A stretch of DNA of 64,000 bases from Glycomyces buryatensis (GTDB lineage Bacteria > Actinomycetota > Actinomycetes > Mycobacteriales > Micromonosporaceae): positions 62,001 to 126,000 of the forward strand of contig NZ_STGY01000073.1 in assembly GCF_004912275.1 (NCBI RefSeq). The letters are read 5' to 3'. Shown in pieces: positions 1 to 64,000 of the stretch; position 1 is the stretch's first letter; the number at the start of each line of letters is the position of its first letter. The notes under the pieces were generated by a model, which had not been told where the DNA came from, made no database searches, and saw nothing but the letters and a program-made list of their open reading frames with translations. The position numbers and the translations under genes were made by a program.

Positions 1-779
1 AGACCGACGAGGACTCCGGCCAGACGATCATCTCCGGCATGGGCGAGCTGCACCTCGACATCTTGGTCGACCGCATGAAGCGGGAGTTCAACGTCGAGGC
101 CAACATCGGCAAGCCGCAGGTGGCGTTCCGCGAGACCATCACCCAGCGGGTCGACAAGGTCGAGTACCTGCACAAGAAGCAGACCGGTGGTTCCGGTCAG
201 TTCGCGCGGGTCATCGTCAACATCGAGCCGCTCAAGATGGAGGGCGACGACGCTCCGATCTTCGAGTTCGACGACCAGATCACGGGTGGGCGCATTCCGC
301 GCGAGTACATCCCGTCGGTCAAGGCCGGCGCCGAAAGCGCTCTGCCCGACGGCGTGCTGGCGGGCTACCCGCTGGTCGGCGTCAAGTTCGAGCTGAGCGA
401 CGGTCAGTACCACGAGGTCGACTCTTCGGAGATGGCCTTCAAGATCGCAGGCAAGATGGCGCTGAAGGAGGCCGCGAAGCGGGCTCGTCCGGTGCTCCTC
501 GAGCCGATGATGGCCGTCGAAGTCATCTGCCCGGAGGAATCCATGGGCGATGTCATCGGCGACATCAACTCCAGGCGCGGCACGATCCAGGAAATGGGCG
601 AGCGGGGCAACGACCGCACGGTCAAGGCCACGGTGCCGCTGTCGGAGATGTTCGGATACGTCGGCGACCTCCGGTCGAAGACGGCCGGCCGCGCGAACTA
701 CTCGATGCAGTTCGACAGCTACGCCGAAGTCCCGGCGAACGTCGCCAAGGAGATCATCGCCAAGGCGACAGGCGAGTAA
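1..779 (+). CDS. fusA: Elongation factor G, C-terminal part (5' truncated by window)
   Basis: The reading frame is open from the left edge, so this is the 3' end of a gene that starts outside the window. EF-G is the GTPase that moves tRNA and mRNA through the ribosome after each peptide bond. Visible are the end of domain III (the [12 protein letters not shown] block), domain IV ([10 protein letters not shown] onward) and domain V with the GDIN-R-G block near the C-terminus. The G domain is not in the window. The gene sits directly before tuf, the usual str-operon order in actinobacteria. The identification is secure. Confidence 0.98.
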
Positions 780-785
780 ACGGAA

Positions 786-809
786 CGGGAGGGCAAGCCT
801 GCCCTCCCG
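786..809 (+). terminator. Hairpin between fusA and tuf
   Basis: A perfect 10-bp inverted repeat (CGGGAGGGCA, 4-nt loop, mirror arm) starts 6 bases after the fusA stop. It is not followed by a T tract, so it may be a weak terminator, an mRNA processing site or a 3' stabiliser rather than a full stop. It would allow tuf to be expressed at a different level from fusA. Confidence 0.55.
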
Positions 810-900
810 CCCGTGAAACCCACCTGTTGCCGGCGGGGCATCCGCGATGCAATGGGTCAGTTAAGTCAATCCAGATTTATTCAGTCCACAGGAGGACGAA

Positions 901-2094
<1,194 letters not shown>

Positions 2095-2103
2095 GACCGT
2101 ATT

Positions 2104-2134
2104 CCGGGGCGACCCTCAAGGGTCGCCCCGGTTT
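2104..2134 (+). terminator. Intrinsic terminator after tuf
   Basis: A perfect 12-bp stem (CCGGGGCGACCC with a TCAA loop) is followed by GTTTC. It lies 10 bases after the tuf stop and separates the str operon from the S10 operon. Confidence 0.85.
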
Positions 2135-2219
2135 CATCGCGGCCGGGCTCCGGTCCGGCCGCGAAGCGCAGCCTTACAACTCCAACTCGTAACCTGCCCC
2201 ACTGCCGCCCGGCCCCCGT

Positions 2220-2249
2220 TTGTTCAGGTCGAGCAGGGTACGGCATAAT
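2220..2249 (+). promoter_or_regulatory. Candidate promoter of the S10 operon
   Basis: The 381-bp gap between tuf and rpsJ holds one plausible housekeeping promoter: TTGTTC, an 18-bp spacer, then CATAAT. It would give a leader of about 220 bases before rpsJ. S10 operons in other bacteria are autoregulated by L4 binding the leader; I see no L4 site I can assert here. The rest of the gap shows nothing else I recognise. The start of transcription is inferred. Confidence 0.4.
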
Positions 2250-2475
2250 ATGCAGGTTGCGTTCGCATCAGTGCGCCCTTGAGGCACCCATTGATGCTCA
2301 CGCCCGGCCCGAGGGCCCCAGTAGGCACTTGCCGAGGGGGACCGTTCACGGCGGGCAGGCGGGCGAGCCAAGACACCGAAGCGATGCCTTTCCGTGTCCA
2401 CGTGCGTCTTGAACTCGCGACACGCCCGACCGCGTGGAGCGGTCCGAACAGCCAATTTACGTTAGGTAAGGAATC

Positions 2476-2784
2476 ATGGCGGGACAGAAGATCCGCATCA
2501 GGTTGAAAGCCTACGACCACGAGGTCGTGGACTCCTCGGCCCGCAAGATCGTGGAGACGGTCACCCGTACCGGTGCTGCCATCTCCGGGCCGGTGCCGCT
2601 GCCGACTGAGATCAACCGCTTCTGCGTGATCCGGTCGCCGCACAAGTACAAGGACTCGCGAGAGCACTTCGAGATGCGCACGCACAAGCGCCTCATCGAC
2701 ATCCTCGACCCGACCCCGAAAACGGTCGACTCGTTGATGCGTCTCGACCTGCCGGCGGGCGTCGACATCGAGATCAAGCTGTAG
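2476..2784 (+). CDS. rpsJ: 30S ribosomal protein S10
   Basis: First gene of the S10 operon; S10 belongs to the 30S head and is also the transcription antitermination factor NusE. The 102-residue protein has the full S10 sequence ([11 protein letters not shown] at the start; [20 protein letters not shown] in the middle; a C-terminal GVDIEIKL strand). The ATG at 2476 follows GTAAGGA at the proper distance. rplC starts 8 bases after the stop. Confidence 0.99.
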
Positions 2785-2792
2785 GGGCACCA

Positions 2793-3440
2793 ATGGACAG
2801 GCAGATCAAGGGAATCCTGGGCACCAAGCTCGGCATGACCCAGGTTTGGGATGAGAACGGCCGCGCCGTTCCCGTCACTGTGGTGCAGGCCGGGCCGAAT
2901 GTCATCTCCCAGATTCGTAAACCCGATGTCGATGGGTACTCGGCCGTGCAGCTGGGCTTCGGCGACATCAAACTCAAGAACGTCACCAAGCCGATTCAGG
3001 GCCACTTCGAGAAGGCCGGTGTCGCACCGCGTCGCCACCTCGTCGAACTGCGCACCTCGGACGCCGACGCCTTTGAGCTCGGGCAGACCATCGAGGCCAC
3101 GATTTTCGCGGCCGGCGACGTGGTCGATGTCACGGGCACGACCAAGGGCAAGGGCTTCGCCGGTGTCATGAAGCGCCACGGCTTCGGCGGTCTCCCCGCC
3201 AGCCACGGTGCGCACAAGGTCCACCGCGCCCCCGGTTCCATCGGAGGCTGCGCCACGCCGGGTCGTGTCTTCAAGGGCATGCGCATGGCGGGTCGTATGG
3301 GCGGCAACCGCCACACCACGCAGAACCTGCGGGTGCAGGCGGTCGACGCCGAGCGCGGGCTGCTGCTGATCGTCGGCGCCATTCCCGGCCCGAAGAACGG
3401 CCTGGTGCTCGTCCGGACCGCAGTGAAGCAGGTGGCCTAA
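2793..3440 (+). CDS. rplC: 50S ribosomal protein L3
   Basis: L3 binds 23S rRNA early in 50S assembly and reaches toward the peptidyl transferase centre. The 215-residue protein has the N-terminal [13 protein letters not shown] signature and the conserved [14 protein letters not shown] loop followed by the [20 protein letters not shown] block. Length and order are normal. It lies 8 bases after rpsJ and 2 bases before rplD, so it is translationally coupled. Confidence 0.99.
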
Positions 3441-3442
3441 TC

Positions 3443-4093
3443 ATGAGCCTTGAAATCAAAGTCAAAGACGCCGCTGGCAAAGAGACCGGGAAGACCATCG
3501 AGCTCCCCACGTCGATCTTCGACGTGGAGCCGAACATCCCGCTCATGCACCAGGTCGTCACCGCGCAGCTCGCCGCAGCCCGTTCGGGCACGGCCAGCAC
3601 CAAGACGCGCGGTGAGGTCCGCGGTGGCGGCAAGAAGCCGTACCGCCAGAAGGGCACCGGCCGGGCTCGTCAGGGCTCGATTCGCGCACCGCAGTTCAAG
3701 GGCGGTGGCGTCGTCCACGGCCCCAAGCCGCGGTCGTTCGCCGAGCGGACCCCCAAGAAGATGAAGACGGCCGCTCTCGCGGGTGCCCTCACTGACCGGG
3801 TTCGCAACGCGCAGCTGCACGTCATCAGCTCCATCGTCGACGGGGAGTCCCCGAAGACGAAGGACGCCAAGGCCGCTCTGGCCAACACCTCGACCGCCAA
3901 GAAGGTCCTGGTAGTGCTCTCCCGCGAGGAGAACACGGCCGAGCTCAGCCTGCGCAACCTCCCGGGGGTCCACATCCTCCAGTGGGGCCAGGTCAACACC
4001 TACGACGTGCTCAACAACGAGGACATCGTGTTCACCGAGGGCGCCATCGAGGCGTTCATCGTTGACAGGACCGAGCAGGAGGTCGCGGCATGA
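3443..4093 (+). CDS. rplD: 50S ribosomal protein L4
   Basis: L4 is an early-assembly 50S protein lining the exit tunnel. The 216 residues include the basic loop with [20 protein letters not shown] and the [16 protein letters not shown] segment typical of L4. The gene starts 2 bases after rplC and its stop overlaps the rplW start (ATGA). In several bacteria L4 represses its own operon; no such site is proven here. Confidence 0.99.
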
Positions 4094-4404
4094 GCGAAGT
4101 GACCGTCGCCGACCCGCGCGACATCATCATCAAGCCGGTCATCTCGGAGAAGACCTACACCCTCCTCGGTGAGGGCAAGTACACCTTCGAGGTCGACCCG
4201 CGCGCCAACAAGAGCCACATCAAGATCGCCGTCAAGCAGATCTTCGGTGTGGACGTCAAGAGCGTCAACACCCTGAACCGGGACGGGAAGCGCAAGCGCA
4301 CCCGTGACGGCTGGGGCCAGCGTAAGAGCGTCAAGCACGCGATCGTCACCGTCGAGGGCGACCCCGGTCGTCTCGGTGAGATCTTCGGCGGACAGATCTC
4401 TTAG
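4090..4404 (+). CDS. rplW: 50S ribosomal protein L23
   Basis: L23 sits at the exit-tunnel mouth and is the docking site for trigger factor and SRP. The 104-residue protein shows the family pattern: [10 protein letters not shown] near the N-terminus, [12 protein letters not shown], and [20 protein letters not shown]. It overlaps rplD by 4 bases (ATGA) and is followed after 22 bases by rplB. Confidence 0.99.
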
Positions 4405-4426
4405 GGACGCAGGGAGTTAACCAGTT

Positions 4427-5269
4427 ATGGCTATTCGCAAATACAAGCCGACGACGCCTGGGCGTCGTGGCTCCAGCGTCTCCGACTTCGCCGAGATCAC
4501 CCGTTCGACGCCTGAGAAGTCGCTGGTCCGTCCGATCACCAAGACCGGCGGCCGCAACAACTCGGGCAAGATCTCGACCCGTCACCGCGGTGGCGGACAC
4601 AAGCGCCGTTACCGCGTGATCGACTTCCGTCGCCACGACAAGGACGGCGTGCCGGCGAAGGTCGCGGAGATCGAGTACGACCCGAACCGCACCGCGAACA
4701 TCGCGCTGCTGCACTACGCCGACGGCGAGAAGCGCTACATCCTGGCCCCCAAGGGGATCAAGCAGGGTGACGTGATTGAGAACGGCCCCGAGGCCGACAT
4801 CAAGCCGGGCAACTCGCTGGAGCTGCGCCACATCCCCGTCGGTACGACGGTGCACGCGGTGGAGCTCAAGCCCGGTGGCGGTGCCACCCTGGGCCGCTCG
4901 GCCGGCGCGTCGATCCAGCTGCTCGCCCGTGAAGGCAAGTACGCGCACCTGCGCATGCCCTCCGGCGAGATCCGTCTGGTCCAGGTGACCTGCCGCGCCA
5001 CTGTCGGCGAGGTCGGCAACGCCGAGCAGGGCAACATCAACTGGGGTAAGGCCGGCCGTATGCGCTGGAAGGGCTGGCGCCCGACCGTCCGCGGTGTCGT
5101 CATGAACCCGGTCGACCACCCGCACGGTGGTGGCGAGGGCCGGACGTCCGGTGGCCGCCACCCGGTGAACCCGCAGGGTAAGCCTGAGGGTCGCACTCGG
5201 AAGAGGAAGCACCCGAACGACAGGCTCATCGTCCGTCGTCGCAACGCCAGCCGGAAGCGGGGTAAGTAA
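4427..5269 (+). CDS. rplB: 50S ribosomal protein L2
   Basis: L2 is needed for subunit association and peptidyl transferase activity. The 280-residue protein contains [19 protein letters not shown], the central [13 protein letters not shown] region and the C-terminal [13 protein letters not shown] segment, whose conserved His contributes to function in the family. A long antisense frame over this gene (about 4346-5662) is a shadow and is not annotated. Confidence 0.99.
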
Positions 5270-5272
5270 GCC

Positions 5273-5554
5273 ATGAGTCGCAGCCTCAAAAAAGGCCCGT
5301 TCATCGACGACCACGTTCAGAAGAAGGTGGACGCGGCGATCGAGTCCAAGTCCAAGACCGTCATCAAAACCTGGTCGCGTCGTTCCACGATCGCTCCCGA
5401 TTTCATCGGGCTGACCTTCGGGGTCCACGACGGGCGGAAGCACGTTCCGGTGTACGTCACCGAGAACATGGTCGGGCACAAGCTCGGGGAGTTCGCTCCC
5501 ACCCGCACGTTCCGGGGCCACGACAAGGACGACCGCAAGAGCCGTCGCCGCTAG
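5273..5554 (+). CDS. rpsS: 30S ribosomal protein S19
   Basis: S19 is a 30S head protein close to the A-site tRNA and the subunit bridge. The 93 residues start with [12 protein letters not shown] and end with the [16 protein letters not shown] block, both diagnostic. Spacing to rplB is 3 bases. Confidence 0.99.
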
Positions 5555-5591
5555 GCCACGGGCTTGAAGTAACGAACGAAGGATTAGAACG

Positions 5592-6059
5592 ATGGCAACA
5601 GTGGAGCAGGAGGCTCCGAAGGCGCGCGCGTCGGCGCGGTATGTCCGCGTCGCACCTCGCAAGGCGCGCCGCGTCGTCGACCTCGTGCGTGGCCTGCCCG
5701 TGGACGAGGCACTGACGACCCTCGAGTTCGCGCCCTACAGCGCGGCCGAGATCGTCTACAAGGTCATCGCGTCGGCTCAGGCCAACGCGGAGAACAACCT
5801 TGGCCTCGACCCCGAGTCGCTCTTGATCTCTGAGATCAAGGTCGACGAGGGCCCGACGATGCGACGCTACCGTCCCCGCGCCCACGGCCGGGCTTATCGG
5901 ATCAACAAGCGCACCAGCCACATCACCGTGGTCGTGGAGTCGGTTCAGGCCGCTCCCGTGGACGCCGGCTCGATCCGTCGCCCCAAGGCCGCCGCGAAGC
6001 CGGCAGAGTCGACGACCGACACGAAGTCCGAGTCCGCTGAGAAGGAGGAGACCGAGTAA
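5592..6059 (+). CDS. rplV: 50S ribosomal protein L22
   Basis: L22 contacts all 23S rRNA domains and lines the exit tunnel; its hairpin is a site of macrolide resistance in other species. The protein (155 residues) has the core [20 protein letters not shown] and [26 protein letters not shown] blocks. About 40 acidic and alanine-rich residues extend the C-terminus, as is common in actinobacteria. Its TAA overlaps the rpsC ATG by one base. Confidence 0.98.
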
Positions 6060-6883
6060 TGGGTCAAAAAATCCACCCGCACGGGTACCGCCTCGGCATC
6101 AGCAGTGACTGGACGTCGCGCTGGTACGCCGACAAGGAGTACGCCGAGTACATCGGCGAGGACGTCAAGATCCGCGAGCTCATGACCAAGGGCCTTGAGC
6201 GCGCCGGCATCTCGAAGGTGGAGATCGAGCGCACCCGCGAGCGGGTTCGCGTCGACATCCACACCGCCCGCCCGGGCATCGTCATCGGCCGAAAAGGCGC
6301 CGAGGCCGACCGTCTGCGCGGCAACCTGGAGAAGCTCACCGGCAAGCAGGTGCAGCTGAACATCATCGAGGTCAAGAACCCCGACGTCGATGCTCAGCTC
6401 GTCGCCCAGGGCGTCGCAGAGCAGCTCTCCAGCCGTGTCAACTTCCGTCGCGCGATGCGCAAGGCGATCCAGTCGTCCATGCGCAACCCGACTGTGAAGG
6501 GCATCAAGGTTCAGTGCTCGGGTCGCCTCGGCGGCGCCGAGATGAGCCGCTCGGAGCAGTACCGCGAGGGCCAGGTCCCGCTGCACACGCTGCGCGCGAA
6601 CATCGACTACGGCCTCTTCGAGGCCCACACGACGTTCGGCCGCATCGGTGTGAAGGTCTGGATCTACAAGGGTGAGGCCACGCTCAAGGAGCAGGCCGAG
6701 CAGGTGCAGCGTCGTCGCGAGAGCGGCGGCGGAGGCGAGCGCGGCGGCCGCGGAGGCGGCGGCCAGGCTCGCGGAGGACGCGGCCGAGGCGGCCGAGCCC
6801 GTCAGGGCGCTCCCGCCACTGCCGGTGCTCCCGCCGAGGCTCCGGCCGCGGCGCCTGCCGAGACTAAGAAGCAGGAGGGCTAA
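6059..6883 (+). CDS. rpsC: 30S ribosomal protein S3 with RGG-rich tail
   Basis: S3 lies at the mRNA entry channel and has helicase-like activity in the family. The N-terminal [14 protein letters not shown] and the KH-domain loop [15 protein letters not shown] are clear, as is the C-terminal domain up to YKGE. After about residue 215 comes a 55-residue Gly/Arg-rich stretch with several RGG repeats, then an Ala/Pro tail, giving 274 residues against about 230 in E. coli. Such tails are frequent in actinobacteria and may add RNA contacts (inference). Confidence 0.99.
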
Positions 6884-6888
6884 GCGAA

Positions 6889-7317
6889 ATGCTCATGCCA
6901 CGGAAACCGCCGCGCGGTTACCGCAAGCCCCACGCGCCCAAGCGCAAGGGCAAGGCGACTCGCGGCACCCGGGTTACGTTCGGCGAGTACGGCATCCAGG
7001 CGTTGGAGCACAGCTACGTGTCCAACCGCCAGATCGAGGCGGCTCGTATCGCGATGACCCGCCACATCAAGCGTGGCGGCAAGGTCTGGATCAACATCTT
7101 CCCGGACCGCGCCATCACCAAGAAGCCGGCCGAGACCCGTCAGGGTTCCGGTAAGGGCTCGCCCGAGTTCTGGGTGGCCAACGTCAAGCCGGGTCGAGTG
7201 ATGTTCGAGATCTCGTACCCGACTGAGACCGTCGCCCACGAGGCACTGATGCGGGCGATCCACAAGTTGCCCATGAAGTGCCGCATCGTTACGCGTGAAG
7301 GCGCAGGTGAGCAGTGA
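6889..7317 (+). CDS. rplP: 50S ribosomal protein L16
   Basis: L16 helps form the A site of the 50S subunit. The 142 residues contain the family core: [38 protein letters not shown] and the [18 protein letters not shown] segment with Ser/Gly-rich loop before it (RQGSGKG). The start ATG at 6889 follows AGGAGG inside the end of rpsC. Its stop overlaps the rpmC start. Confidence 0.99.
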
Positions 7318-7550
7318 TGGCGACTGGTATCGACACGGGTGAGCTCCGCGAGCTCAGCGACAAGGAACTCCAGGCCAAACTCCTGGAGAAGAAGGAAGAG
7401 CTGTTCAACCTGCGGGTCCGGGGCGCAACCGGCCAGCTGGAGAACAACCACATGCTCGGCCTGGTTCGCAAAGAGATCGCGCGGATCTACACCGTCATGA
7501 ACGAGCGCCGGCTCGGCCTCAGCGCCACGCCGGAGGAGGTTGAGAAGTGA
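7314..7550 (+). CDS. rpmC: 50S ribosomal protein L29
   Basis: L29 is a small helical protein near the exit tunnel beside L23. The 78 residues show the two-helix pattern with [25 protein letters not shown] and a conserved [22 protein letters not shown] helix. The GTG at 7314 overlaps the rplP stop; an ATG directly after it (7317) is the alternative start. Its TGA overlaps the rpsQ GTG. Confidence 0.98.
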
Positions 7551-7816
7551 GCGAGGAAACTCAGACTCGCGGTCGGCGCAAGGTGCTTGAAGGCCTGGTC
7601 GTTGGCGACAAGATGGATAAAACCGCTGTCGTCGAAGTCGAAGACCGCAAGAAGCACGCGCTTTACGGCAAGGTCATCAGGTCCAACAAGAAGTACAAGG
7701 CCCACGACGAGAACAACGACGCCGGCATCGGCGACCGCGTCTCCATCATGGAGACTCGGCCGCTGTCGAAGACCAAGCGTTGGCGCATCGTCGAGATCCT
7801 TGAGAAGGCCAAGTAG
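7547..7816 (+). CDS. rpsQ: 30S ribosomal protein S17
   Basis: S17 is a primary 16S rRNA-binding protein with an OB fold. The 89 residues contain [35 protein letters not shown] and [18 protein letters not shown]. The start is GTG, overlapping the rpmC stop by 4 bases, which implies translational coupling. Confidence 0.99.
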
Positions 7817-7828
7817 GGAGATCGGGAC

Positions 7829-8194
7829 GTGATTCAGCAAGAGTCGCGGCTGAAGGTCGCCGACAACACCGGTGCGCGGGAGATCCTGTGCATCCGGGTG
7901 TTGGGCGGCTCTGGCCGACGCTATGCCGGTATCGGCGACACGATCGTGGCCTCCGTCAAGGACGCCATCCCGGGTGCCGGGGTGAAAAAGGGCGACGTCG
8001 TGCAGGCTGTCATCGTGCGGACGGTGAAAGAGCGCCGCCGCCCCGATGGCTCGTACATCAAGTTCGACGAGAACGCCGCTGTCCTCGTCAAGGACGGCGA
8101 ACCGCGAGGGACCCGTATCTTCGGGCCGGTTGCCCGCGAACTGCGCGACAAGCAGTTCATGAAGATCATCTCCCTCGCACCGGAGGTGCTGTAA
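7829..8194 (+). CDS. rplN: 50S ribosomal protein L14
   Basis: First gene of the spc-operon set, here continuous with the S10 operon. L14 forms part of the subunit interface. The 121 residues start with [26 protein letters not shown] and carry the [16 protein letters not shown] strand and the [13 protein letters not shown] signature. The start is GTG with GGGAG upstream. Confidence 0.99.
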
Positions 8195-8197
8195 GAG

Positions 8198-8512
8198 ATG
8201 AAGATCAAGAAGGGCGACCGAGTCCGCGTCACAGCGGGCAAGGACAAGGGCGCCGAGGGCCTGGTGCTGGAGGCTTACCCCGACCGCGAGCGCGTGCTCG
8301 TCGAGGGCGTCAACCGCATCACCAAGCACACCAAGGCGGGCCAGACCTCGCGCGGATCCCGCACCGGCGGGATCGTCACCCAGGAGTCGTCGATTCACGT
8401 GTCCAACGTGGCCGTGCTCGACGCCGACAACCAGCCCACCCGCGTGGGCTACCGCTTCGGTGACGACGACCGCAAGGTCCGGATTTCGAAGCGGACGGGT
8501 AAGGACCTCTAA
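8198..8512 (+). CDS. rplX: 50S ribosomal protein L24
   Basis: L24 is an assembly-initiating 50S protein. The N-terminal KOW motif ([20 protein letters not shown]) is clear, followed by [13 protein letters not shown] and the [12 protein letters not shown]-terminus. The 104-residue length is normal. The gene begins 3 bases after rplN, and its final base overlaps the rplE start. Confidence 0.99.
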
Positions 8513-9081
8513 TGACTGATGTCGCAGAGAAGGTCGCTCCGCGCCTGAAGGAGACCTACAAGTCCGAGATCAGGCCGAAGCTGACCGAAGAGTTCAAGTA
8601 CGGCAACATCCACCAGATCCCCGGTCTGACCAAGATCGTGGTGAACATGGGCGTGGGCGAAGCCGCTCGCGATTCCAAGCTCATCAACGGGGCCCTGGCG
8701 GACCTGGCCACGATCACCGGGCAGAAGCCGCTGGTGCGTCTGGCCAAGAAGTCGATCGCGCAGTTCAAGCTCCGCGAGGGCCAGGCGATCGGCGCGAAGG
8801 TCACCCTTCGCGGCGACCGCATGTGGGAATTCCTCGACCGGGTCCTGTCGCTGGCGCTGCCGCGCATCCGCGACTTCCGCGGGCTGTCGGACCAGCAGTT
8901 CGACGGCAACGGGAACTACACCTTCGGTCTGACCGAGCAGGCGGTGTTCCCCGAGATCGACCAGGACAAGATCGACCGGGTTCGCGGTATGGACATCACC
9001 CTGGTGACCACCGCGAAGACCGACGATGAAGGCCGGGCGCTGCTGCGGCACCTGGGCTTCCCGTTCAAGGAGAACGACTAA
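8512..9081 (+). CDS. rplE: 50S ribosomal protein L5
   Basis: L5 binds 5S rRNA and contacts P-site tRNA. The 189 residues include [41 protein letters not shown]-like ([17 protein letters not shown]) and the [20 protein letters not shown] block. The TAATG junction with rpsZ gives a one-base overlap. Confidence 0.99.
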
Positions 9082-9266
9082 TGGCGAAGAAAGCCCTCAT
9101 CGCGAAGGCGAAGCGGAAGCCGAAGTTCGCCGTGCGCGCCTACACCCGCTGCCAGAAGTGCGGCCGGCCCAAGGCCGTCTACCGCAAGTTCGGCCTCTGC
9201 CGGATCTGCGTGCGCGACATGGCGCACGCCGGCGAGCTCCCGGGTGTCCACAAGGCTTCCTGGTAA
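9081..9266 (+). CDS. rpsZ: 30S ribosomal protein S14, zinc-binding type Z
   Basis: S14 is a 30S head protein. The 61-residue length and two CxxC pairs (CQKC and CRIC) mark the zinc-ribbon form. Actinobacteria often keep a second zinc-free S14 used under zinc limitation and controlled by Zur; only the zinc form is in this window. The gene follows rplE directly and a 75-bp gap separates it from rpsH. Confidence 0.98.
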
Positions 9267-9341
9267 AAAACGCGAATCGCTACAGGCCTCCGGTCGGTGT
9301 ACCGGCCGGGGGAACCGGGGTGAGAAAGGTAAACACAGCCA

Positions 9342-9749
9342 ATGACAATGACCGACCCGATCGCAGACATGTTGACCCGTCTGCGAAACGCCAACCAGGC
9401 TTTCCACGACACCACGTCGATGCCGCACTCGAAGATGAAGGTCTCCATCGCGGAGGTCCTGCAGCGCGAGGGCTACATCGCCGGCTGGCGTGTCGAGGAG
9501 CCTGAAGAGGGCAAAGTCGGCAAGACCCTGGTCGTCGATCTCAAGTTCGGCGAGCGCCGCGAGCGGTCCCTTGCGGGCCTGCGCCGCGTCTCCAAGCCGG
9601 GTCTGCGGGTCTACGCCAAGTCCACTGAGCTTCCGCGCGTCCTCGGCGGTCTGGGTGTGGCCATCGTGTCCACGTCCCAGGGCCTCCTGACGGACCGTCA
9701 GGCTCGCAAGCGCGGCGTGGGCGGCGAAGTCGTCGCGTACATCTGGTAA
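9342..9749 (+). CDS. rpsH: 30S ribosomal protein S8
   Basis: S8 binds the central domain of 16S rRNA and in E. coli represses the spc operon. The 135 residues begin [16 protein letters not shown] and end with the [26 protein letters not shown] signature. The 75-bp gap before it is the longest in the spc part of the operon and might hold a regulatory site, but I see no clear one. Confidence 0.99.
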
Positions 9750-9764
9750 AGGAGGGTATTAAGC

Positions 9765-10304
9765 ATGTCCCGCATTGGGAAGCAGCCGATCCAGGTGCCC
9801 TCCGGCGTCGATATCACCATCGACGGCGCGACGGTCACCGTGAAGGGCCCGAAGGGCCAGCTCGCTCGCGAGCTGCCCGAGCCCATCGGCATTGAGAAGA
9901 GCGAGGACGGGTTGATCCAGGTCACCCGCCCCAACGACGAGCGCAAGTCCCGGGCCCTGCACGGCCTGGCCCGCAGCCTCGTCAACAACATGGTCGTCGG
10001 CGTCTCGGAGGGCTACAAGAAGTCCCTCGAGATCAACGGCACCGGTTACCGGGCCCAGGCCAAGGGTGCTGGCGTGGAGATGAGCCTCGGCTTCTCCCAC
10101 ACCATCCAGGTCGACGCCCCGGACGGCATCTCGTTCAAGGTCGAGCGTCCGACCCTGCTGCACATCGAGGGCATCGATAAGCAGCTGGTCGGCCAGGTCG
10201 CCGCGAACATCCGCCGACTGCGTCCGCCGGAGCCCTACAAGGGCAAGGGCGTGAAGTACGTCGACGAGCGTATCCGCCGCAAGGCCGGAAAGGCAGGTAA
10301 GTAA
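9765..10304 (+). CDS. rplF: 50S ribosomal protein L6
   Basis: L6 lies near the GTPase-associated centre. The 179 residues begin [16 protein letters not shown] and have the second-half signature [26 protein letters not shown] strong AAAGGAGG precedes the ATG at 9765. The TAATG junction overlaps rplR by one base. Confidence 0.99.
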
Positions 10305-10699
10305 TGGCGAGCAAACTGGAGCAGCGACGCCCGTCAGGGTCCGTCTCCGAGCGCCGCCGGATCGCGAAGAACCGGCGCCACTTCCGCGGCCGCAAGAAGG
10401 TTCTCGGCACCGCCGAGCAGCCTCGTCTGGCGATCTTCCGCTCCTCGAAGCACATCGTGGCCCAGGTCATCGACGACGTGAAGGGCCACACCCTGGCCGC
10501 CGCGTCGACGGTCGAGCCTGGCCTGAAGGGTTTCGAAGGCGACAAGACCGCCAAGGCCAAAGAGGTCGGCAAGCTGGTCGCCGAGCGCGCCAAGGAAGCC
10601 GGTGTCGAAGCGGTCGTGTTCGACCGCGGTGGTGTCAAGTACCACGGCCGCGTTGCGGCCCTGGCCGACGCCGCCCGCGACAACGGCCTGAAGTTCTAG
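10304..10699 (+). CDS. rplR: 50S ribosomal protein L18, last ribosomal gene of this run
   Basis: L18 binds 5S rRNA together with L5. The 131 residues show the [16 protein letters not shown] start, the [18 protein letters not shown] strand and the [28 protein letters not shown]-terminus. In almost all actinobacteria rpsE follows; here the coding run ends at once in a strong terminator. An imperfect copy of the last codons' sequence (GAACGGCTTGAAG at 10706-10718 against CAACGGCCTGAAG at 10681-10693) lies just downstream. Confidence 0.99.
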
Positions 10700-10719
10700 T
10701 ATTTAGAACGGCTTGAAGA

Positions 10720-10756
10720 GGCCGGGACGGAGCCCAGCTCCGCCCCGGCCTTTTTT
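10720..10756 (+). terminator. Strong intrinsic terminator after rplR
   Basis: A 13-bp GC-rich stem with one mismatch (GGCCGGGACGGAG, 5-nt loop, CTCCGCCCCGGCC) runs directly into TTTTTT. This is the most classical terminator in the window and closes the S10-spc transcript after rplR. Confidence 0.93.
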
Positions 10757-10834
10757 GCTGTCCTTCGGGTGAATAGTGGGGATCACGGCACCTCGTCCTT
10801 GATTGCCCCGACTCGAAGGGGTAAGACTGGGCGA

Positions 10835-12658
10835 ATGCGTATCCCCCGATTGCGATCCGTTCGAATGACGCGCAAGACGCTCCTCGCCTCCGGCGCGGTG
10901 GGGGCGGTGGGCCTGGCCGGGGCCGCGGTCGCCTACGCCGAGTCCGGCGGCGTGCCCCTTGACGAGGCGGGGCACGATGATGCGGTGGAGCGACGCAGGG
11001 CATACGTGAAGGACCGGCTGGCGGCGATGTCCCTGGAGGACAAGGTGGGCCAGTTGTTCATGGTCTACGCCCACGGCACCAGCGCGGATACCGATGATCC
11101 CGATGACGTCGCCGCGAACCGGGACCACCTGGGCGCCGACAATGCGGCCGCGTTCATCACCGAATGCCGTCCGGGCGGGATCATCTACTTCAACTGGGCG
11201 AACAATGTGGAAGACCCCGAGCAGATAGCCCGGCTCTCCAATGGCCTCCAGGAGGCGGCGACCGCCGACGAGGGGGTGCCGCTGTTCGTCGCGGTGGACC
11301 AGGAGTACGGCACGGTGGCGCGCATCGCCGAGCCGGTCACGCAGTTCCCCGGCGCGATGCCGCTGGGCGCCACGGGGGACGCCGGGGCCGCACAGGACGC
11401 GGCGCAGCTCGCGGGGGACGAACTGGGAGCCCTGGGCCTGAACCTGAACTTCGCGCCCGATGCGGACGTCAATGTCAACCCGGCCAATCCGGTGATCGGG
11501 GTGCGGTCGTTCTCCTCGGATCCGGACACGGTCGCCGAGATGACGTCGGCGCAGATCATGGGCTACCAGACGACGAATCTGGCGGCCTGCGCCAAGCACT
11601 TCCCCGGCCACGGGGACACCGACGTGGACAGCCACGTGGGGCTGCCGGTCATCACCCACACCTACGAGGAGTGGGAGGAGATCGACGCGCCGCCGTTCAA
11701 GGCCGCCATCGCGGTCGACGCCGACATGATCATGTCGGCGCACCTCCAGTTCCCGGCTCTGGACGAGTCGCTGCTGCCGGCCACCCTGTCGGAGCCGATC
11801 CTCACCGGGCTGCTGCGCGACCGGCTCGGGTACGAGGGTGTGATCGTGACCGACTCGCTGGAGATGGAGGGCGTGCGGACCGAGTACGGCGACGAGGACG
11901 TCCCGGTGATGGCGCTCCAGGCCGGGGCGGACCTGCTGCTGATGCCGCCGGACTTCCGGCTGGCGCGCGACGCGGTGCTGGCGGCGGTCGAGGCGGGGGA
12001 GTTGACGGAGCAGCGCATCGACGCCTCAGTGCGGCGGCTGCTGTCGCTCAAGTGGGCCCGCGGGCTGACCGGCGACCCGTTCGTCGACCCCGACAAGGCG
12101 CTGGAGTCGGTCGGGACGGAGGCGGGCCTGGCGGCCGCCGCCGATATCGCCGACCGCTCGGTCACGTTGCTGCGCAACGACGGCACGCTGCCGGCGACGG
12201 CCGCGAGCGTGCTGGTGACCGGTTGGGGCGAGAACACGACGGCGCGGCTCGTGGACGCGTTCGCCTCGCTCGGGGTGGACGCACAGACGCTGGTGACCGG
12301 CGATGCGCCGGACCAGGCCGCGATCGACGCCGCAGTGGCGGCGGCCGAGGACAGGGACCTGGTGGTGGCGGTGACGTACAAGGTCGCGGCCTCCTCGAGC
12401 CAGATCGATCTGATCGCGGCGCTGCGGGAGGCGGGCGCGCCGCTGGTGTCGGCCGCGGTGGGGACCCCGTACGACGCCGCGCACCTGCCCGAGGACGCGC
12501 CGGCCCTGGCGACGTACTCGTACACCGCCGCTTCCCTGGCGTCCCTGGCGAAGGTGATCATGGGGCAGGGGCCGGAGGGGAAGCTCCCGGTCGACGTCCC
12601 GACTGCCGCAGGCCCCGACACGATCCTGTTCGAACGCGGTCACGGCCTGTCGTACTAG
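10835..12658 (+). CDS. Exported glycoside hydrolase family 3, NagZ-like beta-N-acetylhexosaminidase
   Basis: GH3 enzymes of this type remove terminal GlcNAc from muropeptides or chitooligosaccharides. The catalytic domain carries KHFPGHGDT near residue 254, which is diagnostic of the NagZ branch and supplies the His-Asp acid/base dyad, and the nucleophile in VTDSLEM near residue 340. A C-terminal GH3 domain follows (607 residues in all). The N-terminus has a basic stretch, then a hydrophobic Ala/Gly-rich segment ending AYAES, so export is likely. I prefer ATG 10835; an in-frame GTG at 10769 lies within the terminator region. Neighbours are further wall-degrading enzymes. True substrate (wall or chitin) is inferred. 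Confidence 0.9.
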   Translation: MRIPRLRSVRMTRKTLLASGAVGAVGLAGAAVAYAESGGVPLDEAGHDDAVERRRAYVKDRLAAMSLEDKVGQLFMVYAHGTSADTDDPDDVAANRDHLGADNAAAFITECRPGGIIYFNWANNVEDPEQIARLSNGLQEAATADEGVPLFVAVDQEYGTVARIAEPVTQFPGAMPLGATGDAGAAQDAAQLAGDELGALGLNLNFAPDADVNVNPANPVIGVRSFSSDPDTVAEMTSAQIMGYQTTNLAACAKHFPGHGDTDVDSHVGLPVITHTYEEWEEIDAPPFKAAIAVDADMIMSAHLQFPALDESLLPATLSEPILTGLLRDRLGYEGVIVTDSLEMEGVRTEYGDEDVPVMALQAGADLLLMPPDFRLARDAVLAAVEAGELTEQRIDASVRRLLSLKWARGLTGDPFVDPDKALESVGTEAGLAAAADIADRSVTLLRNDGTLPATAASVLVTGWGENTTARLVDAFASLGVDAQTLVTGDAPDQAAIDAAVAAAEDRDLVVAVTYKVAASSSQIDLIAALREAGAPLVSAAVGTPYDAAHLPEDAPALATYSYTAASLASLAKVIMGQGPEGKLPVDVPTAAGPDTILFERGHGLSY

Positions 12659-12710
12659 GCCCATACCGCTGGTCTTTACCCGCAGATTTCGGAAAGTTAT
12701 TTTCACACGG

Positions 12711-12740
12711 TTGACTTTGGATGGAACTTTTCACCATACT
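12711..12740 (+). promoter_or_regulatory. Candidate promoter of the GH25 gene
   Basis: TTGACT, an 18-bp spacer and CATACT lie in the AT-richer gap between the GH3 and GH25 genes. Transcription would start near 12747, about 60 bases before the GTG start at 12809. Confidence 0.45.
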
Positions 12741-12808
12741 GAGTCTCAAGTGCCATACCGGGCGCTTACCCCCGAAAGCCAGATCTCCTGACGAACTGGG
12801 AGTCTCGT

Positions 12809-13585
12809 GTGAACGAATCGTCAAAGGGTGCAAGCCGACCACGCCGCCGCAGAATCCGCGCCGCGATCGTCCTGCTCGCCTCCATCATCCTCACCACGAC
12901 CGGATTGACCTGGGCCAGCCCGGCCCAGGCGCAGACGCAGCCATCCGGCATCGACGTGTCCCACTACCAGGGTTCGATCAACTGGGCCTCGGTCAAGGCC
13001 GCGGGCATCGACTTCGCCTACATCAAGGCCACCGAGGGCACCACCTACAAGGACCCCCGTTTCAACACCAACTACCCCGCGGCGCACGGCGCCGGCGTCA
13101 TCCGCGGCGCGTACCACTTCGCCCGCCCCGGCTCCTCCAGCGGTGCGGCGCAGGCGAACTACTTCGTCGCCAATGGCGGCGCGTGGTCGGCCGACAACCT
13201 CACCCTGCCCGGCGCGCTCGACCTGGAGGCCCCGCCCTCCGGCGCGGCCTGCTACGGGCTGAGCACCTCGGCGATGCGCTCGTGGATCACCGACTTCTAC
13301 AACACGTACAAGGCGGCCACCGGACGCGACGTCGTCATCTACACCACCGCTTCGTGGTGGAACTCCTGCACGGGTTCGTGGACGGGCATGGCCTCGAAGA
13401 GCCCGCTGTGGGTGGCCCACTGGGGCGCGTCCTCGCCGACGCGACCGGCGGGGTGGAGCTCCACGACGTGGACGTTCTGGCAGTACACGTCGAGCGGTTC
13501 GGTCTCGGGCATCTCCGGGAACGTCGACCGCAATAACTTCAACGGCTCGCAGGCCCGCCTGCTGGCCCTGGCCAACAACACCTAG
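12809..13585 (+). CDS. Secreted GH25 lysozyme (N-acetylmuramidase)
   Basis: GH25 enzymes cut the MurNAc-beta-1,4-GlcNAc bond of peptidoglycan. The 258-residue protein has a basic N-terminus (RPRRRRIR), one hydrophobic segment and an ASPAQA-type cleavage site near residue 42. The catalytic domain begins GIDVSHYQG (Asp49) and includes YIKATEG, GAYHFARP and the catalytic ALDLE motif (Asp138, Glu140). No wall-binding repeats are present. The start is GTG with GGGAG upstream. It belongs to the cluster of exported wall hydrolases around it. Confidence 0.93.
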   Translation: MNESSKGASRPRRRRIRAAIVLLASIILTTTGLTWASPAQAQTQPSGIDVSHYQGSINWASVKAAGIDFAYIKATEGTTYKDPRFNTNYPAAHGAGVIRGAYHFARPGSSSGAAQANYFVANGGAWSADNLTLPGALDLEAPPSGAACYGLSTSAMRSWITDFYNTYKAATGRDVVIYTTASWWNSCTGSWTGMASKSPLWVAHWGASSPTRPAGWSSTTWTFWQYTSSGSVSGISGNVDRNNFNGSQARLLALANNT

Positions 13586-13630
13586 CGACGGGGGCGGGGC
13601 CCGACCGGGACCCGCCCGCGGCGTGATGCG

Positions 13631-13666
13631 ACGGCCCGCGGCCTCGAACCAGAGGCCGCGGGCCGT
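13631..13666 (+). terminator. Strong hairpin between GH25 and amidase genes
   Basis: A perfect 15-bp stem (ACGGCCCGCGGCCTC with a 6-nt loop) lies 45 bases after the GH25 stop and 22 bases before the amidase ATG. It has no T tract. It probably ends the GH25 mRNA or insulates the two genes. Confidence 0.6.
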
Positions 13667-13688
13667 CCCGATTCAGCGGAGGCAGGCA

Positions 13689-14357
13689 ATGAACGACTCG
13701 CAACTCATCCGGCGCAGGCTCCTGCTCGGGGCCGGGGCGGTCGGACTGTTCGGTGTCACGGGCGCGGCCGGTTTCGCGGCGATGCCGAGCGCGAACGCCG
13801 AGGCGGCCGAGCCCGAGATCGATTCGACCGAGGATTGGGGCGCGCGAGCGCCGGGCGGCACCAACCCGGTGATCACGGGCAGCCCGAACAAGCTCATCGT
13901 GCACCACACGGTCTCGGCGAACACCGAGGACTTCTCGCGCGAACAGGCGCACCTTCACGCGCAGTGGGTGCAGGACCTGCACATGGACGGGAACGGTTGG
14001 CGCGACACGGGTTACAACTTCATCGTGAGCCGGGGCGGCTTCCTGACGGAGGGCACGACGGGGAGTCTCGAGGCGCTGCGCGACGGCGGCCATTTTATCC
14101 AGGGCATCCACACCTCGGGGCAGAACTCGCAGGCGCTGGGGATCTCGAACGAGGGCTCGTACCACGACGGCGCGGAGCCCACCGCGGAGCAGTGGGCGGC
14201 GCTGGTGTCGGTGTGCGCGTTCGCGGCGGACCAGTACGGGATTGAGTCGGAGGAGATCTACGGGCACGTGGACTTCAACTCGACGCTGTGCCCGGGGATC
14301 TTCCACGAGATGCTCCCGCAGCTGCGGGAGGAAGTAGAGGCCGCGAGGGGCGAGTAA
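13689..14357 (+). CDS. Tat-exported peptidoglycan-recognition-type N-acetylmuramoyl-L-alanine amidase
   Basis: Amidase_2/PGRP enzymes split the bond between MurNAc and the stem peptide. The N-terminus has a twin-arginine signal (IRRRLLLGAGAVGLFG) ending near residue 39. Zinc ligands fit the family: IVHHTVS (His72/73), GHVDF (about His193) and the STLCPG cysteine (about Cys201). I chose ATG 13689, which has GGAGGCAGGCA upstream; an in-frame start at 13623 would place non-signal residues before the Arg pair and lies inside the hairpin. The 222-residue protein is a bare catalytic domain. Its gene converges on the RpiR gene downstream. Confidence 0.88.
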   Translation: MNDSQLIRRRLLLGAGAVGLFGVTGAAGFAAMPSANAEAAEPEIDSTEDWGARAPGGTNPVITGSPNKLIVHHTVSANTEDFSREQAHLHAQWVQDLHMDGNGWRDTGYNFIVSRGGFLTEGTTGSLEALRDGGHFIQGIHTSGQNSQALGISNEGSYHDGAEPTAEQWAALVSVCAFAADQYGIESEEIYGHVDFNSTLCPGIFHEMLPQLREEVEAARGE

Positions 14358-14444
14358 GCGGGCGAAAGCGGTGTTTGCCAACAAATTGGACCCCTGGGGT
14401 CCCGCCTCTTCCAATGGTGCCCCCGGGTCCGACGGACTTGTGGT

Positions 14445-15326
14445 TCAGACTCGTTGGCGGTTCGATACCGCCGCGGCGGTGGCGGCGAGGGCCTTGGCCG
14501 TTCGTTGCCGTCGCCGGGCCGCTACCCCGACGAACAGGCAGTCCACCACCATCAGCTGCGCGATGCGGCTGACGGTCGCGCCCGAGCGGAAGGTCGTCTC
14601 CCTCGCTGCGGTGGTCAACACGTAGTCGGCCGCCCGCGCCAGCGGGGAGCGGGCGTGGTTGGTGATCGCGATCGTGGTCGCGTCCCGGTCGCGGGCGGCC
14701 TCCAGGAACTCGACCGTCTCCGTCGTCGCCCCCGAGTGCGAGATCGCCACGGCCACATCCTTATTGCCCGCCAGCGACGCCGCCACGAGCGCGGAGTGCA
14801 CGTCCGGCCAGTTGAACGCCGTGCAGCCGATGCGGTGCAGCTTCTTGGTCAGGTCGGCGCCGACGATTCCCGACGCCTCGACCCCGAACACGTCGATCCG
14901 CCCCGCCGCCGCGAGCGCGGCCACGGCCGCCTCGCAGGCCTCGGTGTCGAGTGCGTCGGCGGTGTCGGTGATCGCCCCGACATCGGCGTAGCTGATCGTC
15001 GCGATGATCCGCGACATGTCGGCGCCCGAGGGGATGTCGCCGCCCGCGATCTCCCGGTCGGGGCCCTCACCGGTGCCGATGACGGCCTGGGCCGCCCGCA
15101 TCCGCAGTTCCCGGTGCCCCGCCAGCCCGAGCGAGCGGCAGAACCGCACCACGGTCGCCTCGGAGGTCCCGGCCGCGTGGGCCAGTTCGGTGATGGTGCG
15201 CGTCGAGGCGGCCTCGGGCTCGCGGATGATCTCCTGGGCGACCTTCGTCTCAGCCTTGGACAATGAGGGCAGGACGGATTTGATGGACACCAGGAGGTTC
15301 GGCGGATCGGTACGGCTCGCTGACAT
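14445..15326 (-). CDS. RpiR/MurR-family regulator 1 (HTH plus SIS domain)
   Basis: RpiR proteins bind DNA through an N-terminal HTH and sense phosphosugars with a C-terminal SIS domain. The 293-residue protein has the HTH_6 region at about residues 15-75 (LSKAETKVAQEII, TSEATVVRFCRSLGLAGHRELR) and the SIS domain from about 130, including the SHSGATTETVEFLEAA sugar-phosphate loop. It is divergent from murQ across an 89-bp region, so control of murQ in response to MurNAc-6-P or GlcNAc-6-P is the likely role, as for MurR in E. coli. This ligand is inferred. Confidence 0.88.
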   Translation of the reverse strand: MSASRTDPPNLLVSIKSVLPSLSKAETKVAQEIIREPEAASTRTITELAHAAGTSEATVVRFCRSLGLAGHRELRMRAAQAVIGTGEGPDREIAGGDIPSGADMSRIIATISYADVGAITDTADALDTEACEAAVAALAAAGRIDVFGVEASGIVGADLTKKLHRIGCTAFNWPDVHSALVAASLAGNKDVAVAISHSGATTETVEFLEAARDRDATTIAITNHARSPLARAADYVLTTAARETTFRSGATVSRIAQLMVVDCLFVGVAARRRQRTAKALAATAAAVSNRQRV

Positions 15327-15380
15327 GCCGTCACGCTACACCCGCGCAAACGGTACGTTTCTTCAACTACTGTTACGCGG

Positions 15381-15415
15381 GTGAAATTTCTCTTCATTGA
15401 GCTAGGCTCGCCACT
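15381..15415 (+). promoter_or_regulatory. Candidate leaderless murQ promoter with RpiR operator
   Basis: A GTGAAA box at 15381, 16-bp spacer and TAGGCT at 15403-15408 place transcription start at or next to the murQ GTG (15416), and there is no Shine-Dalgarno sequence. This is the usual look of leaderless actinobacterial genes. The palindrome GAAATTTC (15383-15390) overlaps the -35 element, and an ACCCGCG/CGCGGGT pair (15340-15346, 15376-15382) brackets the region; both are operator candidates for the divergent RpiR protein. Confidence 0.45.
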
Positions 15416-16546
15416 GTGAGTGATATGACCGAGCGGCCGCCCGAGCGCGCCCGACTGGCAACGCTGTCAACCGAACGTGCCGATCCGCGCTATGCGGGGA
15501 TCGACCGATTGTCGACGCTGGAGTTGGCGCGCACCATGAACGATGCCGACGCGACGGTCGCCGAGTCCGTCGCGGCCGTGCTCCCCGAGGTGTCCGCGGC
15601 GATCGACGCCGTGGCCGAGCGCCTGGCCCGGGGCGGGCGCCTGAGATACGTCGGGGCCGGGACCGCCGGGCGGATGGCCGTCATGGACGCCGCCGAGTGT
15701 CCGCCGACGTTCTCGACCGACCCCGACCTCATCAAGGCCATCCTGGCCGGCGGCCGCGCCGCCGAGGGCGGAGCCGTGGAGGGCACCGAGGACGACGCCG
15801 CCGCCGGGGCGCGGGCCATCGTCGCCGCCGACATCGGCCCCGGCGACGCCGTGGTCGGCCTGGCCGCCAGCGGCCGCACCCCGTTCGTGGTGGCCGCCGT
15901 CCGCGAGGCCCGCCGCCGCGGGGCGCTGACCGTCGGACTGTCCTGCAATACCGGCTCGGCCCTGTCGGACGTCGCCGAGCACGCGATCGAGGTGAACGTC
16001 GGCCCCGAGGTGGTGGCCGGCTCGACCCGGCTCAAATCCGGCACGGCCCAGAAGTTCGTGCTCAATATGATCTCCACGATCACCATGGTCAAACTCGGAC
16101 GCGTCTACCGCAACTACATGGTCGACATGCGCGTCCTCAACTCCAAGCTGGCCGACCGCGCCGCCCGCATGATCTGCGAGATCACCGGCGCCGCATACGA
16201 AACCGCGGAGCGGTGCCTGGCCGAGGCGGACAACCGCATCAAGACCGCGGTGGTCATGATCGAACACGGTCTCGATGCGGCCGAGGCCGACCGGCGTCTG
16301 GAGAGCGTGGGAGGGAAGCTCTCCGGCGCCTTGGCCGGGCCTTCGGAGTCCTTAAGGATCAAGAGGATCAAGGGATTCGGGGACGAGCGGGTTAGAGGGA
16401 TTCGGAGGCCGGGGCCCCGCTATCGCCAGGCGAGTTGGCGGTGGAGCCGGGTCCTGGCCTCGGGGTCGGGCTGGAAGGCGCGGGCCGCGAGCCAGGCGGC
16501 GCCGACCGCCGGGTCCGTGGCCTTCGAGATCCCGGCCTTGGGGTAG
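15416..16546 (+). CDS. murQ: N-acetylmuramic acid-6-phosphate etherase, with an anomalous C-terminal extension
   Basis: MurQ removes the lactyl ether of MurNAc-6-P to give GlcNAc-6-P in the cytoplasm. Diagnostic blocks are LATLSTERADPRYAGIDRLST, YVGAGTAGRMAVMDAAECPPTF (containing the catalytic Glu of the family), GLAASGRTPFV and NTGSALS in the SIS fold. The recognisable enzyme ends near residue 305 (GGKLSGALAG). The frame then reads on for about 70 low-quality residues and overlaps the convergent kinase gene by 127 bases. A frameshift, stop loss or sequencing indel near 16330-16400 is possible. Start GTG 15416 fits a leaderless promoter; ATG 15425 is the alternative. Confidence 0.93.
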   Translation: MSDMTERPPERARLATLSTERADPRYAGIDRLSTLELARTMNDADATVAESVAAVLPEVSAAIDAVAERLARGGRLRYVGAGTAGRMAVMDAAECPPTFSTDPDLIKAILAGGRAAEGGAVEGTEDDAAAGARAIVAADIGPGDAVVGLAASGRTPFVVAAVREARRRGALTVGLSCNTGSALSDVAEHAIEVNVGPEVVAGSTRLKSGTAQKFVLNMISTITMVKLGRVYRNYMVDMRVLNSKLADRAARMICEITGAAYETAERCLAEADNRIKTAVVMIEHGLDAAEADRRLESVGGKLSGALAGPSESLRIKRIKGFGDERVRGIRRPGPRYRQASWRWSRVLASGSGWKARAASQAAPTAGSVAFEIPALG

Positions 16547-17373
16547 ACCAGGCGGAACCGCTCCTGGAGCAGGCTCGCCACCGGGGTGGGCCGGGTGAGG
16601 AGGCTCCCGGCCATGACGATGGGCTGGTCACGTTCGACCACGAACGCGACCGACTCGGCCAGGTTGCCGACCGCCCTGGCCACGATGGACTTCGCCACCG
16701 CGTCGCCCGCGTCGGCCGACTCGCACACCAGGGCCGCCAGGCGCGCCAAGCGGGCAGGCGGGTCGGCCATCGCCTTCGCCACCAAGGCGCCCGAGCGCTG
16801 GCTCTCCGGCGAGACGGCCGCGATGATGGCCTCGACGAGGCGCCCGCCCGGGCCATTGCCGTCGATATGGCGAAGGGTCGCGCGCACCGCCTCGCGGCCC
16901 ATCCAGAACCCCGAGCCCGCGTCGCCGAACAGCCAGCCGTAGCCGTCGGAGCGCCGGTACGGTTCCCGGCCGCGAATGCTGAACGCGACCGCCCCCGTCC
17001 CGGCGACCACCACGGTCCCGTCGGGGGCGGAGGAACCGGCGGCGAAGGCGACGACGGCGTCCGAGACGAGCTCTACATCGCAGTCGACCACGAAGCGCCG
17101 CTTGAGTTCGGCGGCGACGGTGCGCACCTCCTCGGTCATCGACAGCGCCCCGGCGCACCCGGCGCACACGGCCGCGATCGCCGACGGGTCGATCCCGCCG
17201 AGCGCCCGGCGCACCGCCAGCGCCATGTTGGACATTGCGATGTCCCGGTCGCCCCCAACGGGATTGGCGGGCCCGGACGCGCCTGTGCCGAGCACCGCGC
17301 CGGTCTCGTCAATGAGCACCGCGCGAGTGCTGGTGCCGCCGGCGTCGAGGCCGACGGCGAGTTTCGGTTCCAT
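16420..17373 (-). CDS. BadF/BadG-type N-acetylglucosamine/MurNAc kinase
   Basis: ASKHA-fold kinases of this group phosphorylate GlcNAc or MurNAc at C6. The 317-residue protein has the phosphate-1 loop GLDAGGTSTRAVL (residues 8-20), the CAGCAGAL segment, the adenosine region VVVAGTGAVAFSIRG and the DGYGWLFGDAGSGFWMGREA block that is highly conserved in BcrAD/BadFG sugar kinases. It lies between murQ and the second RpiR gene and would generate the substrate of MurQ or of NagA. The 3' end overlaps the murQ tail on the other strand. MurNAc versus GlcNAc specificity cannot be read from the sequence. Confidence 0.85.
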   Translation of the reverse strand: MEPKLAVGLDAGGTSTRAVLIDETGAVLGTGASGPANPVGGDRDIAMSNMALAVRRALGGIDPSAIAAVCAGCAGALSMTEEVRTVAAELKRRFVVDCDVELVSDAVVAFAAGSSAPDGTVVVAGTGAVAFSIRGREPYRRSDGYGWLFGDAGSGFWMGREAVRATLRHIDGNGPGGRLVEAIIAAVSPESQRSGALVAKAMADPPARLARLAALVCESADAGDAVAKSIVARAVGNLAESVAFVVERDQPIVMAGSLLTRPTPVASLLQERFRLVYPKAGISKATDPAVGAAWLAARAFQPDPEARTRLHRQLAWR

Positions 17374-17413
17374 GAGGGTCTCCCGATAGCGGTGTGGGCG
17401 CGTAAAAATAATT

Positions 17414-17449
17414 CTCGTGATCTTGACACGAGTGTGGCCTAGATAATAG
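17414..17449. promoter_or_regulatory. Divergent promoter region with operator for RpiR regulator 2
   Basis: The AT-rich 112-bp gap between the kinase (minus) and RpiR 2 (plus) holds a consensus TTGACA (17423-17428) with TAATAG or AATAGT 15-16 bases on. A perfect inverted repeat CTCGTG-7 nt-CACGAG (17414-17432) covers that -35 box, and flanking AAAAATAATT and AATAGTTTTT arms form an outer imperfect repeat. The arrangement suggests autorepression and control of the kinase. Confidence 0.5.
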
Positions 17450-17485
17450 TTTTTCTTGTACCCATCCGTAATGAAGGGCCGTCAC

Positions 17486-18625
17486 GTGGACGATAACAGG
17501 ACCGACGCCGCCGCACCGACCCTCGCCGTGGCACCTCCCAGAACCGGTGTCCTGGAACGGATCCGCCGCCAGGGCGGCGAGCTCTCCGACGCCATGTCCA
17601 AGGTCGCCGAGCAGGTCCTGGCCGACCCCGAGGCCGCCGCCAACGCCACGATCATGGATCTCGCCGAACTCTCCGGCACGTCCCCCGGCACCATCACCCG
17701 CTTCTGCCGCCACCTCGGCTACGACGGCTACGCCGCCCTGCGCGTCGCCATCGCCACCGAGACCGGCCGGGCCTCCGCCAGCCGCGAAAGCGGCTGGGAC
17801 ATCAATATCGGCCAGGAGATCGCCCCCGACGACCCGCTCGACCGGGTCCTCAAGCAGCTCATCACCATCGACGCCACCATGCTGCGCGACACCGTCGACA
17901 CCCTCGACCTCGCCGCCGTCGAACGCGTCGCCGCCGCCGTGTCGGCGGCCCGCCGCGTCGACGTCTACGGCGTCGGATCCAGCGCCATCGTGGCCCGCGA
18001 ACTCCAGATGGGCTTCTACCGCACCGGCGTCGCGGCCTGGGTGTGGACCGAGGTCCACGACGCGCTGGCCAGCGCCGCGCTGCTGGAAGAGGGCGACGTG
18101 GCCATCGCGCACTCGCACTCGGGCACGACCGCCGAGACCATCGAGATGCTCAGCGAGGCGAGCAGCCAGAACGCCCTCACCGTCGCGGTGACCGCCTGCC
18201 CGGAGTCGCCGCTGGCCGAGATCGCCGACGTGTGCCTGGTTTCGGCGGCCAGGCGGACCAGCCACCGCGCGGACCTGCTCGCGTCGCGCCACTCCGAGCT
18301 GCTCGTGGTCGACCTGGTGCACATCGCGGTGGCCCAGCGGCGGTTCCCGAAGACCATGGAGGCCTTGGAGTCCCGCGCCCGAGCGGTGGTGGGGCACCGG
18401 CCCGACCACTCATCCAGTAGCCGGCAGACCGATCGTTTAGTCCGACACCGAAGTTGGCGCCACACCCAGGCGCAGCGCAGTCACCCTTCAAAGGAGCGAA
18501 CCCATGAGGAAGAACCCGCCCGATCCCATCACTCCAAACCCCCTGTTCACCAGACGACTGCTCCTCGGCTCCACCGCGGCCGGCCTGGCCGCGACCTCGC
18601 TCGGCGCCTGCGCCACCAGCGGTGA
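17486..18625 (+). CDS. RpiR-family regulator 2 (HTH plus SIS domain), with C-terminal overrun
   Basis: The HTH region (MSKVAEQVLADPEAA, TSPGTITRFCRHLGYDGYAALR) and the SIS domain (VYGVGSSAIVARELQ; HSHSGTTAETIEML) identify an RpiR protein. The start GTG 17486 has GAAGGG 7 bases upstream; in-frame TTG 17456 and ATG 17471 are weaker. A normal RpiR would end near residue 300 (about position 18400); this frame continues about 70 Arg/His-rich residues and overlaps the following binding-protein gene by 122 bases. It lies directly upstream of the NgcEFG-like importer and likely controls it. Confidence 0.85.
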   Translation: MDDNRTDAAAPTLAVAPPRTGVLERIRRQGGELSDAMSKVAEQVLADPEAAANATIMDLAELSGTSPGTITRFCRHLGYDGYAALRVAIATETGRASASRESGWDINIGQEIAPDDPLDRVLKQLITIDATMLRDTVDTLDLAAVERVAAAVSAARRVDVYGVGSSAIVARELQMGFYRTGVAAWVWTEVHDALASAALLEEGDVAIAHSHSGTTAETIEMLSEASSQNALTVAVTACPESPLAEIADVCLVSAARRTSHRADLLASRHSELLVVDLVHIAVAQRRFPKTMEALESRARAVVGHRPDHSSSSRQTDRLVRHRSWRHTQAQRSHPSKERTHEEEPARSHHSKPPVHQTTAPRLHRGRPGRDLARRLRHQR

Positions 18626-19919
18626 CGACGGCGGGGTCAAGGAGATCACCCTCGGTGACGACCCCGAGAACCCGTTCGGCGTCGACCCCGAGGCACCGCT
18701 GGACGTCGTCATCTTCGACGGCGGCTTCGGCAAGGAGTACGCCGTGCAGCACCAGGCGCTGTACAACGAGGCGTTCGGGGACGCCGAGATCGAGTTCCTG
18801 GCCACGCAGGCCATCTCCGAGACCCAGCAGCCGCGCTTCGCCGAGGGCAAGCCCGCGGACGTGCTCGACAACTCGGGTGCCCAGCAGATCCCGCTCGACT
18901 CGCTCGTCAGCGACGGCGAGCTGGTCGAGCTGACGCCGCTGCTCGACGCGCCGTCCTACGACGACCCCGAGGTGACCGTGCGCGAGACGCTGCGCGACGG
19001 CGTCCTGGAGTCGGGCATGTTCAACGGCGAGTTCTACGTCCTCAACTACGTCTATTCGGCGTGGACGATCTGGTACAACGCGAAGCTGTTCCGCGACAAG
19101 GGATGGACCGCCCCGGCCACGTGGGACGAGATGCTCGCGCTGTGCGAGGACATCAAGGCCGAGGGCATCGCGCCGTGGACGTACGCCGGCAAGCACCCGG
19201 TGTACCTGTACGACTGGTTCCTCATGCTCGCCGGGCGCCACGGCGGCGTCGAGGTCGTGCGGGCCATCGACCACCTCGAGCCGGACGCGTGGCGCCACGA
19301 CTCGGTCAGGGCCGCGGCCGAAGCCATGTACGGGCTCTGGGAGTCCGGCTACATCCTGGAGGGGACGCCGGGCATCGACCACATCCAGTCGCAGACGGCG
19401 TTCAACGAGGACCGGGCCGCGTTCATCCCGTGCGGTTCGTGGCTTCCCAATGAGCAGAGCGCGATCGCGCCCGAGGACTTCGAGTACATGCCGATCGGCG
19501 TGCCCTACCTCGAAGGCAGCGTGCAGCCGGGGCTGATCAGCGCCGGCGGCGAGGAGCCGTTCGTGGTGCCCAAGAACGCGACGAACCTCGCCGGCGCGGC
19601 CGAGTACCTGCGGATCATGCTCTCGGCGGAGGGCTCGCAGATCTTCGGCGACACCGTGCAGGCGACCACCGTCGTCAAGGGCGTCGTGCTCGACAATCCG
19701 GCCGCGAAGGCGACCGACGCTCTGGTGGCCGACCCGGAGAACCTGTTCCAGCCGCGGTTCCGCTTCTGGTACAAGACGATGGACGACGAGGTCCGGGCCG
19801 CCCTCGGGGCGCTCATGTCGGGGGAGTCGACCCCTGACGAGCTCATCGAGCGGATGCAGACCGTCGCGGACGAGACCGCCGCCGACGACAACATCGAGAA
19901 GTTCACGCACGACGAGTGA
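18504..19919 (+). CDS. ngcE: NgcE-like amino-sugar ABC transporter binding lipoprotein
   Basis: This is a family-1 solute-binding protein. It has a twin-arginine motif (TRRLLLG) followed by a lipobox (SLGAC), so export by Tat and lipid anchoring on the outer membrane face are expected. The segment NPFGVDPEAPLDVVIFDGG after the anchor is characteristic of NgcE, the GlcNAc/diacetylchitobiose binder of Streptomyces. The 471-residue length fits. AAAGGAG precedes ATG 18504. It heads an operon with two permeases. Substrate assignment is by family resemblance and by the neighbouring murQ, kinase and hexosaminidase genes. Confidence 0.8.
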   Translation: MRKNPPDPITPNPLFTRRLLLGSTAAGLAATSLGACATSGDDGGVKEITLGDDPENPFGVDPEAPLDVVIFDGGFGKEYAVQHQALYNEAFGDAEIEFLATQAISETQQPRFAEGKPADVLDNSGAQQIPLDSLVSDGELVELTPLLDAPSYDDPEVTVRETLRDGVLESGMFNGEFYVLNYVYSAWTIWYNAKLFRDKGWTAPATWDEMLALCEDIKAEGIAPWTYAGKHPVYLYDWFLMLAGRHGGVEVVRAIDHLEPDAWRHDSVRAAAEAMYGLWESGYILEGTPGIDHIQSQTAFNEDRAAFIPCGSWLPNEQSAIAPEDFEYMPIGVPYLEGSVQPGLISAGGEEPFVVPKNATNLAGAAEYLRIMLSAEGSQIFGDTVQATTVVKGVVLDNPAAKATDALVADPENLFQPRFRFWYKTMDDEVRAALGALMSGESTPDELIERMQTVADETAADDNIEKFTHDE

Positions 19920-19962
19920 GCGAGCAGGGGACGAAAGACGGCCTGAGCAGAACGGACCTCTC

Positions 19963-20886
19963 ATGAGACACGGCAAGTACCCGTTCATCCTGAGCTTCTT
20001 GGCGCTGCCGGTCGGGCTGTACGCCTGGCTGGTGATCCTGCCGTTCGCTCAGGCCTTCCAGATCTCGCTCACCGACTGGAGCGGATCGAGCAACCAGTTC
20101 AACTACATCGGCCTGGACAACTACGTCAACCTGTTCAAGGACGAGAACCTGGTCATGCCGGCCATCCGGCACACCGCGATCATCGTGGTGGCCCTGCCGG
20201 TCATCACGATCGCGCTGGGCCTGTTCTTCGCGTTCATGCTGAACATCGGCGGGCGCAGCCGCCAGGGCCGCATCGAGGGCGTGCGGGGCGCGCGCTTCCA
20301 CAAGATCGTCTACTTCTTCCCGCAGGTGCTGTCGGTCGCGATCGTCGGCATCCTGTGGCAGCAGGTGTACGCCCCCCAGAACTTCGGCGGGCTCATCACC
20401 GGGACGCTCGACCTGTTCGGGCTGCCCGCCCCGGTCAACGGCTTCCTGGCCGACAAGCGCTTCGTGCTCGTCAGCGTCATCGCCGTCCTGGTGTGGAGTT
20501 CGGTCGGGTTCTACCTGGTGTTCTTCTCCTCGGCGATGGCCTCGATCCCGCGCGACCTGTACGAGGCGGGGATCATCGACGGTGCCGGGCGCATCCAGAC
20601 CTTCTTCAAGATCACCCTGCCGCTGCTGTGGGATTCGGTCCAGACCGCCTGGATCTATCTGTCCATTGTGGCCTTGGACGTGTTCGTGCTGGTGTACATG
20701 ATGACGCCCGACCGAGGCGGCCCCGACTCCGCGAGTGAAGTGGTCGGCGGCGTCATCTGGAAGTACGCCTTCAACAACGGGGAGCAGGCGTTCGCGTCCG
20801 CGCTCGGCGTGGTCCTGTTCTTCGCCGCCCTGACCCTGGCCGTCGTCTCGCTGCGCTTCGGCCGGCGCGAGCAGATCGAATACTGA
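19963..20886 (+). CDS. ngcF: NgcF-like sugar ABC transporter permease
   Basis: A MalF-type inner-membrane permease of 307 residues with six hydrophobic segments, the first at residues 8-30. The EAA loop that contacts the ATPase is present (LYEAGIIDGAGRIQTFFKITLPLL). It follows ngcE after 43 bases and precedes ngcG by 9. No ATPase gene is present; related Streptomyces systems share the multitasking ATPase MsiK encoded elsewhere. Confidence 0.82.
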   Translation: MRHGKYPFILSFLALPVGLYAWLVILPFAQAFQISLTDWSGSSNQFNYIGLDNYVNLFKDENLVMPAIRHTAIIVVALPVITIALGLFFAFMLNIGGRSRQGRIEGVRGARFHKIVYFFPQVLSVAIVGILWQQVYAPQNFGGLITGTLDLFGLPAPVNGFLADKRFVLVSVIAVLVWSSVGFYLVFFSSAMASIPRDLYEAGIIDGAGRIQTFFKITLPLLWDSVQTAWIYLSIVALDVFVLVYMMTPDRGGPDSASEVVGGVIWKYAFNNGEQAFASALGVVLFFAALTLAVVSLRFGRREQIEY

Positions 20887-20895
20887 GGAGCGAGC

Positions 20896-21798
20896 ATGGC
20901 CACCCAGACCCCCGCGAAGGCCGAAACAGCCCAACCGGATCCGCCCCGCACGCCCGACGCCCCGCGCGTCGAGGGCCGCGTCATGAACGTGTTCTCCCAG
21001 GCCTTCCTGTGGCTGTGGGCGGTCATGGTGATCGTCCCGGTCGCCTGGATCGTGCTGACCTCCTTCAAATCCGCGCGCGAGATCGCCGTCGACCCGCTCG
21101 GACTGCCCGAGACCCCGCGGTGGGAGAACTACGTCAACGCCTGGACCAACGGGCACATCGGCGGGTACTTCCTCAACACCCTCCAGGTCATGGTCTTCTC
21201 CGTGTTCGGCACCATGCTGCTGGGCGCCATGGCCGCGTACGTGCTCGCGCGCTACGAGTTCCGGGGCAATCGCCTGCTGTACTTCATGTTCGCCGGCGGC
21301 ATGATGTTCCCGGTGTTCCTGGCCCTGTTCCCGCTGTTCAAGACCCTCCAGAACGTCGGGCTGCTGAACACCTACCCCGGCCTGGTCATCGTCTACATCG
21401 CCTACTCGCTGCCGTTCACGGTGTTCTTCCTGACCGCGTTCTTCCGAACGCTGCCAACGGGAGTCGCCGAGGCCGCCCTCATCGACGGCGCCGGGCACTA
21501 CCGACTGTTCTTCCAGGTCATGCTGCCCATGGCCAAACCGGGCCTGATCGCCATCACGATCTTCAACATCATCGGCCAGTGGAACCAGTTCCTGCTGCCG
21601 CTGGTGCTGCTCAGCCGCAACCCGGAGGACGCGGTCATCTCCCAGGGCCTGGCCAACCTCGCACTGCGCCAAGGCTACGAAGGCGACCCGGGCGCGCTCT
21701 TCGCCGGCACCGTCCTGGCGATGGTCCCGATCTTCCTCGCCTACGTCATCTTCCAACGCCAGATCCAGGCCGGCCTGACCGCCGGCGCCATCAAGTAG
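20896..21798 (+). CDS. ngcG: NgcG-like sugar ABC transporter permease
   Basis: The MalG-type partner permease, 300 residues, with a polar 30-residue N-terminus, six membrane segments and the EAA loop VAEAALIDGAGHYRLFFQVMLPMAKPG. It completes the importer formed with the two preceding genes. A hairpin follows the stop codon. Confidence 0.82.
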   Translation: MATQTPAKAETAQPDPPRTPDAPRVEGRVMNVFSQAFLWLWAVMVIVPVAWIVLTSFKSAREIAVDPLGLPETPRWENYVNAWTNGHIGGYFLNTLQVMVFSVFGTMLLGAMAAYVLARYEFRGNRLLYFMFAGGMMFPVFLALFPLFKTLQNVGLLNTYPGLVIVYIAYSLPFTVFFLTAFFRTLPTGVAEAALIDGAGHYRLFFQVMLPMAKPGLIAITIFNIIGQWNQFLLPLVLLSRNPEDAVISQGLANLALRQGYEGDPGALFAGTVLAMVPIFLAYVIFQRQIQAGLTAGAIK

Positions 21799-21806
21799 TC
21801 GCTCCC

Positions 21807-21829
21807 GGGGGCGCCCACCGGGCGTCCCC
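21807..21829 (+). terminator. Hairpin after the importer operon
   Basis: A 10-bp stem with one G-T pair (GGGGGCGCCC, short loop, GGGCGTCCCC) lies 9 bases after the ngcG stop; it lacks a T tract. It probably marks the operon end. Confidence 0.5.
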
Positions 21830-21864
21830 TGTTGCGCCCCGGGTCGATGGGGCCTCCGTGCCGC

Positions 21865-21922
21865 CAGTTCGTAAACTGGTTATACGAAGGGTGTTTACAA
21901 GTGTCGAAATCTGTGGAAATAT
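21865..21922 (+). promoter_or_regulatory. Promoter and operator candidates of the GH43 gene
   Basis: This AT-rich block contains the palindrome CAGTTCGTAAACTG (21865-21878) and a second pair GTAAAC/GTTTAC 16 bases apart (21871-21876, 21893-21898). TTTACA with a 17-bp spacer and AAATAT (21894-21922) is a possible promoter. A repressor binding between the GTAAAC half-sites would cover the -35 box. The regulator is unknown. Confidence 0.35.
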
Positions 21923-21959
21923 CTACATTGTTCGATTAAACCCTTCGAAGGAGACGACG

Positions 21960-23498
21960 ATGTCACCTACCAGGCAACCCGGATCCGGTCCCACGAGGCG
22001 CTGGCGGAGCGGCCTGCTCGCGCTGGCCGGCCTCTCCGGGCTTATCCTCACTGCGGCCACCTCCGGCCTCGCGGCGCAGGCCCAGACCGATGGGGGCGCA
22101 GCGGAAATCGGTACCCAGGAGGCAGTCGTGTTCGACAACGGCCAGCAGATCACCACCACCACGGGCGAACTCATGCACGCCCACGGCGGCGGCATCCTCA
22201 AAGACGGCGACACCTATTACATGGTGGGGGAGAATCGCATCGAGAACGGCTTCCTCTTCAACGCCGTCTCCATGTACTCCTCGCCCGACCTGGTCAACTG
22301 GACCCACGCGAACGACATCCTCACCAAGGACTCCGACCCCGACCTCGACCCGGCCAATATCGAGCGCCCGAAGGTCATCTACAACGAGTCCAACGACACC
22401 TACGTCATGTGGGCGCACAAAGAGAACGGCACGGACTACGGCGACGCCGAAGTGGCGGTCGCGGTGTCGGACACCATCGACGGCGACTACGCCTACCAGG
22501 GCTCCTTCCGTCCCCTCGACCACGAGTCGCGCGACATGACCCTGTTCGTGGACGACGGCACCGGCTACCTCATCTCCTCCGCGCGCAGCAACTACGACCT
22601 CCACATCTACCGGCTGACGGACGACTACCTCGGGGTCGAGGAGCTGCTCTACAGCTTCGACGGCGACCACCGCGAGGCCCCCGCCATCCTCGAGCGCGAC
22701 GGCGTCTACTTCCTCATCACCTCCGGCGCCACCGGCTGGAACGCCAACCAGGCGCAGTACGCGACCACCACGAACTTCCCCGCGGGCCCCTGGTCGGGCT
22801 GGACGAACTTCGGCGACTCGACCACCTTCGGCTCGCAGTCCACCTACGTCACCGAGATCAGCGGCAGCGCCGGGACCGACTACCTCTACATGGGCGACCG
22901 CTGGGGGCCGCAGTTCGGCGGCACCCCCAACGACAGCGAATACGTCTGGCTCCCGCTGGAGTTCCCGTCGGCCACCAGCCTCGACATGGACTGGTTCTCG
23001 CAGTTGAGCATCGACACCGCCGCCGGCACTGTCGAAGGCATTCCGGGCGGCGACGACGGCAGCCCCTGGAACTCCACCTTCGTCAACTCCGGCACCGGCA
23101 AGTGCCTCGACGTCCCGCACGGCAGCGCCGACGACGGCGTGCTGCTCCAGCAGTACGACTGCCACGGCGGCACCCAGCAGGGCTTCACCTTCGACCCCGT
23201 CTACCCCGGGTCCAGCACCGGTTCCATCGCCAACACCGCCACCGGCCGGTGCCTCGACGTGCTCGACGAGTCCACCGCCGAAGGCGCCCCGGTCGGCCAG
23301 TGGGGCTGCTGGAACGGTGCCAACCAGCGCTTCACGCTGGAGCCGGCCGCGGACGGCCTCTACCGGATCGTCGCCCGGATCTCGGGGCTGTGCCTCCAGC
23401 CCGAGGGCGGCCAGAGCGGGAACAACGTGGGCATCGTCCAGGCCGCCTGCGGTTCCTCGGCCGCCCAACTGTGGGAGATCCCGGGCAGCCCCGCGTAG
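21960..23498 (+). CDS. Secreted GH43-like glycosidase with C-terminal CBM13 (ricin-type) domain
   Basis: A Sec-type signal (RRWRSGLLALAGLSGLILTAATSG, split after LAAQAQ) precedes a five-bladed-propeller hydrolase. MHAHGGGILKDGDTYYMVGEN strongly resembles the start of GH43 subfamily 24 exo-beta-1,3-galactanases, and the propeller runs to about residue 360. A beta-trefoil of about 130 residues follows, with repeats of the form GKCLDVPHGS, GRCLDVLDES and GLCLQPEGG, each with a QW or Q-W-like ending. ATG 21960 has AAGGAG at the right distance; the longer open frame upstream overlaps ngcG and is not real. The likely substrates are plant arabinogalactans, an inference from the subfamily resemblance. 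Confidence 0.82.
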   Translation: MSPTRQPGSGPTRRWRSGLLALAGLSGLILTAATSGLAAQAQTDGGAAEIGTQEAVVFDNGQQITTTTGELMHAHGGGILKDGDTYYMVGENRIENGFLFNAVSMYSSPDLVNWTHANDILTKDSDPDLDPANIERPKVIYNESNDTYVMWAHKENGTDYGDAEVAVAVSDTIDGDYAYQGSFRPLDHESRDMTLFVDDGTGYLISSARSNYDLHIYRLTDDYLGVEELLYSFDGDHREAPAILERDGVYFLITSGATGWNANQAQYATTTNFPAGPWSGWTNFGDSTTFGSQSTYVTEISGSAGTDYLYMGDRWGPQFGGTPNDSEYVWLPLEFPSATSLDMDWFSQLSIDTAAGTVEGIPGGDDGSPWNSTFVNSGTGKCLDVPHGSADDGVLLQQYDCHGGTQQGFTFDPVYPGSSTGSIANTATGRCLDVLDESTAEGAPVGQWGCWNGANQRFTLEPAADGLYRIVARISGLCLQPEGGQSGNNVGIVQAACGSSAAQLWEIPGSPA

Positions 23499-23525
23499 AT
23501 GGGTGGTCGCCTTTCCCCTGATTCA

Positions 23526-23570
23526 GCACCGGTCCGCCCCGGCTTCACGAGAGCCGGAGCGGACCGGTGC
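23526..23570 (+). terminator. Large hairpin after the GH43 gene
   Basis: A 12-bp outer stem (GCACCGGTCCGC with its mirror) encloses a 6-bp inner stem (CCGGCT/AGCCGG). There is no T tract. It lies 28 bases after the stop. Confidence 0.6.
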
Positions 23571-23616
23571 GGTGTCCCCTGCTGCGCGGTTCGGTGCGGG
23601 CTTCAAGCAAAAGGCG

Positions 23617-23712
23617 GCAGCGACGGCGGAGCGGGCACTTTCCCGGGCGGGCGTTCCCGGTGCCCGGTCCCGCGGCACTCGGGCTTCAGGCGGGCAGCGA
23701 CGGCAGAGCGGG
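23617..23712. repeat. Short direct repeat in the gap before the HNH gene
   Basis: In the 398-bp gene-free stretch (23499-23896) the 19-mer GCAGCGACGGCGGAGCGGG at 23617-23635 recurs with one change at 23694-23712, each preceded by CGGGCTTCA. Nothing else in the gap is recognisable beyond the upstream hairpin and a ribosome-binding site. It may be a degenerate non-coding repeat. Confidence 0.5.
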
Positions 23713-23896
23713 GAGGGCGGCCCCGCGACACGCCCGACCGCAGGTGACGAGGCACTTGAGCAGGGAAAACACCGCCATCATTCACCCGATCGAGTGATGC
23801 AGTCAGACCCGTCATGTGTCACCATTGAGGCATAGAACAGGAGCACCAAGACAGGAACCCTGTTCGAGGAGCAAACGCGTTGAGGAGGTGACATCG

Positions 23897-25108
23897 ATGG
23901 CCCCGAACCCCACCAGCACCGGCCCTGACCGGCGGGCCAAGTCAGCGACCATCCACACCGCGCTCGATGAGTCGGCGGCACTGATCAATGCCGCCCATGC
24001 TTCGGTGCTGGCGCATGTGATCGAGGCGAAGACCGCGAACATCCACCGCGACTTCGACGGCTTCTCCGCCCTCCGGGAATGGCTGGTGTCGACCTTCGAC
24101 TTCCATCAGCAGATCGCCTCCGACCTGGCCGCGATCGCTCGCCGTTCCCGGAAGTTCACCCTCCTCGCCACTGCGGCGACGTCGCAGGCGGCCAGGATCG
24201 ACCCGGTCGCCTATGCCGTGCGCCAGTTGGACAAGACTCCTGCGATGCGCCTGTACGCGAAGACGCCGTACCGCGAGGCGGTCCCCTCTCCCTTCGACGC
24301 CCAGACCGTGTGTGCGACTCCGGAAGCGCTCATCGTCCAGTACTGCGCGCACGCGCCGTTCAAAGACCTCAAGGCACACCTGGCCGAGATCGAAGCGTCC
24401 CTCGCTGAGAGCGCGGAGCTGTTCGAAGGGCTCGGGGAGCAGTCCCTGCAATACCTGGAACTGTCCGAGCAGCCCAACGGCATGTGGACCCTGAACGGAC
24501 AACTCTCGGCCGATACCGGTGCCCTATTCGCCAAGATGCTCGCCACCGCCGTCCCCCCGCCCCGCCAAGACGAAGCCGACCAAGACGGCGACCTGCCCGC
24601 CGCCGCGAACCGGAACGCCGAAGCGCTCCACCAGATGCTCGCCGCCTACGGCACCAGCCCCGACGCACCGACCCGGCACGGCCACACCGCGACCCTCTCG
24701 CTCCTGTGCGACCTGGAAACCCTGCAAGGCTACGACACCGGACGCACCCCCACCCTCGAAGGCCGGCCGATCAGCCTCGCCAAGGCCCGCCTGCTGGCCT
24801 GCGAGGGCAGCGTCATCCCCATGGTCTACGACTATGCGACCGGTGAAGTAGTCGAACTCGGCCGCCAAGAACGACTCCCCAACACCGCCCTGCGCCGCAA
24901 ACTCGAAGCCGAGCAACCCGGCGGGTGCGCCTGGCACAACTGCGACCGGCCCATCGCCTGGACCGAAGCCCACCACATCGTGCACTGGGCCGACGGCGGT
25001 GACACGAACGCGGACAACCTGATCCTGCTGTGCCGCTTCCACCACGGCCGCATCCACACACAGAAGAACAAAGAACATAGCATTTTGAGTACTTATTGTA
25101 TCAATTGA
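23897..25108 (+). CDS. DUF222/HNH endonuclease-like protein with replaced 3' end
   Basis: The protein has an all-helical DUF222-type N-terminal region and a C-terminal HNH domain (CAWHNCDRPIAWTEAHHIVHWADGG, then NADNLILLCRFHHGRIHTQ; written here in parts). Such genes are multicopy in actinobacteria and often carry insertions; their function is not established. GGAGGTGACATCG gives a good site for ATG 23897; the in-frame GTG at 23816 lacks one. After HTQ the expected C-terminal tail is missing and is replaced by KNKEHSILSTYCIN from AT-rich DNA, so the gene was cut by an insertion near 25073. Function may be retained or lost. Confidence 0.8.
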   Translation: MAPNPTSTGPDRRAKSATIHTALDESAALINAAHASVLAHVIEAKTANIHRDFDGFSALREWLVSTFDFHQQIASDLAAIARRSRKFTLLATAATSQAARIDPVAYAVRQLDKTPAMRLYAKTPYREAVPSPFDAQTVCATPEALIVQYCAHAPFKDLKAHLAEIEASLAESAELFEGLGEQSLQYLELSEQPNGMWTLNGQLSADTGALFAKMLATAVPPPRQDEADQDGDLPAAANRNAEALHQMLAAYGTSPDAPTRHGHTATLSLLCDLETLQGYDTGRTPTLEGRPISLAKARLLACEGSVIPMVYDYATGEVVELGRQERLPNTALRRKLEAEQPGGCAWHNCDRPIAWTEAHHIVHWADGGDTNADNLILLCRFHHGRIHTQKNKEHSILSTYCIN

Positions 25109-25209
25109 CGTCCTAGCTATCAACTCCAATAAGGAGTAAATTTGGCACTCCCCAGCCCCACTTGCTACAAGAAACTCGCCAAATCGAGCCGTACGGGCGA
25201 ACATTCCCG

Positions 25210-25225
25210 GCTTGCGTTTTAACGT
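25210..25225 (+). repeat. Left copy of 16-bp direct repeat
   Basis: GCTTGCGTTTTAACGT occurs here and again, exactly and in the same orientation, at 26813-26828. The two copies flank the transposase scrap and the lower-GC WXG-like gene. Confidence 0.85.
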
Positions 25226-25275
25226 CATTTGAGTGATACGGGTGAACTTCGTGGTCATCGAGGGCACGCGCGCGG

Positions 25276-25493
25276 ATGTTTGCTGTTGTGGACCAACATG
25301 ATTCGACCAACGCACGTGAAGCGGAAATCGCTGCGTTGAACCGGTTTCGGTCGGACCTGTACACACGTGCATGACCTCTCGTGCCGACGGTCTCTTCGAG
25401 CTTTCCGACGCGCTGCTGTCCCATGTCGGGAAGGTCGACTCGCTCCCGCATCTGTCGCTGGAGGCGGGCTTCAGCCTTGCTCCGGCTGTGTGA
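25276..25493 (+). pseudogene. Remnant of a transposase N-terminus (IS701-like)
   Basis: Two adjoining frames read as one protein: an ATG frame at 25276-25374 ending NRFRSDLYTRA, and a second at 25371-25493 starting MTSRADGLFELSDALLSHVG and ending LSLEAGFSLAPAV. Removing one AC pair in the ACACAC run near 25361 joins them as DLYTCMTSRADGLFELSDALL, the usual start of IS701-type transposases, in which SLAPEHRRGHG would follow. The rest of the transposase is absent. Family naming is from memory of the motif and needs a search. Confidence 0.5.
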
Positions 25494-25582
25494 AACAAGT
25501 AACGTCATCGTGAAGGAAAGGTTCTAACGCGGACATGCAATCTTGAGATTTTAGCGCATCAAAGTTTCATTTGGGGATATTG

Positions 25583-26785
25583 ATGAGTAGTTACCAGGAT
25601 GATGTTGACAGTCTGATCAGGCAGATCGAAAACGTAAATTCCTGGATTTGGGACTCGGACGATGTGAGATCTCAAATTCACCTTTTTCGTGGAAGTATGG
25701 AGCTATTGGTTTCGGGCAGCCTGGCGGCCGGGCGGCAAACACTTGAAGATCTGCAAATTCTTCGCGATCTAATGGTGCAATTTCAGGGTGAAGACGATTT
25801 CGGCGAGATAGCTAACCTCCTTGACGGTTGGCAAGGAGGTGCCGCTAGCATGTACGCAGAGTTGGGTCCGAGTGAATTCCCGCAAATCTGGGCGAACCAG
25901 ATTGAGTATCTCGATGGCCTTATTGCGAATGTCGGCGGCCAGACGGAGTTGTTGAGAAAGTCGAGACAGATAAGCCGGGATATCGCAAGGGCGGCAATTG
26001 CTGATGGTGGCTCAGAAGTTTCAACGGTCGGCAGATTTGGCCTCATTCTGGCCGGTGCAGTAGTGGCCGGTGGCGTCGCCGCAGCACTTCCGGCTTCGGG
26101 TGGTCTTTCAACGGTTGCCTTGGGAACCGGCCTCGAGATTGTTGGAAACCTCATTTCAGGCATGGGCGCGGACTCAGATGATGGCGAGATAGAACCGGTA
26201 TTTAAGTTCGACGGTGACCCGCCGGAGCGACTTGATCAAGCGTTTGAAACTCTCAGAGAGTTGATCGATGATCACTTGAATTTCCGTGAGCAATTCAGGT
26301 CGAATGTAATTTTGACTTTCAATGACATTAATCCAGCGAATATTACTATCGGTCAATATGGGCCTGTATCAAGCGAAATTGAGTTTGCGGACCGAAATGA
26401 CGTCTCACGAGATATCGGTATCCTGCAATTTGTAGGAGACGCGCGCCTGCCGTATCTTGTTGACATATTCTATGGCCTAGGGCAAAAACTCGGAAATAGC
26501 ATAGATGGCACAGGAGGCGACGCATCTTCCATGCCCCGAGTTCCGGGCGGTGAGCAGTTGGAATACCGCGGTCAAATTCTTGTTGACGCGATCAATTCCT
26601 CGGCCCAGTTTCTCGACACACTAGCTGCGAACTTCCGAGCTGCCGCAGCAGATTTTGCGGAGATCGAAAATGTTACACAGCAAGAACTTGAAGGCATCAT
26701 TAGCGATCTGGAGGAAGTGTGGAATACCCATCCGCCTGATGGACCTGTCGACACTGGCGACATTGACGAGGAACTTCCGGACTGA
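25583..26785 (+). CDS. WXG/ESX-like protein on a lower-GC insert
   Basis: A 400-residue protein with no family I can name firmly. An N-terminal helical region (about 1-130) includes DGWQGGAA, a W-x-G turn of the type seen in ESX/WXG100 substrates. A Gly/Ala-rich hydrophobic stretch (about 145-195, VGRFGLILAGAVVAGGVAAALP) follows, then an acidic region, an amphipathic mid-section and a C-terminal helical pair ending in acidic DTGDIDEELPD. GGGGA precedes ATG 25583; in-frame TTG 25571 is the alternative. Base use is clearly AT-richer than both flanks, which points to recent transfer. It stands alone, with no ESX genes next to it. Confidence 0.6.
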   Translation: MSSYQDDVDSLIRQIENVNSWIWDSDDVRSQIHLFRGSMELLVSGSLAAGRQTLEDLQILRDLMVQFQGEDDFGEIANLLDGWQGGAASMYAELGPSEFPQIWANQIEYLDGLIANVGGQTELLRKSRQISRDIARAAIADGGSEVSTVGRFGLILAGAVVAGGVAAALPASGGLSTVALGTGLEIVGNLISGMGADSDDGEIEPVFKFDGDPPERLDQAFETLRELIDDHLNFREQFRSNVILTFNDINPANITIGQYGPVSSEIEFADRNDVSRDIGILQFVGDARLPYLVDIFYGLGQKLGNSIDGTGGDASSMPRVPGGEQLEYRGQILVDAINSSAQFLDTLAANFRAAAADFAEIENVTQQELEGIISDLEEVWNTHPPDGPVDTGDIDEELPD

Positions 26786-26812
26786 CCACAAGGACCTCCA
26801 ACTGAGGACCAT

Positions 26813-26828
26813 GCTTGCGTTTTAACGT
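26813..26828 (+). repeat. Right copy of 16-bp direct repeat
   Basis: Exact copy of GCTTGCGTTTTAACGT, 28 bases after the stop of the WXG-like gene. The similarity continues weakly (one mismatch then AT). The sequence returns to high GC just after it. Confidence 0.85.
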
Positions 26829-26929
26829 GATCGGGTATTGACCTGGGAGTTTCGCGCAGTCTTCGGGCACTGCCAGGACCAGTTGATCATTACTCGCGGC
26901 CGTTTAACTGGGATTGGCTCGCGGTGTTG

Positions 26930-27838
26930 TCACTTGTTGGCGGTCTTGGGCGAGATTCCTGGCTTCCATCGTTTCGCCCGGTGGCGGTTCGGCCGTCCTG
27001 GCGGTCCTCCGGCCAGGCCACGCTCCCAGAGGTCGGTCTCCCACTTCTCGACGAGCCCGATCGGGGCGAGAATGATTGCGAAGGCCGTCGCTGCGAGGAG
27101 GACGAACCGTCGAAGCCTCCCGCCAACCAGGAGCTGCCAGACTTCCCGTGCGCCATCAGCAGCCGATTGTGTTGGATCGCCTGCGGTGATCGGTCCACCA
27201 TGACGGCGAAGCCATTGCCGTCCAGCAATCAGTAGTAGAAGGACCAGAGCCATTTGTGCCCCTGGAAGGGTGAGCCTGGGGAGGTCCTTTAGGGCGATGC
27301 CGGTCGAGGTCAGTATGCAGAACGGCCAGAACGCGGCCATGAGTTTGACGACCCGTCCTGACTCGGAGCCTTCCCCGATGCTCTCCTTCTGCGAGGGTGC
27401 GGCGACGAGCGGCCCGATCATGCCGATCAGGTGAGTGAATCCGATGAGGGTTGCAAGTTCGGGCGAAGGCCGCCAATCGAAGGCGGTGACCAGGATGACC
27501 GCGAGTGCGACGATGTAGGTGGCGATCGGTTGTTCTCTGCGACGAGCGCTGGAGGCGGCGGCTACTCCCGACCAGAGCCCGAGAGCGACCAGCGCGAAGA
27601 GCACTGTGAAGACGAGCGCGATGAGCGCCATCGGGGCGAGGACCTGCTCGGTATTGAGCGAGACGTTGGAGAGGCGCAGGCCGAGGGCGTAGTAGAAGTG
27701 ACCGTAGCCCTCAAGAACCCCGGCGTAGAGAAGGGTTGCGCTGCCGCCGAGGGTACCGGCGAAGGTGAGCAGATTCTTGGCGAGCGGGCGGTTCGCGTTG
27801 CGAAGGCTGAGTGGCCGTTCAGATGTGTTGGGGCTCAT
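26930..27838 (-). CDS. Multi-pass membrane protein of unknown function
   Basis: The 302-residue protein has about six to seven hydrophobic segments (for example NLLTFAGTLGGSATLLYAGVL near residue 22, the MALIALVFTVLFALVALGLW stretch near 70, and MALVLLLLIAGRQWL near 195) and a basic C-terminal tail. I recognise no family. It is the last minus-strand gene on the pilus side and is separated from the pilus operon by a cluster of 10-bp repeats, so it may be an independent unit. Start ATG 27838. Confidence 0.6.
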   Translation of the reverse strand: MSPNTSERPLSLRNANRPLAKNLLTFAGTLGGSATLLYAGVLEGYGHFYYALGLRLSNVSLNTEQVLAPMALIALVFTVLFALVALGLWSGVAAASSARRREQPIATYIVALAVILVTAFDWRPSPELATLIGFTHLIGMIGPLVAAPSQKESIGEGSESGRVVKLMAAFWPFCILTSTGIALKDLPRLTLPGAQMALVLLLLIAGRQWLRRHGGPITAGDPTQSAADGAREVWQLLVGGRLRRFVLLAATAFAIILAPIGLVEKWETDLWERGLAGGPPGRPNRHRAKRWKPGISPKTANK

Positions 27839-27883
27839 GGATTTGATGTTTGCAGGTCAATGCGGCGAGCGGGGTTCACGCTT

Positions 27884-27949
27884 GGTGATCGGTTGTGAAC
27901 GGGCATAGCCGGTCACAAGCGGTCACATGGGTGCCGTGTTGTGATCGCC
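27884..27949. repeat. YGTGANCG repeat cluster at the end of the pilus operon
   Basis: Two adjoining 10-mers (27884-27893, 27894-27903; the first begins GGTGA) are followed by a CATA spacer and two inverted 10-mers (27908-27917, 27918-27927). A fifth copy lies at 27940-27949 inside the 3' end of the LysM-BTAD gene. The unit is TGTGANCGNN. The mirror arrangement around a 4-bp spacer looks like a multimeric protein-binding site. The same unit recurs near 48.8-49.0, 58.0 and 58.8 kb. Confidence 0.75.
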
Positions 27950-30487
27950 GGTTGCCCAGAGACGTTGACCTCGGCGAGCTTTTTGGGCTCCGACCTCGTC
28001 TCCGATAGCGGTGCGGGCTTCAGTGAGGGCGGTCCAAGCATCGGGACGGGTGCGGTCAATGGCGGTGGCCCGTTCCAGGACGGCAATGGCGGCGGCTGGA
28101 TCGTCCTCGGCGTTGTGGAATGCGGCGAGGTGGAGGCAGGTCGTATACGCGGCTCGCCGGAGTTCGGCGCGTCTGTCGCTGAGCCAGTCGTCGTCGAAGC
28201 CTTCGGCGAAGTCGCCGCCGTAGTGGGACAGGGCGCGTGTGAGGTGGTCGCGGCGTTCGGTATCGGTGGTGCTGGCGGCGGCGAGGTGACGCTCGTGCTC
28301 GAAGTCGGCCAGGTCGCAGGCAACGTATTCATGGAGACGGTAGCGCTCGGTCTGGTCGTCGTGGACGATGACGCGAATGTCGAGACCGGTGGCGTCCTTG
28401 ACATCGCGTCGGGCGTCCGAGGTGATGGTGCCGAGATGACCTCGGGCCTTGTCGACGTGGGAGTCGCCGACGACGGTTTCGAGGAGGTCGTCGAGTGTTC
28501 GCCCTTCGGTGTCGAGCGCGAGTGTGGTCAGCAGCAGGAGGCTTTTGCGGCGTCGCCATTGGACCGGCCGGTCTTGCCAGAGCAGTGCGGGGGTGCCGAG
28601 GAGTTTGAGCCGGAGATCGCCCTGTTCTGGCAGCGGTGCTGGTGCGGGTTTCGGTTCAGGGGCTTCAGCCTCGGGGCGCGCGGCTGGTTCGGAAGGCTGG
28701 GGATCTGACGGTTCCGGAGGATCGGTCGGTGTGGGCTCTGGATCGGCTGTGGCGGTGAGGAGTTCGGTAAAGGTGGTCTGGTCGGCGATATAGCAACGGG
28801 TGATCTCCTCCAGGCCGGAGCCTTCAGGACCGGTGGTGGTGACTGTGCCGTCGGCGGCGAGCGTAAGTTCGCCGCCGTCCCAGGGCCCAAGGATCAGCGC
28901 TCCATTCAGGTCGTGTTTGAGAACTTCGGCCAGGTGCGTTGCCTCGTCTCCCGGTGGTTCAAGGAGCAATAGCAGGGGCGGAAGGTCGATGCGGCCGGCG
29001 TTGAGGTCGTAGACGGGATCGTCCGCGCGTTCCTCCGCCGCCTCGATCGCGGCGCCGACGTCGGGGACGATGTTGAGGCTCGCCGGGGCCTCGGCGGAGT
29101 CGAGACCGATGGTCTCGGCGACGCTGGCCGTGATGACGATGGGGACCTGTGAGGAGACGGCGGTCAGGACGGTGGCGCGTGCGGCTCCTGCGGCTCCGGG
29201 CCCGGTAAGCCCGAGGCCGTCTCCGGTCCAGTCGAGCATGGAGGCTTCTGCGGTACGGGAGGGCCCGGCAGTTCCGAGGGGAAGGACAGTGTCAGTTGCA
29301 GTTGTCGGTTGCTCCTCTCCGTCGAGCAGGGTTTCCAGGTCTGCCAGGCGCCCGGTGAGGGTCTCGCCTGTCGTGCCTGGGTCGGAGTCGGTGCGGTCGC
29401 GGCGGCGTTTGGCGAGGACCAGGAGGCTGAAGGCGGCTCCGAACGCGAGGAAGGTCCCTGCCGTTAGCCAGAGTCCGACTGGGGCCGCTGCGGTGTCGAT
29501 GGCGGAGTTGTCATCTGTCGGTGGCGCAGCGGCACTGGTCGATCTGTCGGCATCAGAGCTGGGGTTCTCGGTCGGTGTGGGTTCAGCGGTGGCTGTTGGC
29601 GCGGGGATCAGTCCGTCGTCGGTCCCCGGTGTCGATGTCTCCTCGCTCGCGGTGGAGGGACTTTCGGACGGTGGGTCTGCTTCGGGTGTGGGGGCTTCGG
29701 TCGGGTCTGGGGCGGCTTCGCTTGTGGGTCCGGGGCTCGGATCTTCCGATGGCTCAGCGGTGTTCGGTGTCTCCTCTGCCGGTTCGTCGGTGGCCGCTTC
29801 GTCGACGGGGATCGTGAGTTCCCAACCGGGATAGATCTCGTCCTCGTCGGTGAGCGTCCCGCCGACCTCCTGGGGCACGCCTTCGTTGGCTTCGTAGATC
29901 TCCTGCCAGCGGAGCGGGTCGTCCAGGTAGTCGTCGTCGGCGGCGATGTCCCAGAGCGTGTCGCCGCCTTCGACGACATGCGTGACCTCCTCGGTGTCGG
30001 CTTGCTGCTGTCGAGCTTGATCGCTGTCCGTATTCACGTTCGCGTGGGTGTCTTGTTCCGCGTGCTGCTCGTCGGCAGGGTTGATCGGGGCGGAGACCGA
30101 TGCCGGGTCGGCGGCGGCTGACGTTGGTGCTGCCGCGGTGGCCGGGCCTGCGGCGAGGACTGCTGCGATGAGGACGGCGGCGAGCAGCCTGAGCGGGCCG
30201 CGGGACGTTGGCTTCGCGGTTGGCGTTCCTCCCGCAGGGGTGTGGATCTGGGCCCAGGTTTCGAAGGCGAAGGCGCGCAGGAGTGCGGCCCACAGGAGCC
30301 ATCCGGCGATGGCGAGGGCGTTGAGCAGGAGCCGGTCTGAGACGGGGCGGGTGGCCGCCGCCCAGACCTCGTCGAGTCCGGGCAGGTGATCGGGCAGGGG
30401 CCAACCGATCTGGACCAGTAGGACCGGCGGCCCTGCCAGGACGGCGGCGACGGCGATGAGGGCGGCCGTGGCCTTGAAGAACTTCAT
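27923..30487 (-). CDS. Membrane-anchored LysM and BTAD-domain protein of the pilus operon
   Basis: An 854-residue multidomain protein: three hydrophobic segments (about 6-28, 53-75, 98-118), an extracytoplasmic LysM domain (168-228, HVVEGGDTLWDIA to YPGWELTIPV), a long Pro/Glu/Thr-rich linker, a fourth membrane segment (about 340-362) followed by KRRR, a cytoplasmic region, and a C-terminal transcriptional-activator-like (BTAD) helical repeat domain (about 730-850). LysM domains bind peptidoglycan; BTAD is usually found in SARP regulators. Similar proteins occur in actinobacterial Tad loci. ATG 30487 overlaps the previous stop (ATGA); the longer frame upstream is rejected. Its role in pilus assembly or wall sensing is inferred. 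Confidence 0.78.
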   Translation of the reverse strand: MKFFKATAALIAVAAVLAGPPVLLVQIGWPLPDHLPGLDEVWAAATRPVSDRLLLNALAIAGWLLWAALLRAFAFETWAQIHTPAGGTPTAKPTSRGPLRLLAAVLIAAVLAAGPATAAAPTSAAADPASVSAPINPADEQHAEQDTHANVNTDSDQARQQQADTEEVTHVVEGGDTLWDIAADDDYLDDPLRWQEIYEANEGVPQEVGGTLTDEDEIYPGWELTIPVDEAATDEPAEETPNTAEPSEDPSPGPTSEAAPDPTEAPTPEADPPSESPSTASEETSTPGTDDGLIPAPTATAEPTPTENPSSDADRSTSAAAPPTDDNSAIDTAAAPVGLWLTAGTFLAFGAAFSLLVLAKRRRDRTDSDPGTTGETLTGRLADLETLLDGEEQPTTATDTVLPLGTAGPSRTAEASMLDWTGDGLGLTGPGAAGAARATVLTAVSSQVPIVITASVAETIGLDSAEAPASLNIVPDVGAAIEAAEERADDPVYDLNAGRIDLPPLLLLLEPPGDEATHLAEVLKHDLNGALILGPWDGGELTLAADGTVTTTGPEGSGLEEITRCYIADQTTFTELLTATADPEPTPTDPPEPSDPQPSEPAARPEAEAPEPKPAPAPLPEQGDLRLKLLGTPALLWQDRPVQWRRRKSLLLLTTLALDTEGRTLDDLLETVVGDSHVDKARGHLGTITSDARRDVKDATGLDIRVIVHDDQTERYRLHEYVACDLADFEHERHLAAASTTDTERRDHLTRALSHYGGDFAEGFDDDWLSDRRAELRRAAYTTCLHLAAFHNAEDDPAAAIAVLERATAIDRTRPDAWTALTEARTAIGDEVGAQKARRGQRLWATGDHNTAPM

Positions 30488-30924
30488 AACGGAGCCTCCA
30501 CGAGGGTGCCGGACGAGGGTTCGGCGGTCTGGGTTGCCGTGACGTTCCAGGTGCCCTGGCCAATGACGTCGAGCAGGATCGGGTCCCAAGTGGTCTCGAT
30601 CGTGACGGTGACGGCTTCAGGTGTGGCGCTGGCAGATCCGGAGTGTCCGGAGTCGGTGAGGTAGTCCAGGGCCGCGCTTTTGGCTGCGGCCGGATCGAGC
30701 CGGGTTTCACCGGTGGCGCGCCAGTGGGCGAGGTCGATTTCGGCCGCGCCGGTGCGGGCGGCTTCGGCGGCGACGCCTCGGGCGGTGGCCTTGGTCGTGA
30801 TGCCGAGCCCGGCGTCGAAGACGAGGGCAGCGACGGCGAACAGCGCGAGAGTGAGACCGACGATGTAGACGGTGGCCCCGCCCTCGTCCGGCCATGGCTT
30901 ACCAGGCTCAGTTTGGGCACTCAT
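30484..30924 (-). CDS. TadG-like pilus-assembly protein
   Basis: A short N-terminal cytoplasmic part ends in DEGGATVYIVGLTLALFAVAAL, the single membrane helix typical of Tad pseudopilin-like proteins, with an extracytoplasmic domain of about 100 residues. The 146-residue protein is smaller than proteobacterial TadG but fits the actinobacterial helicase/secretion-neighbourhood TadE-like class. ATG 30924 overlaps the preceding stop; its own stop overlaps the LysM-BTAD gene. It is part of the tightly coupled operon. Confidence 0.7.
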   Translation of the reverse strand: MSAQTEPGKPWPDEGGATVYIVGLTLALFAVAALVFDAGLGITTKATARGVAAEAARTGAAEIDLAHWRATGETRLDPAAAKSAALDYLTDSGHSGSASATPEAVTVTIETTWDPILLDVIGQGTWNVTATQTAEPSSGTLVEAPL

Positions 30925-31334
30925 AGGTCGGACCGCCACGTGTCGATGCGGGCCGTGCCGGTGGCCGTCAAGGTCCAGGTGGTGCCGTCGAACCCCGGCG
31001 CGTTGAGCGTGGGGACCTCGCAGGTGAGTGTGACGGTCACGGTGTCGCCTGGCGCGAAGTTCTCCAGGTCGACCGAGATGTCGAGCCCGGTGCAGGCGCT
31101 CGCGCTGGACGTCGCGGTGGCTTCGGCAGCGGCGATGGCATCGGCGCTGGTGCGTTGGAGACTGGCGTCGCGCGCGGCGTGGTAGGCGGCACCGGCCAGG
31201 TCGATGTCGGCGGCGATGAGCCTGGTGACGACGACAATGAACAGCATGATCGCTACCGGGACCGGGAAGACCAGGACGGTCTCGACAGTGCTGGAACCGT
31301 CGTCCCTCCCGTCTCCTGGATGTCTGCGTCTCAT
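30921..31334 (-). CDS. TadE-like pilus protein
   Basis: The 137-residue protein begins with a charged segment and GSSTVETVLVFPVPVAIMLFIVVV, matching the TadE pattern (small residues, E at position +5-like, then one helix). An extracytoplasmic Thr-rich domain follows. It overlaps both neighbours by 4 bases. It is a likely minor pseudopilin. Confidence 0.75.
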   Translation of the reverse strand: MRRRHPGDGRDDGSSTVETVLVFPVPVAIMLFIVVVTRLIAADIDLAGAAYHAARDASLQRTSADAIAAAEATATSSASACTGLDISVDLENFAPGDTVTVTLTCEVPTLNAPGFDGTTWTLTATGTARIDTWRSDL

Positions 31335-31732
31335 GCCGGTTCCGTCTCGAACTCGGCTTCGACCGGCGCGGTTTGGGTGACCGTGACCGGCAGTGTCAGG
31401 CCGGGAATGAGCTCGACCGCGGTGCCCGACAGAGTGACCGTAGCGCTGGCGTCGTCACGGCCGGTCGTGATGTCGAGACCGTTGAGGCCGCCTCCGAGGT
31501 CGTTCACCGATTCGAGGGCGACGGTGGCGGCGTCGTCTGCGGTGCCGTCGGCGGTTCGGAGAGCGGTGACGGCTTCGCCTGCGGCGGCGTGAGCGGTGTA
31601 GGCGGCGATGCCCCACAGCCCGGCTTGGACCACGATGAGCAGCATCAGCATGAGCGCAGGGGTGGCGATGACCAGTTCGACCGTCGCCGAGCCCTCGTCG
31701 GCTCCGTCCGGTGGCTTGTCGATGCGGGTCAT
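31331..31732 (-). CDS. TadE-like pilus protein, second copy
   Basis: DEGSATVELVIATPALMLMLLIVVQAGLW is the TadE signature (GSATVE-V then helix). The protein has 133 residues from ATG 31732, which overlaps the pilin-like gene's stop. The longer open frame upstream is basic and unlike any protein. Together with the previous two genes it forms a set of three single-helix proteins. Confidence 0.75.
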   Translation of the reverse strand: MTRIDKPPDGADEGSATVELVIATPALMLMLLIVVQAGLWGIAAYTAHAAAGEAVTALRTADGTADDAATVALESVNDLGGGLNGLDITTGRDDASATVTLSGTAVELIPGLTLPVTVTQTAPVEAEFETEPA

Positions 31733-31938
31733 TCGAGGAACCCGGCGGCTTCTTCGGCCCTGGAATTGATGGCGACGATGATGATTCCGGCGATGACCGC
31801 GATGGTCACGGCCGACATGAGCGCGATGATGATGGTCTTCTCGTCGATCTCGCCGGCGTCTCCGGTCGCGCGCAATCGATGCCACCGGTCCTGGAGGAAC
31901 GTTTTGAGGATGACTGAGGCAGTGATGAGGTAGTTCAT
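31729..31938 (-). CDS. Small single-helix protein, probable Flp-type pilin
   Basis: A 69-residue protein: polar N-terminus, then GEIDEKTIIIALMSAVTIAVIAGIIIVAI and a short polar end. Position (after tadBC, before the TadE-like genes), size and single helix match the major Flp pilin of Tad systems. The pilin consensus (G, then E at +5, then Y) is only partly met: a Gly-Glu and an acidic residue before the helix are present. The prepilin peptidase gene lies far away at 59.5-60.1 kb. Confidence 0.6.
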   Translation of the reverse strand: MNYLITASVILKTFLQDRWHRLRATGDAGEIDEKTIIIALMSAVTIAVIAGIIIVAINSRAEEAAGFLE

Positions 31939-31960
31939 GCGGTGCTCCAGGGTTGGTGCT

Positions 31961-32812
31961 TCAAAGTCCGGTGAGGACGGCGTATAGGGACGGGAAGAGG
32001 ACGAAGGTGAGGATGCCTGCACCGAACAGCACCAGCGGGAGGCTCATCTTCTCGGTGTCCGAAGCCTTGTCGGCCTCGATCTCGGCGACGCGGGCGGCGC
32101 GCATCGTCTCGGTCCGTGCCGCCAACGATTCGCGGACCCGCGCGCCCTCGTCTCCGGCGAGGCCGACTGTGGCGGCGAGCTGTTCGAACTCGGTGACCCC
32201 GATCCGATGTCCGAACTCGGCCAAGGCATCCCAGGGGCGCTGGCCGATCAGGCGGGCCCGCTCCAGGACCGCTGCCACGGCCTGCCACTTCGGGACCGTG
32301 CCCGCGCGGGCCGATTCGTAGATGGCCGAGGACAAGCCCGCGCTGCCGGACAGTGCGATCACGACGAGGTCCAGGTAGGAGGACAAGACGTGGCGGTACT
32401 CGACTCGGGCTGCGTCGGCGGCCCGGTGCACGGCCATTTCTCCCGCTAGGTAGGCGATGGCGGCGGCGAACAGCCCGGCCCAGACCGGCAGCATCCACGT
32501 CACGCCAGCTCCGGCAAGTACAGCCAGTCCCGCGAGCACGGCCGGGGCGAACGTAGCGGCGAAGGTCGTGATGGCTTGGCGTCGAAGGTGGCCTGTGACG
32601 CTTCGACCCAGGCAGGCCAGATCGGCTCGGGTGCGCTTCGACGGCAGGCCGACCTTCACGGCGACGCCGGTCGCCTCGGTGCCTTCGTCGGCGCCGGACA
32701 GTCGGGCCAGGGCTCGGTCGAGCTGTCGGCGACGCGGTTTCAGCCCGGCCAGGGCCACCCATGCGCCGCCGCCGAAGACCGCGCCGAGCAGGACCGCTGC
32801 TGTCACGCTCAT
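31961..32812 (-). CDS. tadC: TadC-like type II secretion F-family membrane protein
   Basis: TadB and TadC form the inner-membrane platform of the Tad pilus. This 283-residue protein has an N-terminal helix, a central GspF-like helical domain (HVLSSYLDLVVIALSGSAGLSSAIYESA) and a C-terminal helix (LPLVLFGAGILTFVLFPSLY). ATG 32812 overlaps the tadB stop (ATGA); the upstream extension of the frame is not used. Confidence 0.8.
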   Translation of the reverse strand: MSVTAAVLLGAVFGGGAWVALAGLKPRRRQLDRALARLSGADEGTEATGVAVKVGLPSKRTRADLACLGRSVTGHLRRQAITTFAATFAPAVLAGLAVLAGAGVTWMLPVWAGLFAAAIAYLAGEMAVHRAADAARVEYRHVLSSYLDLVVIALSGSAGLSSAIYESARAGTVPKWQAVAAVLERARLIGQRPWDALAEFGHRIGVTEFEQLAATVGLAGDEGARVRESLAARTETMRAARVAEIEADKASDTEKMSLPLVLFGAGILTFVLFPSLYAVLTGL

Positions 32813-33648
32813 GCCGTGCTCCCGCCGAGGAGACGGACGGCTCGGGCCGGGGCGGAGAGGCTGGCGAGCCACCACAGCGCGAGCGCGTAGATGCCGACCA
32901 CGAGCGCCAACACCATCTGACCGGTCGCATTGCCGTACGGGGCCAGGAAGTCTCGGTTCAGGACGATCAGCCCGGCTGGGAAGATCAGGGCGACGGCGGC
33001 CATGATGCGGCTGGCCGTGCGAACCCTCGCCCGCGACGCCTGGATGCGCATGCGCACCGCCGCGCCTTCGCGAGCGGTGCGCGCTAGCCGCGAGAGCAGG
33101 TCGGACAGGTTCCCCGATTGGTTCGCGGCGGCGCTGAGTGCCATGACGGCCATGTCGGCGGTCTCGTCGTCGACAGCTCTGGCGAAGTCCGCCAGTGCAT
33201 CAGACAGCGATCGTCCGGCGTGGAGGTCGTCGGCGAGCGCGGCTACTTCGGCGCGGATGCGGGGTGGGGCGTAGGCGGCGGTTGCGGTGATGGTCTGTTC
33301 CAGCCCGGCCGCTGCTGCGAGGACGTCGCGGAGGCTCTCGATCCATGCTGCGATGGCGTCGATGCGTTCGATCTCGGCGCGGCCGGTCTGCTCGGACCCG
33401 AAGAGACGTGGTGCGAACCAGGCCAGCGCGCCCGCCGCGAGCGCGGCGACCGGCCAGCCGGTGAAGAGCCCTGCTGCTGTTGCGGCGGCGAGTGCGGCGA
33501 GGAGTCGCTTCCAGTGTTCGCGCAGCCAGGACCGCCGGGCGGTGTACTGCGCTGCGACGGTAGGTCGGTTTCTCAGCCCGAGTGCTGCTATGACCGTGCC
33601 GAGGCCGAAGACGGCGCCGAGCGCGAGGGCGGTCTGCACGGTGCTCAT
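32809..33648 (-). CDS. tadB: TadB-like type II secretion F-family membrane protein
   Basis: Partner platform protein, 279 residues: N-terminal membrane helices, the GspF domain with WIESLRDVLAAAAGLEQTI and the AGRSLSDALADFARAVDD segment, and C-terminal helices. It overlaps the ATPase gene upstream and tadC downstream by 4 bases each, which signals one polycistronic unit with coupled translation. Confidence 0.82.
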   Translation of the reverse strand: MSTVQTALALGAVFGLGTVIAALGLRNRPTVAAQYTARRSWLREHWKRLLAALAAATAAGLFTGWPVAALAAGALAWFAPRLFGSEQTGRAEIERIDAIAAWIESLRDVLAAAAGLEQTITATAAYAPPRIRAEVAALADDLHAGRSLSDALADFARAVDDETADMAVMALSAAANQSGNLSDLLSRLARTAREGAAVRMRIQASRARVRTASRIMAAVALIFPAGLIVLNRDFLAPYGNATGQMVLALVVGIYALALWWLASLSAPARAVRLLGGSTA

Positions 33649-34931
33649 CGGCGCATCACCGCCTGCTCAGGCCGCCAACCGGTGGCTGCCAGGCGGTCGC
33701 GAAGGCTCTCGGAGGGCGGTGAGGCCGGCGCCGCCCGACCGCCGGGGCCGGTGCGGAAGAGCTCGTTGCTGGTCACGGTCGATCCGTGCGCGCTGCACAA
33801 CTCTCGGATCGAGACCACCCGCCGGACACGGTCGGTGCCGCGCGAGAGGTGGACGACTAGGTGCACCGCTTCGGCGATGAGTCGCGCCACGGCCGTCTCG
33901 GTGAGCTGCGATGCGGCCTCCAGTCCGTACAGCATGAGCTTGGAGACTGCGCCTTCCGAAGAGGACGCGTGGATGGTCGATAGGGACCCGTCGTTGCCTT
34001 GGGTCATGGCGTGCAACATCGTGATGGTTTCCGCGCCCCGGACTTCTCCGACGAACACCCGTGAGGGGTTCATGCGCAGTCCGGCTCGGAACAGGTCACC
34101 GAGGCCGACTTCCCCGGCGCCTTCGAGGTTCGCCGACCGAGCTTGGAGTGCGACGACGTTGGCGTGCACGTCGGGGTCGCCGTCGAGGGCCAGTTCGTAA
34201 CTGTCCTCAATCGTCACGAGGCGTTCGGCCGGATCAAGCAGCGCGGCTAGGGAGCGCAGGAGCGTCGTCTTGCCGACGCCGGTCTCTCCGGAGACGACGA
34301 TGTTGCACCGGGCCCCAATCGCCGCTTTCAGCAGCCGCGTCATGGCCGGGGTGAGTACGTTGAGGCGTTCGAGCTCGGCGAGGTCGGCTTTCAGGTGGCG
34401 GTGGCGGCGGATCGATACTGCCGGGCGGCGGGAGACGGCCATGACCGCGTTCAGTCGTGACCCGTCCGGCAGCTGGAGATCGAGGATCGGCGCCGAGCGG
34501 TCCCAGCGGCGTTCTTGCGACGCGAGGCCGCCGCCCGCCGCGATCGAGCGGACCATCTCGATGAGCTCGCGGTCAGAGGAGGCGACCGGCGGGGCGGGCA
34601 GGTCGACGCCGCCTTTACGGATCCAGACGTTGTCGCACCCGTTGCACCAGATGTCTTCAACCGCTTCGTCATCCAGCAGCCGCGCCAGACCTCCGGTCCC
34701 GGCCAGGTTTGCCGAGACCTCCCTGCCCAGTCGTGCCCGCAGTGCTGGATCGAGCGGCGCGTCGCCGTCCATCAGACGCGCCCCGTTGTGGTCGCGCAGC
34801 ACCGCCTCGACGGCCATCGCCGCCGCCGCGTTCTGATCGGTGGGCAGCCCGTACTCGTCGGTCCGCTCGCGAAGCCACTCCCGCGCGGCCTCGGTCAGCG
34901 CCGCGATCAGGGCCGTTTCATCGATCGCCAT
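33645..34931 (-). CDS. tadA: TadA/CpaF-family secretion ATPase
   Basis: The hexameric motor ATPase of Tad pili. The 428-residue protein has an N-terminal helical domain and the RecA-like core: Walker A GETGVGKTT (from about residue 215), the Asp box VTIEDSYEL, Walker B-type GEVRGAETITMLHAM and the His box STIHASS. ATG 34931 lies just inside the end of the upstream ParA-like gene (14-base overlap); the much longer frame is a shadow of that gene. Confidence 0.92.
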   Translation of the reverse strand: MAIDETALIAALTEAAREWLRERTDEYGLPTDQNAAAAMAVEAVLRDHNGARLMDGDAPLDPALRARLGREVSANLAGTGGLARLLDDEAVEDIWCNGCDNVWIRKGGVDLPAPPVASSDRELIEMVRSIAAGGGLASQERRWDRSAPILDLQLPDGSRLNAVMAVSRRPAVSIRRHRHLKADLAELERLNVLTPAMTRLLKAAIGARCNIVVSGETGVGKTTLLRSLAALLDPAERLVTIEDSYELALDGDPDVHANVVALQARSANLEGAGEVGLGDLFRAGLRMNPSRVFVGEVRGAETITMLHAMTQGNDGSLSTIHASSSEGAVSKLMLYGLEAASQLTETAVARLIAEAVHLVVHLSRGTDRVRRVVSIRELCSAHGSTVTSNELFRTGPGGRAAPASPPSESLRDRLAATGWRPEQAVMRR

Positions 34932-35694
34932 CGGCTGCTCCAGTCGGGTGCGCTTCGACGGCGAGCGCGGCCTTCGGCACCGACCGCAGACGCTCGGCCA
35001 CGGTGGAGGCGAGTCGGGCCCATTCCTTCGCGGCGCGTCGACGGGCGCGGCCTCGGACCGCACCGTAGACCACCTCGGGGGCAGGCATCGCTCCCAGCAC
35101 TTCGGCCCGCTCATACTCAGCGAGCGCGGCAGCTACCTCGCTTGGCAGGTACTCACCGCCCGCGCACACCACGAGTACCGGCCCGGCTCGGCGGGCCGAT
35201 AGTCCTGCCAAGTGGCTGCGCATATGCGCCACTGCGGAAACCGAGCCTTCGACCAGCAGCACCGCCACCTCGGCGTACTCGACCAGATTCCACACCGGCG
35301 ACTCGGGCCAGAGCCTGCCGACATCCGCAAGGGCCACGCCCGCAGCCGGGTTGAGCGCCTTCGAGGCCGGCGGGCTCACGACCGGCAGTGCGGCGGCGAC
35401 CTGCCGACCGCCCGGCGGCGCGCACACCACCCCCACCCGGCGTCCGACCACCTCCAGGTGCTGGACGCCGTAGACCAAGGGCTCCTCGCCGACTCCTCCG
35501 GCATCCGCCGCCGCAGCGACTTCGACGAGACCAGGCCGGAACGGAACGCCCCACCGCGCCGCCACGTCACCGCCGGTCGGATCGACCTCCACCACTCCGG
35601 CCGTCTGTCCGTCCGGCCACCACGCCGCCAACGCCAGACTTGTGGCCGTCACCCCGACCGACCCTGAAACTCCTGCCACCGCAACAAGACTCAT
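34918..35694 (-). CDS. ParA/MinD-like protein, probable TadZ
   Basis: TadZ/CpaE proteins position Tad pili. This 258-residue protein begins SLVAVAGVSGSVGVTATSLALA, a deviant Walker A in which the usual GKGG(V/I)GKTT lysines are absent, so ATP binding may be weak or lost. The VVEVDPTGGDVAARW switch segment follows. The gene lies between the SAF-domain gene and tadA, the usual place for tadZ. Assignment rests on fold pattern and position. Confidence 0.65.
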   Translation of the reverse strand: MSLVAVAGVSGSVGVTATSLALAAWWPDGQTAGVVEVDPTGGDVAARWGVPFRPGLVEVAAAADAGGVGEEPLVYGVQHLEVVGRRVGVVCAPPGGRQVAAALPVVSPPASKALNPAAGVALADVGRLWPESPVWNLVEYAEVAVLLVEGSVSAVAHMRSHLAGLSARRAGPVLVVCAGGEYLPSEVAAALAEYERAEVLGAMPAPEVVYGAVRGRARRRAAKEWARLASTVAERLRSVPKAALAVEAHPTGAADGDR

Positions 35695-36368
35695 CAGCCG
35701 CCCCCGTCCGATCCGAGGGCAACCATCACCGCCCCGTCGAGGTTCGCCAGCGCCAGACTCGCCGCGTCGTCCTCGGCGAACTCGATGCCGAACAGCGCGT
35801 CCTCACCGGAGGCGGTCACGCTGGACACCACTGCCTCAAAGCTCCACACTGCCGAACCTGAATCCGCTGCCGTGTCTTCGCCATCGCCGCCGCTGCCCAG
35901 CGGGGCATACACCGCGACCCGCCAACCAGGTTGCGCATCGACCGGGAAGCGACCGGCGGTCAGCAGCAACGTGGTCACCGCTCGGCCCTCATCCGGCCAG
36001 GCCTGGCCGGTCAGCATCGACTCGGTCAGCGGCGTTCCCGCCACCACCGGCACAGCGAGAGCGCTCCCGACCGCCGCCGAGGCATTGTCGGCTTCGATCA
36101 GGTCGAGCCGGTCGTCGACGACCATCGACACTTCAGCGGTATCGGTCAATTCCAGTACCTCACCGGCCGCGAGGTCTTCGGCGGCCACCAAGACCGGTAC
36201 CCGCTCCTCACCGTTCAACGCCACCAGTGCGAAAGCGACGGCGGACACCACCATCACCAACGCGCCGACGAGCGCCAACGGCCACGACCTGCGCCGTGGC
36301 AACCGCGTCCCACTGGTCTCGGGCTCGGCCACGACTGGAGCGGTCTCGGAGGTCAACGTCTGACTCAT
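35694..36368 (-). CDS. SAF-domain protein (CpaB/RcpC-like)
   Basis: The 224-residue protein has an N-terminal cytoplasmic tail ending RRRS, one membrane helix (WPLALVGALVMVVSAVAFALVAL) and then an SAF domain beginning VPVLVAAEDLAAGEVLELTD. SAF proteins bind wall or pilin parts and are standard in Tad operons. It shares one base with the TadZ-like gene and overlaps the upstream gene by 4. Confidence 0.78.
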   Translation of the reverse strand: MSQTLTSETAPVVAEPETSGTRLPRRRSWPLALVGALVMVVSAVAFALVALNGEERVPVLVAAEDLAAGEVLELTDTAEVSMVVDDRLDLIEADNASAAVGSALAVPVVAGTPLTESMLTGQAWPDEGRAVTTLLLTAGRFPVDAQPGWRVAVYAPLGSGGDGEDTAADSGSAVWSFEAVVSSVTASGEDALFGIEFAEDDAASLALANLDGAVMVALGSDGGG

Positions 36369-37159
36369 CGCACGATCACCGACCGGGCCTCAGCCACTTC
36401 CCACGTCGTCTCGGACACCGTCGCCAAATCAGCGAAACTGCCACTGTCGCCGGTCGTGGAAGTCCAGGCCACCGTCCAATACACCGTCGCCGTCACATCG
36501 ACCTCGGAGGCCGAGCGCGTATAGGTGTAGTCGCACCCATCAGGTGACTCGGCATCCGGGGCCATGCCTGGACGCCAAATCGTTCCAGGTCCTTCACACT
36601 CCACCTCGGAGCCGTCCCCGAGATCCCACACCACACGCGACGGCGCGGCCGTCGCGGTCACCGTCACGCTTCCGGCAGTCACCGACGCCGACACCGAGTT
36701 CCACGACGACTCCGAAACCGCCAACCACACCGGCAAATGCACCAACTGTCGGTCCGCAGGTGAAGCCGCCAAATCCGGCCCCGGCAGCGCCAACCGATCC
36801 CGCGCCGCTGCCGCCAACCCAGGGACCGGGTCTGATTCCGGCTCAGGCTGACACTTCTCGGGCCACTCCTCGACGGGCAGATCGGTGTATTCGATGGCCG
36901 CGCATTCCGAGCCGTCTCCTTCTCCCGGAGCAGGACCATTCTCGTCGTGATCGTCGCCGATCGGAGAGGTGGGCGAGTCGTCGGACGGCGACTCGGGCGA
37001 TCCTTCTCCGTCCTCGCCTGCGTAGAGGTCACAGGCGGGTTCACCGGGCGGGCATTCCACGTCACCACGGTTGTCCGCCATGACGGTTCCAGGGGAGGCG
37101 AGCAATACGAAGCTGAACAGGCCAGTTGCCACGATTGTCGTTCGAATGAGTTTCAGCAT
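36365..37159 (-). CDS. Secreted protein of the pilus operon, unknown family
   Basis: From ATG 37159 (MLKLIRTTIVATGLFSFVLL) a Sec signal is clear, ending near VMADN. An acidic Pro/Ser/Asp-rich region (about 30-75) precedes a beta-rich domain with VVWDLGDGSEVECEGPGT, which looks like a PKD/Ig-type fold, and a strand-rich C-terminus. It overlaps the lipoprotein gene upstream by 7 bases. It could be a pilus-tip or wall-anchoring part (inference only). Confidence 0.6.
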   Translation of the reverse strand: MLKLIRTTIVATGLFSFVLLASPGTVMADNRGDVECPPGEPACDLYAGEDGEGSPESPSDDSPTSPIGDDHDENGPAPGEGDGSECAAIEYTDLPVEEWPEKCQPEPESDPVPGLAAAARDRLALPGPDLAASPADRQLVHLPVWLAVSESSWNSVSASVTAGSVTVTATAAPSRVVWDLGDGSEVECEGPGTIWRPGMAPDAESPDGCDYTYTRSASEVDVTATVYWTVAWTSTTGDSGSFADLATVSETTWEVAEARSVIVR

Positions 37160-37710
37160 GATCCGAGCTCCTGCACGTTGACCACGTCCACGACCCATCC
37201 GTCAGCGGACTTCAGGACCTCGGCTCGCGAGCCGCGCCTTCCGTACTCTTCGCCTTCGACCGGCACCTCCGTGCCCGCGTCGACAATGACTGCCGTGGAC
37301 GTATCCATGCACAGCTCGATGAGGATCGTCGTCGGATCTTCCTCGGGGGTCCGTTCCAGGACCGTCGTATCGCTGATGACCGCCAGACCATTCTGCTTCT
37401 GATCCTGGTCGACCATACTTTGCGCGATGTCTTGGGCGGCTTGGAGTGCCTGCCCGGTCGCTACTTCTTGGAGCGCGTCGTAGTCGGGGTCAGGAATCGC
37501 GGCTGCTTCATCGACCGCCTTCCAGTACGCCTCGACAGCGGCCTCGGCGGCTTCATCTGGAGTCGGTTCGGATTCGTCCGCAGTGGAAGACTCAGCTTGC
37601 GACGGCAGGCTATCGGTCGTGTTGTCACCGGGATCACCTGGCCCGGTGCAGGCAGCAGCCACGGCCGTCATGAGGCCGAAAGCTATTGAAATGAGGAGTC
37701 GGCGGCCCAT
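37153..37710 (-). CDS. Lipoprotein, first gene of the pilus operon
   Basis: A signal peptide with lipobox VAAAC is followed by a Ser/Thr/Glu-rich spacer and a helical-then-strand domain (AYWKAVDEAAAIPDPDYDALQEVA; the VLKSADGWVVDVVNVQ end) that resembles an NTF2-like fold. ATG 37710 has GGAGG 8 bases upstream; an in-frame TTG 6 bases earlier is less likely. Function unknown; it is the promoter-proximal gene of the minus-strand Tad cluster. Confidence 0.65.
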   Translation of the reverse strand: MGRRLLISIAFGLMTAVAAACTGPGDPGDNTTDSLPSQAESSTADESEPTPDEAAEAAVEAYWKAVDEAAAIPDPDYDALQEVATGQALQAAQDIAQSMVDQDQKQNGLAVISDTTVLERTPEEDPTTILIELCMDTSTAVIVDAGTEVPVEGEEYGRRGSRAEVLKSADGWVVDVVNVQELGSC

Positions 37711-37747
37711 AGGCAAAACCTCCTAAATGGGGATCAAGGAGGACCTG

Positions 37748-37877
37748 AGACCTACCGTCTCGTAACCCTGAGCAATGCGTCAAGGGATCACAAGCAAAAA
37801 TCTGACACAGAGCATGAATTTGTGGTTACACAAAGTCGCACCAGGCTCTCAGATGTCAACTCGTCACAGTAGTGACG
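37748..37877. promoter_or_regulatory. Palindromes upstream of the pilus operon
   Basis: The gap between the lipoprotein and APH genes holds three inverted repeats: GAGAC-5-GTCTC (37748-37762), TTTGTG-GTTA-CACAAA (37819-37834) and CGTCAC-AGTA-GTGACG (37862-37877). The latter two have identical geometry (6-bp arms, 4-bp centre) and are likely dimeric repressor sites controlling the pilus operon. The regulator is not known. Confidence 0.45.
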
Positions 37878-37946
37878 CGAGTATCCCTAATGGTCAATGG
37901 AGTCAATGGGTCGGCGAGCGTGGCGTCTGCATCACTGGGCATTGAG

Positions 37947-38834
37947 TCATTCGACCTGCTGGAGGTGCCGCGCCCATTTCAAGGCGTGGTCGCTCATCTG
38001 GGCGAACAGGGCCCGCCCGGGCTTCCGCATGGCGAGGTAGGCCCAGACGCCGAGCATCTCGACGGCGAACATCCGACGCACCTCGGGTTCGAGGTCGGGG
38101 TGCGGGAGGTGGGCGAGCCGCCACCGGTCGGCTTCCTCGCATGGGTGCCCTGCGGCGACGAGGCGGAGGGTGAGCATTTCGGCGTCGACCCAGGGCGCGG
38201 CCCGGCGTGCCCACGCCCAGTCGATCAGCTTGGCCTGGCGTTCATCGATGAGGAGGTTGAGTTCGTGGAGATCGGTGTGCGCAAGGTGGTCACCGGCCAA
38301 GGCATCAAGGGCCGCGGCTTCTTGCCCCGCGAAGCGGTCCAGATTCGCACTGACCCACTGGTCCAGCTGCTCAGGCGGCTTGACCGCAAGTCGCGCCCAG
38401 GGGCGCATCTGCTCCCACCGCCGCGATTCGGAGGCGAACGTGTCGCGGCCTGCGAGCGGGGACCGTGCGGCCAGATCGTGCAGTGCCTTGGCGATGTGGG
38501 CGAGGTCCGGTGAACCCGGCACGAGGCTGGCATGGCGGCCTTCGACGTATTCCCAGCCCAGGAGAACCCACTCGTCGGCTTCGACCACCCAACGCAGGCC
38601 CGGCCCGGGGACGCCCGCTCGTGCGGCAGCGGCCTCGTTGCGGTACATCCACACCCGGGGGTCGCCTGCTCGGATGCCTTTGTAGAAGACGGCGCCGCCG
38701 TCGGTGTCGAGGACACCGGCGGCGGCATTGTTCATCCCCGCGGCGACCGGGCTGACCTGTCCGATGGGTCCGCAGCGCCTGCCCACCTCGCGGCGGACGG
38801 CCTCGGGCAGGTCAGTCCAGTCGCAGCGGTCCAC
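37947..38834 (-). CDS. APH-family (aminoglycoside/choline kinase-like) phosphotransferase
   Basis: The 295-residue protein has the APH kinase catalytic loop HTDLHELNLLID (the Brenner HxDxxxxN motif) and the metal-binding LIDWAWA; the N-lobe has VFYKGIRAG with the ATP-contacting Lys and a downstream NEAAAA helix. Substrate is unknown; resistance is one possibility, but many such proteins phosphorylate small metabolites. It is separated by 12 bases from the next minus-strand gene and shares its transcript direction. Confidence 0.75.
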   Translation of the reverse strand: MDRCDWTDLPEAVRREVGRRCGPIGQVSPVAAGMNNAAAGVLDTDGGAVFYKGIRAGDPRVWMYRNEAAAARAGVPGPGLRWVVEADEWVLLGWEYVEGRHASLVPGSPDLAHIAKALHDLAARSPLAGRDTFASESRRWEQMRPWARLAVKPPEQLDQWVSANLDRFAGQEAAALDALAGDHLAHTDLHELNLLIDERQAKLIDWAWARRAAPWVDAEMLTLRLVAAGHPCEEADRWRLAHLPHPDLEPEVRRMFAVEMLGVWAYLAMRKPGRALFAQMSDHALKWARHLQQVE

Positions 38835-38846
38835 GTGGCTCCCTTC

Positions 38847-39317
38847 CTAGAGCGGGCTCGTCAGGCCCGGCGGCGGCGGGTCGTCCGCGCAGCCGTCCTT
38901 GCACTGGGAGCATTTGCCGGCCTTGAGCGAGCTCCACAGCTCCGCATCGAGGCGGAACCCGGCCTTGCGGATGGCGGCGGCAGACCGGTCGAGCACGGCC
39001 TGCACGTCCGCCTCGCCCTGCTCCTCGGACTCGTGGGGGACGTGGTGGATGAACTGGCCCGCGACCTGCTCACAGAAGGCAGCGTAGTCGCGGGTGTGGA
39101 GGATGAACATGTGCCACCCGATGTCGACGGCCATCGACGGCGACAGCGGCTCGGCGGTGACCGCGCAGGCGGCGAGGAACGCGGCGGCCTGGTCCATGCA
39201 CCGCTCGGCCATGGCGGCTTCGAAGTGGTGTTCGATCGCGATCCTCTTGGCGAGCTTCGCGAACACGTCGCCGGGGACGAGGTCGCGGCCCTGCTTCAGG
39301 GCCTTCGTGGTGTCCAT
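38847..39317 (-). CDS. Small helical protein, glycine-rich-domain-protein-like
   Basis: The 156-residue protein contains VDIGWHMFILHTRDYAAFCE and QFIHHVP, a pattern I associate with GRDP-type and related actinobacterial proteins. A C-terminal CSQCKDGC cluster suggests metal binding. The function is not known. Transcribed with the APH gene, it may act in the same pathway. Start ATG 39317 has GGAG upstream on the minus strand. Confidence 0.5.
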   Translation of the reverse strand: MDTTKALKQGRDLVPGDVFAKLAKRIAIEHHFEAAMAERCMDQAAAFLAACAVTAEPLSPSMAVDIGWHMFILHTRDYAAFCEQVAGQFIHHVPHESEEQGEADVQAVLDRSAAAIRKAGFRLDAELWSSLKAGKCSQCKDGCADDPPPPGLTSPL

Positions 39318-39467
39318 TGGGGTCTCCTCTCGGGAGTCGGATTCGGGGCCTGATTGCCCCGCCTCATCCAGTACAGCCCGTGGTCACGTGGTGCCGGTAG
39401 AGTGAGTGCGCCGCGCATCGTGCGCGCAACCGTCGCGCACCCCCACTCAACCTCTCGGAGGCCGACC

Positions 39468-40937
39468 GTGAGCGCTCTTGAACCCGAGGATTTCGCTGCT
39501 ACCGTCCGGCACTGGCTTGAGGTCTCGGGCTTCTCGCGCAAGAAGCTGGCGAAGGAGGCGAACTTCTCCTCCGGGTACGTCTCCAAAGTGGCCTCCGGGG
39601 CCGAACGCGGCTCGCTCGACTTCGCGGCCCGCGCAGACACGGCGATGGCCACTGGTGGCGCGCTCGAACGGGCATGGCAGGCGCACCACGGTCAAGGAGC
39701 AAAGCCGTCCGCAGAACCGATCGTCTCGGCACCAGGGGGATTGATCGTCGACCAGGACATCGCCGAACTCCACTATGGTCACGGGCAGTACCGGCTGACG
39801 CAGCGGCGCCGGATCGTCAACACCGGAAGCGAGCCGATCACCCGCTACCTGATCCGCATCGCCGTCGACAAATTCCCCGGCGAGCCGGAGCGGTCCAATG
39901 CCCACTACCGGGAGCATCCGCTTCGCTGGGAGGACCTCAATCTCGAAGCGTGGTGCGGGAGTGGCCGGACCGAGCCGATCACGTGGACCGTCCAGCACGA
40001 CCGTGACTCTTTCAAGGAGGTGTGGCTGTCCTTCCGTGGCGCGCAGGGACGGCGGCTGCCGATCTACCCCGGCGAGGCCGGGTGGATCGAGTACACGTAC
40101 ACGGTGCCCGAAGGTCAGTGGGGCAACTGGTTTCGCCGGGCCGTCCGCCTGCCGACCAACCATCTTGGAGTGCGGTTGGACATGCCCGCCGACCGGGCAC
40201 CGGAGGTGTGGGGCACGCACACGTCGCTCGCCGGTGACGACCTGCCGCTGCCCTCCCCGATCGAAGTCGAGCGAATCGGAGACCGGTTGACGTACTCGTG
40301 GTCGTGCGAGAACCCGCCTTTGCACGCCCGGTACACGATGCAGTGGCGTTGGTCTGCTGGCGCTTACGATGAGCCGATGCAGACGCCGAGTCAGGTCATG
40401 GCGGACCTGGGGATCGTCCAGGACCCCGACGCCGTCTTGCGCCGCACTGCTCGGCGCTTCAATCTCCCGGCCGAGGCCGAGCAGGTGCGCGATGTCGTGG
40501 CGCGGCTCGAAGCTGCCGCCGAGCAGATCACGAAGGTCCATGATTTCACTGGCAAAGGGCGAGGCTTGGCGGCTCCGCAAATCGGAGTCGATGCCGCCGC
40601 CGCTGTCGTCTACACGCCCGGCGCAGTCGCACCGCTCGTGTTGTTGAACCCCGTTGTCGTCGAGACCAGCGCCGAAACGGACATGCAATACGAGGGTTGC
40701 TTGAGTTTCTTCGACACGCGCTCTCGGATTCCTCGGCCGCTCGTAGCCCACATCGAGCACACCGGCCTCGATGGCACTCGACGGATTACGGTCTTCGATC
40801 AGGGCATCGCCCGCCTGGTCCTACACGAAGTGGACCACCTTCACGGGGTGCTGTGCAAAGACCGCCTACCCGAAGGCGAAGAACCCACACCGATCGAAGA
40901 ATACCGAGGGACCGGCTCGGCCTGGCAGTACAAGTAA
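39468..40937 (+). CDS. XRE HTH protein fused to a peptide deformylase domain
   Basis: A 489-residue fusion. Residues 1-70 form an XRE-type helix-turn-helix (WLEVSGFSRKKLAKEANFSSGYVSKVASG). Residues about 95-300 are a strand-rich region of unknown family. Residues about 300-489 are a peptide deformylase with all three family motifs: GRGLAAPQIG (364-373), EGCLS (409-413, metal Cys411) and HEVDH (453-457, two metal His and catalytic Glu454). The start GTG 39468 follows CGGAGG; the upstream frame lacks a site. Deformylase removes the N-formyl group from new proteins. Why it is coupled to a DNA-binding and a middle domain is unknown; a sensor or resistance role is inference. Confidence 0.82.
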   Translation: MSALEPEDFAATVRHWLEVSGFSRKKLAKEANFSSGYVSKVASGAERGSLDFAARADTAMATGGALERAWQAHHGQGAKPSAEPIVSAPGGLIVDQDIAELHYGHGQYRLTQRRRIVNTGSEPITRYLIRIAVDKFPGEPERSNAHYREHPLRWEDLNLEAWCGSGRTEPITWTVQHDRDSFKEVWLSFRGAQGRRLPIYPGEAGWIEYTYTVPEGQWGNWFRRAVRLPTNHLGVRLDMPADRAPEVWGTHTSLAGDDLPLPSPIEVERIGDRLTYSWSCENPPLHARYTMQWRWSAGAYDEPMQTPSQVMADLGIVQDPDAVLRRTARRFNLPAEAEQVRDVVARLEAAAEQITKVHDFTGKGRGLAAPQIGVDAAAAVVYTPGAVAPLVLLNPVVVETSAETDMQYEGCLSFFDTRSRIPRPLVAHIEHTGLDGTRRITVFDQGIARLVLHEVDHLHGVLCKDRLPEGEEPTPIEEYRGTGSAWQYK

Positions 40938-40981
40938 CAGAAAGGCGGGCGGCAACAGCCGCCCGCCATTTCTGTACTTGG
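40931..40981. terminator. Bidirectional terminator
   Basis: A 10-bp GC stem (GGCGGGCGGC, AACA loop) is extended by A-rich and T-rich arms (CAAGTAACAGAAA against ATTTCTGTACTTG), giving a stem of over 20 bp. A and T tracts on each side make it work in both directions. It separates the deformylase fusion from the convergent minus-strand operon. Confidence 0.85.
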
Positions 40982-41051
40982 GGTGGGGCCGCCCGTTCGT
41001 CTGCAAAGTCGGCGGCGGCCCCATTCAGGGAGGACGGGAGTCCTCCCCGGT

Positions 41052-41639
41052 TTAAGGCGTCTGCGAGCGCTGCTCGGCGGTCACTGTAGGGTCCGCCGAA
41101 CGCTTCACGCTGCGGTAGACCTTGATCGGCAGCGCCACTGCTACGGCAACAACTCCGAAACTGAACAGGAGCAGGGCGTAGACGATCACGGTCTTCGCGA
41201 ACCCGTCTGCGAGCCATGAGGCCACCAGGAACAGTCCGATCGCGGTCGCGACCGCTGCGAAGGACAGGAATGCCTCGCTCGCGAGGGCTCGCGACCAGGC
41301 CGGCCGTGACGGCTTCTCGTCCTCGGAGACAACCTCGTTCGCTTCGGCATAGTCGGCTCGGTCGTAGCGTTCACGCCAGACCCGCACGGCTTCGGTGATG
41401 ATCTGGGCCCGGAATTCGGAGGCGTGGACGGCCTCGGGCACGCCTTGCAGGTCCAGCGGCATCCATTCGGGAGCATCGGTGTGGAGACGGAGCACGGTGC
41501 CTACGATCTGGTCCCCGTCCAGTCGCTTCATCGGAGCCAGGATCGAAATGGAGGTGGGCGATGCCATCCGCCCGTTCATCTCGGCTTGCACCAACTTGTA
41601 CTCAGTATCGCCGAGTTTGAACGTGTCGAGGACCTTCAT
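41052..41639 (-). CDS. Small membrane protein, unknown family
   Basis: The 195-residue protein has a soluble N-terminal half of about 115 residues and two C-terminal helices (FLSFAAVATAIGLFLVASWLA and VIVYALLLFSFGVVAVAVALP), followed by a charged tail. It is the last gene of a ten-gene minus-strand run of small proteins (45.0 to 41.1 kb). No recognisable motif. Confidence 0.6.
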   Translation of the reverse strand: MKVLDTFKLGDTEYKLVQAEMNGRMASPTSISILAPMKRLDGDQIVGTVLRLHTDAPEWMPLDLQGVPEAVHASEFRAQIITEAVRVWRERYDRADYAEANEVVSEDEKPSRPAWSRALASEAFLSFAAVATAIGLFLVASWLADGFAKTVIVYALLLFSFGVVAVAVALPIKVYRSVKRSADPTVTAEQRSQTP

Positions 41640-42100
41640 CCGGCCACCTCTCCGACCGCGTTGCCGATCGCGCAGCCGCCTACCAGGACCGTGGTCACGA
41701 TGGCGCTGATCGTCAGCAGGGCCCGGCGAGGGCGCTTCTTACGGTTCTTGGTGAGGATCGCCAAGCCGCCGACGATGGCGGCAAGGCCCACTACGACGCC
41801 GCCGCCAGCGGCTTTGGGAGCATCCAGCAGGCGCGGGGAGTAGTACAGTTCCGCGCCGATTCCGGAGAAGACGGCGAGAATCGAGACGCTGACGCGGTTG
41901 ACGAGCCGCCCGAGTTTGATCCGGTTGATGTGGCGCTGAATCGGCCCCTGCTCGCCCGGGGCGATGACCGCGAGGAGCAGGACCCCGACGGCCGCGAAGA
42001 CGAGCGTGAAGCTGGTGTCTATCGCGGAAGCCCCGAGGTCGAGGAGAGAGCGCCATGCCTGTTCGAGGTCAGCGGCGCTCGTTGGCGTTAGCTCACCCAT
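41636..42100 (-). CDS. Small membrane protein, unknown family
   Basis: The 154-residue protein has four hydrophobic segments (FTLVFAAVGVLLLAVIAP near 30; VSVSILAVFSGIGAELYY; VVVGLAAIVGGLAIL; LLTISAIVTTVLVGG) and a basic loop. It overlaps the next gene by 4 bases (ATGA). Confidence 0.6.
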   Translation of the reverse strand: MGELTPTSAADLEQAWRSLLDLGASAIDTSFTLVFAAVGVLLLAVIAPGEQGPIQRHINRIKLGRLVNRVSVSILAVFSGIGAELYYSPRLLDAPKAAGGGVVVGLAAIVGGLAILTKNRKKRPRRALLTISAIVTTVLVGGCAIGNAVGEVAG

Positions 42101-42483
42101 GCCACGGCCTCCTGCGGCAGCATGGGGATCTTGTACGAGCAGTCCCGTGCCTTCTTGAAGCCGTGCCGGGCTTCGAGTTCAGTCCCGTTGAGGATGGCGT
42201 CCACGATCGCCTCGCAGGTGTTCACGATCCCGGTCTCAACGAGTGAACCGGCGATGATGCCGACCTCGTACGCCTCGGGTTTCCATGCCGGTGCCGTGGG
42301 CTGGCCGGGTGCGACGACGACGGCGCCGAGGGCCTCGTTTCCTTCTGGGTAGATCGCGGTGACGGTGATGCGCCATCGGCCCGGCTCGTTCGAGGCTTCG
42401 CGCGCAAGGCGCAGCGAACGGCAGTTGCGCCGGATCGTCCCGAGCGGGTCCGTTTTGGTCTTGACGCTAGTGGTGATGGTCAT
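42088..42483 (-). CDS. Hypothetical soluble protein
   Basis: The 131-residue protein has a strand-rich N-terminal half (RWRITVTAIYPEGNEALGAVVV) and a helical C-terminal half. It overlaps its neighbours by 13 and 17 bases, supporting a coupled operon. No family recognised. Confidence 0.55.
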   Translation of the reverse strand: MTITTSVKTKTDPLGTIRRNCRSLRLAREASNEPGRWRITVTAIYPEGNEALGAVVVAPGQPTAPAWKPEAYEVGIIAGSLVETGIVNTCEAIVDAILNGTELEARHGFKKARDCSYKIPMLPQEAVAWVS

Positions 42484-42790
42484 GGCCGGGGTGCTCCATG
42501 TCGGGGATCTGGTCGAGGAGATTGGACAGCGGTCCCAGGGAAGAGACGGCTTGTGCGGCTTGGGCGAGGAACCGGCCCGCGAAGATCAGGCCGCCGAGAC
42601 CGGCGAGACCGAAGATGACGGCCAGGAGCATGAAGACGAGGCCGATCGCATCGACCTGGCCGGTTTCGAGCAGTGCTCGCAGCGTCACCGATGCCGCCGA
42701 GAGCCCGACGATGGCGAACAGCCCTGCGATGGTTACGAGCCCGAGCCCAAGGTGTTTGAGGTGCTTGTCAAATGCTGGCATTGCTTCCAT
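42467..42790 (-). CDS. Small two-helix membrane protein with His-rich end
   Basis: The 107-residue protein has two to three hydrophobic segments (LGLVTIAGLFAIVGLSAASV; IGLVFMLLAVIFGLAGLGGLIFAG) and ends HPGHDHHH, a possible metal-binding tail. Start ATG 42790, or ATG 42781 three codons on. Confidence 0.55.
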   Translation of the reverse strand: MEAMPAFDKHLKHLGLGLVTIAGLFAIVGLSAASVTLRALLETGQVDAIGLVFMLLAVIFGLAGLGGLIFAGRFLAQAAQAVSSLGPLSNLLDQIPDMEHPGHDHHH

Positions 42791-42855
42791 TGGTGGGGAA
42801 AATCCTCACTACAAATCGATAGTCTTCATTGGCCTCTGTGGTGTGTGATGTGGGG

Positions 42856-42926
42856 CCGGGCGCGGCGAGATGGACATGATCTGGGAACTCGATGTCCTTG
42901 CCTTGGGTAAGCTCCGCCGCGCCCGG
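42856..42926 (-). terminator. Nested GC-rich hairpin inside the small-protein operon
   Basis: A perfect 12-bp stem (CCGGGCGCGGCG/CGCCGCGCCCGG) encloses 47 bases that include an inner GGACAT/ATGTCC pair. It begins 4 bases after the stop of the upstream minus-strand gene. There is no T tract; it may attenuate or process the transcript. Confidence 0.5.
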
Positions 42927-42930
42927 AGCC

Positions 42931-43269
42931 TTAAACGGACGAGGCGCTGTGGGTGTTCGCGATGATCTTGCGGGCCTTCGCCTCGATCCGCCCGCACATG
43001 CCGTCGCCGTTCCACGCGCCGCGCCAGACCGGCTCGGCTTCAGGGTCGGACGTGAACCAGCAGACCAGGCGTGGACCTGCGGGGCCGTCGTTGACGTACA
43101 CGCGATACTCGGTGCCCTCGTCCCCGCTGTCCGGCACCTCCAACACGGTGAAGACGACCGGGTCCGTGCCGAACGTCCCGAGGGGCGTCTCTTTCCCGGT
43201 GGGCTCGACCGGCCTCGCGGCCTCTGCCGTGGGCGCGTTGGTGCTCGTGTTCTTCCTGCGTCGTGTCAT
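42931..43269 (-). CDS. Hypothetical protein
   Basis: The 112-residue protein has a basic, Thr/Ala-rich N-terminal 30 residues and a strand-rich core (VVFTVLEVPDSGDEGTEYRVYV; RLVCWFTSDPEAEPVWRG). It abuts the next gene. No family recognised. Confidence 0.5.
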   Translation of the reverse strand: MTRRRKNTSTNAPTAEAARPVEPTGKETPLGTFGTDPVVFTVLEVPDSGDEGTEYRVYVNDGPAGPRLVCWFTSDPEAEPVWRGAWNGDGMCGRIEAKARKIIANTHSASSV

Positions 43270-43542
43270 TTACCCGTCCCTATAGATCTTCGTCGCGTAC
43301 TCGCAGATGGCATTGCGATTCTCGGTTCCGTGCCGGTCGAACTGGCCGCGGCCGAGGTGTTCCCGGTAGGCGTAGCTGTGCCGCAGGAGCGCGCCATCCG
43401 TTCGATGGAGCATGAAGACGTTCCCCACCCAAGTCCCGGTCTGGGCGTCGGTGACCTGGACGTATGCGCCGACTCGGCTGTGCTTCACGAGGAATGCAAG
43501 CCGAAGCCCGGCCACCTCCAGGTCTGTGGTGGGTCCTGCCAT
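43270..43542 (-). CDS. Hypothetical protein
   Basis: The 90-residue protein from ATG 43542 (GTG 43545 directly before it) has strand-rich segments LEVAGLRLAFLVKHSRVGAYVQVTD and GNVFMLHRTDGALLRHSY. The longer open frame upstream overlaps the preceding gap and looks non-coding. No family recognised. Confidence 0.45.
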   Translation of the reverse strand: MAGPTTDLEVAGLRLAFLVKHSRVGAYVQVTDAQTGTWVGNVFMLHRTDGALLRHSYAYREHLGRGQFDRHGTENRNAICEYATKIYRDG

Positions 43543-43609
43543 CACACGCTCCCGGTGTTCACGACGGGCCGATCGCCCGCCGAGTCCTGTCAGTGAATGT
43601 TGTTGCGCC

Positions 43610-43915
43610 TCAAGGTGTGAGCGGTTCGTACGCCTGGTACATCCCGAGCGCATACCCGGCCAGGAACAACGCGAGAGGCGCGAGGCGGGCCTCGTAGTCC
43701 CCGCTACCGGCAAGCGCCACTTCGGTCGCTGACTTCGCGAGGTCGGCGACGACGCAAGGCGTGCCGGTGATCCGGTTGAAGTCGTGAAACTTCACCCGGC
43801 GAGTGCCGATCTCCGCAACGGCCAGAAGCGTGAGCGCATTGCCTGCGGCATCGACCACGGTGAACGTGGACGTTCCCTGTTGAACCAGGCCCTTGCCGGA
43901 TTTGCGGCGGTCCAT
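43610..43915 (-). CDS. Hypothetical protein
   Basis: The 101-residue protein starts MDRRKSGKGLVQQGTSTFTV; its core FTVVDAAGNALTLLAVAEIG looks like a small strand-rich domain and its C-terminus is helical. ATG 43915 sits on the stop of the preceding gene (one shared base). The longer frame is a shadow. Confidence 0.5.
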   Translation of the reverse strand: MDRRKSGKGLVQQGTSTFTVVDAAGNALTLLAVAEIGTRRVKFHDFNRITGTPCVVADLAKSATEVALAGSGDYEARLAPLALFLAGYALGMYQAYEPLTP

Positions 43916-44220
43916 CACATGCCCCTTGTCTGGCGGACATACAAGTCGATCCGCTTCGGAGTCTCCTCGTTGTAGAACCCCTCTGCCGCGTCCCGGATCT
44001 CGTCCGAGTACGGCCGGAACCGGTCGCAGTTCTCGGGGTTGGGAAGGGCGATAATCGGCGCGATGGTGCCGATCCGCGTCACCTCCGCCACCTGCTGAGC
44101 TGGCGAGCCGGGAAGGTAGACGAACACGATCCCGTCGCCGGGGAACGCGCGGTAGACCAGTTCGGCCCCGCCGTCGCTCAGGGCGCGCATCCGCGTCGGT
44201 GTTTCGGTGTCGCTCATCAT
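43915..44220 (-). CDS. Hypothetical protein
   Basis: The 101-residue protein has strand-rich ELVYRAFPGDGIVFVYLP and a helix IRDAAEGFYNEET near the end. It overlaps the upstream gene by 4 bases. No family recognised. Confidence 0.5.
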   Translation of the reverse strand: MMSDTETPTRMRALSDGGAELVYRAFPGDGIVFVYLPGSPAQQVAEVTRIGTIAPIIALPNPENCDRFRPYSDEIRDAAEGFYNEETPKRIDLYVRQTRGM

Positions 44221-44510
44221 GACCAGACCTTCTCTTCCATGAGCTGGTGGAATGCGTTCGCGATGCTGTTGACGAGGGCGGCACGGGCAGAGGGGGCGAG
44301 CAGACTTTCCACGGCGCGCACCCAGGCCGGACGGACTCGCCTGCGGCCGATGACGACCGACCCCAGCCAGTACTCACGGCCGGTGCGGTCGGTACCGGTA
44401 ACGGAGAACCCCCAGATCCGACCTACGGGCCGGACCGGAGTGGCCCAGACGGAGACGAGATGACTCCCGCCAACCTGGGACATGTCGAACGAGATCGGCT
44501 GGGCGCTCAT
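44217..44510 (-). CDS. Hypothetical protein
   Basis: The 97-residue protein is strand-rich at first (GSHLVSVWATPVRPVGRIWGFSVTG) and helical at the end (WVRAVESLLAPSARAALVNSIANAF). It overlaps both neighbours by 4 bases, so translation is coupled. Function unknown. Confidence 0.5.
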   Translation of the reverse strand: MSAQPISFDMSQVGGSHLVSVWATPVRPVGRIWGFSVTGTDRTGREYWLGSVVIGRRRVRPAWVRAVESLLAPSARAALVNSIANAFHQLMEEKVWS

Positions 44511-45013
44511 GCGAGTGCTCCAGTGTCCACCGGATACGGGAGAGGTCGGCGCTGGCGCGGCACCAGGACTGTCGCGAGGGCGGGCTGCCGGATGATCTCG
44601 TACGTCCCGGTCGGGGCCACCTGGCCCCAGAACCCGGGCTTCGCCGGTTCGGGGTAGGAGTCCTGCCAGATGGCACTGAACTCGTCGGACCTCTCTTCGC
44701 GTGCGCGGCGTTCCTTCGCCGTCGCCTTCCGGCGCTTGCGGCTTCGCTGGTCGTTCGCCTCGATGATCTCGGCCTCGAACGTCGTAAAGAGGTCAGCGCT
44801 GTGCCGGAGGTCTTCGGCCCGGTCGGCTTCGGTGGAGTCTTGGAGGTAGGCGATGAACTCGGGGGTACGGTCCTCGCACCCGAACTCGCCCCAGCGCTTG
44901 CCGCAGATGCAGCGCTTGCTGAACCAGCCGTGGCGTTTCGTGTGCTTGGCGATCGCAGCCTTGGTCGGGTTGAGCGCTTCGTCGTAAGATGAGACGGAAC
45001 TCAGGTAAGGCAT
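44507..45013 (-). CDS. Hypothetical protein with a Cys motif, first gene of the small-protein operon
   Basis: The 168-residue protein carries CICGKRWGEFGC near residue 35, a possible zinc or metal site, then a highly charged helical stretch with RSRKRRKATAKERRAREER (nucleic-acid binding is possible) and a Pro-rich C-terminus. It is promoter-proximal in the minus-strand run, downstream of a block of three strong hairpins. Confidence 0.5.
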   Translation of the reverse strand: MPYLSSVSSYDEALNPTKAAIAKHTKRHGWFSKRCICGKRWGEFGCEDRTPEFIAYLQDSTEADRAEDLRHSADLFTTFEAEIIEANDQRSRKRRKATAKERRAREERSDEFSAIWQDSYPEPAKPGFWGQVAPTGTYEIIRQPALATVLVPRQRRPLPYPVDTGALA

Positions 45014-45051
45014 GACAGATTAAGCCCTTCATGCTGCGCCGGGTTTTTAGA

Positions 45052-45252
45052 GCGGCCCGCCCGAGACCAACCGACTTCCAATCACCGGTCTCTAGGCGGG
45101 CCGCCGTCTTTGTACCCAGCGGCTTCGCGGATAGATCCTGTTCAGTTGAGGTGGCCCGCCCGTCCCCCAACTCCTCAGAAGAGGCGGGCGGGCCGTGGGC
45201 TGCCCTGCGGCGGGGCGCGCCAGCCGGGATACCCTCGTCGCTCGGCTGGCGC
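45052..45252. other. Three consecutive GC-rich hairpins in a gene-free gap
   Basis: The 484-bp gap between divergent operons (45014-45497) holds three stem-loops: 45052-45104 (GCGGCCCGCC arms, plus GAGACC/GGTCTC), 45153-45194 (perfect GGCCCGCCCG stem) and 45217-45252 (perfect GCGCCAGCCG stem). The first two share the GGCCCGCC core. None has a T tract. After them the sequence turns AT-rich. Candidates are an origin of transfer or replication, paired attenuators, or a structured RNA. Confidence 0.6.
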
Positions 45253-45404
45253 TCAAAGCACCGTCCGATCTCACAGCCAAGAATCAAGTTGTTTTGACTG
45301 GTCAACGCCCATAAGATGCGAATTACACCCGCTGGGCGAATTTTGGCCATGTGGCGATCATCCCATATCCCGGTCAGGTACACAAGTTGTGAATATGGAA
45401 AGAT

Positions 45405-45422
45405 TCTGTGCGTTCTCACAGA
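45405..45422 (+). promoter_or_regulatory. Operator-like palindrome upstream of the XRE gene
   Basis: TCTGTG-CGTTCT-CACAGA is a perfect 6-bp inverted repeat 76 bases before the GTG of the XRE gene, in an AT-richer stretch. It could be the autoregulatory site of that protein. Confidence 0.35.
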
Positions 45423-45497
45423 TCTGGTCCGCAGGCTGCGCGACTCCAAGGCCGACGTCGGCTCCGGATAAGATTCGCCTAGAAACAGGGAGGCATC

Positions 45498-46364
45498 GTG
45501 GCGAAGAAGACGAAAGAGCAACCTTCGCTGCGCGCCCAATGGCTTGGGCGCGATCTTCGCAAGCGCCGCACGGACCTCAAGCTCAAGATCGCCGAGGTTG
45601 CCACGTACCTCGCGCGAGATGACGGGACCATCAGCCGTTACGAGTCAGGCGATTATCGAATCCCCGAGAACGACCTGCGGAACATGCTCGACCGCTATGA
45701 CATCACCGATCCAACGGAGTTTGCGTACTTCGTCCAGCTCAACGAGGAAGTACGCCAGCGTGGCTGGTGGGACGGCTTCAAGAAACACCTCGGCTCAGCG
45801 TTCGCAGACTACGTCTGGCTGGAGTCCAATGCCGTCTCGATGAGCGCGTTCTGCTTGGCGGTCCCGAACGGCCTGCTTCAAACGCCAGAGGTCGTTCACG
45901 AGCTGATCGGTCGAGGACCGCAGTCCGGCAATCCCGAGCAGGTGAAGTCCCTGGTCCAAGCTCGAACATTGAGGGCTGAGGTTCTGCGGAAGCGTGACCG
46001 TCACTTCAGGTTCCTCCTTCATGAGGCGGCGCTGAGTGTGCAGATCGGCGACGAGCGAACGATGGCAGGCCAGTATGAACACTATTTGACCGTGTCCGAG
46101 CTCGAGCAGGTCGAACTACGGGTCCTACCGGCGGCCGTCAACCGCCACATCGGCATGGGCATTACTACTGGGTTCACCAACTTCGAGCTTGCCGACCCGA
46201 TGCCCGATGTCACCTGTACTGAGACCGCTTCAGGCGCCATCTTCAAAGAGAGCCCCGACACCGAGGTGTTTGAGCAGGCATTCGACTCGATGTGGAACGT
46301 TGACGCTCTCGGTCCGAAGGATTCCATGGAGTACATCACTAAATTGAAGGACGTACCAAAATGA
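45498..46364 (+). CDS. XRE-family regulator with DUF5753 sensor-like domain
   Basis: The 288-residue protein has an N-terminal helix-turn-helix (LGRDLRKRRTDLKLKIAEVATYLARDDGTISRYESG in parts, residues 17-52) and the C-terminal DUF5753 domain (ALSVQIGDERTMAGQYEHY, VELRVLP, GFTNFELADP). Streptomyces encodes many such proteins paired with DUF397 genes that affect development and antibiotic production. GTG 45498 has AGGGAGG upstream. It overlaps the DUF397 gene by 4 bases. Confidence 0.88.
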   Translation: MAKKTKEQPSLRAQWLGRDLRKRRTDLKLKIAEVATYLARDDGTISRYESGDYRIPENDLRNMLDRYDITDPTEFAYFVQLNEEVRQRGWWDGFKKHLGSAFADYVWLESNAVSMSAFCLAVPNGLLQTPEVVHELIGRGPQSGNPEQVKSLVQARTLRAEVLRKRDRHFRFLLHEAALSVQIGDERTMAGQYEHYLTVSELEQVELRVLPAAVNRHIGMGITTGFTNFELADPMPDVTCTETASGAIFKESPDTEVFEQAFDSMWNVDALGPKDSMEYITKLKDVPK

Positions 46365-46597
46365 CTACCCGGTCTACCTCGCACCCCGTAGAGGATTTGG
46401 CCTGGACAACCTGGCGGAAATCGTCGAGGAGTTCGGACTCTGGGAACGGTCAGTGCGTGGAGGTTCGAGCAAGCGCTGCGGACCTAGCCTCCACTGTCTT
46501 TCAAGTCCGAGACTCGAAACTAGGTGGAGCTTCCCCGACCCTTCGTCTGACCGCTGGTGACTTCACTGCCCTGCTCAAGCAGAGCAACCAGCATTAA
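46361..46597 (+). CDS. DUF397 protein
   Basis: The 78-residue protein has the family hallmarks: WTTWRKSSRSSDSGNGQCVEVR, VRDSK and LRLTAGDFTALL. DUF397 proteins are small partners of DUF5753 regulators and may act as their antagonists. The overlap with the XRE gene indicates coupled translation. Confidence 0.9.
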   Translation: MTTRSTSHPVEDLAWTTWRKSSRSSDSGNGQCVEVRASAADLASTVFQVRDSKLGGASPTLRLTAGDFTALLKQSNQH

Positions 46598-46613
46598 ACG
46601 CCCAACAACTCCG

Positions 46614-46642
46614 AGGTGCGCTCCCGTTGGGGCGCACCTTTT
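46614..46642 (+). terminator. Terminator after the XRE-DUF397 pair
   Basis: An 8-bp stem AGGTGCGC/GCGCACCT with a 10-nt loop leads into TTTT. It lies 17 bases after the DUF397 stop and also serves as a boundary to the convergent immunity gene. Confidence 0.75.
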
Positions 46643-46653
46643 CACTTTCCAGG

Positions 46654-47202
46654 TCAACGATCCTGTTCCGAGGTTTCACCGCTCCAGTCCTGCACGGGCA
46701 TTTCCGGCTGAGGTGCCCATCGGGCACCAACCGAGTTCTCCTGTTCCGCAGGTAGATCAGGTCGCTGACCTGTGGTCGCGTATTCCTGCGCCAGGCGGAT
46801 GGCCTCGGGGATGCTCACCCGCGCTTCTGAAGCCGCAACGTGAACCAGGTTCTCACTCGAGTCGACCATGACCGTGATGTCCGCGCCGGGGATATCGGGA
46901 TCGACCGCGATCAGGCCCTCAGGAAGCCAGCACACGGCGGCGGCGCCGATGGTCTCGGCCGTTACTTCGGGAAGCGTCTCGATCTCCTCCATGGAGGCCA
47001 CTGGCACCCCGCCTGGCTCGGGGTCAAGGTCGAGGCGCAGCGTCATGTCGTCGCGTTCGGCTCCGATCGGTCCGAGCCACATGGTGATCCCGCGTGTGCC
47101 GTGCGGGTTGACCATGTTCAGCGTCTCCACGATGAGTGAGGCGATCTCGGCGGGGTCTGTGACGTCCTCGCTGGCGACGTCCCATGCGATGCGCGCGCTC
47201 AT
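46654..47202 (-). CDS. Probable Imm1-type immunity protein for the adjacent deaminase
   Basis: The 182-residue acidic protein has TRGITMWLGPIGAERDDMTLRLDLD, PGGVPVASMEEIE and PEGLIAVDPDIPGADITVMVD, a strand pattern like Imm1-type immunity proteins that neighbour DddA-like deaminases in actinobacteria. ATG 47202 overlaps the toxin stop (ATGA), so toxin and immunity are translated together. The family name is from pattern and context; a profile search would settle it. Confidence 0.6.
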   Translation of the reverse strand: MSARIAWDVASEDVTDPAEIASLIVETLNMVNPHGTRGITMWLGPIGAERDDMTLRLDLDPEPGGVPVASMEEIETLPEVTAETIGAAAVCWLPEGLIAVDPDIPGADITVMVDSSENLVHVAASEARVSIPEAIRLAQEYATTGQRPDLPAEQENSVGARWAPQPEMPVQDWSGETSEQDR

Positions 47203-48716
47203 GCGATTGCCTTTCCATTGCCGTCGTAAGTGCCGTAGAGCTGGGTTCCCGACTCGCATTTTACGTAGATCATGACCTTTGCCCCGGTCGGGATGAGGTC
47301 GGGGAACACCGCGTCGCAGCCGCGGAGGCCTCCGCATGGCTGGTTGTTGATCACGGCGACAACCGGTCCCGCCGCGGGTCGGGAGTCGCGGATCGCTGCG
47401 GCGAGTTTGGCTTCAGCGTGGTCCATGATGATCAGCCGCTTATAAGCAGTCTTCAGGCCCTCGGCTGCTGAGCGGTCGCGTCCGCTTTCGAAACGGACCG
47501 CGTCGCCGTTCTCGTTGTCGTCGTACGCGAACACGACAGTCGTCTTGCCCTTGCCTCCGGGCGGTAGTCGTTCGGCCAGGTCATGCACGAGTTTCGGCAC
47601 CGGCTCGGGCCCACTTGGCTGGGGTGGGGCCGGTGGCGGCGGGCTCGGTGGCTTGCCGCCATGTCCACCCGCTCCGGCCCCACCTGTCGATCCACCACCG
47701 AGCAGGGTTCCCTCGATGTAGCGCTCGATTGTGTCGTCGCCAGCGGCATAGAGCGCGAGCGCCTCTTCGAGTTTCTCCTGGGACTGGGCGAGCTGGCCGA
47801 GTCCCTCTTCCACCAGCGGATTGGTCGACCCGTCGGTGTCCATGCGGAGCTGGGTGGCGAGCTGCTCGACCACATCGCGAATGGCTCGAACCGTGGCCTG
47901 CGTCCGCTCGCTTTCCTCAATGGCGGCTCGCAGGTCGGCGATGGTCTCGCTCAGCGTCGACACGAGGGCGGCTCCAGGGGCTTCCGAGACGGGGTTGGGG
48001 GAAGTGTACAAACCCGTGAGTCGTAATGCTTTGAGCCAGACGCAAAGGCGCTCTTCGGCTCGACGGCGGCAGAGACCGACCGCGAGGGGTGTGCGACCGG
48101 TTCGGCGGGCGATCGCGGTCAGGTGTTCGCCGTCGAAGCGGGTGGCGCCGATCAGGTGCGCCTCGGCTCGGTCGATGACGCCGGCAGTGACGGCGCTGCC
48201 GAGAATGAGGTCGACGTGGCCGGTGCCGACGCGCTCGGGCTCTTCGCGAAGGAGTGCTTCTTCGGACTCGTGGCGTTGCCGCCTGTTCGACCGGCCGAGG
48301 CTTCGGGCGGCGGTATGCGCCGCCTGGCACAGCTGCGAGCAGATGGCACGGCGGGCCAGGTCCACTGTGCTGATCGCGGCGATGAAACCGGTGATCGCTT
48401 CGGCTTCGAGGTCGGCGCGTTCGGTGCCGGGGCTTTGGAGTTTGGCGCGGCCCGCAGCTCTTCGCAGGCCGGGGACGGCGAGTCCGAGCAGGAGCAGGTG
48501 CAGCGGCTCCGCCTCGTCGGTATCGCGGACTCTGCGGATGAGGTCGGCCCAGACCTGATCCCGGATGGCGAGCGGGGCGGCGTCGTCGAGCAGCCACCGG
48601 CGGAACCTCCCCGGAGCGGCCGATGCGTCTGGCGCGCTGGGGTCGTGGTGGTCGCCCAGGGGTAGCGGTCCCTCGATGTCGCAGAAGTGGGCGTCGATCA
48701 GATTGAGCGGCAGCAT
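47199..48716 (-). CDS. Sigma-factor-like protein fused to a DddA-like (SCP1.201) deaminase toxin
   Basis: A 505-residue protein in one unbroken frame. Residues about 15-225 resemble the sigma-70-like proteins of actinobacterial conjugative elements, ending with a region-4-like HTH (GEHLTAIARRTGRTPLAVGLCRRRAEERL). Residues about 250-335 are a helical segment (TIADLRAAIEESERTQATV onward) as found at the front of stand-alone deaminases; a Gly/Pro linker follows. Residues about 395-505 form the deaminase: GKGKTTVVFA, HAE (433-435), QPCGGLRGC (Cys461, Cys467) and a KVMIYV strand. DddA-like enzymes convert cytosine to uracil in double-stranded DNA. ATG 48716 follows GGGAGG. An internal GTG near 47968 could start the toxin alone. 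Confidence 0.75.
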   Translation of the reverse strand: MLPLNLIDAHFCDIEGPLPLGDHHDPSAPDASAAPGRFRRWLLDDAAPLAIRDQVWADLIRRVRDTDEAEPLHLLLLGLAVPGLRRAAGRAKLQSPGTERADLEAEAITGFIAAISTVDLARRAICSQLCQAAHTAARSLGRSNRRQRHESEEALLREEPERVGTGHVDLILGSAVTAGVIDRAEAHLIGATRFDGEHLTAIARRTGRTPLAVGLCRRRAEERLCVWLKALRLTGLYTSPNPVSEAPGAALVSTLSETIADLRAAIEESERTQATVRAIRDVVEQLATQLRMDTDGSTNPLVEEGLGQLAQSQEKLEEALALYAAGDDTIERYIEGTLLGGGSTGGAGAGGHGGKPPSPPPPAPPQPSGPEPVPKLVHDLAERLPPGGKGKTTVVFAYDDNENGDAVRFESGRDRSAAEGLKTAYKRLIIMDHAEAKLAAAIRDSRPAAGPVVAVINNQPCGGLRGCDAVFPDLIPTGAKVMIYVKCESGTQLYGTYDGNGKAIA

Positions 48717-48777
48717 GGCCGTTCCTCCCTTGATTCGCGTTCGCCGCGTCAGCGGCCGGGAGTCCATCGCGCCACGT

Positions 48778-49026
48778 CGTGACCGCCCACCGCCATGCAC
48801 ACGCGTTCACAGACGGACACAGCGCGAACGCTCCTGCGATCACACCCGTTCCGGCCCTGGACGACCAAGGATCGAACGGGCGCCTCGTGTGACCGCTCGT
48901 GACCGTGCCAGTCCGGTCACGGCACGCCCTTCGCCGGTCACGAGCGGCGGTTTTGGAGTGAACCGTCGCCAGGTGCGGCGGTTCGGGCCCGCTGTGCGGG
49001 GCTGCTTCCAGTCCGTTTCGTTCACG
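48778..49026. repeat. YGTGANCG repeat cluster between toxin gene and transfer operon
   Basis: In the 418-bp gap between divergent genes I count eight copies of the 10-mer unit: plus strand at 48778, 48888 and 48898; minus strand at 48802-48811, 48835-48844, 48912-48921, 48933-48942 and 49017-49026. Two plus copies are tandem and face two minus copies. The position suits control of both the toxin gene and the conjugation operon. The rest of the gap shows no other clear element; no confident promoter. Confidence 0.75.
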
Positions 49027-49134
49027 ACCGACTGAGGAGGTGATGGCGCTCGCGCCGTTCCGCGCACCGGGTCCGGGGCTCCGGCCTTCCGCCGGGCCGG
49101 GGCCCCACTCGGGACTTCCTATGGGAGGTGCGCG

Positions 49135-49533
49135 GTGGAACCGACCTTCAACGACCGCTCCGATTCGGGGCGCTGGCGCGTCGTGGCGGCGCATCCGGCG
49201 ACGGCCTGGGCGCTGCGCCTAGGGCTGATCGTGGCCGGGACCGCCGTGGTGATCGCGCTGGACGCGGGCCCGGCACTGGCGCAGACGACGACCGAGACGG
49301 TCACGGCCATGCTCAATCGGATCCGGAACTGGATCATCGGTCTGGCCGGCCTGTTCGCGGTCATCATGGCGACGATCGCCGGGGTCCGCTACATGCTCTC
49401 CTCCGACCCCGCGCAGACGGAGAAGGCGAAGTCGGCGCTGCGGGCCGCGGGGGTGGGTTTGGCGCTGGTGCTGTTCGCGCCGGTGCTGATCAAGCTCCTC
49501 GAATACTTCGTCGGCTCCCACTCCTACGAGTGA
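49135..49533 (+). CDS. VirB2/TrbC-like small membrane protein of the transfer system
   Basis: The 132-residue protein has a signal-like first helix (LRLGLIVAGTAVVIALDAGPALAQ), then two helices (IIGLAGLFAVIMATIAGVRYMLSS; GVGLALVLFAPVLIKLLEYFV) with a short charged loop (DPAQTEKAKSALR). This matches VirB2-like pilin candidates at the head of actinobacterial conjugation operons. GTG 49135 has GGGAGG upstream. The TrbL-like gene begins 9 bases on. Confidence 0.75.
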   Translation: MEPTFNDRSDSGRWRVVAAHPATAWALRLGLIVAGTAVVIALDAGPALAQTTTETVTAMLNRIRNWIIGLAGLFAVIMATIAGVRYMLSSDPAQTEKAKSALRAAGVGLALVLFAPVLIKLLEYFVGSHSYE

Positions 49534-49542
49534 GGTGCCGCG

Positions 49543-51057
49543 ATGATCGATGACCTGTTCGACAACGCGTCGCAGTGGGCGTTCGACCAGATGCGCGATA
49601 CCAGTCTCAGTGTCATCGAGTCGCTGATCGCCCTGTCGATGCTGGTGCTCAACCCCCTGTTCACCGTCCTCGCAACGCCGTTGGCCTCGTCGTTCCGCCT
49701 GCTGGTGATGGGCGTCTACGGCCTGTTGGTGTGCGTCGGCGGGGTGATCGTGATGACCTCCGAATCGCTCCAGGAGCGCTACTCGGCCCGCGAGATCGTC
49801 CCCCGCCTCATCGCGGGCTTTCTGCTTTCCTCCTTCTCACCGAACATCGTGTGGTTCATCCAGGACCTCAATATCGATTTCGTCGCCGCGTTCACCCTCG
49901 GGGAGACGATGGGCGACTCCGAGCACGGGGCCGACTTCCTTGACATCCTGGCGATCGAGGCGCGCTCGATACCGATCACGCTCATCGATCTGGTGGTCGC
50001 GTTCTTGAAACTCATCGGGGCGTTCGTGCTGTGGCTGTGCATGCTCACCCGCAATATCGCCTGGTTCGTCGTCGCCGTCTTCGCGCCGGTCGCCTTGGCC
50101 TGCCACGCTCTTCCGTTCTCCGAGGGCGTGGCGTGGCTGTGGTGGCGGATGCTGTGGGCCTGTTTCGGCTCCTCGGTCGGGCAGGCCGCGCTGATCTGGG
50201 TGTGGGCGAACATCTACACCGACCTGGACGACATCGAGGTCCTCGGCTACTACAGCCTCGGCCCGTTCTACCTGCTGGTGCTCATCTGGGTCGCCTGGCG
50301 CCTCCACAAGGACCTGTTCATCTGGGCTAAGGGCACACCGCTGCGGATCCCCGGCGCCAAGCTGGCCAAGACCGTTATCGGCTCGGCGATCGGGATCGCC
50401 CTGTTCAGGGCCAACCCAGTCGGGCGCGTCATCGGCCTCGGCATGCAAATGTTCCGAGGCCGGGGCAACCAGAACCAGCAGGTCCCGCCCGCGCCGCCGC
50501 GCCGGCCCCAGCCTCCGAACCCACGGCCGCGACCGGCGCCGCCGGGCCCGCCCGGCCCGCCGAACCCGCCAAGCCAGCCCGCGCTCGACCGCCCGCCGTA
50601 CGTCACCGGCGACTCATCTGCCCGGCCCCCGCAGCGTCCAGGGCAGGGACCGACCAGCGCCGAGCAACTACCCCCGCAACCGGTCCGGGGTGAACTGGAG
50701 GCCGCGCCGCCCCGGCAGTGGAAGGCGGGCGCCGGTCCCGAGCGCCCGCCAGAGCCGGACGGAGAGCCGGAGCCGCTACGGCCCGGACCGGTCCGCCGCG
50801 AACTGGAGACTGCCCCGCCGGGACTGTGGGAAACCGGCCCCGCGAAGTGGCGGGCCAGTCCCGGCCCTGATCGGTCTGTCGAGCGCACCGCCGACATCAC
50901 TCCCGCCCCCGAACCCACGGCCTGGGACCGATTGCGGCGCCACCGGCCTCGGGTAGAGACGATTCCCCCTCCCGAGCCGGTCAAGCGCCCGGCCCTGGCC
51001 ACGCCGACCGATATCGACCGGATCAAACGTCACCGCCGAGGAAGGAAATTCCCATGA
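49543..51057 (+). CDS. TrbL/VirB6-like membrane channel protein with Pro-rich tail
   Basis: A 504-residue protein: about seven membrane segments between residues 20 and 300 (for example LLVMGVYGLLVCVGGVIVM and LDLVVAFLKLIGAFVLWLC-type helices, then FVVAVFAPVALACHALPF), then about 190 cytoplasmic residues very rich in Pro and Arg, including imperfect repeats of LRPGPVRRELETAPPGLWETGP. TrbL/VirB6 proteins form the inner-membrane part of type IV secretion. Its stop overlaps the PrgI gene. Confidence 0.8.
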   Translation: MIDDLFDNASQWAFDQMRDTSLSVIESLIALSMLVLNPLFTVLATPLASSFRLLVMGVYGLLVCVGGVIVMTSESLQERYSAREIVPRLIAGFLLSSFSPNIVWFIQDLNIDFVAAFTLGETMGDSEHGADFLDILAIEARSIPITLIDLVVAFLKLIGAFVLWLCMLTRNIAWFVVAVFAPVALACHALPFSEGVAWLWWRMLWACFGSSVGQAALIWVWANIYTDLDDIEVLGYYSLGPFYLLVLIWVAWRLHKDLFIWAKGTPLRIPGAKLAKTVIGSAIGIALFRANPVGRVIGLGMQMFRGRGNQNQQVPPAPPRRPQPPNPRPRPAPPGPPGPPNPPSQPALDRPPYVTGDSSARPPQRPGQGPTSAEQLPPQPVRGELEAAPPRQWKAGAGPERPPEPDGEPEPLRPGPVRRELETAPPGLWETGPAKWRASPGPDRSVERTADITPAPEPTAWDRLRRHRPRVETIPPPEPVKRPALATPTDIDRIKRHRRGRKFP

Positions 51058-51917
51058 GCACCGCAGGGCACGTACCGGTTCCAGCCGACATCGATATCCA
51101 GGACAGGGTCCTGTTCGGACTGACGGTGCGGCAGTTGTTGATGCTCGCCCCTTCCGGGCTGGCTGCGGCGTTGGTCTGGCAGTCGTTGAGTTCGCTGCTG
51201 CCTTTGGAGTTGGTCATGCCGCTGGCGTGTATTCCGGTGGCGTTGTCGGCGGCGGTGGCGATCGGCCGGGTCGACGGGATCGGGCTCGACCGGCTCTTCG
51301 CCGCTGCGGCCGTCATGCCGCGGCGGCCAATGGCCGCTGGCAGGGGCGCCGCCCTGGGCATTCAGTTGGAGCGGAGGGCTGCATCGAACCCGGAGGCCGG
51401 CGTGCTCACCGGCCCGGTCCGACGCGTCGCCGATGACGGCTTGATCGACCTCGGTGCGGCCGGGTTCGCTCGCGCGGTCGATGTAGGCAGCGTGAACTTC
51501 GACCTGCTGGGGCCGGCCGAGCAGACGAGTCTGGTCGCCGCGCTCGCCAGGCTGTGTTACGGGCTCGACGCCCATCTCCAGGTCGTCGTGGCCACGCGCC
51601 CAGTCGACCTGTCCGGATACATCGACGCACTCGACGAGCGTGCGACGGCCCATCCGAATACGGCTGTCGCGACTTCCGCTCGCGCGCATGCTCACTGGCT
51701 CGCCGGACTGGTGCGGGTGCAGGGATTGCTCGATCGGCAGATCACCGTGGTCGTCACCGCCCACAGCGCCGAGGCGGCCGAGCGGGCCGCTGGCGCGGTG
51801 TGCGACTTCGCTGCCTCCATCGGCGCGGGAGCGGCGCTGCTGGACCGGGCCGGAGTGTGCGAGCGCGTCCGTGCCGGGGTCGATCCCTTCGGGACACCGG
51901 GAAGGCGGATCGCATGA
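51054..51917 (+). CDS. PrgI-domain transfer protein
   Basis: The N-terminal 90 residues form a PrgI domain: VPADIDIQDRVLFGLTVRQLLMLAPSG followed by two close helices. The remaining 190 residues are soluble (RRVADDGLIDLGAAGFARAVDVGSVNFDLL) as in the SCO6880-like proteins of Streptomyces elements. PrgI is a VirB3-like partner of the VirB4 ATPase and lies directly before it, overlapping by 4 bases (ATGA). Confidence 0.85.
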   Translation: MSTAGHVPVPADIDIQDRVLFGLTVRQLLMLAPSGLAAALVWQSLSSLLPLELVMPLACIPVALSAAVAIGRVDGIGLDRLFAAAAVMPRRPMAAGRGAALGIQLERRAASNPEAGVLTGPVRRVADDGLIDLGAAGFARAVDVGSVNFDLLGPAEQTSLVAALARLCYGLDAHLQVVVATRPVDLSGYIDALDERATAHPNTAVATSARAHAHWLAGLVRVQGLLDRQITVVVTAHSAEAAERAAGAVCDFAASIGAGAALLDRAGVCERVRAGVDPFGTPGRRIA

Positions 51918-53668
51918 GCGGCATGACTTGGCTGCGGAGCCTGTGGGGATGGGGCGAATCGTTCGACGCCTCGGTTGAACTGTGGCCCGATGCGGTGCGC
52001 CCCGAAGCCCGCCGGGTGCAGACCGGGGACGGTTGGGCGGCCACGCTGATCCTGGTCGGCTGGCCCGGCATGGTCTCCTATGCGTGGCTGGAGCCGCTGG
52101 TCGACCAGGCCACCAGACTCGAAGTCGCCCTACACCTCGACGGTGTTCCCGCCGAGGTCGCGGCGGCGCGGCTGCGCAAGCAGCGGGCCCGGATGGAGTC
52201 GACGCAGCGGTACGTGGCCGCGAAGGAACACCTCGACGACCCCCGACTCGACGCCGCCGCCAGCGATGCGGCCGGACTCGCCTCCCGGATCGCCCGCGGC
52301 GACACCCGGTTGCACGCGATGAGCTTCTATGTCACCGTCCACGCCCCCACACCAGAAACGCTGGACCGCTCCTGCGCGCGGCTTCGTGCGACGGCGGCGG
52401 CGATGATGTGCGACCTGCGCCCGGCCACCTTCCGGCCCCTCCAAGGCCTGACCTCCACCGTCCCGGTCGGCATCGATTCGCTCGGCGCGCGCCGGACCGT
52501 CGACACCGATACCGCCGCCGCGGCCTTCCCGTTCGGCTCCCCGGACGTGCCCGGCCCGCCCGGCGAACAGGCGGTCCTCTACGGATTGAACGCGATCAGC
52601 GGCGCCCCGGTGCTGTGGGACCGGTGGGCCGAGGACAACTACAACTCGATCGTCGTCGCCAGGTCCGGCGCCGGAAAGTCGTATTTCGCGAAGACGACCA
52701 TGTTGCGCGAGCTCTACCAGGACACCTCGGTGACCGTCATCGACCCCGAAGGCGAATACCGGGCATTGGCGGACGCGGTCGGCGGCACGGTCTGCGCCCC
52801 GGGCGCGGCCGGCGAGGCGATCAACCCCCTCGCGCTCCCGACCCAGGCGAGTCCGGAGGACCTGACTCGCCGCAAGCTCTTCTGCGCCACCGTCATCGAA
52901 ACCGCACTCGGCGAGAACCTGTCGAGCACCGAAGCCGCCGCCGTGGACGCGGCAGTCGCGGCCGCCTATGCCGCCTGCGGCATCACCGACGAACCGGGCA
53001 CCTGGGGCCGCAAACCGCCGATCATGCCGGAGGTGACTGCGCTCCTTGCCGAGGGCTCGGAGATCGGGGCGAGCTTGGCGGCAAGGTTGGCCCCGTATGT
53101 GACCGGCGGCCTCTCCAGCCTGCTCGCCGGGCACACCGAGACCGCTTCCACCGCTGGGCCAGGCCAGTTGCACGTCTTCGACCTGTCGGCAGTGCCCGAA
53201 GAGATGGCGGCCGTGACCACGCTCGTGGTGCTCGATGCGATCTGGCGGAGCCTGCGCACCGATGGCGTCCGGCGGCTGGTCGCGGTCGATGAGGCGTGGC
53301 TGCTGCTGCGCGACGGGGCCGGAGCCGCCTTCCTCAGCCGTCTCGCCAAGTCCGCGAGAAAGAGGAACGCGGGGTTGATGGTGATCACCCAGGATGCCGA
53401 CGACCTGTTGTCGACCAGCTTGGGCCACACCGTCATCGCCAACAGCGCCACCCAAGTGCTCTTGCGACAGGCCCCGCAGTCGATAGCGGCGGTCACCGCG
53501 GCGTTCGCGCTCACCGACACCGAGGCCGACCTGATCGCCAGCGCGCGTCGGGGTGATGCGTTGCTGCTCGCGGGACAGACGCGGGTGGCGTTCTCCACGA
53601 TCGCCGCGCCCGAGGAGCACCGGCTGTGCCTGACCGGACTCGAAGCCTTCGGCGACGGGGGGCGGTGA
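51914..53668 (+). CDS. VirB4-like conjugation ATPase
   Basis: The ATPase energises assembly of the type IV secretion channel. The 584-residue protein has an N-terminal domain followed by the motor: Walker A SGAGKS (251-256), VIDPEGEYRALADAVGG, Walker B with LVAVDEAWLLL and the sensor SARKRNAGLMVITQDADDLL. ATG 51914 lies on the PrgI stop; the much longer open frame upstream overlaps PrgI and is rejected. Confidence 0.9.
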   Translation: MSGMTWLRSLWGWGESFDASVELWPDAVRPEARRVQTGDGWAATLILVGWPGMVSYAWLEPLVDQATRLEVALHLDGVPAEVAAARLRKQRARMESTQRYVAAKEHLDDPRLDAAASDAAGLASRIARGDTRLHAMSFYVTVHAPTPETLDRSCARLRATAAAMMCDLRPATFRPLQGLTSTVPVGIDSLGARRTVDTDTAAAAFPFGSPDVPGPPGEQAVLYGLNAISGAPVLWDRWAEDNYNSIVVARSGAGKSYFAKTTMLRELYQDTSVTVIDPEGEYRALADAVGGTVCAPGAAGEAINPLALPTQASPEDLTRRKLFCATVIETALGENLSSTEAAAVDAAVAAAYAACGITDEPGTWGRKPPIMPEVTALLAEGSEIGASLAARLAPYVTGGLSSLLAGHTETASTAGPGQLHVFDLSAVPEEMAAVTTLVVLDAIWRSLRTDGVRRLVAVDEAWLLLRDGAGAAFLSRLAKSARKRNAGLMVITQDADDLLSTSLGHTVIANSATQVLLRQAPQSIAAVTAAFALTDTEADLIASARRGDALLLAGQTRVAFSTIAAPEEHRLCLTGLEAFGDGGR

Positions 53669-53672
53669 GGGC

Positions 53673-54782
53673 ATGCGACGCATCATCTCCGCCATCGTCG
53701 TGGCAGTCATGGCCGCCTGCTGCTGCACCGTCGGCGTGGTCGCCACCGCGGCCGAAAGTCTCACGTCCTGGTTCGGGTTCGGATGGTTCGCCGGATGCAG
53801 CGTCGATGCCGGGGCCGTCGCGGCCGATCTGGAGCGCGAATACTCCTCCTACGGTGAGACCGAGATCGCCCACGCGGTCACCATCTACATCACCGGCGCC
53901 GACCTCGGGCTCTCCGAGCGAGCTGTGGTCATCGCCGTAGCGACAGCGATGCAGGAATCCGGGCTTGAGAACCTCGCCAACCCCAACCACCCGGCGTCGC
54001 TGGAGTTGCCCAACGACGGCACCGGCTACGACCACGATTCACTCGGGCTGTTCCAGCAGCGGCCCGCCTCGGGCTGGGGCACCGTCTCAGAGCTCATGGA
54101 CCCCGCCACCGCCGCCACCAAGTTCTACAACGCGCTCACCGACGTCGAGGACTGGGAGACCCGACCCCTGACCGAAGCCGCCCAACTCGTGCAGCGCTCG
54201 GCGTTCCCCGACGCCTACGCCAAACACGAGGACACCGCCGCCGCGATCGTCCAGGGCGTCACCGCGCGCATCAACTGCAACCGGGCCGCAGGATCGGATA
54301 TCTCGGCCGAAGGCTGGACCCATCCCCTCCCCGGCCACGTGGTCACCGGCGGGTTCCGCACCGCCGAGAGGCCGACACATCAAGGCGTGGACCTGCCCGC
54401 CGGCTCCGGCACGCCGATTCTGACCGCCGGGCCCGGCGAGGTCGTCAAGGTCCGCTGCAACGCCCACACCACCTCAGGCGGGGCATATTCGTGCGATGTG
54501 GACGGCTCACCCGACGTCCGTGGCTGCGGCTGGTATGTCGAGATCGCCCACCCCGACGGGACGCTCACCCGCTACTGCCACATGCGGACCGAACCGCCCG
54601 TCGCGGTCGGCGACTCGGTAGCGGCCGGGCAGGTCATCGGCGAGGTCGGCTCCTCTGGGCACTCCTCGGGCCCGCACCTGCACTACGAGACCCATAACCG
54701 CGCCGAGAACCCCGGCTCGGACTCGGCCGTGCCGCCGTTGGATTTCATGGCCGCTCGCGGTGTCCAGTTGGGGGAGGCGTAG
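53673..54782 (+). CDS. Transfer-associated wall hydrolase: transglycosylase-like plus M23 peptidase
   Basis: The 369-residue protein has an N-terminal membrane anchor (IISAIVVAVMAACCC), a lysozyme-like domain at about 50-200 (AVATAMQESGL, DSLGLFQQRPASGWGT: the ES and GLFQ motifs) and a C-terminal M23/LytM domain with HQGVD (His236, Asp240) and HLHYE (His335-Leu-His337), the zinc and catalytic residues. Such VirB1-like enzymes open the wall for the channel. It follows virB4 after 4 bases. Confidence 0.88.
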   Translation: MRRIISAIVVAVMAACCCTVGVVATAAESLTSWFGFGWFAGCSVDAGAVAADLEREYSSYGETEIAHAVTIYITGADLGLSERAVVIAVATAMQESGLENLANPNHPASLELPNDGTGYDHDSLGLFQQRPASGWGTVSELMDPATAATKFYNALTDVEDWETRPLTEAAQLVQRSAFPDAYAKHEDTAAAIVQGVTARINCNRAAGSDISAEGWTHPLPGHVVTGGFRTAERPTHQGVDLPAGSGTPILTAGPGEVVKVRCNAHTTSGGAYSCDVDGSPDVRGCGWYVEIAHPDGTLTRYCHMRTEPPVAVGDSVAAGQVIGEVGSSGHSSGPHLHYETHNRAENPGSDSAVPPLDFMAARGVQLGEA

Positions 54783-54787
54783 GCGAC

Positions 54788-57067
54788 ATGAACAATCTCG
54801 TGCACGACCCCTCGATGTGGCTGGCCTTCGCTGCCGCACTCACTGCGGGCGTGGTCGGCCTCGTCCGAATAGCCCTCCACCGCCGTGACGCCCGAACCTG
54901 GCTTCCGGGATCGCGGTATGTCACCATCGCGGCCCCGCCCGAAGTCGACCCGCGCGGCGCAGCTGCACTGTGGACGCATCTGGGCGCGATCAGCCGATCG
55001 CCTTGGCAGCGATTCTGGTTCGGTCAGCCGCATGTCGTCTTCGAGTACCGGTTCTGCGGTGCGGAGATGACCGTCCGGATCTGGGTGCCCACGCCGGTGA
55101 GCGCCGGGGTCGTCGCCGACGCCGTCCAAGCCGCATGGCCGGGAGCGAAGACCGAGACCACCGACGCCGAACCACCGCTGCCAGAAGAAGACCATGCAGC
55201 CGGTGGGCGCTTGGTCTGGTCGGGGACGGCCGCCGAGCCGGTCACCGCCGATGCTCCGGTCGATCCGCTCCGCGGCCTCATCGCCGCCGGCCTCGCCGGT
55301 CGTCGAGACGCCGTCGCCCTCGTACAGGTCTCGGCCCGACCCGCATCCCCTCGCGAAACCCGCCTCCTACGCCGAGCTGCCGACGGCGCCCAGCGACGGA
55401 CGAGCCTGATCGACGAGATCCTGGACCTGTTCACCCTCACCGGGCCGAAAACCACCGCCACAATCAGGGAACCGGCCACACTTACCCGGTACCGCAGGGC
55501 CGCGGCCGAACGGTCCGGCGGCCTGCTCTGGTCGGTCGGCCTGCGCTGGGCCGTCACCGGGAACACGGCGAGCGGGCAGGCAGCTGAAGCCGCCGCCTCC
55601 CGGCTCGGCGGTGCGGCAGCGGCGCTCACCGGCGCGGCCGGAATACGGCGCCGCCGCATGGCGAACCTCGCCGGGAGATGCAATACCTGGGTCCACGACA
55701 GCGCCATCACCTTGACCTGCAACGAGACCGGCGCCCTCGCGCACCTACCCTCCGATGAGGTCGTACCCGCGATGGAACGAGCCGGAGCCCGCACGGTCGC
55801 CGCACCAGTCCACGCGGTGAACGGCGGCCGGAACACCAAGACGCTCGGCATCGGCCCCGACGGCCGACGACTCGCCATCCGCGTCACCGACGCCCGCCAC
55901 CACATGCACATCGTCGGCCCCACCGGCTCGGGCAAGTCGGTGCTACTGCACCACATGATCATGAGCGACATCAGGGCGCGCAGGCCCGTGGTCGTCATCG
56001 ACCCCAAAGGCGACCTCGTCAACGACGTGGTCGACAGCCTCGATCCGGACACCGCCAAGAACCGCCTCGTCCTCATCGACCCCTCCGCCCCCGGGCCCCA
56101 CCCCGGACTCGATCCCCTCGCCGGAGCCGACTCCGAAGTAGTCATCGACCAGTTCACCGGAATCTGCCGCCGCATCTGGGAACGACACTGGGGCCCCAGG
56201 GCCGACGACATCCTCCGCAACGCCCTGCGCACGCTCTTCGTCGCCGGTGACCCCGCACTGCGGCACCTGCCCTCACTGCTGACCAACAAGGCCTACCGCG
56301 CGCCCCTGATCGCCGGCATCGACGACCCGATGGTCCTCGGCGGCTTCTGGACATGGTTCGACCAACTCTCACCCACGGTCCAATCCCAAGCCGCCGGGCC
56401 AGTCCTCTCCCGCATCCGGGCACTGCTGGGCCACGAGTTCGTCCGCGACACCATCGGATCACCCGAACGCGGCTTCGACCTCGAAGCCGCATTGAACACC
56501 GACGGCATCGTCCTAGCGCGGCTGCCCAAAGGCCAGCTCGGCGACGACACCGCCCGCCTACTCGGATCGGTACTGACCGCCCGCGTCTGGCAGGCCGCCT
56601 CCGCCCGCGCCCGCATCCCAGAGAACAAACGACGCGACGCCACGCTCTATCTCGACGAATTCCAGAACTTCCTGAACCTGCCCTACGCCGTCGAGGACAT
56701 GCTCGCCGAAGCCCGCGGCCTGCACCTGGGCATGGTGCTGGCCCACCAGCACTGGGCCCAACTCGACCGCCCACTCCAATTCGCCGTCGCGGCCAACGCC
56801 CGCACCAAGGCCTACTTCGCCACCAGCGCCGAGGACGCCCACCTGCTGGCCCGCCACACCGCCCCGAACCTCTCCGAGCACGACCTGGAACACCTGCCCG
56901 CGTACACCATCGCGGCCCGCCCCTTCACAGGCGGCCGCACCCTCCCCGCCTGCACCCTCACCACCCTGCCCCCCGAAACACCGATCGGGCAGGGCGAGTC
57001 CATCCGCGCCCAGGCCGCCGCGCACCCGGCGTTCACACCGCACACGACAAGGAGCCGCCGACCATGA
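54788..57067 (+). CDS. VirD4/TraG-like coupling ATPase
   Basis: The coupling protein recruits DNA to the transfer channel. The 759-residue protein has an N-terminal helix, a domain of about 300 residues and the motor with Walker A GPTGSGKS (377-384), VVIDPKGDLVNDVVD, the Walker B-like ATLYLDEFQNFLNLPYAVEDML and the LAEARGLHLGMVLAHQHWAQL arm (quoted in parts). The end overlaps the next gene by 4 bases (ATGA). Confidence 0.9.
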   Translation: MNNLVHDPSMWLAFAAALTAGVVGLVRIALHRRDARTWLPGSRYVTIAAPPEVDPRGAAALWTHLGAISRSPWQRFWFGQPHVVFEYRFCGAEMTVRIWVPTPVSAGVVADAVQAAWPGAKTETTDAEPPLPEEDHAAGGRLVWSGTAAEPVTADAPVDPLRGLIAAGLAGRRDAVALVQVSARPASPRETRLLRRAADGAQRRTSLIDEILDLFTLTGPKTTATIREPATLTRYRRAAAERSGGLLWSVGLRWAVTGNTASGQAAEAAASRLGGAAAALTGAAGIRRRRMANLAGRCNTWVHDSAITLTCNETGALAHLPSDEVVPAMERAGARTVAAPVHAVNGGRNTKTLGIGPDGRRLAIRVTDARHHMHIVGPTGSGKSVLLHHMIMSDIRARRPVVVIDPKGDLVNDVVDSLDPDTAKNRLVLIDPSAPGPHPGLDPLAGADSEVVIDQFTGICRRIWERHWGPRADDILRNALRTLFVAGDPALRHLPSLLTNKAYRAPLIAGIDDPMVLGGFWTWFDQLSPTVQSQAAGPVLSRIRALLGHEFVRDTIGSPERGFDLEAALNTDGIVLARLPKGQLGDDTARLLGSVLTARVWQAASARARIPENKRRDATLYLDEFQNFLNLPYAVEDMLAEARGLHLGMVLAHQHWAQLDRPLQFAVAANARTKAYFATSAEDAHLLARHTAPNLSEHDLEHLPAYTIAARPFTGGRTLPACTLTTLPPETPIGQGESIRAQAAAHPAFTPHTTRSRRP

Positions 57068-57888
57068 CCGCCACTGTGGCGAAAGACGCCATCGCCTTCA
57101 CCGACCTCTACCAGCGCCTGACCGACAGGGACCTGGCCATCATCGACTGCCTCGGCTCCCACCAGATCCTGACCACACCGATGCTCGCCGACGTCTTCTT
57201 CCCCTCCGAATGGACCGCCCGCGACCGCATCCTCACCCTCAACCGCCTCGGCGTCCTCGCCCGATTTCGGCCCACCAACCGCTCCGCCTACCGCTACACC
57301 CTCGGCGAATGGGGCCACGCGATCTGGGCCCACCGCAACGCCGCCAAACCCCCGACGAAGCAGTGGTGCGCCTGGCACGTCCAGAAACTCGCCGTCTCCC
57401 GCACCCGAATCCACCTGGAGACGGCCAACGGCATCGCCTGCCGCCTCCACGCCGACGCCCAAGCGAACGGCGCCTTCACGGTCGTGCAATGGCTCTGTGA
57501 GACCGAGGCCGCCGCCGCATGTTCGGGGCAGCTCCACCCCGACGCCGGATGGGTCGTCAAGTGGCGCACCGGCCCCCAGCTACGCGCCTGGCACGAACAC
57601 GACCAGGGCACCGAGACCCACACCCAGCTCGCCGCGAAGCTCCGCCGCTACATGCGCTACCGGCCCCTCGACGGTGGTCGCTCACGTACCCTCCTGTTCA
57701 CCCTCCCCAGTGCGGCCCGCGAAAGCAACTTCCACACCACCGCCCGCCGCGAACCCCTCGAATTCCCGGTCGCCACCGCCATCACCGCCCAGGCCGCACG
57801 CCACCCCGCAGGACAGCACTGGAGATTGATCGGTTCCGGGCGCCGCCTGAGCCTCGCCGAAATCGCCCACCGCGCCGAGCAGACCTGA
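57064..57888 (+). CDS. Replication-relaxation family protein
   Basis: The 274-residue protein begins with a winged-helix region (LTDRDLAIIDCLGSHQILTTPMLADVFFPSEWTARDRILTLNRLGVLARF in parts), then HVQKLAVSRTRIHLE and an RPDG-like segment; it fits the Replic_Relax family found on actinobacterial and firmicute mobile elements, implicated in DNA processing for replication or transfer. It is the last gene of the transfer operon. The earlier in-frame starts lie inside the coupling-protein gene and are rejected. Confidence 0.72.
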   Translation: MTATVAKDAIAFTDLYQRLTDRDLAIIDCLGSHQILTTPMLADVFFPSEWTARDRILTLNRLGVLARFRPTNRSAYRYTLGEWGHAIWAHRNAAKPPTKQWCAWHVQKLAVSRTRIHLETANGIACRLHADAQANGAFTVVQWLCETEAAAACSGQLHPDAGWVVKWRTGPQLRAWHEHDQGTETHTQLAAKLRRYMRYRPLDGGRSRTLLFTLPSAARESNFHTTARREPLEFPVATAITAQAARHPAGQHWRLIGSGRRLSLAEIAHRAEQT

Positions 57889-58379
57889 CCGACGAGCGTG
57901 CAACATGCCCGGCCATGCCATCGGTTCGAAAGCAATTGACGCCTTCCCTCAAACTCAATGAGTGCATTATGGATCGATCTCGCCGGGCTCGTACCCGCCT
58001 CCTACAACCGGGCCCTGTGACCGACCCTCTCGCCCCTCCCATGACAACACGGCCCCGATCACAGCCTCAATCCGCAGCTCACGCCCCGTATCCGGCCCCA
58101 GCAGCAAACCCGAATCCATATCCCCAGAACACACCGACGACATTCACCGCGGTCTTGCCCCGCGACCCTCACTGCTGCCACCGATGCTGGTCATTACCCG
58201 GCTGCTTTCGTCGCGGGCGTGTTGCTGACGCCTCTTCAGGAGACTGCTGGCGCTGCCCCCTTACTCCTTCTCACAGACCGGTTCGGGCGGCGTCCCCGCT
58301 CAGCGCGGGCCCGTTCAGTGAGTCCGACCCGCGAGTTGGCTTCGGTCATGCCTTGCGCGAGGAGCGCCGATATTCTTCG
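57889..58379. other. Gene-free gap with two YGTGANCG units
   Basis: This 491-bp stretch shows no credible gene. It contains two 10-mer units of the element's repeated motif facing each other: plus strand 58016-58025 and minus strand 58054-58063. A TTGACG near 57937 has no clear -10 partner. Low coding quality and Pro/Arg-rich frames indicate non-coding DNA. Confidence 0.5.
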
Positions 58380-58694
58380 ATGGTGAACGCACCCTTCGAC
58401 GACGACCATCCTCGGGTCGCTGACATCCTGCCCGTGCTCTCGGTAGCGCTGCAACGACACCTGCGCGAAGCAGGCGAGACCGATCTTGCGATCGTGGCCG
58501 CTGATCTTCGGGTCTACGGGAACTGCGAGTGCGATGGGCCCACGTGCCACAGCTTCTACACCGACGAGCCGCCGAACGGACCATACGGTGAAGGGCACCG
58601 GAACATCCTGCTCGACCGTGAAGACGGACGCGAGGGCATGATCATTCTCGATGTCGTCCGGGGCCGGATCAAGTTCGTCGAGGTGCTCGATTGA
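58380..58694 (+). CDS. Small cysteine-containing protein, unknown function
   Basis: The 104-residue protein (ATG 58380) contains VYGNCECDGPTCHSFYTDEPP and GEGHRNILLDREDGREGMIILDVVRGRIKFVEVLD (in parts), a pattern I believe recurs in small actinobacterial proteins. Three Cys (CEC, TC) may bind metal. It stands alone between two clusters of the repeated motif. Confidence 0.6.
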   Translation: MVNAPFDDDHPRVADILPVLSVALQRHLREAGETDLAIVAADLRVYGNCECDGPTCHSFYTDEPPNGPYGEGHRNILLDREDGREGMIILDVVRGRIKFVEVLD

Positions 58695-58784
58695 GCAGGG
58701 CCGCGACCGCACGGCAGTAGGCGCTCTCGGGTCTGCCAGATAGAGCAGCGAGTTTCGCCCTCTTGAATCCGAAACCACCGGGTC

Positions 58785-58824
58785 TGTGATCGCCTGTGAC
58801 CGGTTGTGAACGCTTGTGATCGTG
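58785..58824 (+). repeat. Four tandem 10-bp iteron-like repeats
   Basis: Four head-to-tail 10-mers of consensus TGTGANCGNN (positions 58785, 58795, 58805, 58815) lie in the 389-bp gap 58695-59083. All four keep TGTGA and CG; the sixth base is T, C, A, T. One helical-turn spacing puts all units on one DNA face, as in plasmid iterons or cooperative operators. Nothing else in the gap is recognisable. Confidence 0.85.
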
Positions 58825-59083
58825 CATTTGCGCTGGCAGACCGCTATCGTCGAAGCTTCACATCACGTTTGACGCTTTACCTTTCCGGAGCTCGCTCCGC
58901 CAGTCGGTAGCCGTACCGGACGCGAACCCTCCCACTGGGAAACCGGTCGGACCCGCGTTCACGGCCATCTGGCGGCCCTGCCGCTCCGTCTCGTCCGCAA
59001 ATCTGCGGCTGGTCAGCGCCTTTCTCGCGCTGCGCCCCACCTCCACCACCGCACCCTGAGCCGTCCGGTTCGGGGATTCCGTC

Positions 59084-59443
59084 ATGCCCTCCATCGACTA
59101 CATCGGAGTCATCGACATGCACATCGCACACCTCGCCATCGGTCAGACCGTCCGCCTCCGCCCTGCCATCACCATCCCGACCGGCAAAGGCCGCTGCACC
59201 GACTTCATCTCCCCTCGGTTCGTCGAAGCCGTCGTCGCCGGCTTCACCCCAGGCCCCAACCCGCATGCAGTCCTGGTGAACCTCCCCATCCCTGGTCCAT
59301 GGAATTCCCCGCAATGGGTTTACCCGGACGACCTCCACTGCAACGGCTGCGACTGCCTCGAATGCGAACTCGACGCCCCGCGCGACCCGTTCGCCGTCAT
59401 CGTCGCCGCAGAACAGCGTGAACGCCCCCACCGCAAGTCCTAG
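59084..59443 (+). CDS. Small Cys-cluster protein, unknown function
   Basis: The 119-residue protein has a strand-rich first half (IGQTVRLRPAITIPTGKGRCTDFISPRF) and a CNGCDCLECE cluster near the end that looks like a metal site. ATG 59084 is used here; ATG 59117 (12 codons on, with CGGAG upstream) is an alternative start. It is convergent with the prepilin peptidase gene. Confidence 0.55.
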   Translation: MPSIDYIGVIDMHIAHLAIGQTVRLRPAITIPTGKGRCTDFISPRFVEAVVAGFTPGPNPHAVLVNLPIPGPWNSPQWVYPDDLHCNGCDCLECELDAPRDPFAVIVAAEQRERPHRKS

Positions 59444-59489
59444 ACGAGACGCCGCTCTTTCGATCGGATCGGCGAACGCCTGATCGCGG

Positions 59490-60134
59490 TCATACCACCA
59501 GCAGAGTGAGCGCCCAACCGGCCATGAGGAACGGCCCCAAGGGCATCCGGTGGCTCTTGCCGCGTTGCCGAAGTCGGACGGCGGCCACCGGTACGGCCAG
59601 CAGGAGGCTCAGCAGCAGCCACCAGGCGACCGCGCGGACCTCCAGCATCCCCAGCGGCAGCGCGTAGACCGTTCCAATGGCGATGTCTCCTCGTGCGATC
59701 CCGCCCCCGGAGAAGAACGCCACGGAGCCCAACGCCAGCAGCGCGATTCCCGCGCCGACGAGCGCCAACTTCGCTGGTCCCGGATCGCGGTCCGCGAGGA
59801 AGCCGAGGACGGCTGCCGCCGCGAAGACCGTCCCGAGCGTCCAGGCGATCGGGAACGGAATGCGTCGGGTCACCGCGTCGCACAAGGCGATACCGGGAAC
59901 CGCCGCAGCGAAGACCATCAGGGCCCCGAGCTGGTACGGCCCCGCCGCTGCCGACACACCTATCCATCCGGCGAGCCCCGCCGCCGCTACTGCCGCTGCC
60001 ACCGTCCACATCAATCGTCCGCTGCGGCTGCGAAACGAGGGCCGAGGCAACCGCCTTGGCGTCGTCCTCCAGGCGGCGGCGATGAACGGGAGCGCGGCGA
60101 CCAATCCGAGCAGGGCCGCAGTCCAGGGGTGCAT
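59490..60134 (-). CDS. Type IV prepilin peptidase (A24 family, TadV-like)
   Basis: The enzyme cleaves the leader of pilins in the membrane. The 214-residue protein has about seven helices and the two A24 aspartates: CDAVTRRIPFPIAW (first Asp) and GGGIARGDIAIG (second Asp in the GxGD-like motif, here ARGD). It is the only peptidase in the window that could process the Flp-type pilin of the operon some 28 kb away, which lacks its own tadV. Confidence 0.82.
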   Translation of the reverse strand: MHPWTAALLGLVAALPFIAAAWRTTPRRLPRPSFRSRSGRLMWTVAAAVAAAGLAGWIGVSAAAGPYQLGALMVFAAAVPGIALCDAVTRRIPFPIAWTLGTVFAAAAVLGFLADRDPGPAKLALVGAGIALLALGSVAFFSGGGIARGDIAIGTVYALPLGMLEVRAVAWWLLLSLLLAVPVAAVRLRQRGKSHRMPLGPFLMAGWALTLLVV

Positions 60135-60230
60135 CGCTTCAGGCTACCGAGACCATCGGGCCGAGGCGGGTCCCCAAGTACTCCGAATCCGGGCAACACC
60201 ATGCCACCAACATTGAGAGGAACACCGTCC

Positions 60231-60623
60231 ATGAACCACCCGTCTTTCCCCACATCGCTGGAGCCGGGCCAGAAGGTCGCGGCCAGGCCCTGGTTGTGGC
60301 TGCCGGCCCCCGGAGCCCTGGCGGTCAACACGCTCGCGCCGTACTACTGCCCGGCCACGATCGACAGCACCCTGGTCGATCTCGTCGAGATCGTCTTCGA
60401 CCAGCCGCAGTTCGAGGTGTGGCCGCAGCGGCAGATCATCGCCCCGACCGACCTGCACCCCTGGCCGCATCACTGCCGCGAATGCCGGGCCACCGCCGCG
60501 CCGCTCGACCCGGCCACCGACATCGCCGCTTTGCGACGCCATTGTGCAGCGCTCGAAGCCGAACGCGACGCCCTCCAGGCCGAGCTGTTCGCCACGCGCG
60601 CCGCGCTCCCGCTCTCCGCCTGA
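60231..60623 (+). CDS. Hypothetical protein with a C-terminal coiled helix
   Basis: The 130-residue protein has Pro-rich N-terminal segments, a CREC pair near residue 84 and a helical C-terminus (IAALRRHCAALEAERDALQAELFATRA) likely to form a short coiled coil. GAGAGG lies upstream of ATG 60231. The longer open frame upstream is convergent with the peptidase gene and rejected. Function unknown. Confidence 0.5.
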   Translation: MNHPSFPTSLEPGQKVAARPWLWLPAPGALAVNTLAPYYCPATIDSTLVDLVEIVFDQPQFEVWPQRQIIAPTDLHPWPHHCRECRATAAPLDPATDIAALRRHCAALEAERDALQAELFATRAALPLSA

Positions 60624-60637
60624 CCACTCATGTCATT

Positions 60638-60667
60638 GATGGCCGCAGCCTTCTGGCTGCGGCCATC
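60638..60667. terminator. Perfect hairpin after the coiled-coil protein gene
   Basis: A 13-bp perfect stem GATGGCCGCAGCC with a TTCT loop lies 15 bases after the stop codon and lacks a T tract. Similar hairpins follow the next genes. Confidence 0.6.
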
Positions 60668-60708
60668 GCCGTCTCCGCAATCTGACTTCCGAGAAAAGGA
60701 GTACCGCC

Positions 60709-61179
60709 ATGTCCCATCTCGATCACCGTGAACTGCCGTGCCGTCTGTGCGGCATGGACACCATCGTGCCCGGCCGGGTCTGCTGGACCTGCCGCCGCAT
60801 CGCCCACGACGCCGAAGCCGACGCCTCGGGCTTGCTCGACGCTTCCGCCGGAGCCCTGGGTTCCCTGTGGGGCGCGGTTCTCGCCCGCCACCTCCTCCGG
60901 CGCGCCGTCGCCGACCGGACCCGCAACGGACTCACCCCGCTGGAACCGGCCGGGGCCGTCGTCGTCGAGTTCGAACACGCGGGCACCGGATCGACGTTCG
61001 CCACCCTCACCGCCGAAGCCTTCGACGCTTCCGATCGGACCCGTCTGCGCCAGTACGTCGGGCTCGGGCCGATCGATTCCGGCGAGTTGCTGCGGGTCCA
61101 CGACGGGAGGCGGGTGTTCAGCGATGCGGTTGCCGAACGCATCCGCGCCGCCTGGTCCAGCCGACCGGCCGACCACTGA
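60709..61179 (+). CDS. Small zinc-ribbon protein, unknown function
   Basis: The 156-residue protein begins with CRLCGMDTIVPGRVCWTCRR, two CxxC pairs typical of a zinc ribbon, followed by a helical middle and a strand-rich end (GAVVVEFEHAGTGSTFATL). AAAGGAG precedes ATG 60709. It sits in the maintenance module of the element; a nucleic-acid role is possible. Confidence 0.6.
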   Translation: MSHLDHRELPCRLCGMDTIVPGRVCWTCRRIAHDAEADASGLLDASAGALGSLWGAVLARHLLRRAVADRTRNGLTPLEPAGAVVVEFEHAGTGSTFATLTAEAFDASDRTRLRQYVGLGPIDSGELLRVHDGRRVFSDAVAERIRAAWSSRPADH

Positions 61180-61207
61180 AGCCGACATCCCAACGACGTT
61201 CCCACCT

Positions 61208-61234
61208 CCGGCTCCGACGTCCTGTCGGGGCCGG
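61208..61234. terminator. Hairpin before the DnaN-like gene
   Basis: An 11-bp stem with one T-G pair (CCGGCTCCGAC, GTCCT loop, GTCGGGGCCGG) lies 28 bases after the zinc-ribbon gene and 40 before the next ATG. Confidence 0.5.
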
Positions 61235-61274
61235 TTCGCCATGTCCACCAACGCACAAGAAAGAGGAAAGCAAC

Positions 61275-62399
61275 ATGCCAACCGACAACAGCCACGACCT
61301 GAGCGCGCTCGCCCGCAGTCAACTGCGTCCCGAACTCGACCCCGCTCCGACTCTGCGCGTCCAGGTTCGAGCGAAGCCACTCCGCCAGGCCCCGGTGTAC
61401 GCGCTCGTGGCGGTGCCCATGAAAGCCCAAGCCGCAGAACTTCGTACGGTCCGGCTCGAAGCCGACGACGACCGGTTGACGCTCACCGGGTTCGACTACA
61501 TCCATGCCCTGTCGGTCTCCCTCACGGTGAAGCGCGGCCCGCTCCACCGCAGCGGCAACGCCGCCGTCGACGCTGCCCGCCTCGCGGCCGCGCTCGACCT
61601 TGTCGGCGGTGAGACCGTCGAAATCACCGTGGCAGGCAAGGCCATCACCGTGATGGCACCGGGTTGCACGGTGCTCTTGGCCGCCGTGCCACTCGACCGA
61701 TTCCCTACCCTGCCACAGCCGATGGACGACGCCGAACGCATCACGGGCGGTGCGCTCGACGGCACGGCGCTCACCGCCATTGCCCGCGCGGGGGCGGTCG
61801 TCGAGACAGGACCTGTTTACGGCGACTGGGCAGCGGTCCGGGTGCGCATCGACGCCTCAGGTATCCGGGCGTGGGCGAAGGCCACGTACGCCGCGACGGT
61901 CCAAACCGTCGAGCACGCCACGGACGCCAGCGACCGGAAGGTGCTCGACGTCGTCATCCCCTCTGAGGCCGTCGTAGCGCTGGCGAAGCCCTTTGCCGAC
62001 ATGGGCGGGGAGTGGAGCACCGCCGTCGTCGCCTGTTCTTCCACGCGGTGGCTGGAGCTGCGCCGCGGCGACGTCACCAGCCGCATCAAGACCCTCGCCA
62101 CCGCCGTCGAAGACCTGTCGGTGATCGGCGGATACCTCGACGAGCCGGTCCAGGCCAGTGCTGCGCAGTCCAAGTCCTCGCTCGCCTCCCGCATCCGCGC
62201 GAATCGGAGCGAGCGCCTGGAGCTGGCCGAGGTGGTCGAGTTCTGGGGCCTGCGCCGCACCGTCGACCGGCGGCTGCTCAAGAAAGCCCTGGCGACCCTC
62301 CCCGACGGTGAGGTCACGCTCGCCCTCACCACCGGCAACCGGCTCCTGCTCACCGCTGGCGGTGCGCGGACCGTCGTCTCAACGGCGCCGCTCTCGTAA
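61275..62399 (+). CDS. DnaN-like sliding-clamp homologue
   Basis: The 374-residue length equals that of a DNA polymerase III beta subunit. Strand patterns match the clamp repeats: LRTVRLEADDDRLTLTGFDYIHALSVSLTV in domain I (in parts), AARLAAALDLVGGETVEITV, and GEVTLALTTGNRLLLTAGGA near the end. Identity to chromosomal DnaN looks low. An element-encoded clamp could load the element's replication or repair proteins. AAGAGGAAAG precedes ATG 61275; the longer frame upstream is a shadow of the zinc-ribbon gene. Confidence 0.65.
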   Translation: MPTDNSHDLSALARSQLRPELDPAPTLRVQVRAKPLRQAPVYALVAVPMKAQAAELRTVRLEADDDRLTLTGFDYIHALSVSLTVKRGPLHRSGNAAVDAARLAAALDLVGGETVEITVAGKAITVMAPGCTVLLAAVPLDRFPTLPQPMDDAERITGGALDGTALTAIARAGAVVETGPVYGDWAAVRVRIDASGIRAWAKATYAATVQTVEHATDASDRKVLDVVIPSEAVVALAKPFADMGGEWSTAVVACSSTRWLELRRGDVTSRIKTLATAVEDLSVIGGYLDEPVQASAAQSKSSLASRIRANRSERLELAEVVEFWGLRRTVDRRLLKKALATLPDGEVTLALTTGNRLLLTAGGARTVVSTAPLS

Positions 62400-62479
62400 G
62401 TACCGCCAGCTACCTCCATCGGCGAGCCCTGAACGACTCGCCTCCATCCATCAAGAATCAATCCAGAAGGGACAGCCCA

Positions 62480-63556
62480 ATGGCTGACAACAACCGCGAC
62501 AAGGTCCTGGCCTGCCTCACCGAGGCAGGAGAACCCTTGACCGTCCGCAACATCACCGCCACCACCGGTCTGAAAACCGCCGAGGTCAAGGAAGCCCTCG
62601 ATTCGCTCAAGGCCGAGGACCGCACCGCATCGGCCAAGTCCGGCCGCACCGAGCAGTGGTCCCTGGCCAGCACCGACGCCAGCGACAGCCCGGACACGCC
62701 CGAAAAGCAGCCCGAACCCGAGGACGAGGCGACCGAGGAACCGTCCGAGATCGACGACCAGACCGGTCCCGTGAACACCGACGAGCCCGACGTGCAGGCC
62801 GTCACCGATGACGCCCAGGGCGAGGACCTCACCGACGAGGTCGAAGTCCAGGGCACCGACGACTCCGAGGCCGAGCCGCCCACCGAAGCCGACTCCGGCG
62901 ACGACGCTGGGCCCGACGGCCCGAATGAGGACGAGGTGTCCGTACCCGAGCCGGTCGACCCGGAAGTCGTGTTCGCCGCGACGATGCTCGACCAGCTCGG
63001 TGAGAAAGCCACGTTCACCGTCGAGTCCTTCGCGCGGACCTGCGGGAAGACCACCGCGACCGAACGGAACCGGCTGCTGCGTGCCCTGTGGGCGCTGGCC
63101 GAGCACTACCTGCTCGACAAGTCCGACCCGAACAACGTCGACGGCGGCGAGTGGACAGTCAAGGCCCCGGGCCTGGCCGCTGCCGCCGTCGAGCGGCGCA
63201 TCCAGGCCGACGACGCGCCGAACGAGATCGAGGTCCGCACCGTCAAGCGGATGCCGTGGGCAGCGAACGGCGGTTCGAAGGCCAGCCGCAGCCCCGGGAG
63301 CAACCTCAGGGGCGACTTGAAACCCGCCAGGGTCCGGGGCGAGCTGCGCGAGCAGATCGACGCGGTCCTTGACGCGCTTCCGTCCGGCGAGGTGGTGACG
63401 CCCGGCTGGGTCGCCGAGGCCGTCCGCAAGGACGACACCCACCACCGCGAGGCCGACTCGAACGCGGTCAACAACTACCTGCGCGAGCTGCGCCTCCAAG
63501 GCCGCGTCGCCGACGCCTCCGCCGAACACGGCGGCCGCGCCTACCGCCTCGCCTGA
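62480..63556 (+). CDS. Acidic protein with winged-helix domains at both ends
   Basis: The 358-residue protein has an N-terminal winged helix (KVLACLTEAGEPLTVRNITATTGLKTAEVKEALDSL in parts), a very acidic linker (about 75-155), a second helical region (ATFTVESFARTCGKTTATERNRLLRALWALAEHYLL) and a C-terminal winged-helix-like end (LDALPSGEVVTPGWVAEAVRKDD to RGRAYRLA-like GGRAYRLA). It may be a DNA-binding maintenance or regulatory protein and a candidate reader of the YGTGANCG motif (speculative). AGAAGGGA precedes ATG 62480. Confidence 0.6.
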   Translation: MADNNRDKVLACLTEAGEPLTVRNITATTGLKTAEVKEALDSLKAEDRTASAKSGRTEQWSLASTDASDSPDTPEKQPEPEDEATEEPSEIDDQTGPVNTDEPDVQAVTDDAQGEDLTDEVEVQGTDDSEAEPPTEADSGDDAGPDGPNEDEVSVPEPVDPEVVFAATMLDQLGEKATFTVESFARTCGKTTATERNRLLRALWALAEHYLLDKSDPNNVDGGEWTVKAPGLAAAAVERRIQADDAPNEIEVRTVKRMPWAANGGSKASRSPGSNLRGDLKPARVRGELREQIDAVLDALPSGEVVTPGWVAEAVRKDDTHHREADSNAVNNYLRELRLQGRVADASAEHGGRAYRLA

Positions 63557-63576
63557 CCAATCCACCAACACCACAC

Positions 63577-63608
63577 CGAGGGCCGACAACTGCGGTTGTC
63601 GGCCCTCG
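63577..63608. terminator. Perfect hairpin before the ArdC-like gene
   Basis: A 14-bp perfect stem (CGAGGGCCGACAAC with a TGCG loop) lies 20 bases after the stop and 44 bases before the next ATG. It has no T tract. Confidence 0.6.
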
Positions 63609-63652
63609 CGCTGTCCAACCACGCCAACAAGAAAGGAAGAGAGGAACCCCAG

Positions 63653-64000
63653 ATGGGACGCAAGACCTACACCGAAGAGGAGAAGGCCGCGTTCAAAGAA
63701 CGCGACCGGGAACTGGCCGAAGCGGCCGACGCCGCCCTGGCCGCACCAGGGGCCGGAGCTAGAGCAACCGAGGTCGCGCTGCGCTCGCCGAAACTGGCGG
63801 CCTACAGCCTCCGCAACCACATGATGCTCGCCCTCCAAGCCGAACAGGCCGGGATCGAGCTGCGCGATGTCGACACCGGCCGCGGATGGAAGGAACGCGG
63901 TCGCACTCCCCGCAAGGGATCCAAGGCGGTCATGCGGATCGTCTACCCGATCACGCCCAAGTCCGGCGAAGCCGACACCAGCGAGGACGGCGAGACCCCG
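63653..64000 (+). CDS. ArdC-like N-terminal part (3' truncated by window)
   Basis: The first 116 residues are visible: an acidic/basic helix, then SPKLAAYSLRNHMMLALQAEQAG and GRGWKERGRTPRKGSKAVMRIVYP. The spacing of YSLRN, the G-W block and GRTPRKGSKA fits the ssDNA-binding N-terminal domain of ArdC anti-restriction proteins (YSFRN, GFxTW, GRxVxKGEK). The metallopeptidase half would lie beyond the window. ArdC protects incoming DNA from restriction during conjugation. GAAAGGAAGAGAGG gives a strong ribosome-binding site. Confidence 0.65.
   Translation, partial: MGRKTYTEEEKAAFKERDRELAEAADAALAAPGAGARATEVALRSPKLAAYSLRNHMMLALQAEQAGIELRDVDTGRGWKERGRTPRKGSKAVMRIVYPITPKSGEADTSEDGETP

Follow-up and report, generated by a model that had tools for sequence, protein, structure and literature searches.

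Deaminase toxins of the SCP1.201/DddA-like kind (PF14428) go by the name BaDTF1 in those passages of PMC7901873 that treat them, and the pairing of SCP1.201 domains with Imm1 genes is already published, as passages of PMC3482391 describe. Closer to the organism considered here is the umbrella toxin of Streptomyces: according to the relevant parts of PMC11062931, UmbC1 ends in a cytosine deaminase and is followed directly by an Imm1-family gene (UmbD1), and the structure 8w20 is that paper's own deposit. As to conjugative systems, nearly all known type IV functions of Gram-positive bacteria are limited to DNA translocation in the account given in part of a 2025 review (PMC12857230), and the same part also mentions older evidence of type IV effector secretion (PMC12857230).

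Here we compare with these systems a locus of Glycomyces buryatensis in which a single frame runs through a sigma-factor-like unit and a DddA-like deaminase toxin. The whole stretch of DNA that was analysed, 64,000 nucleotides long, is called the window. Two ordinary genes in one frame are the most likely content of this arrangement, and there is a small chance that it is something new.

The long frame and its two units

On the minus strand a frame of 505 aa is open from an ATG at 48716 to a stop ending at 47199 (47199-48716), so that the unbroken frame claimed in an earlier note on this DNA is confirmed. Judged by homology, this single frame is evidently two units with separate histories, here called A and B, each of which appears real beyond chance. 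The joined frame is weaker evidence than the homology of the units, because we estimate that, with the stop of A lost, a 63-base spacer at the local G+C would be stop-free and in phase about 1 time in 5. The features are as follows:

48724..48729, minus strand: Shine-Dalgarno-like GGGAGG ahead of the long frame's ATG (read from the sequence)
48027..48716, minus strand: unit A, residues 1-230, sigma-factor-like (ends of the relatives, structure model)
47964..48026, minus strand: spacer of 63 bases or 21 codons, the first TTA, stop-free (sequence)
47972..47975, minus strand: GGAG, 8 bases 5' of the internal GTG (sequence, compared with relatives)
47199..47963, minus strand: unit B, residues 252-505 plus stop, a 254-aa polymorphic toxin gene (homology, GTG start)
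47679..47963, minus strand: Bn, the helical N-terminal domain of B, common to toxins with other tips and to 86-aa single-domain genes
47604..47696, minus strand: Gly/Pro-rich linker of B (translation)
47202..47603, minus strand: DddA-like deaminase domain with H433-A-E435 and P460-C461-x5-C467 (profile, alignment)
46654..47202, minus strand: 182-aa immunity candidate, homologue of Imm1 members, in ATGA overlap with the toxin at 47199-47202
49135..49533, plus strand: T4SS pilin (TrbC/VirB2), the first called other-strand gene beside A (PF18895, 1.9e-17)
52016..57888, plus strand: TraG P-loop (VirB4-like) ATPase, M23 peptidase, coupling-protein-like ATPase and Replic_Relax protein (Pfam)

A structure model of A matches sigma region 2 of 9wsf (1.7 Å over 77 residues) and the -35-binding domain of SigD in 3vfz (1.8 Å over 62 residues); region 2 and region 4 folds are both present in the model, which supports the sigma-like N-terminus proposed earlier. 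The window's A itself gave no sigma profile match, and its N-terminal part no Pfam or NCBIfam name above cut-off. Among 15 of its relatives, Sigma70_r4 was weak in one (E 0.0097) and HTH_Tnp_1 appeared in two (best 0.00082), and against the PDB the A profile found a sigma factor region weakly (E 0.052). The search of the protein collection, which took candidates of 0.55-1.75 times the query length and scored 8000, returned 30 relatives of A with 201-287 aa. The 12 closest (47-77% identical) stop 0-2 residues beyond position 230, and in L025/L065 the stop codon of A lies exactly at residue 230. The nearest of all, L006, has a start and leader nearly identical to those of the long frame; its A is 77% identical and ends in a stop, followed by a different toxin-like gene that matches no Pfam family, carries an HExxH-like stretch by eye, and was rejected as a carrier of Bn when the Bn profile found no match in it at E 1. 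The nearest genomes are Glycomyces, with contigs G001:C33 and G005:C5 in the same genus as the window. Zero relatives of A turned up in a scan of viral contigs, and tblastn against plasmid and phage records gave zero matches.

Unit B is, to judge from its relatives, a complete small polymorphic toxin: a helical domain, a Pro/Gly linker and a DddA-like deaminase. From its GTG onwards it aligns with standalone proteins 254-274 aa long. The helical segment and the Pro-rich linker noted earlier are thus present, not as separate fused parts, both belonging to the toxin gene. In DddA-like/SCP1.201 deaminases the HxE and PC...C residues are the zinc and catalytic residues. The PF14428 profile matches residues 372-489 (E 3.1e-9, 37.3 bits against a curated cut-off of 25), so that the DddA-like call holds and the failed profile match named in the earlier note as fatal to it did not occur. 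H433, E435, C461 and C467 are invariant in all five aligned sequences; of the motif first given as HAE / PCxxxxxxC, the HAE is right (H433-A-E435) and the cysteine part needs correction to PC-x5-C (C461, C467). Among solved structures the deaminase profile fits 8w20 best (E 7.2e-5), and DddA itself came at E 0.65, ranked behind three kinase entries. Deamination of DNA cytosines by B is predicted.

The domain Bn, of about 90 residues, carries a DddA-like tip in five of 13 members and a CdiA_C tip in three, and three more are single-domain genes of 85-86 aa. One N-terminal domain with differing C-terminal toxins is the mark of polymorphic toxins, and this is what the Bn family contains. It has no good match in Pfam (DUF6244 in 1/13, E 0.095; DUF883 in 2/13, best 0.0035). 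Matches of the helical part and linker to SmhA in the PDB (E 0.014), to phrog_38231 (0.007) and to a tape-measure family (0.04) were discounted as effects of composition. Fifteen of the 22 Glycomyces genomes hold DddA-like domains, at 26 places in all, and among the 20 of these 26 loci that were read, the Bn profile was found in nine and A in the window's only.

Some further arrangements were seen in passing. The window's own genome holds a second, weak DddA-like match (G000:C84:81565-81708, E 7.1e-5, in a 242-aa frame). At L158 (G008:C13) one 403-aa frame, which looks decayed, contains a partial Bn, an atypical-tail deaminase and an Imm1-kin protein. Two loci (L061:3552-4813 and L062:3755-4821) have a standalone Bn gene of 85-86 aa just 5' of a gene that starts with Bn, a pairing that resembles a partner or chaperone arrangement.

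The 182-aa protein downstream (P0002) matches no Pfam family at E 0.1, hence not Imm1 (PF14430) on its own account. Imm1 is matched by five of the six sequences aligned with it (best 2.5e-17); the two nearest share 53% and 51% identity with it. P0002 matched six places in other Glycomyces genomes: five of them adjoin a DddA-like match, and the sixth (G017:C6) lies about 30 kb from one. Lying beside an SCP1.201-type deaminase is a criterion for Imm1, and the window has this arrangement. Since its own Imm1 profile match is absent, we treat P0002 as Imm1 kin and do not file it as a member: the Imm1-type immunity gene suggested earlier keeps its ATGA overlap and its kinship, and lacks the profile match.

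The transfer locus and the distribution of A and B

By its T4SS_pilin, P-loop_TraG, TrwB_AAD_bind and Replic_Relax matches the window holds a conjugative type IV secretion locus, and this locus adjoins the long frame, in agreement with the conjugative context proposed earlier. Pfam matches support the names pilin and TraG/VirB4-like; TrbL and PrgI are working labels for transfer genes in the scans of A loci. A genome scan for A, from which 80 of 237 loci were taken, was combined with 19 of 20 earlier loci (L036 is without A) and the window to give 100 A loci, seven of them fetched twice. By tblastn, 93 of the 100, window included, have a transfer (T4SS) gene within the same stretch (87 of the 93 without repeats). 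The nearest one shares the strand of A in 80 loci and lies on the other strand in 13, each of them a Glycomyces locus. The other seven gave no transfer gene by tblastn; blastp did find some in two of them (L039, L117). Across Actinobacteria (L065-L144), a sigma-fold family with no Pfam match above cut-off was seen to adjoin type IV pilin genes.

In Glycomyces, varied genes lie 3' of A, and they fit a cargo region: the restriction-modification genes HsdM/HsdR directly behind A in L032 and, about 1-4 kb from A, a CHAT protein (L033), a LanC-like protein (L027) and Cas5 (L040). ARAGORN found zero tRNA genes in the window. Elsewhere in the window, the product of 39468-40937 has a polypeptide deformylase domain and, below cut-off, a weak helix-turn-helix match near its N-terminus; beyond the transfer genes, 61275-62399 encodes a 374-aa protein that includes a DNA polymerase III beta N-terminal domain (E 7.5e-6) and may be a second sliding clamp.

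The joining of A to this toxin occurred once in what was searched. There were matches in 53 of 101 genomes, with A-type and B-type matches at different places. Nine alignments run from before residue 230 across the A-B junction, and all contain stops; in one of them (L016) nothing A-like is seen by eye before the stop. Among 5.8 billion proteins, within the length and 8000-candidate limits of the search, no second A-toxin fusion was found: the first whole-protein homology search returned the protein itself (8000 candidates scored), residues 1-240 searched against proteins of 278-884 aa returned only itself and one 279-aa relative (again 8000 scored), and the protein collection has the long frame on one contig only. 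None of the 99 other A loci continues into a toxin of the B kind. No empty site was found, nor a close relative with A beside the same toxin, and the literature, judged mostly by title, yielded no published title describing an A-toxin fusion.

Extension of A past residue 230 is longest in the window (275 codons) among the 100 loci, followed by L094 (204 codons) and L109 (199 codons), both into pilin, and by L105 with 159 codons of Pro/Arg-rich tail. In L094:5800-7143 (Nonomuraea antri) and L109:5989-7287 (Bailinhaonella thermotolerans) the frame of A runs into the T4SS pilin through a similar intervening stretch. A thus does join another neighbour at times, and nothing else speaks as strongly for its tolerating an addition at the C-terminus. 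Tails of at least 20 residues, present in 83 of the 99 other loci, were compared with profiles of this toxin, the deaminase, the immunity protein and four transfer proteins; against the Bn, deaminase and immunity profiles nothing scored better than E 0.009 (Bn, L138).

The earlier note had looked to syntenic elements for a conserved fusion. A and the toxin are separate in 99 A loci, 19 Bn matches and 19 other Glycomyces DddA-like loci, and conservation finds no support there; homologues with the halves always in separate genes, which the same note had set down as counting against the fusion, are what we see.

The junction and how it may be read

The usual end of A is residue 230 and B starts at codon 252. 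An internal GTG had been suggested as a possible toxin start near 47968; the codon exists, and its real position is 47963 (codon 252). Reading 19 Bn matches in L025-L064, we found an in-frame stop 2-63 codons upstream in all 19. The codon aligned to the window's GTG is GTG in seven and ATG in eight of them, and in the other four it is not the start. A Shine-Dalgarno-like site precedes the start in 14 of the 19, against 79 of 662 internal ATG/GTG codons, and by the same rule five of the 19 are without one. Thus the alignment of the toxin starts is observed alongside the homology of the units, the synteny of A and the single occurrence.

The spacer opens with TTA, a codon found three times among the 17,519 codons of 72 window genes (called by a simple script, the long frame included). 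Its third-position G+C is 0.67 (14/21), compared with 0.81 in A, 0.75 in B and a window mean of 0.86; in this respect the spacer is only mildly unusual, since values this low occur in 836 of 16,007 coding stretches of equal length. Its 21 codons look largely non-coding, and most simply they would be the leader of B. Compared with those of standalone toxins, this leader gave one weak 11-base match in 19 comparisons, and no promoter-like site was found in the spacer.

We consider it probable that a toxin-immunity cassette came to lie behind A, that the stop of A was lost, and that production of the toxin still begins at its own start. A is in this reading the sigma-fold partner of actinobacterial type IV secretion loci; in Glycomyces it points away from the transfer genes, which would leave its 3' side open for cargo. 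The cassette would have settled directly there, and the stop of A would have vanished at the junction. Translation of the toxin most likely still begins at its native GTG (47963), with coupling to the immunity gene through the ATGA. Its helical N-terminal domain may serve export or partner binding, its deaminase tip would act on the DNA cytosines of a competitor, and the neighbouring protein would protect the producer. Read-through from A into B may give a minor additional product. The order of events, the translation from the GTG, and the activity, target and export route of the toxin are here inferred from sequence.

That the long frame encodes a true bifunctional protein, in which a sigma-like regulator with a DNA deaminase acts as regulator plus mutator or as a toxin held until release, seems unlikely to us. 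In favour of such a protein are the uninterrupted frame, in which both units are intact, the good ribosome site at ATG 48716, and the continuation of A into pilin in L094 and L109 (by which its C-terminus may tolerate additions), but its single occurrence in what was searched, the toxin's own start and helical domain, and the rare TTA codon in the spacer speak against it. With the halves separate in relatives and the toxin provided with an N-terminal domain and start of its own, the earlier proposal that the element built a functional regulator-mutator fusion is not upheld. A promoter-targeted mutator, the sigma half bringing the deaminase to transfer-gene or host promoters and the immunity protein limiting damage elsewhere, is very improbable in our estimate; if true, it would be the wild counterpart of laboratory fusions of DddA to DNA-binding proteins, of which 3D-seq is reportedly one.

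An error of sequence or assembly near the junction could mask a stop or frame change between genes that are plainly separate. The frame is on one contig only in the protein collection, and there is a stop just within B in another reading frame, so that a minor error might conceal two genes that overlap. However, each unit has its full length and keeps the frame of its relatives as far as the spacer, and the assembly is listed as 100% complete with 0.71% contamination (figures that say little on single bases); we rate such an error as rather improbable. Still harder to credit is that the long protein is an effector passed through the element's type IV channel into recipients. Its gene adjoins pilin, ATPase, coupling-protein-like and Replic_Relax genes, and position alone is in its favour; A has a sigma fold and occurs without a B-kind toxin in 99 other loci, and the 20 stretches L045-L064, chosen for toxins of the B kind, have none of the four tested transfer genes. 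Every one of the 22 Glycomyces genomes searched has EccB, a component of the ESX system, so an ESX/type VII route is no less open than type IV, and type VII export of B is a fair guess.

Comparison with known systems

With the Sigma-70 family A shares, in its structure model, the region 2 and region 4 folds; it differs in that the window's A has no sigma profile match, and promoter recognition by A is only predicted. The A-type sigma-fold family is a candidate switch for turning on conjugation in many Actinobacteria. Were a full-length A-B protein shown, it would be a natural example of a DNA mutator attached to a protein of DNA-binding type.

The toxin-immunity pair adds one more member to a known kind, and its place here is immediately behind a transfer-locus gene. 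B is like the SCP1.201/DddA-like toxins in its profile match and its HAE and PC-x5-C residues, as well as in the Imm1-kin gene directly downstream and an N-terminal domain common to different tips; unlike them, it is read in frame behind a transfer-locus sigma-like protein. To UmbC1 and UmbD1 (Imm1) it is likened by the deaminase structure match to 8w20 and by its Imm1-kin neighbour, but UmbC1, a large ring-and-stalk protein, is part of a secreted particle, whereas B has 254 aa and a short helical domain.
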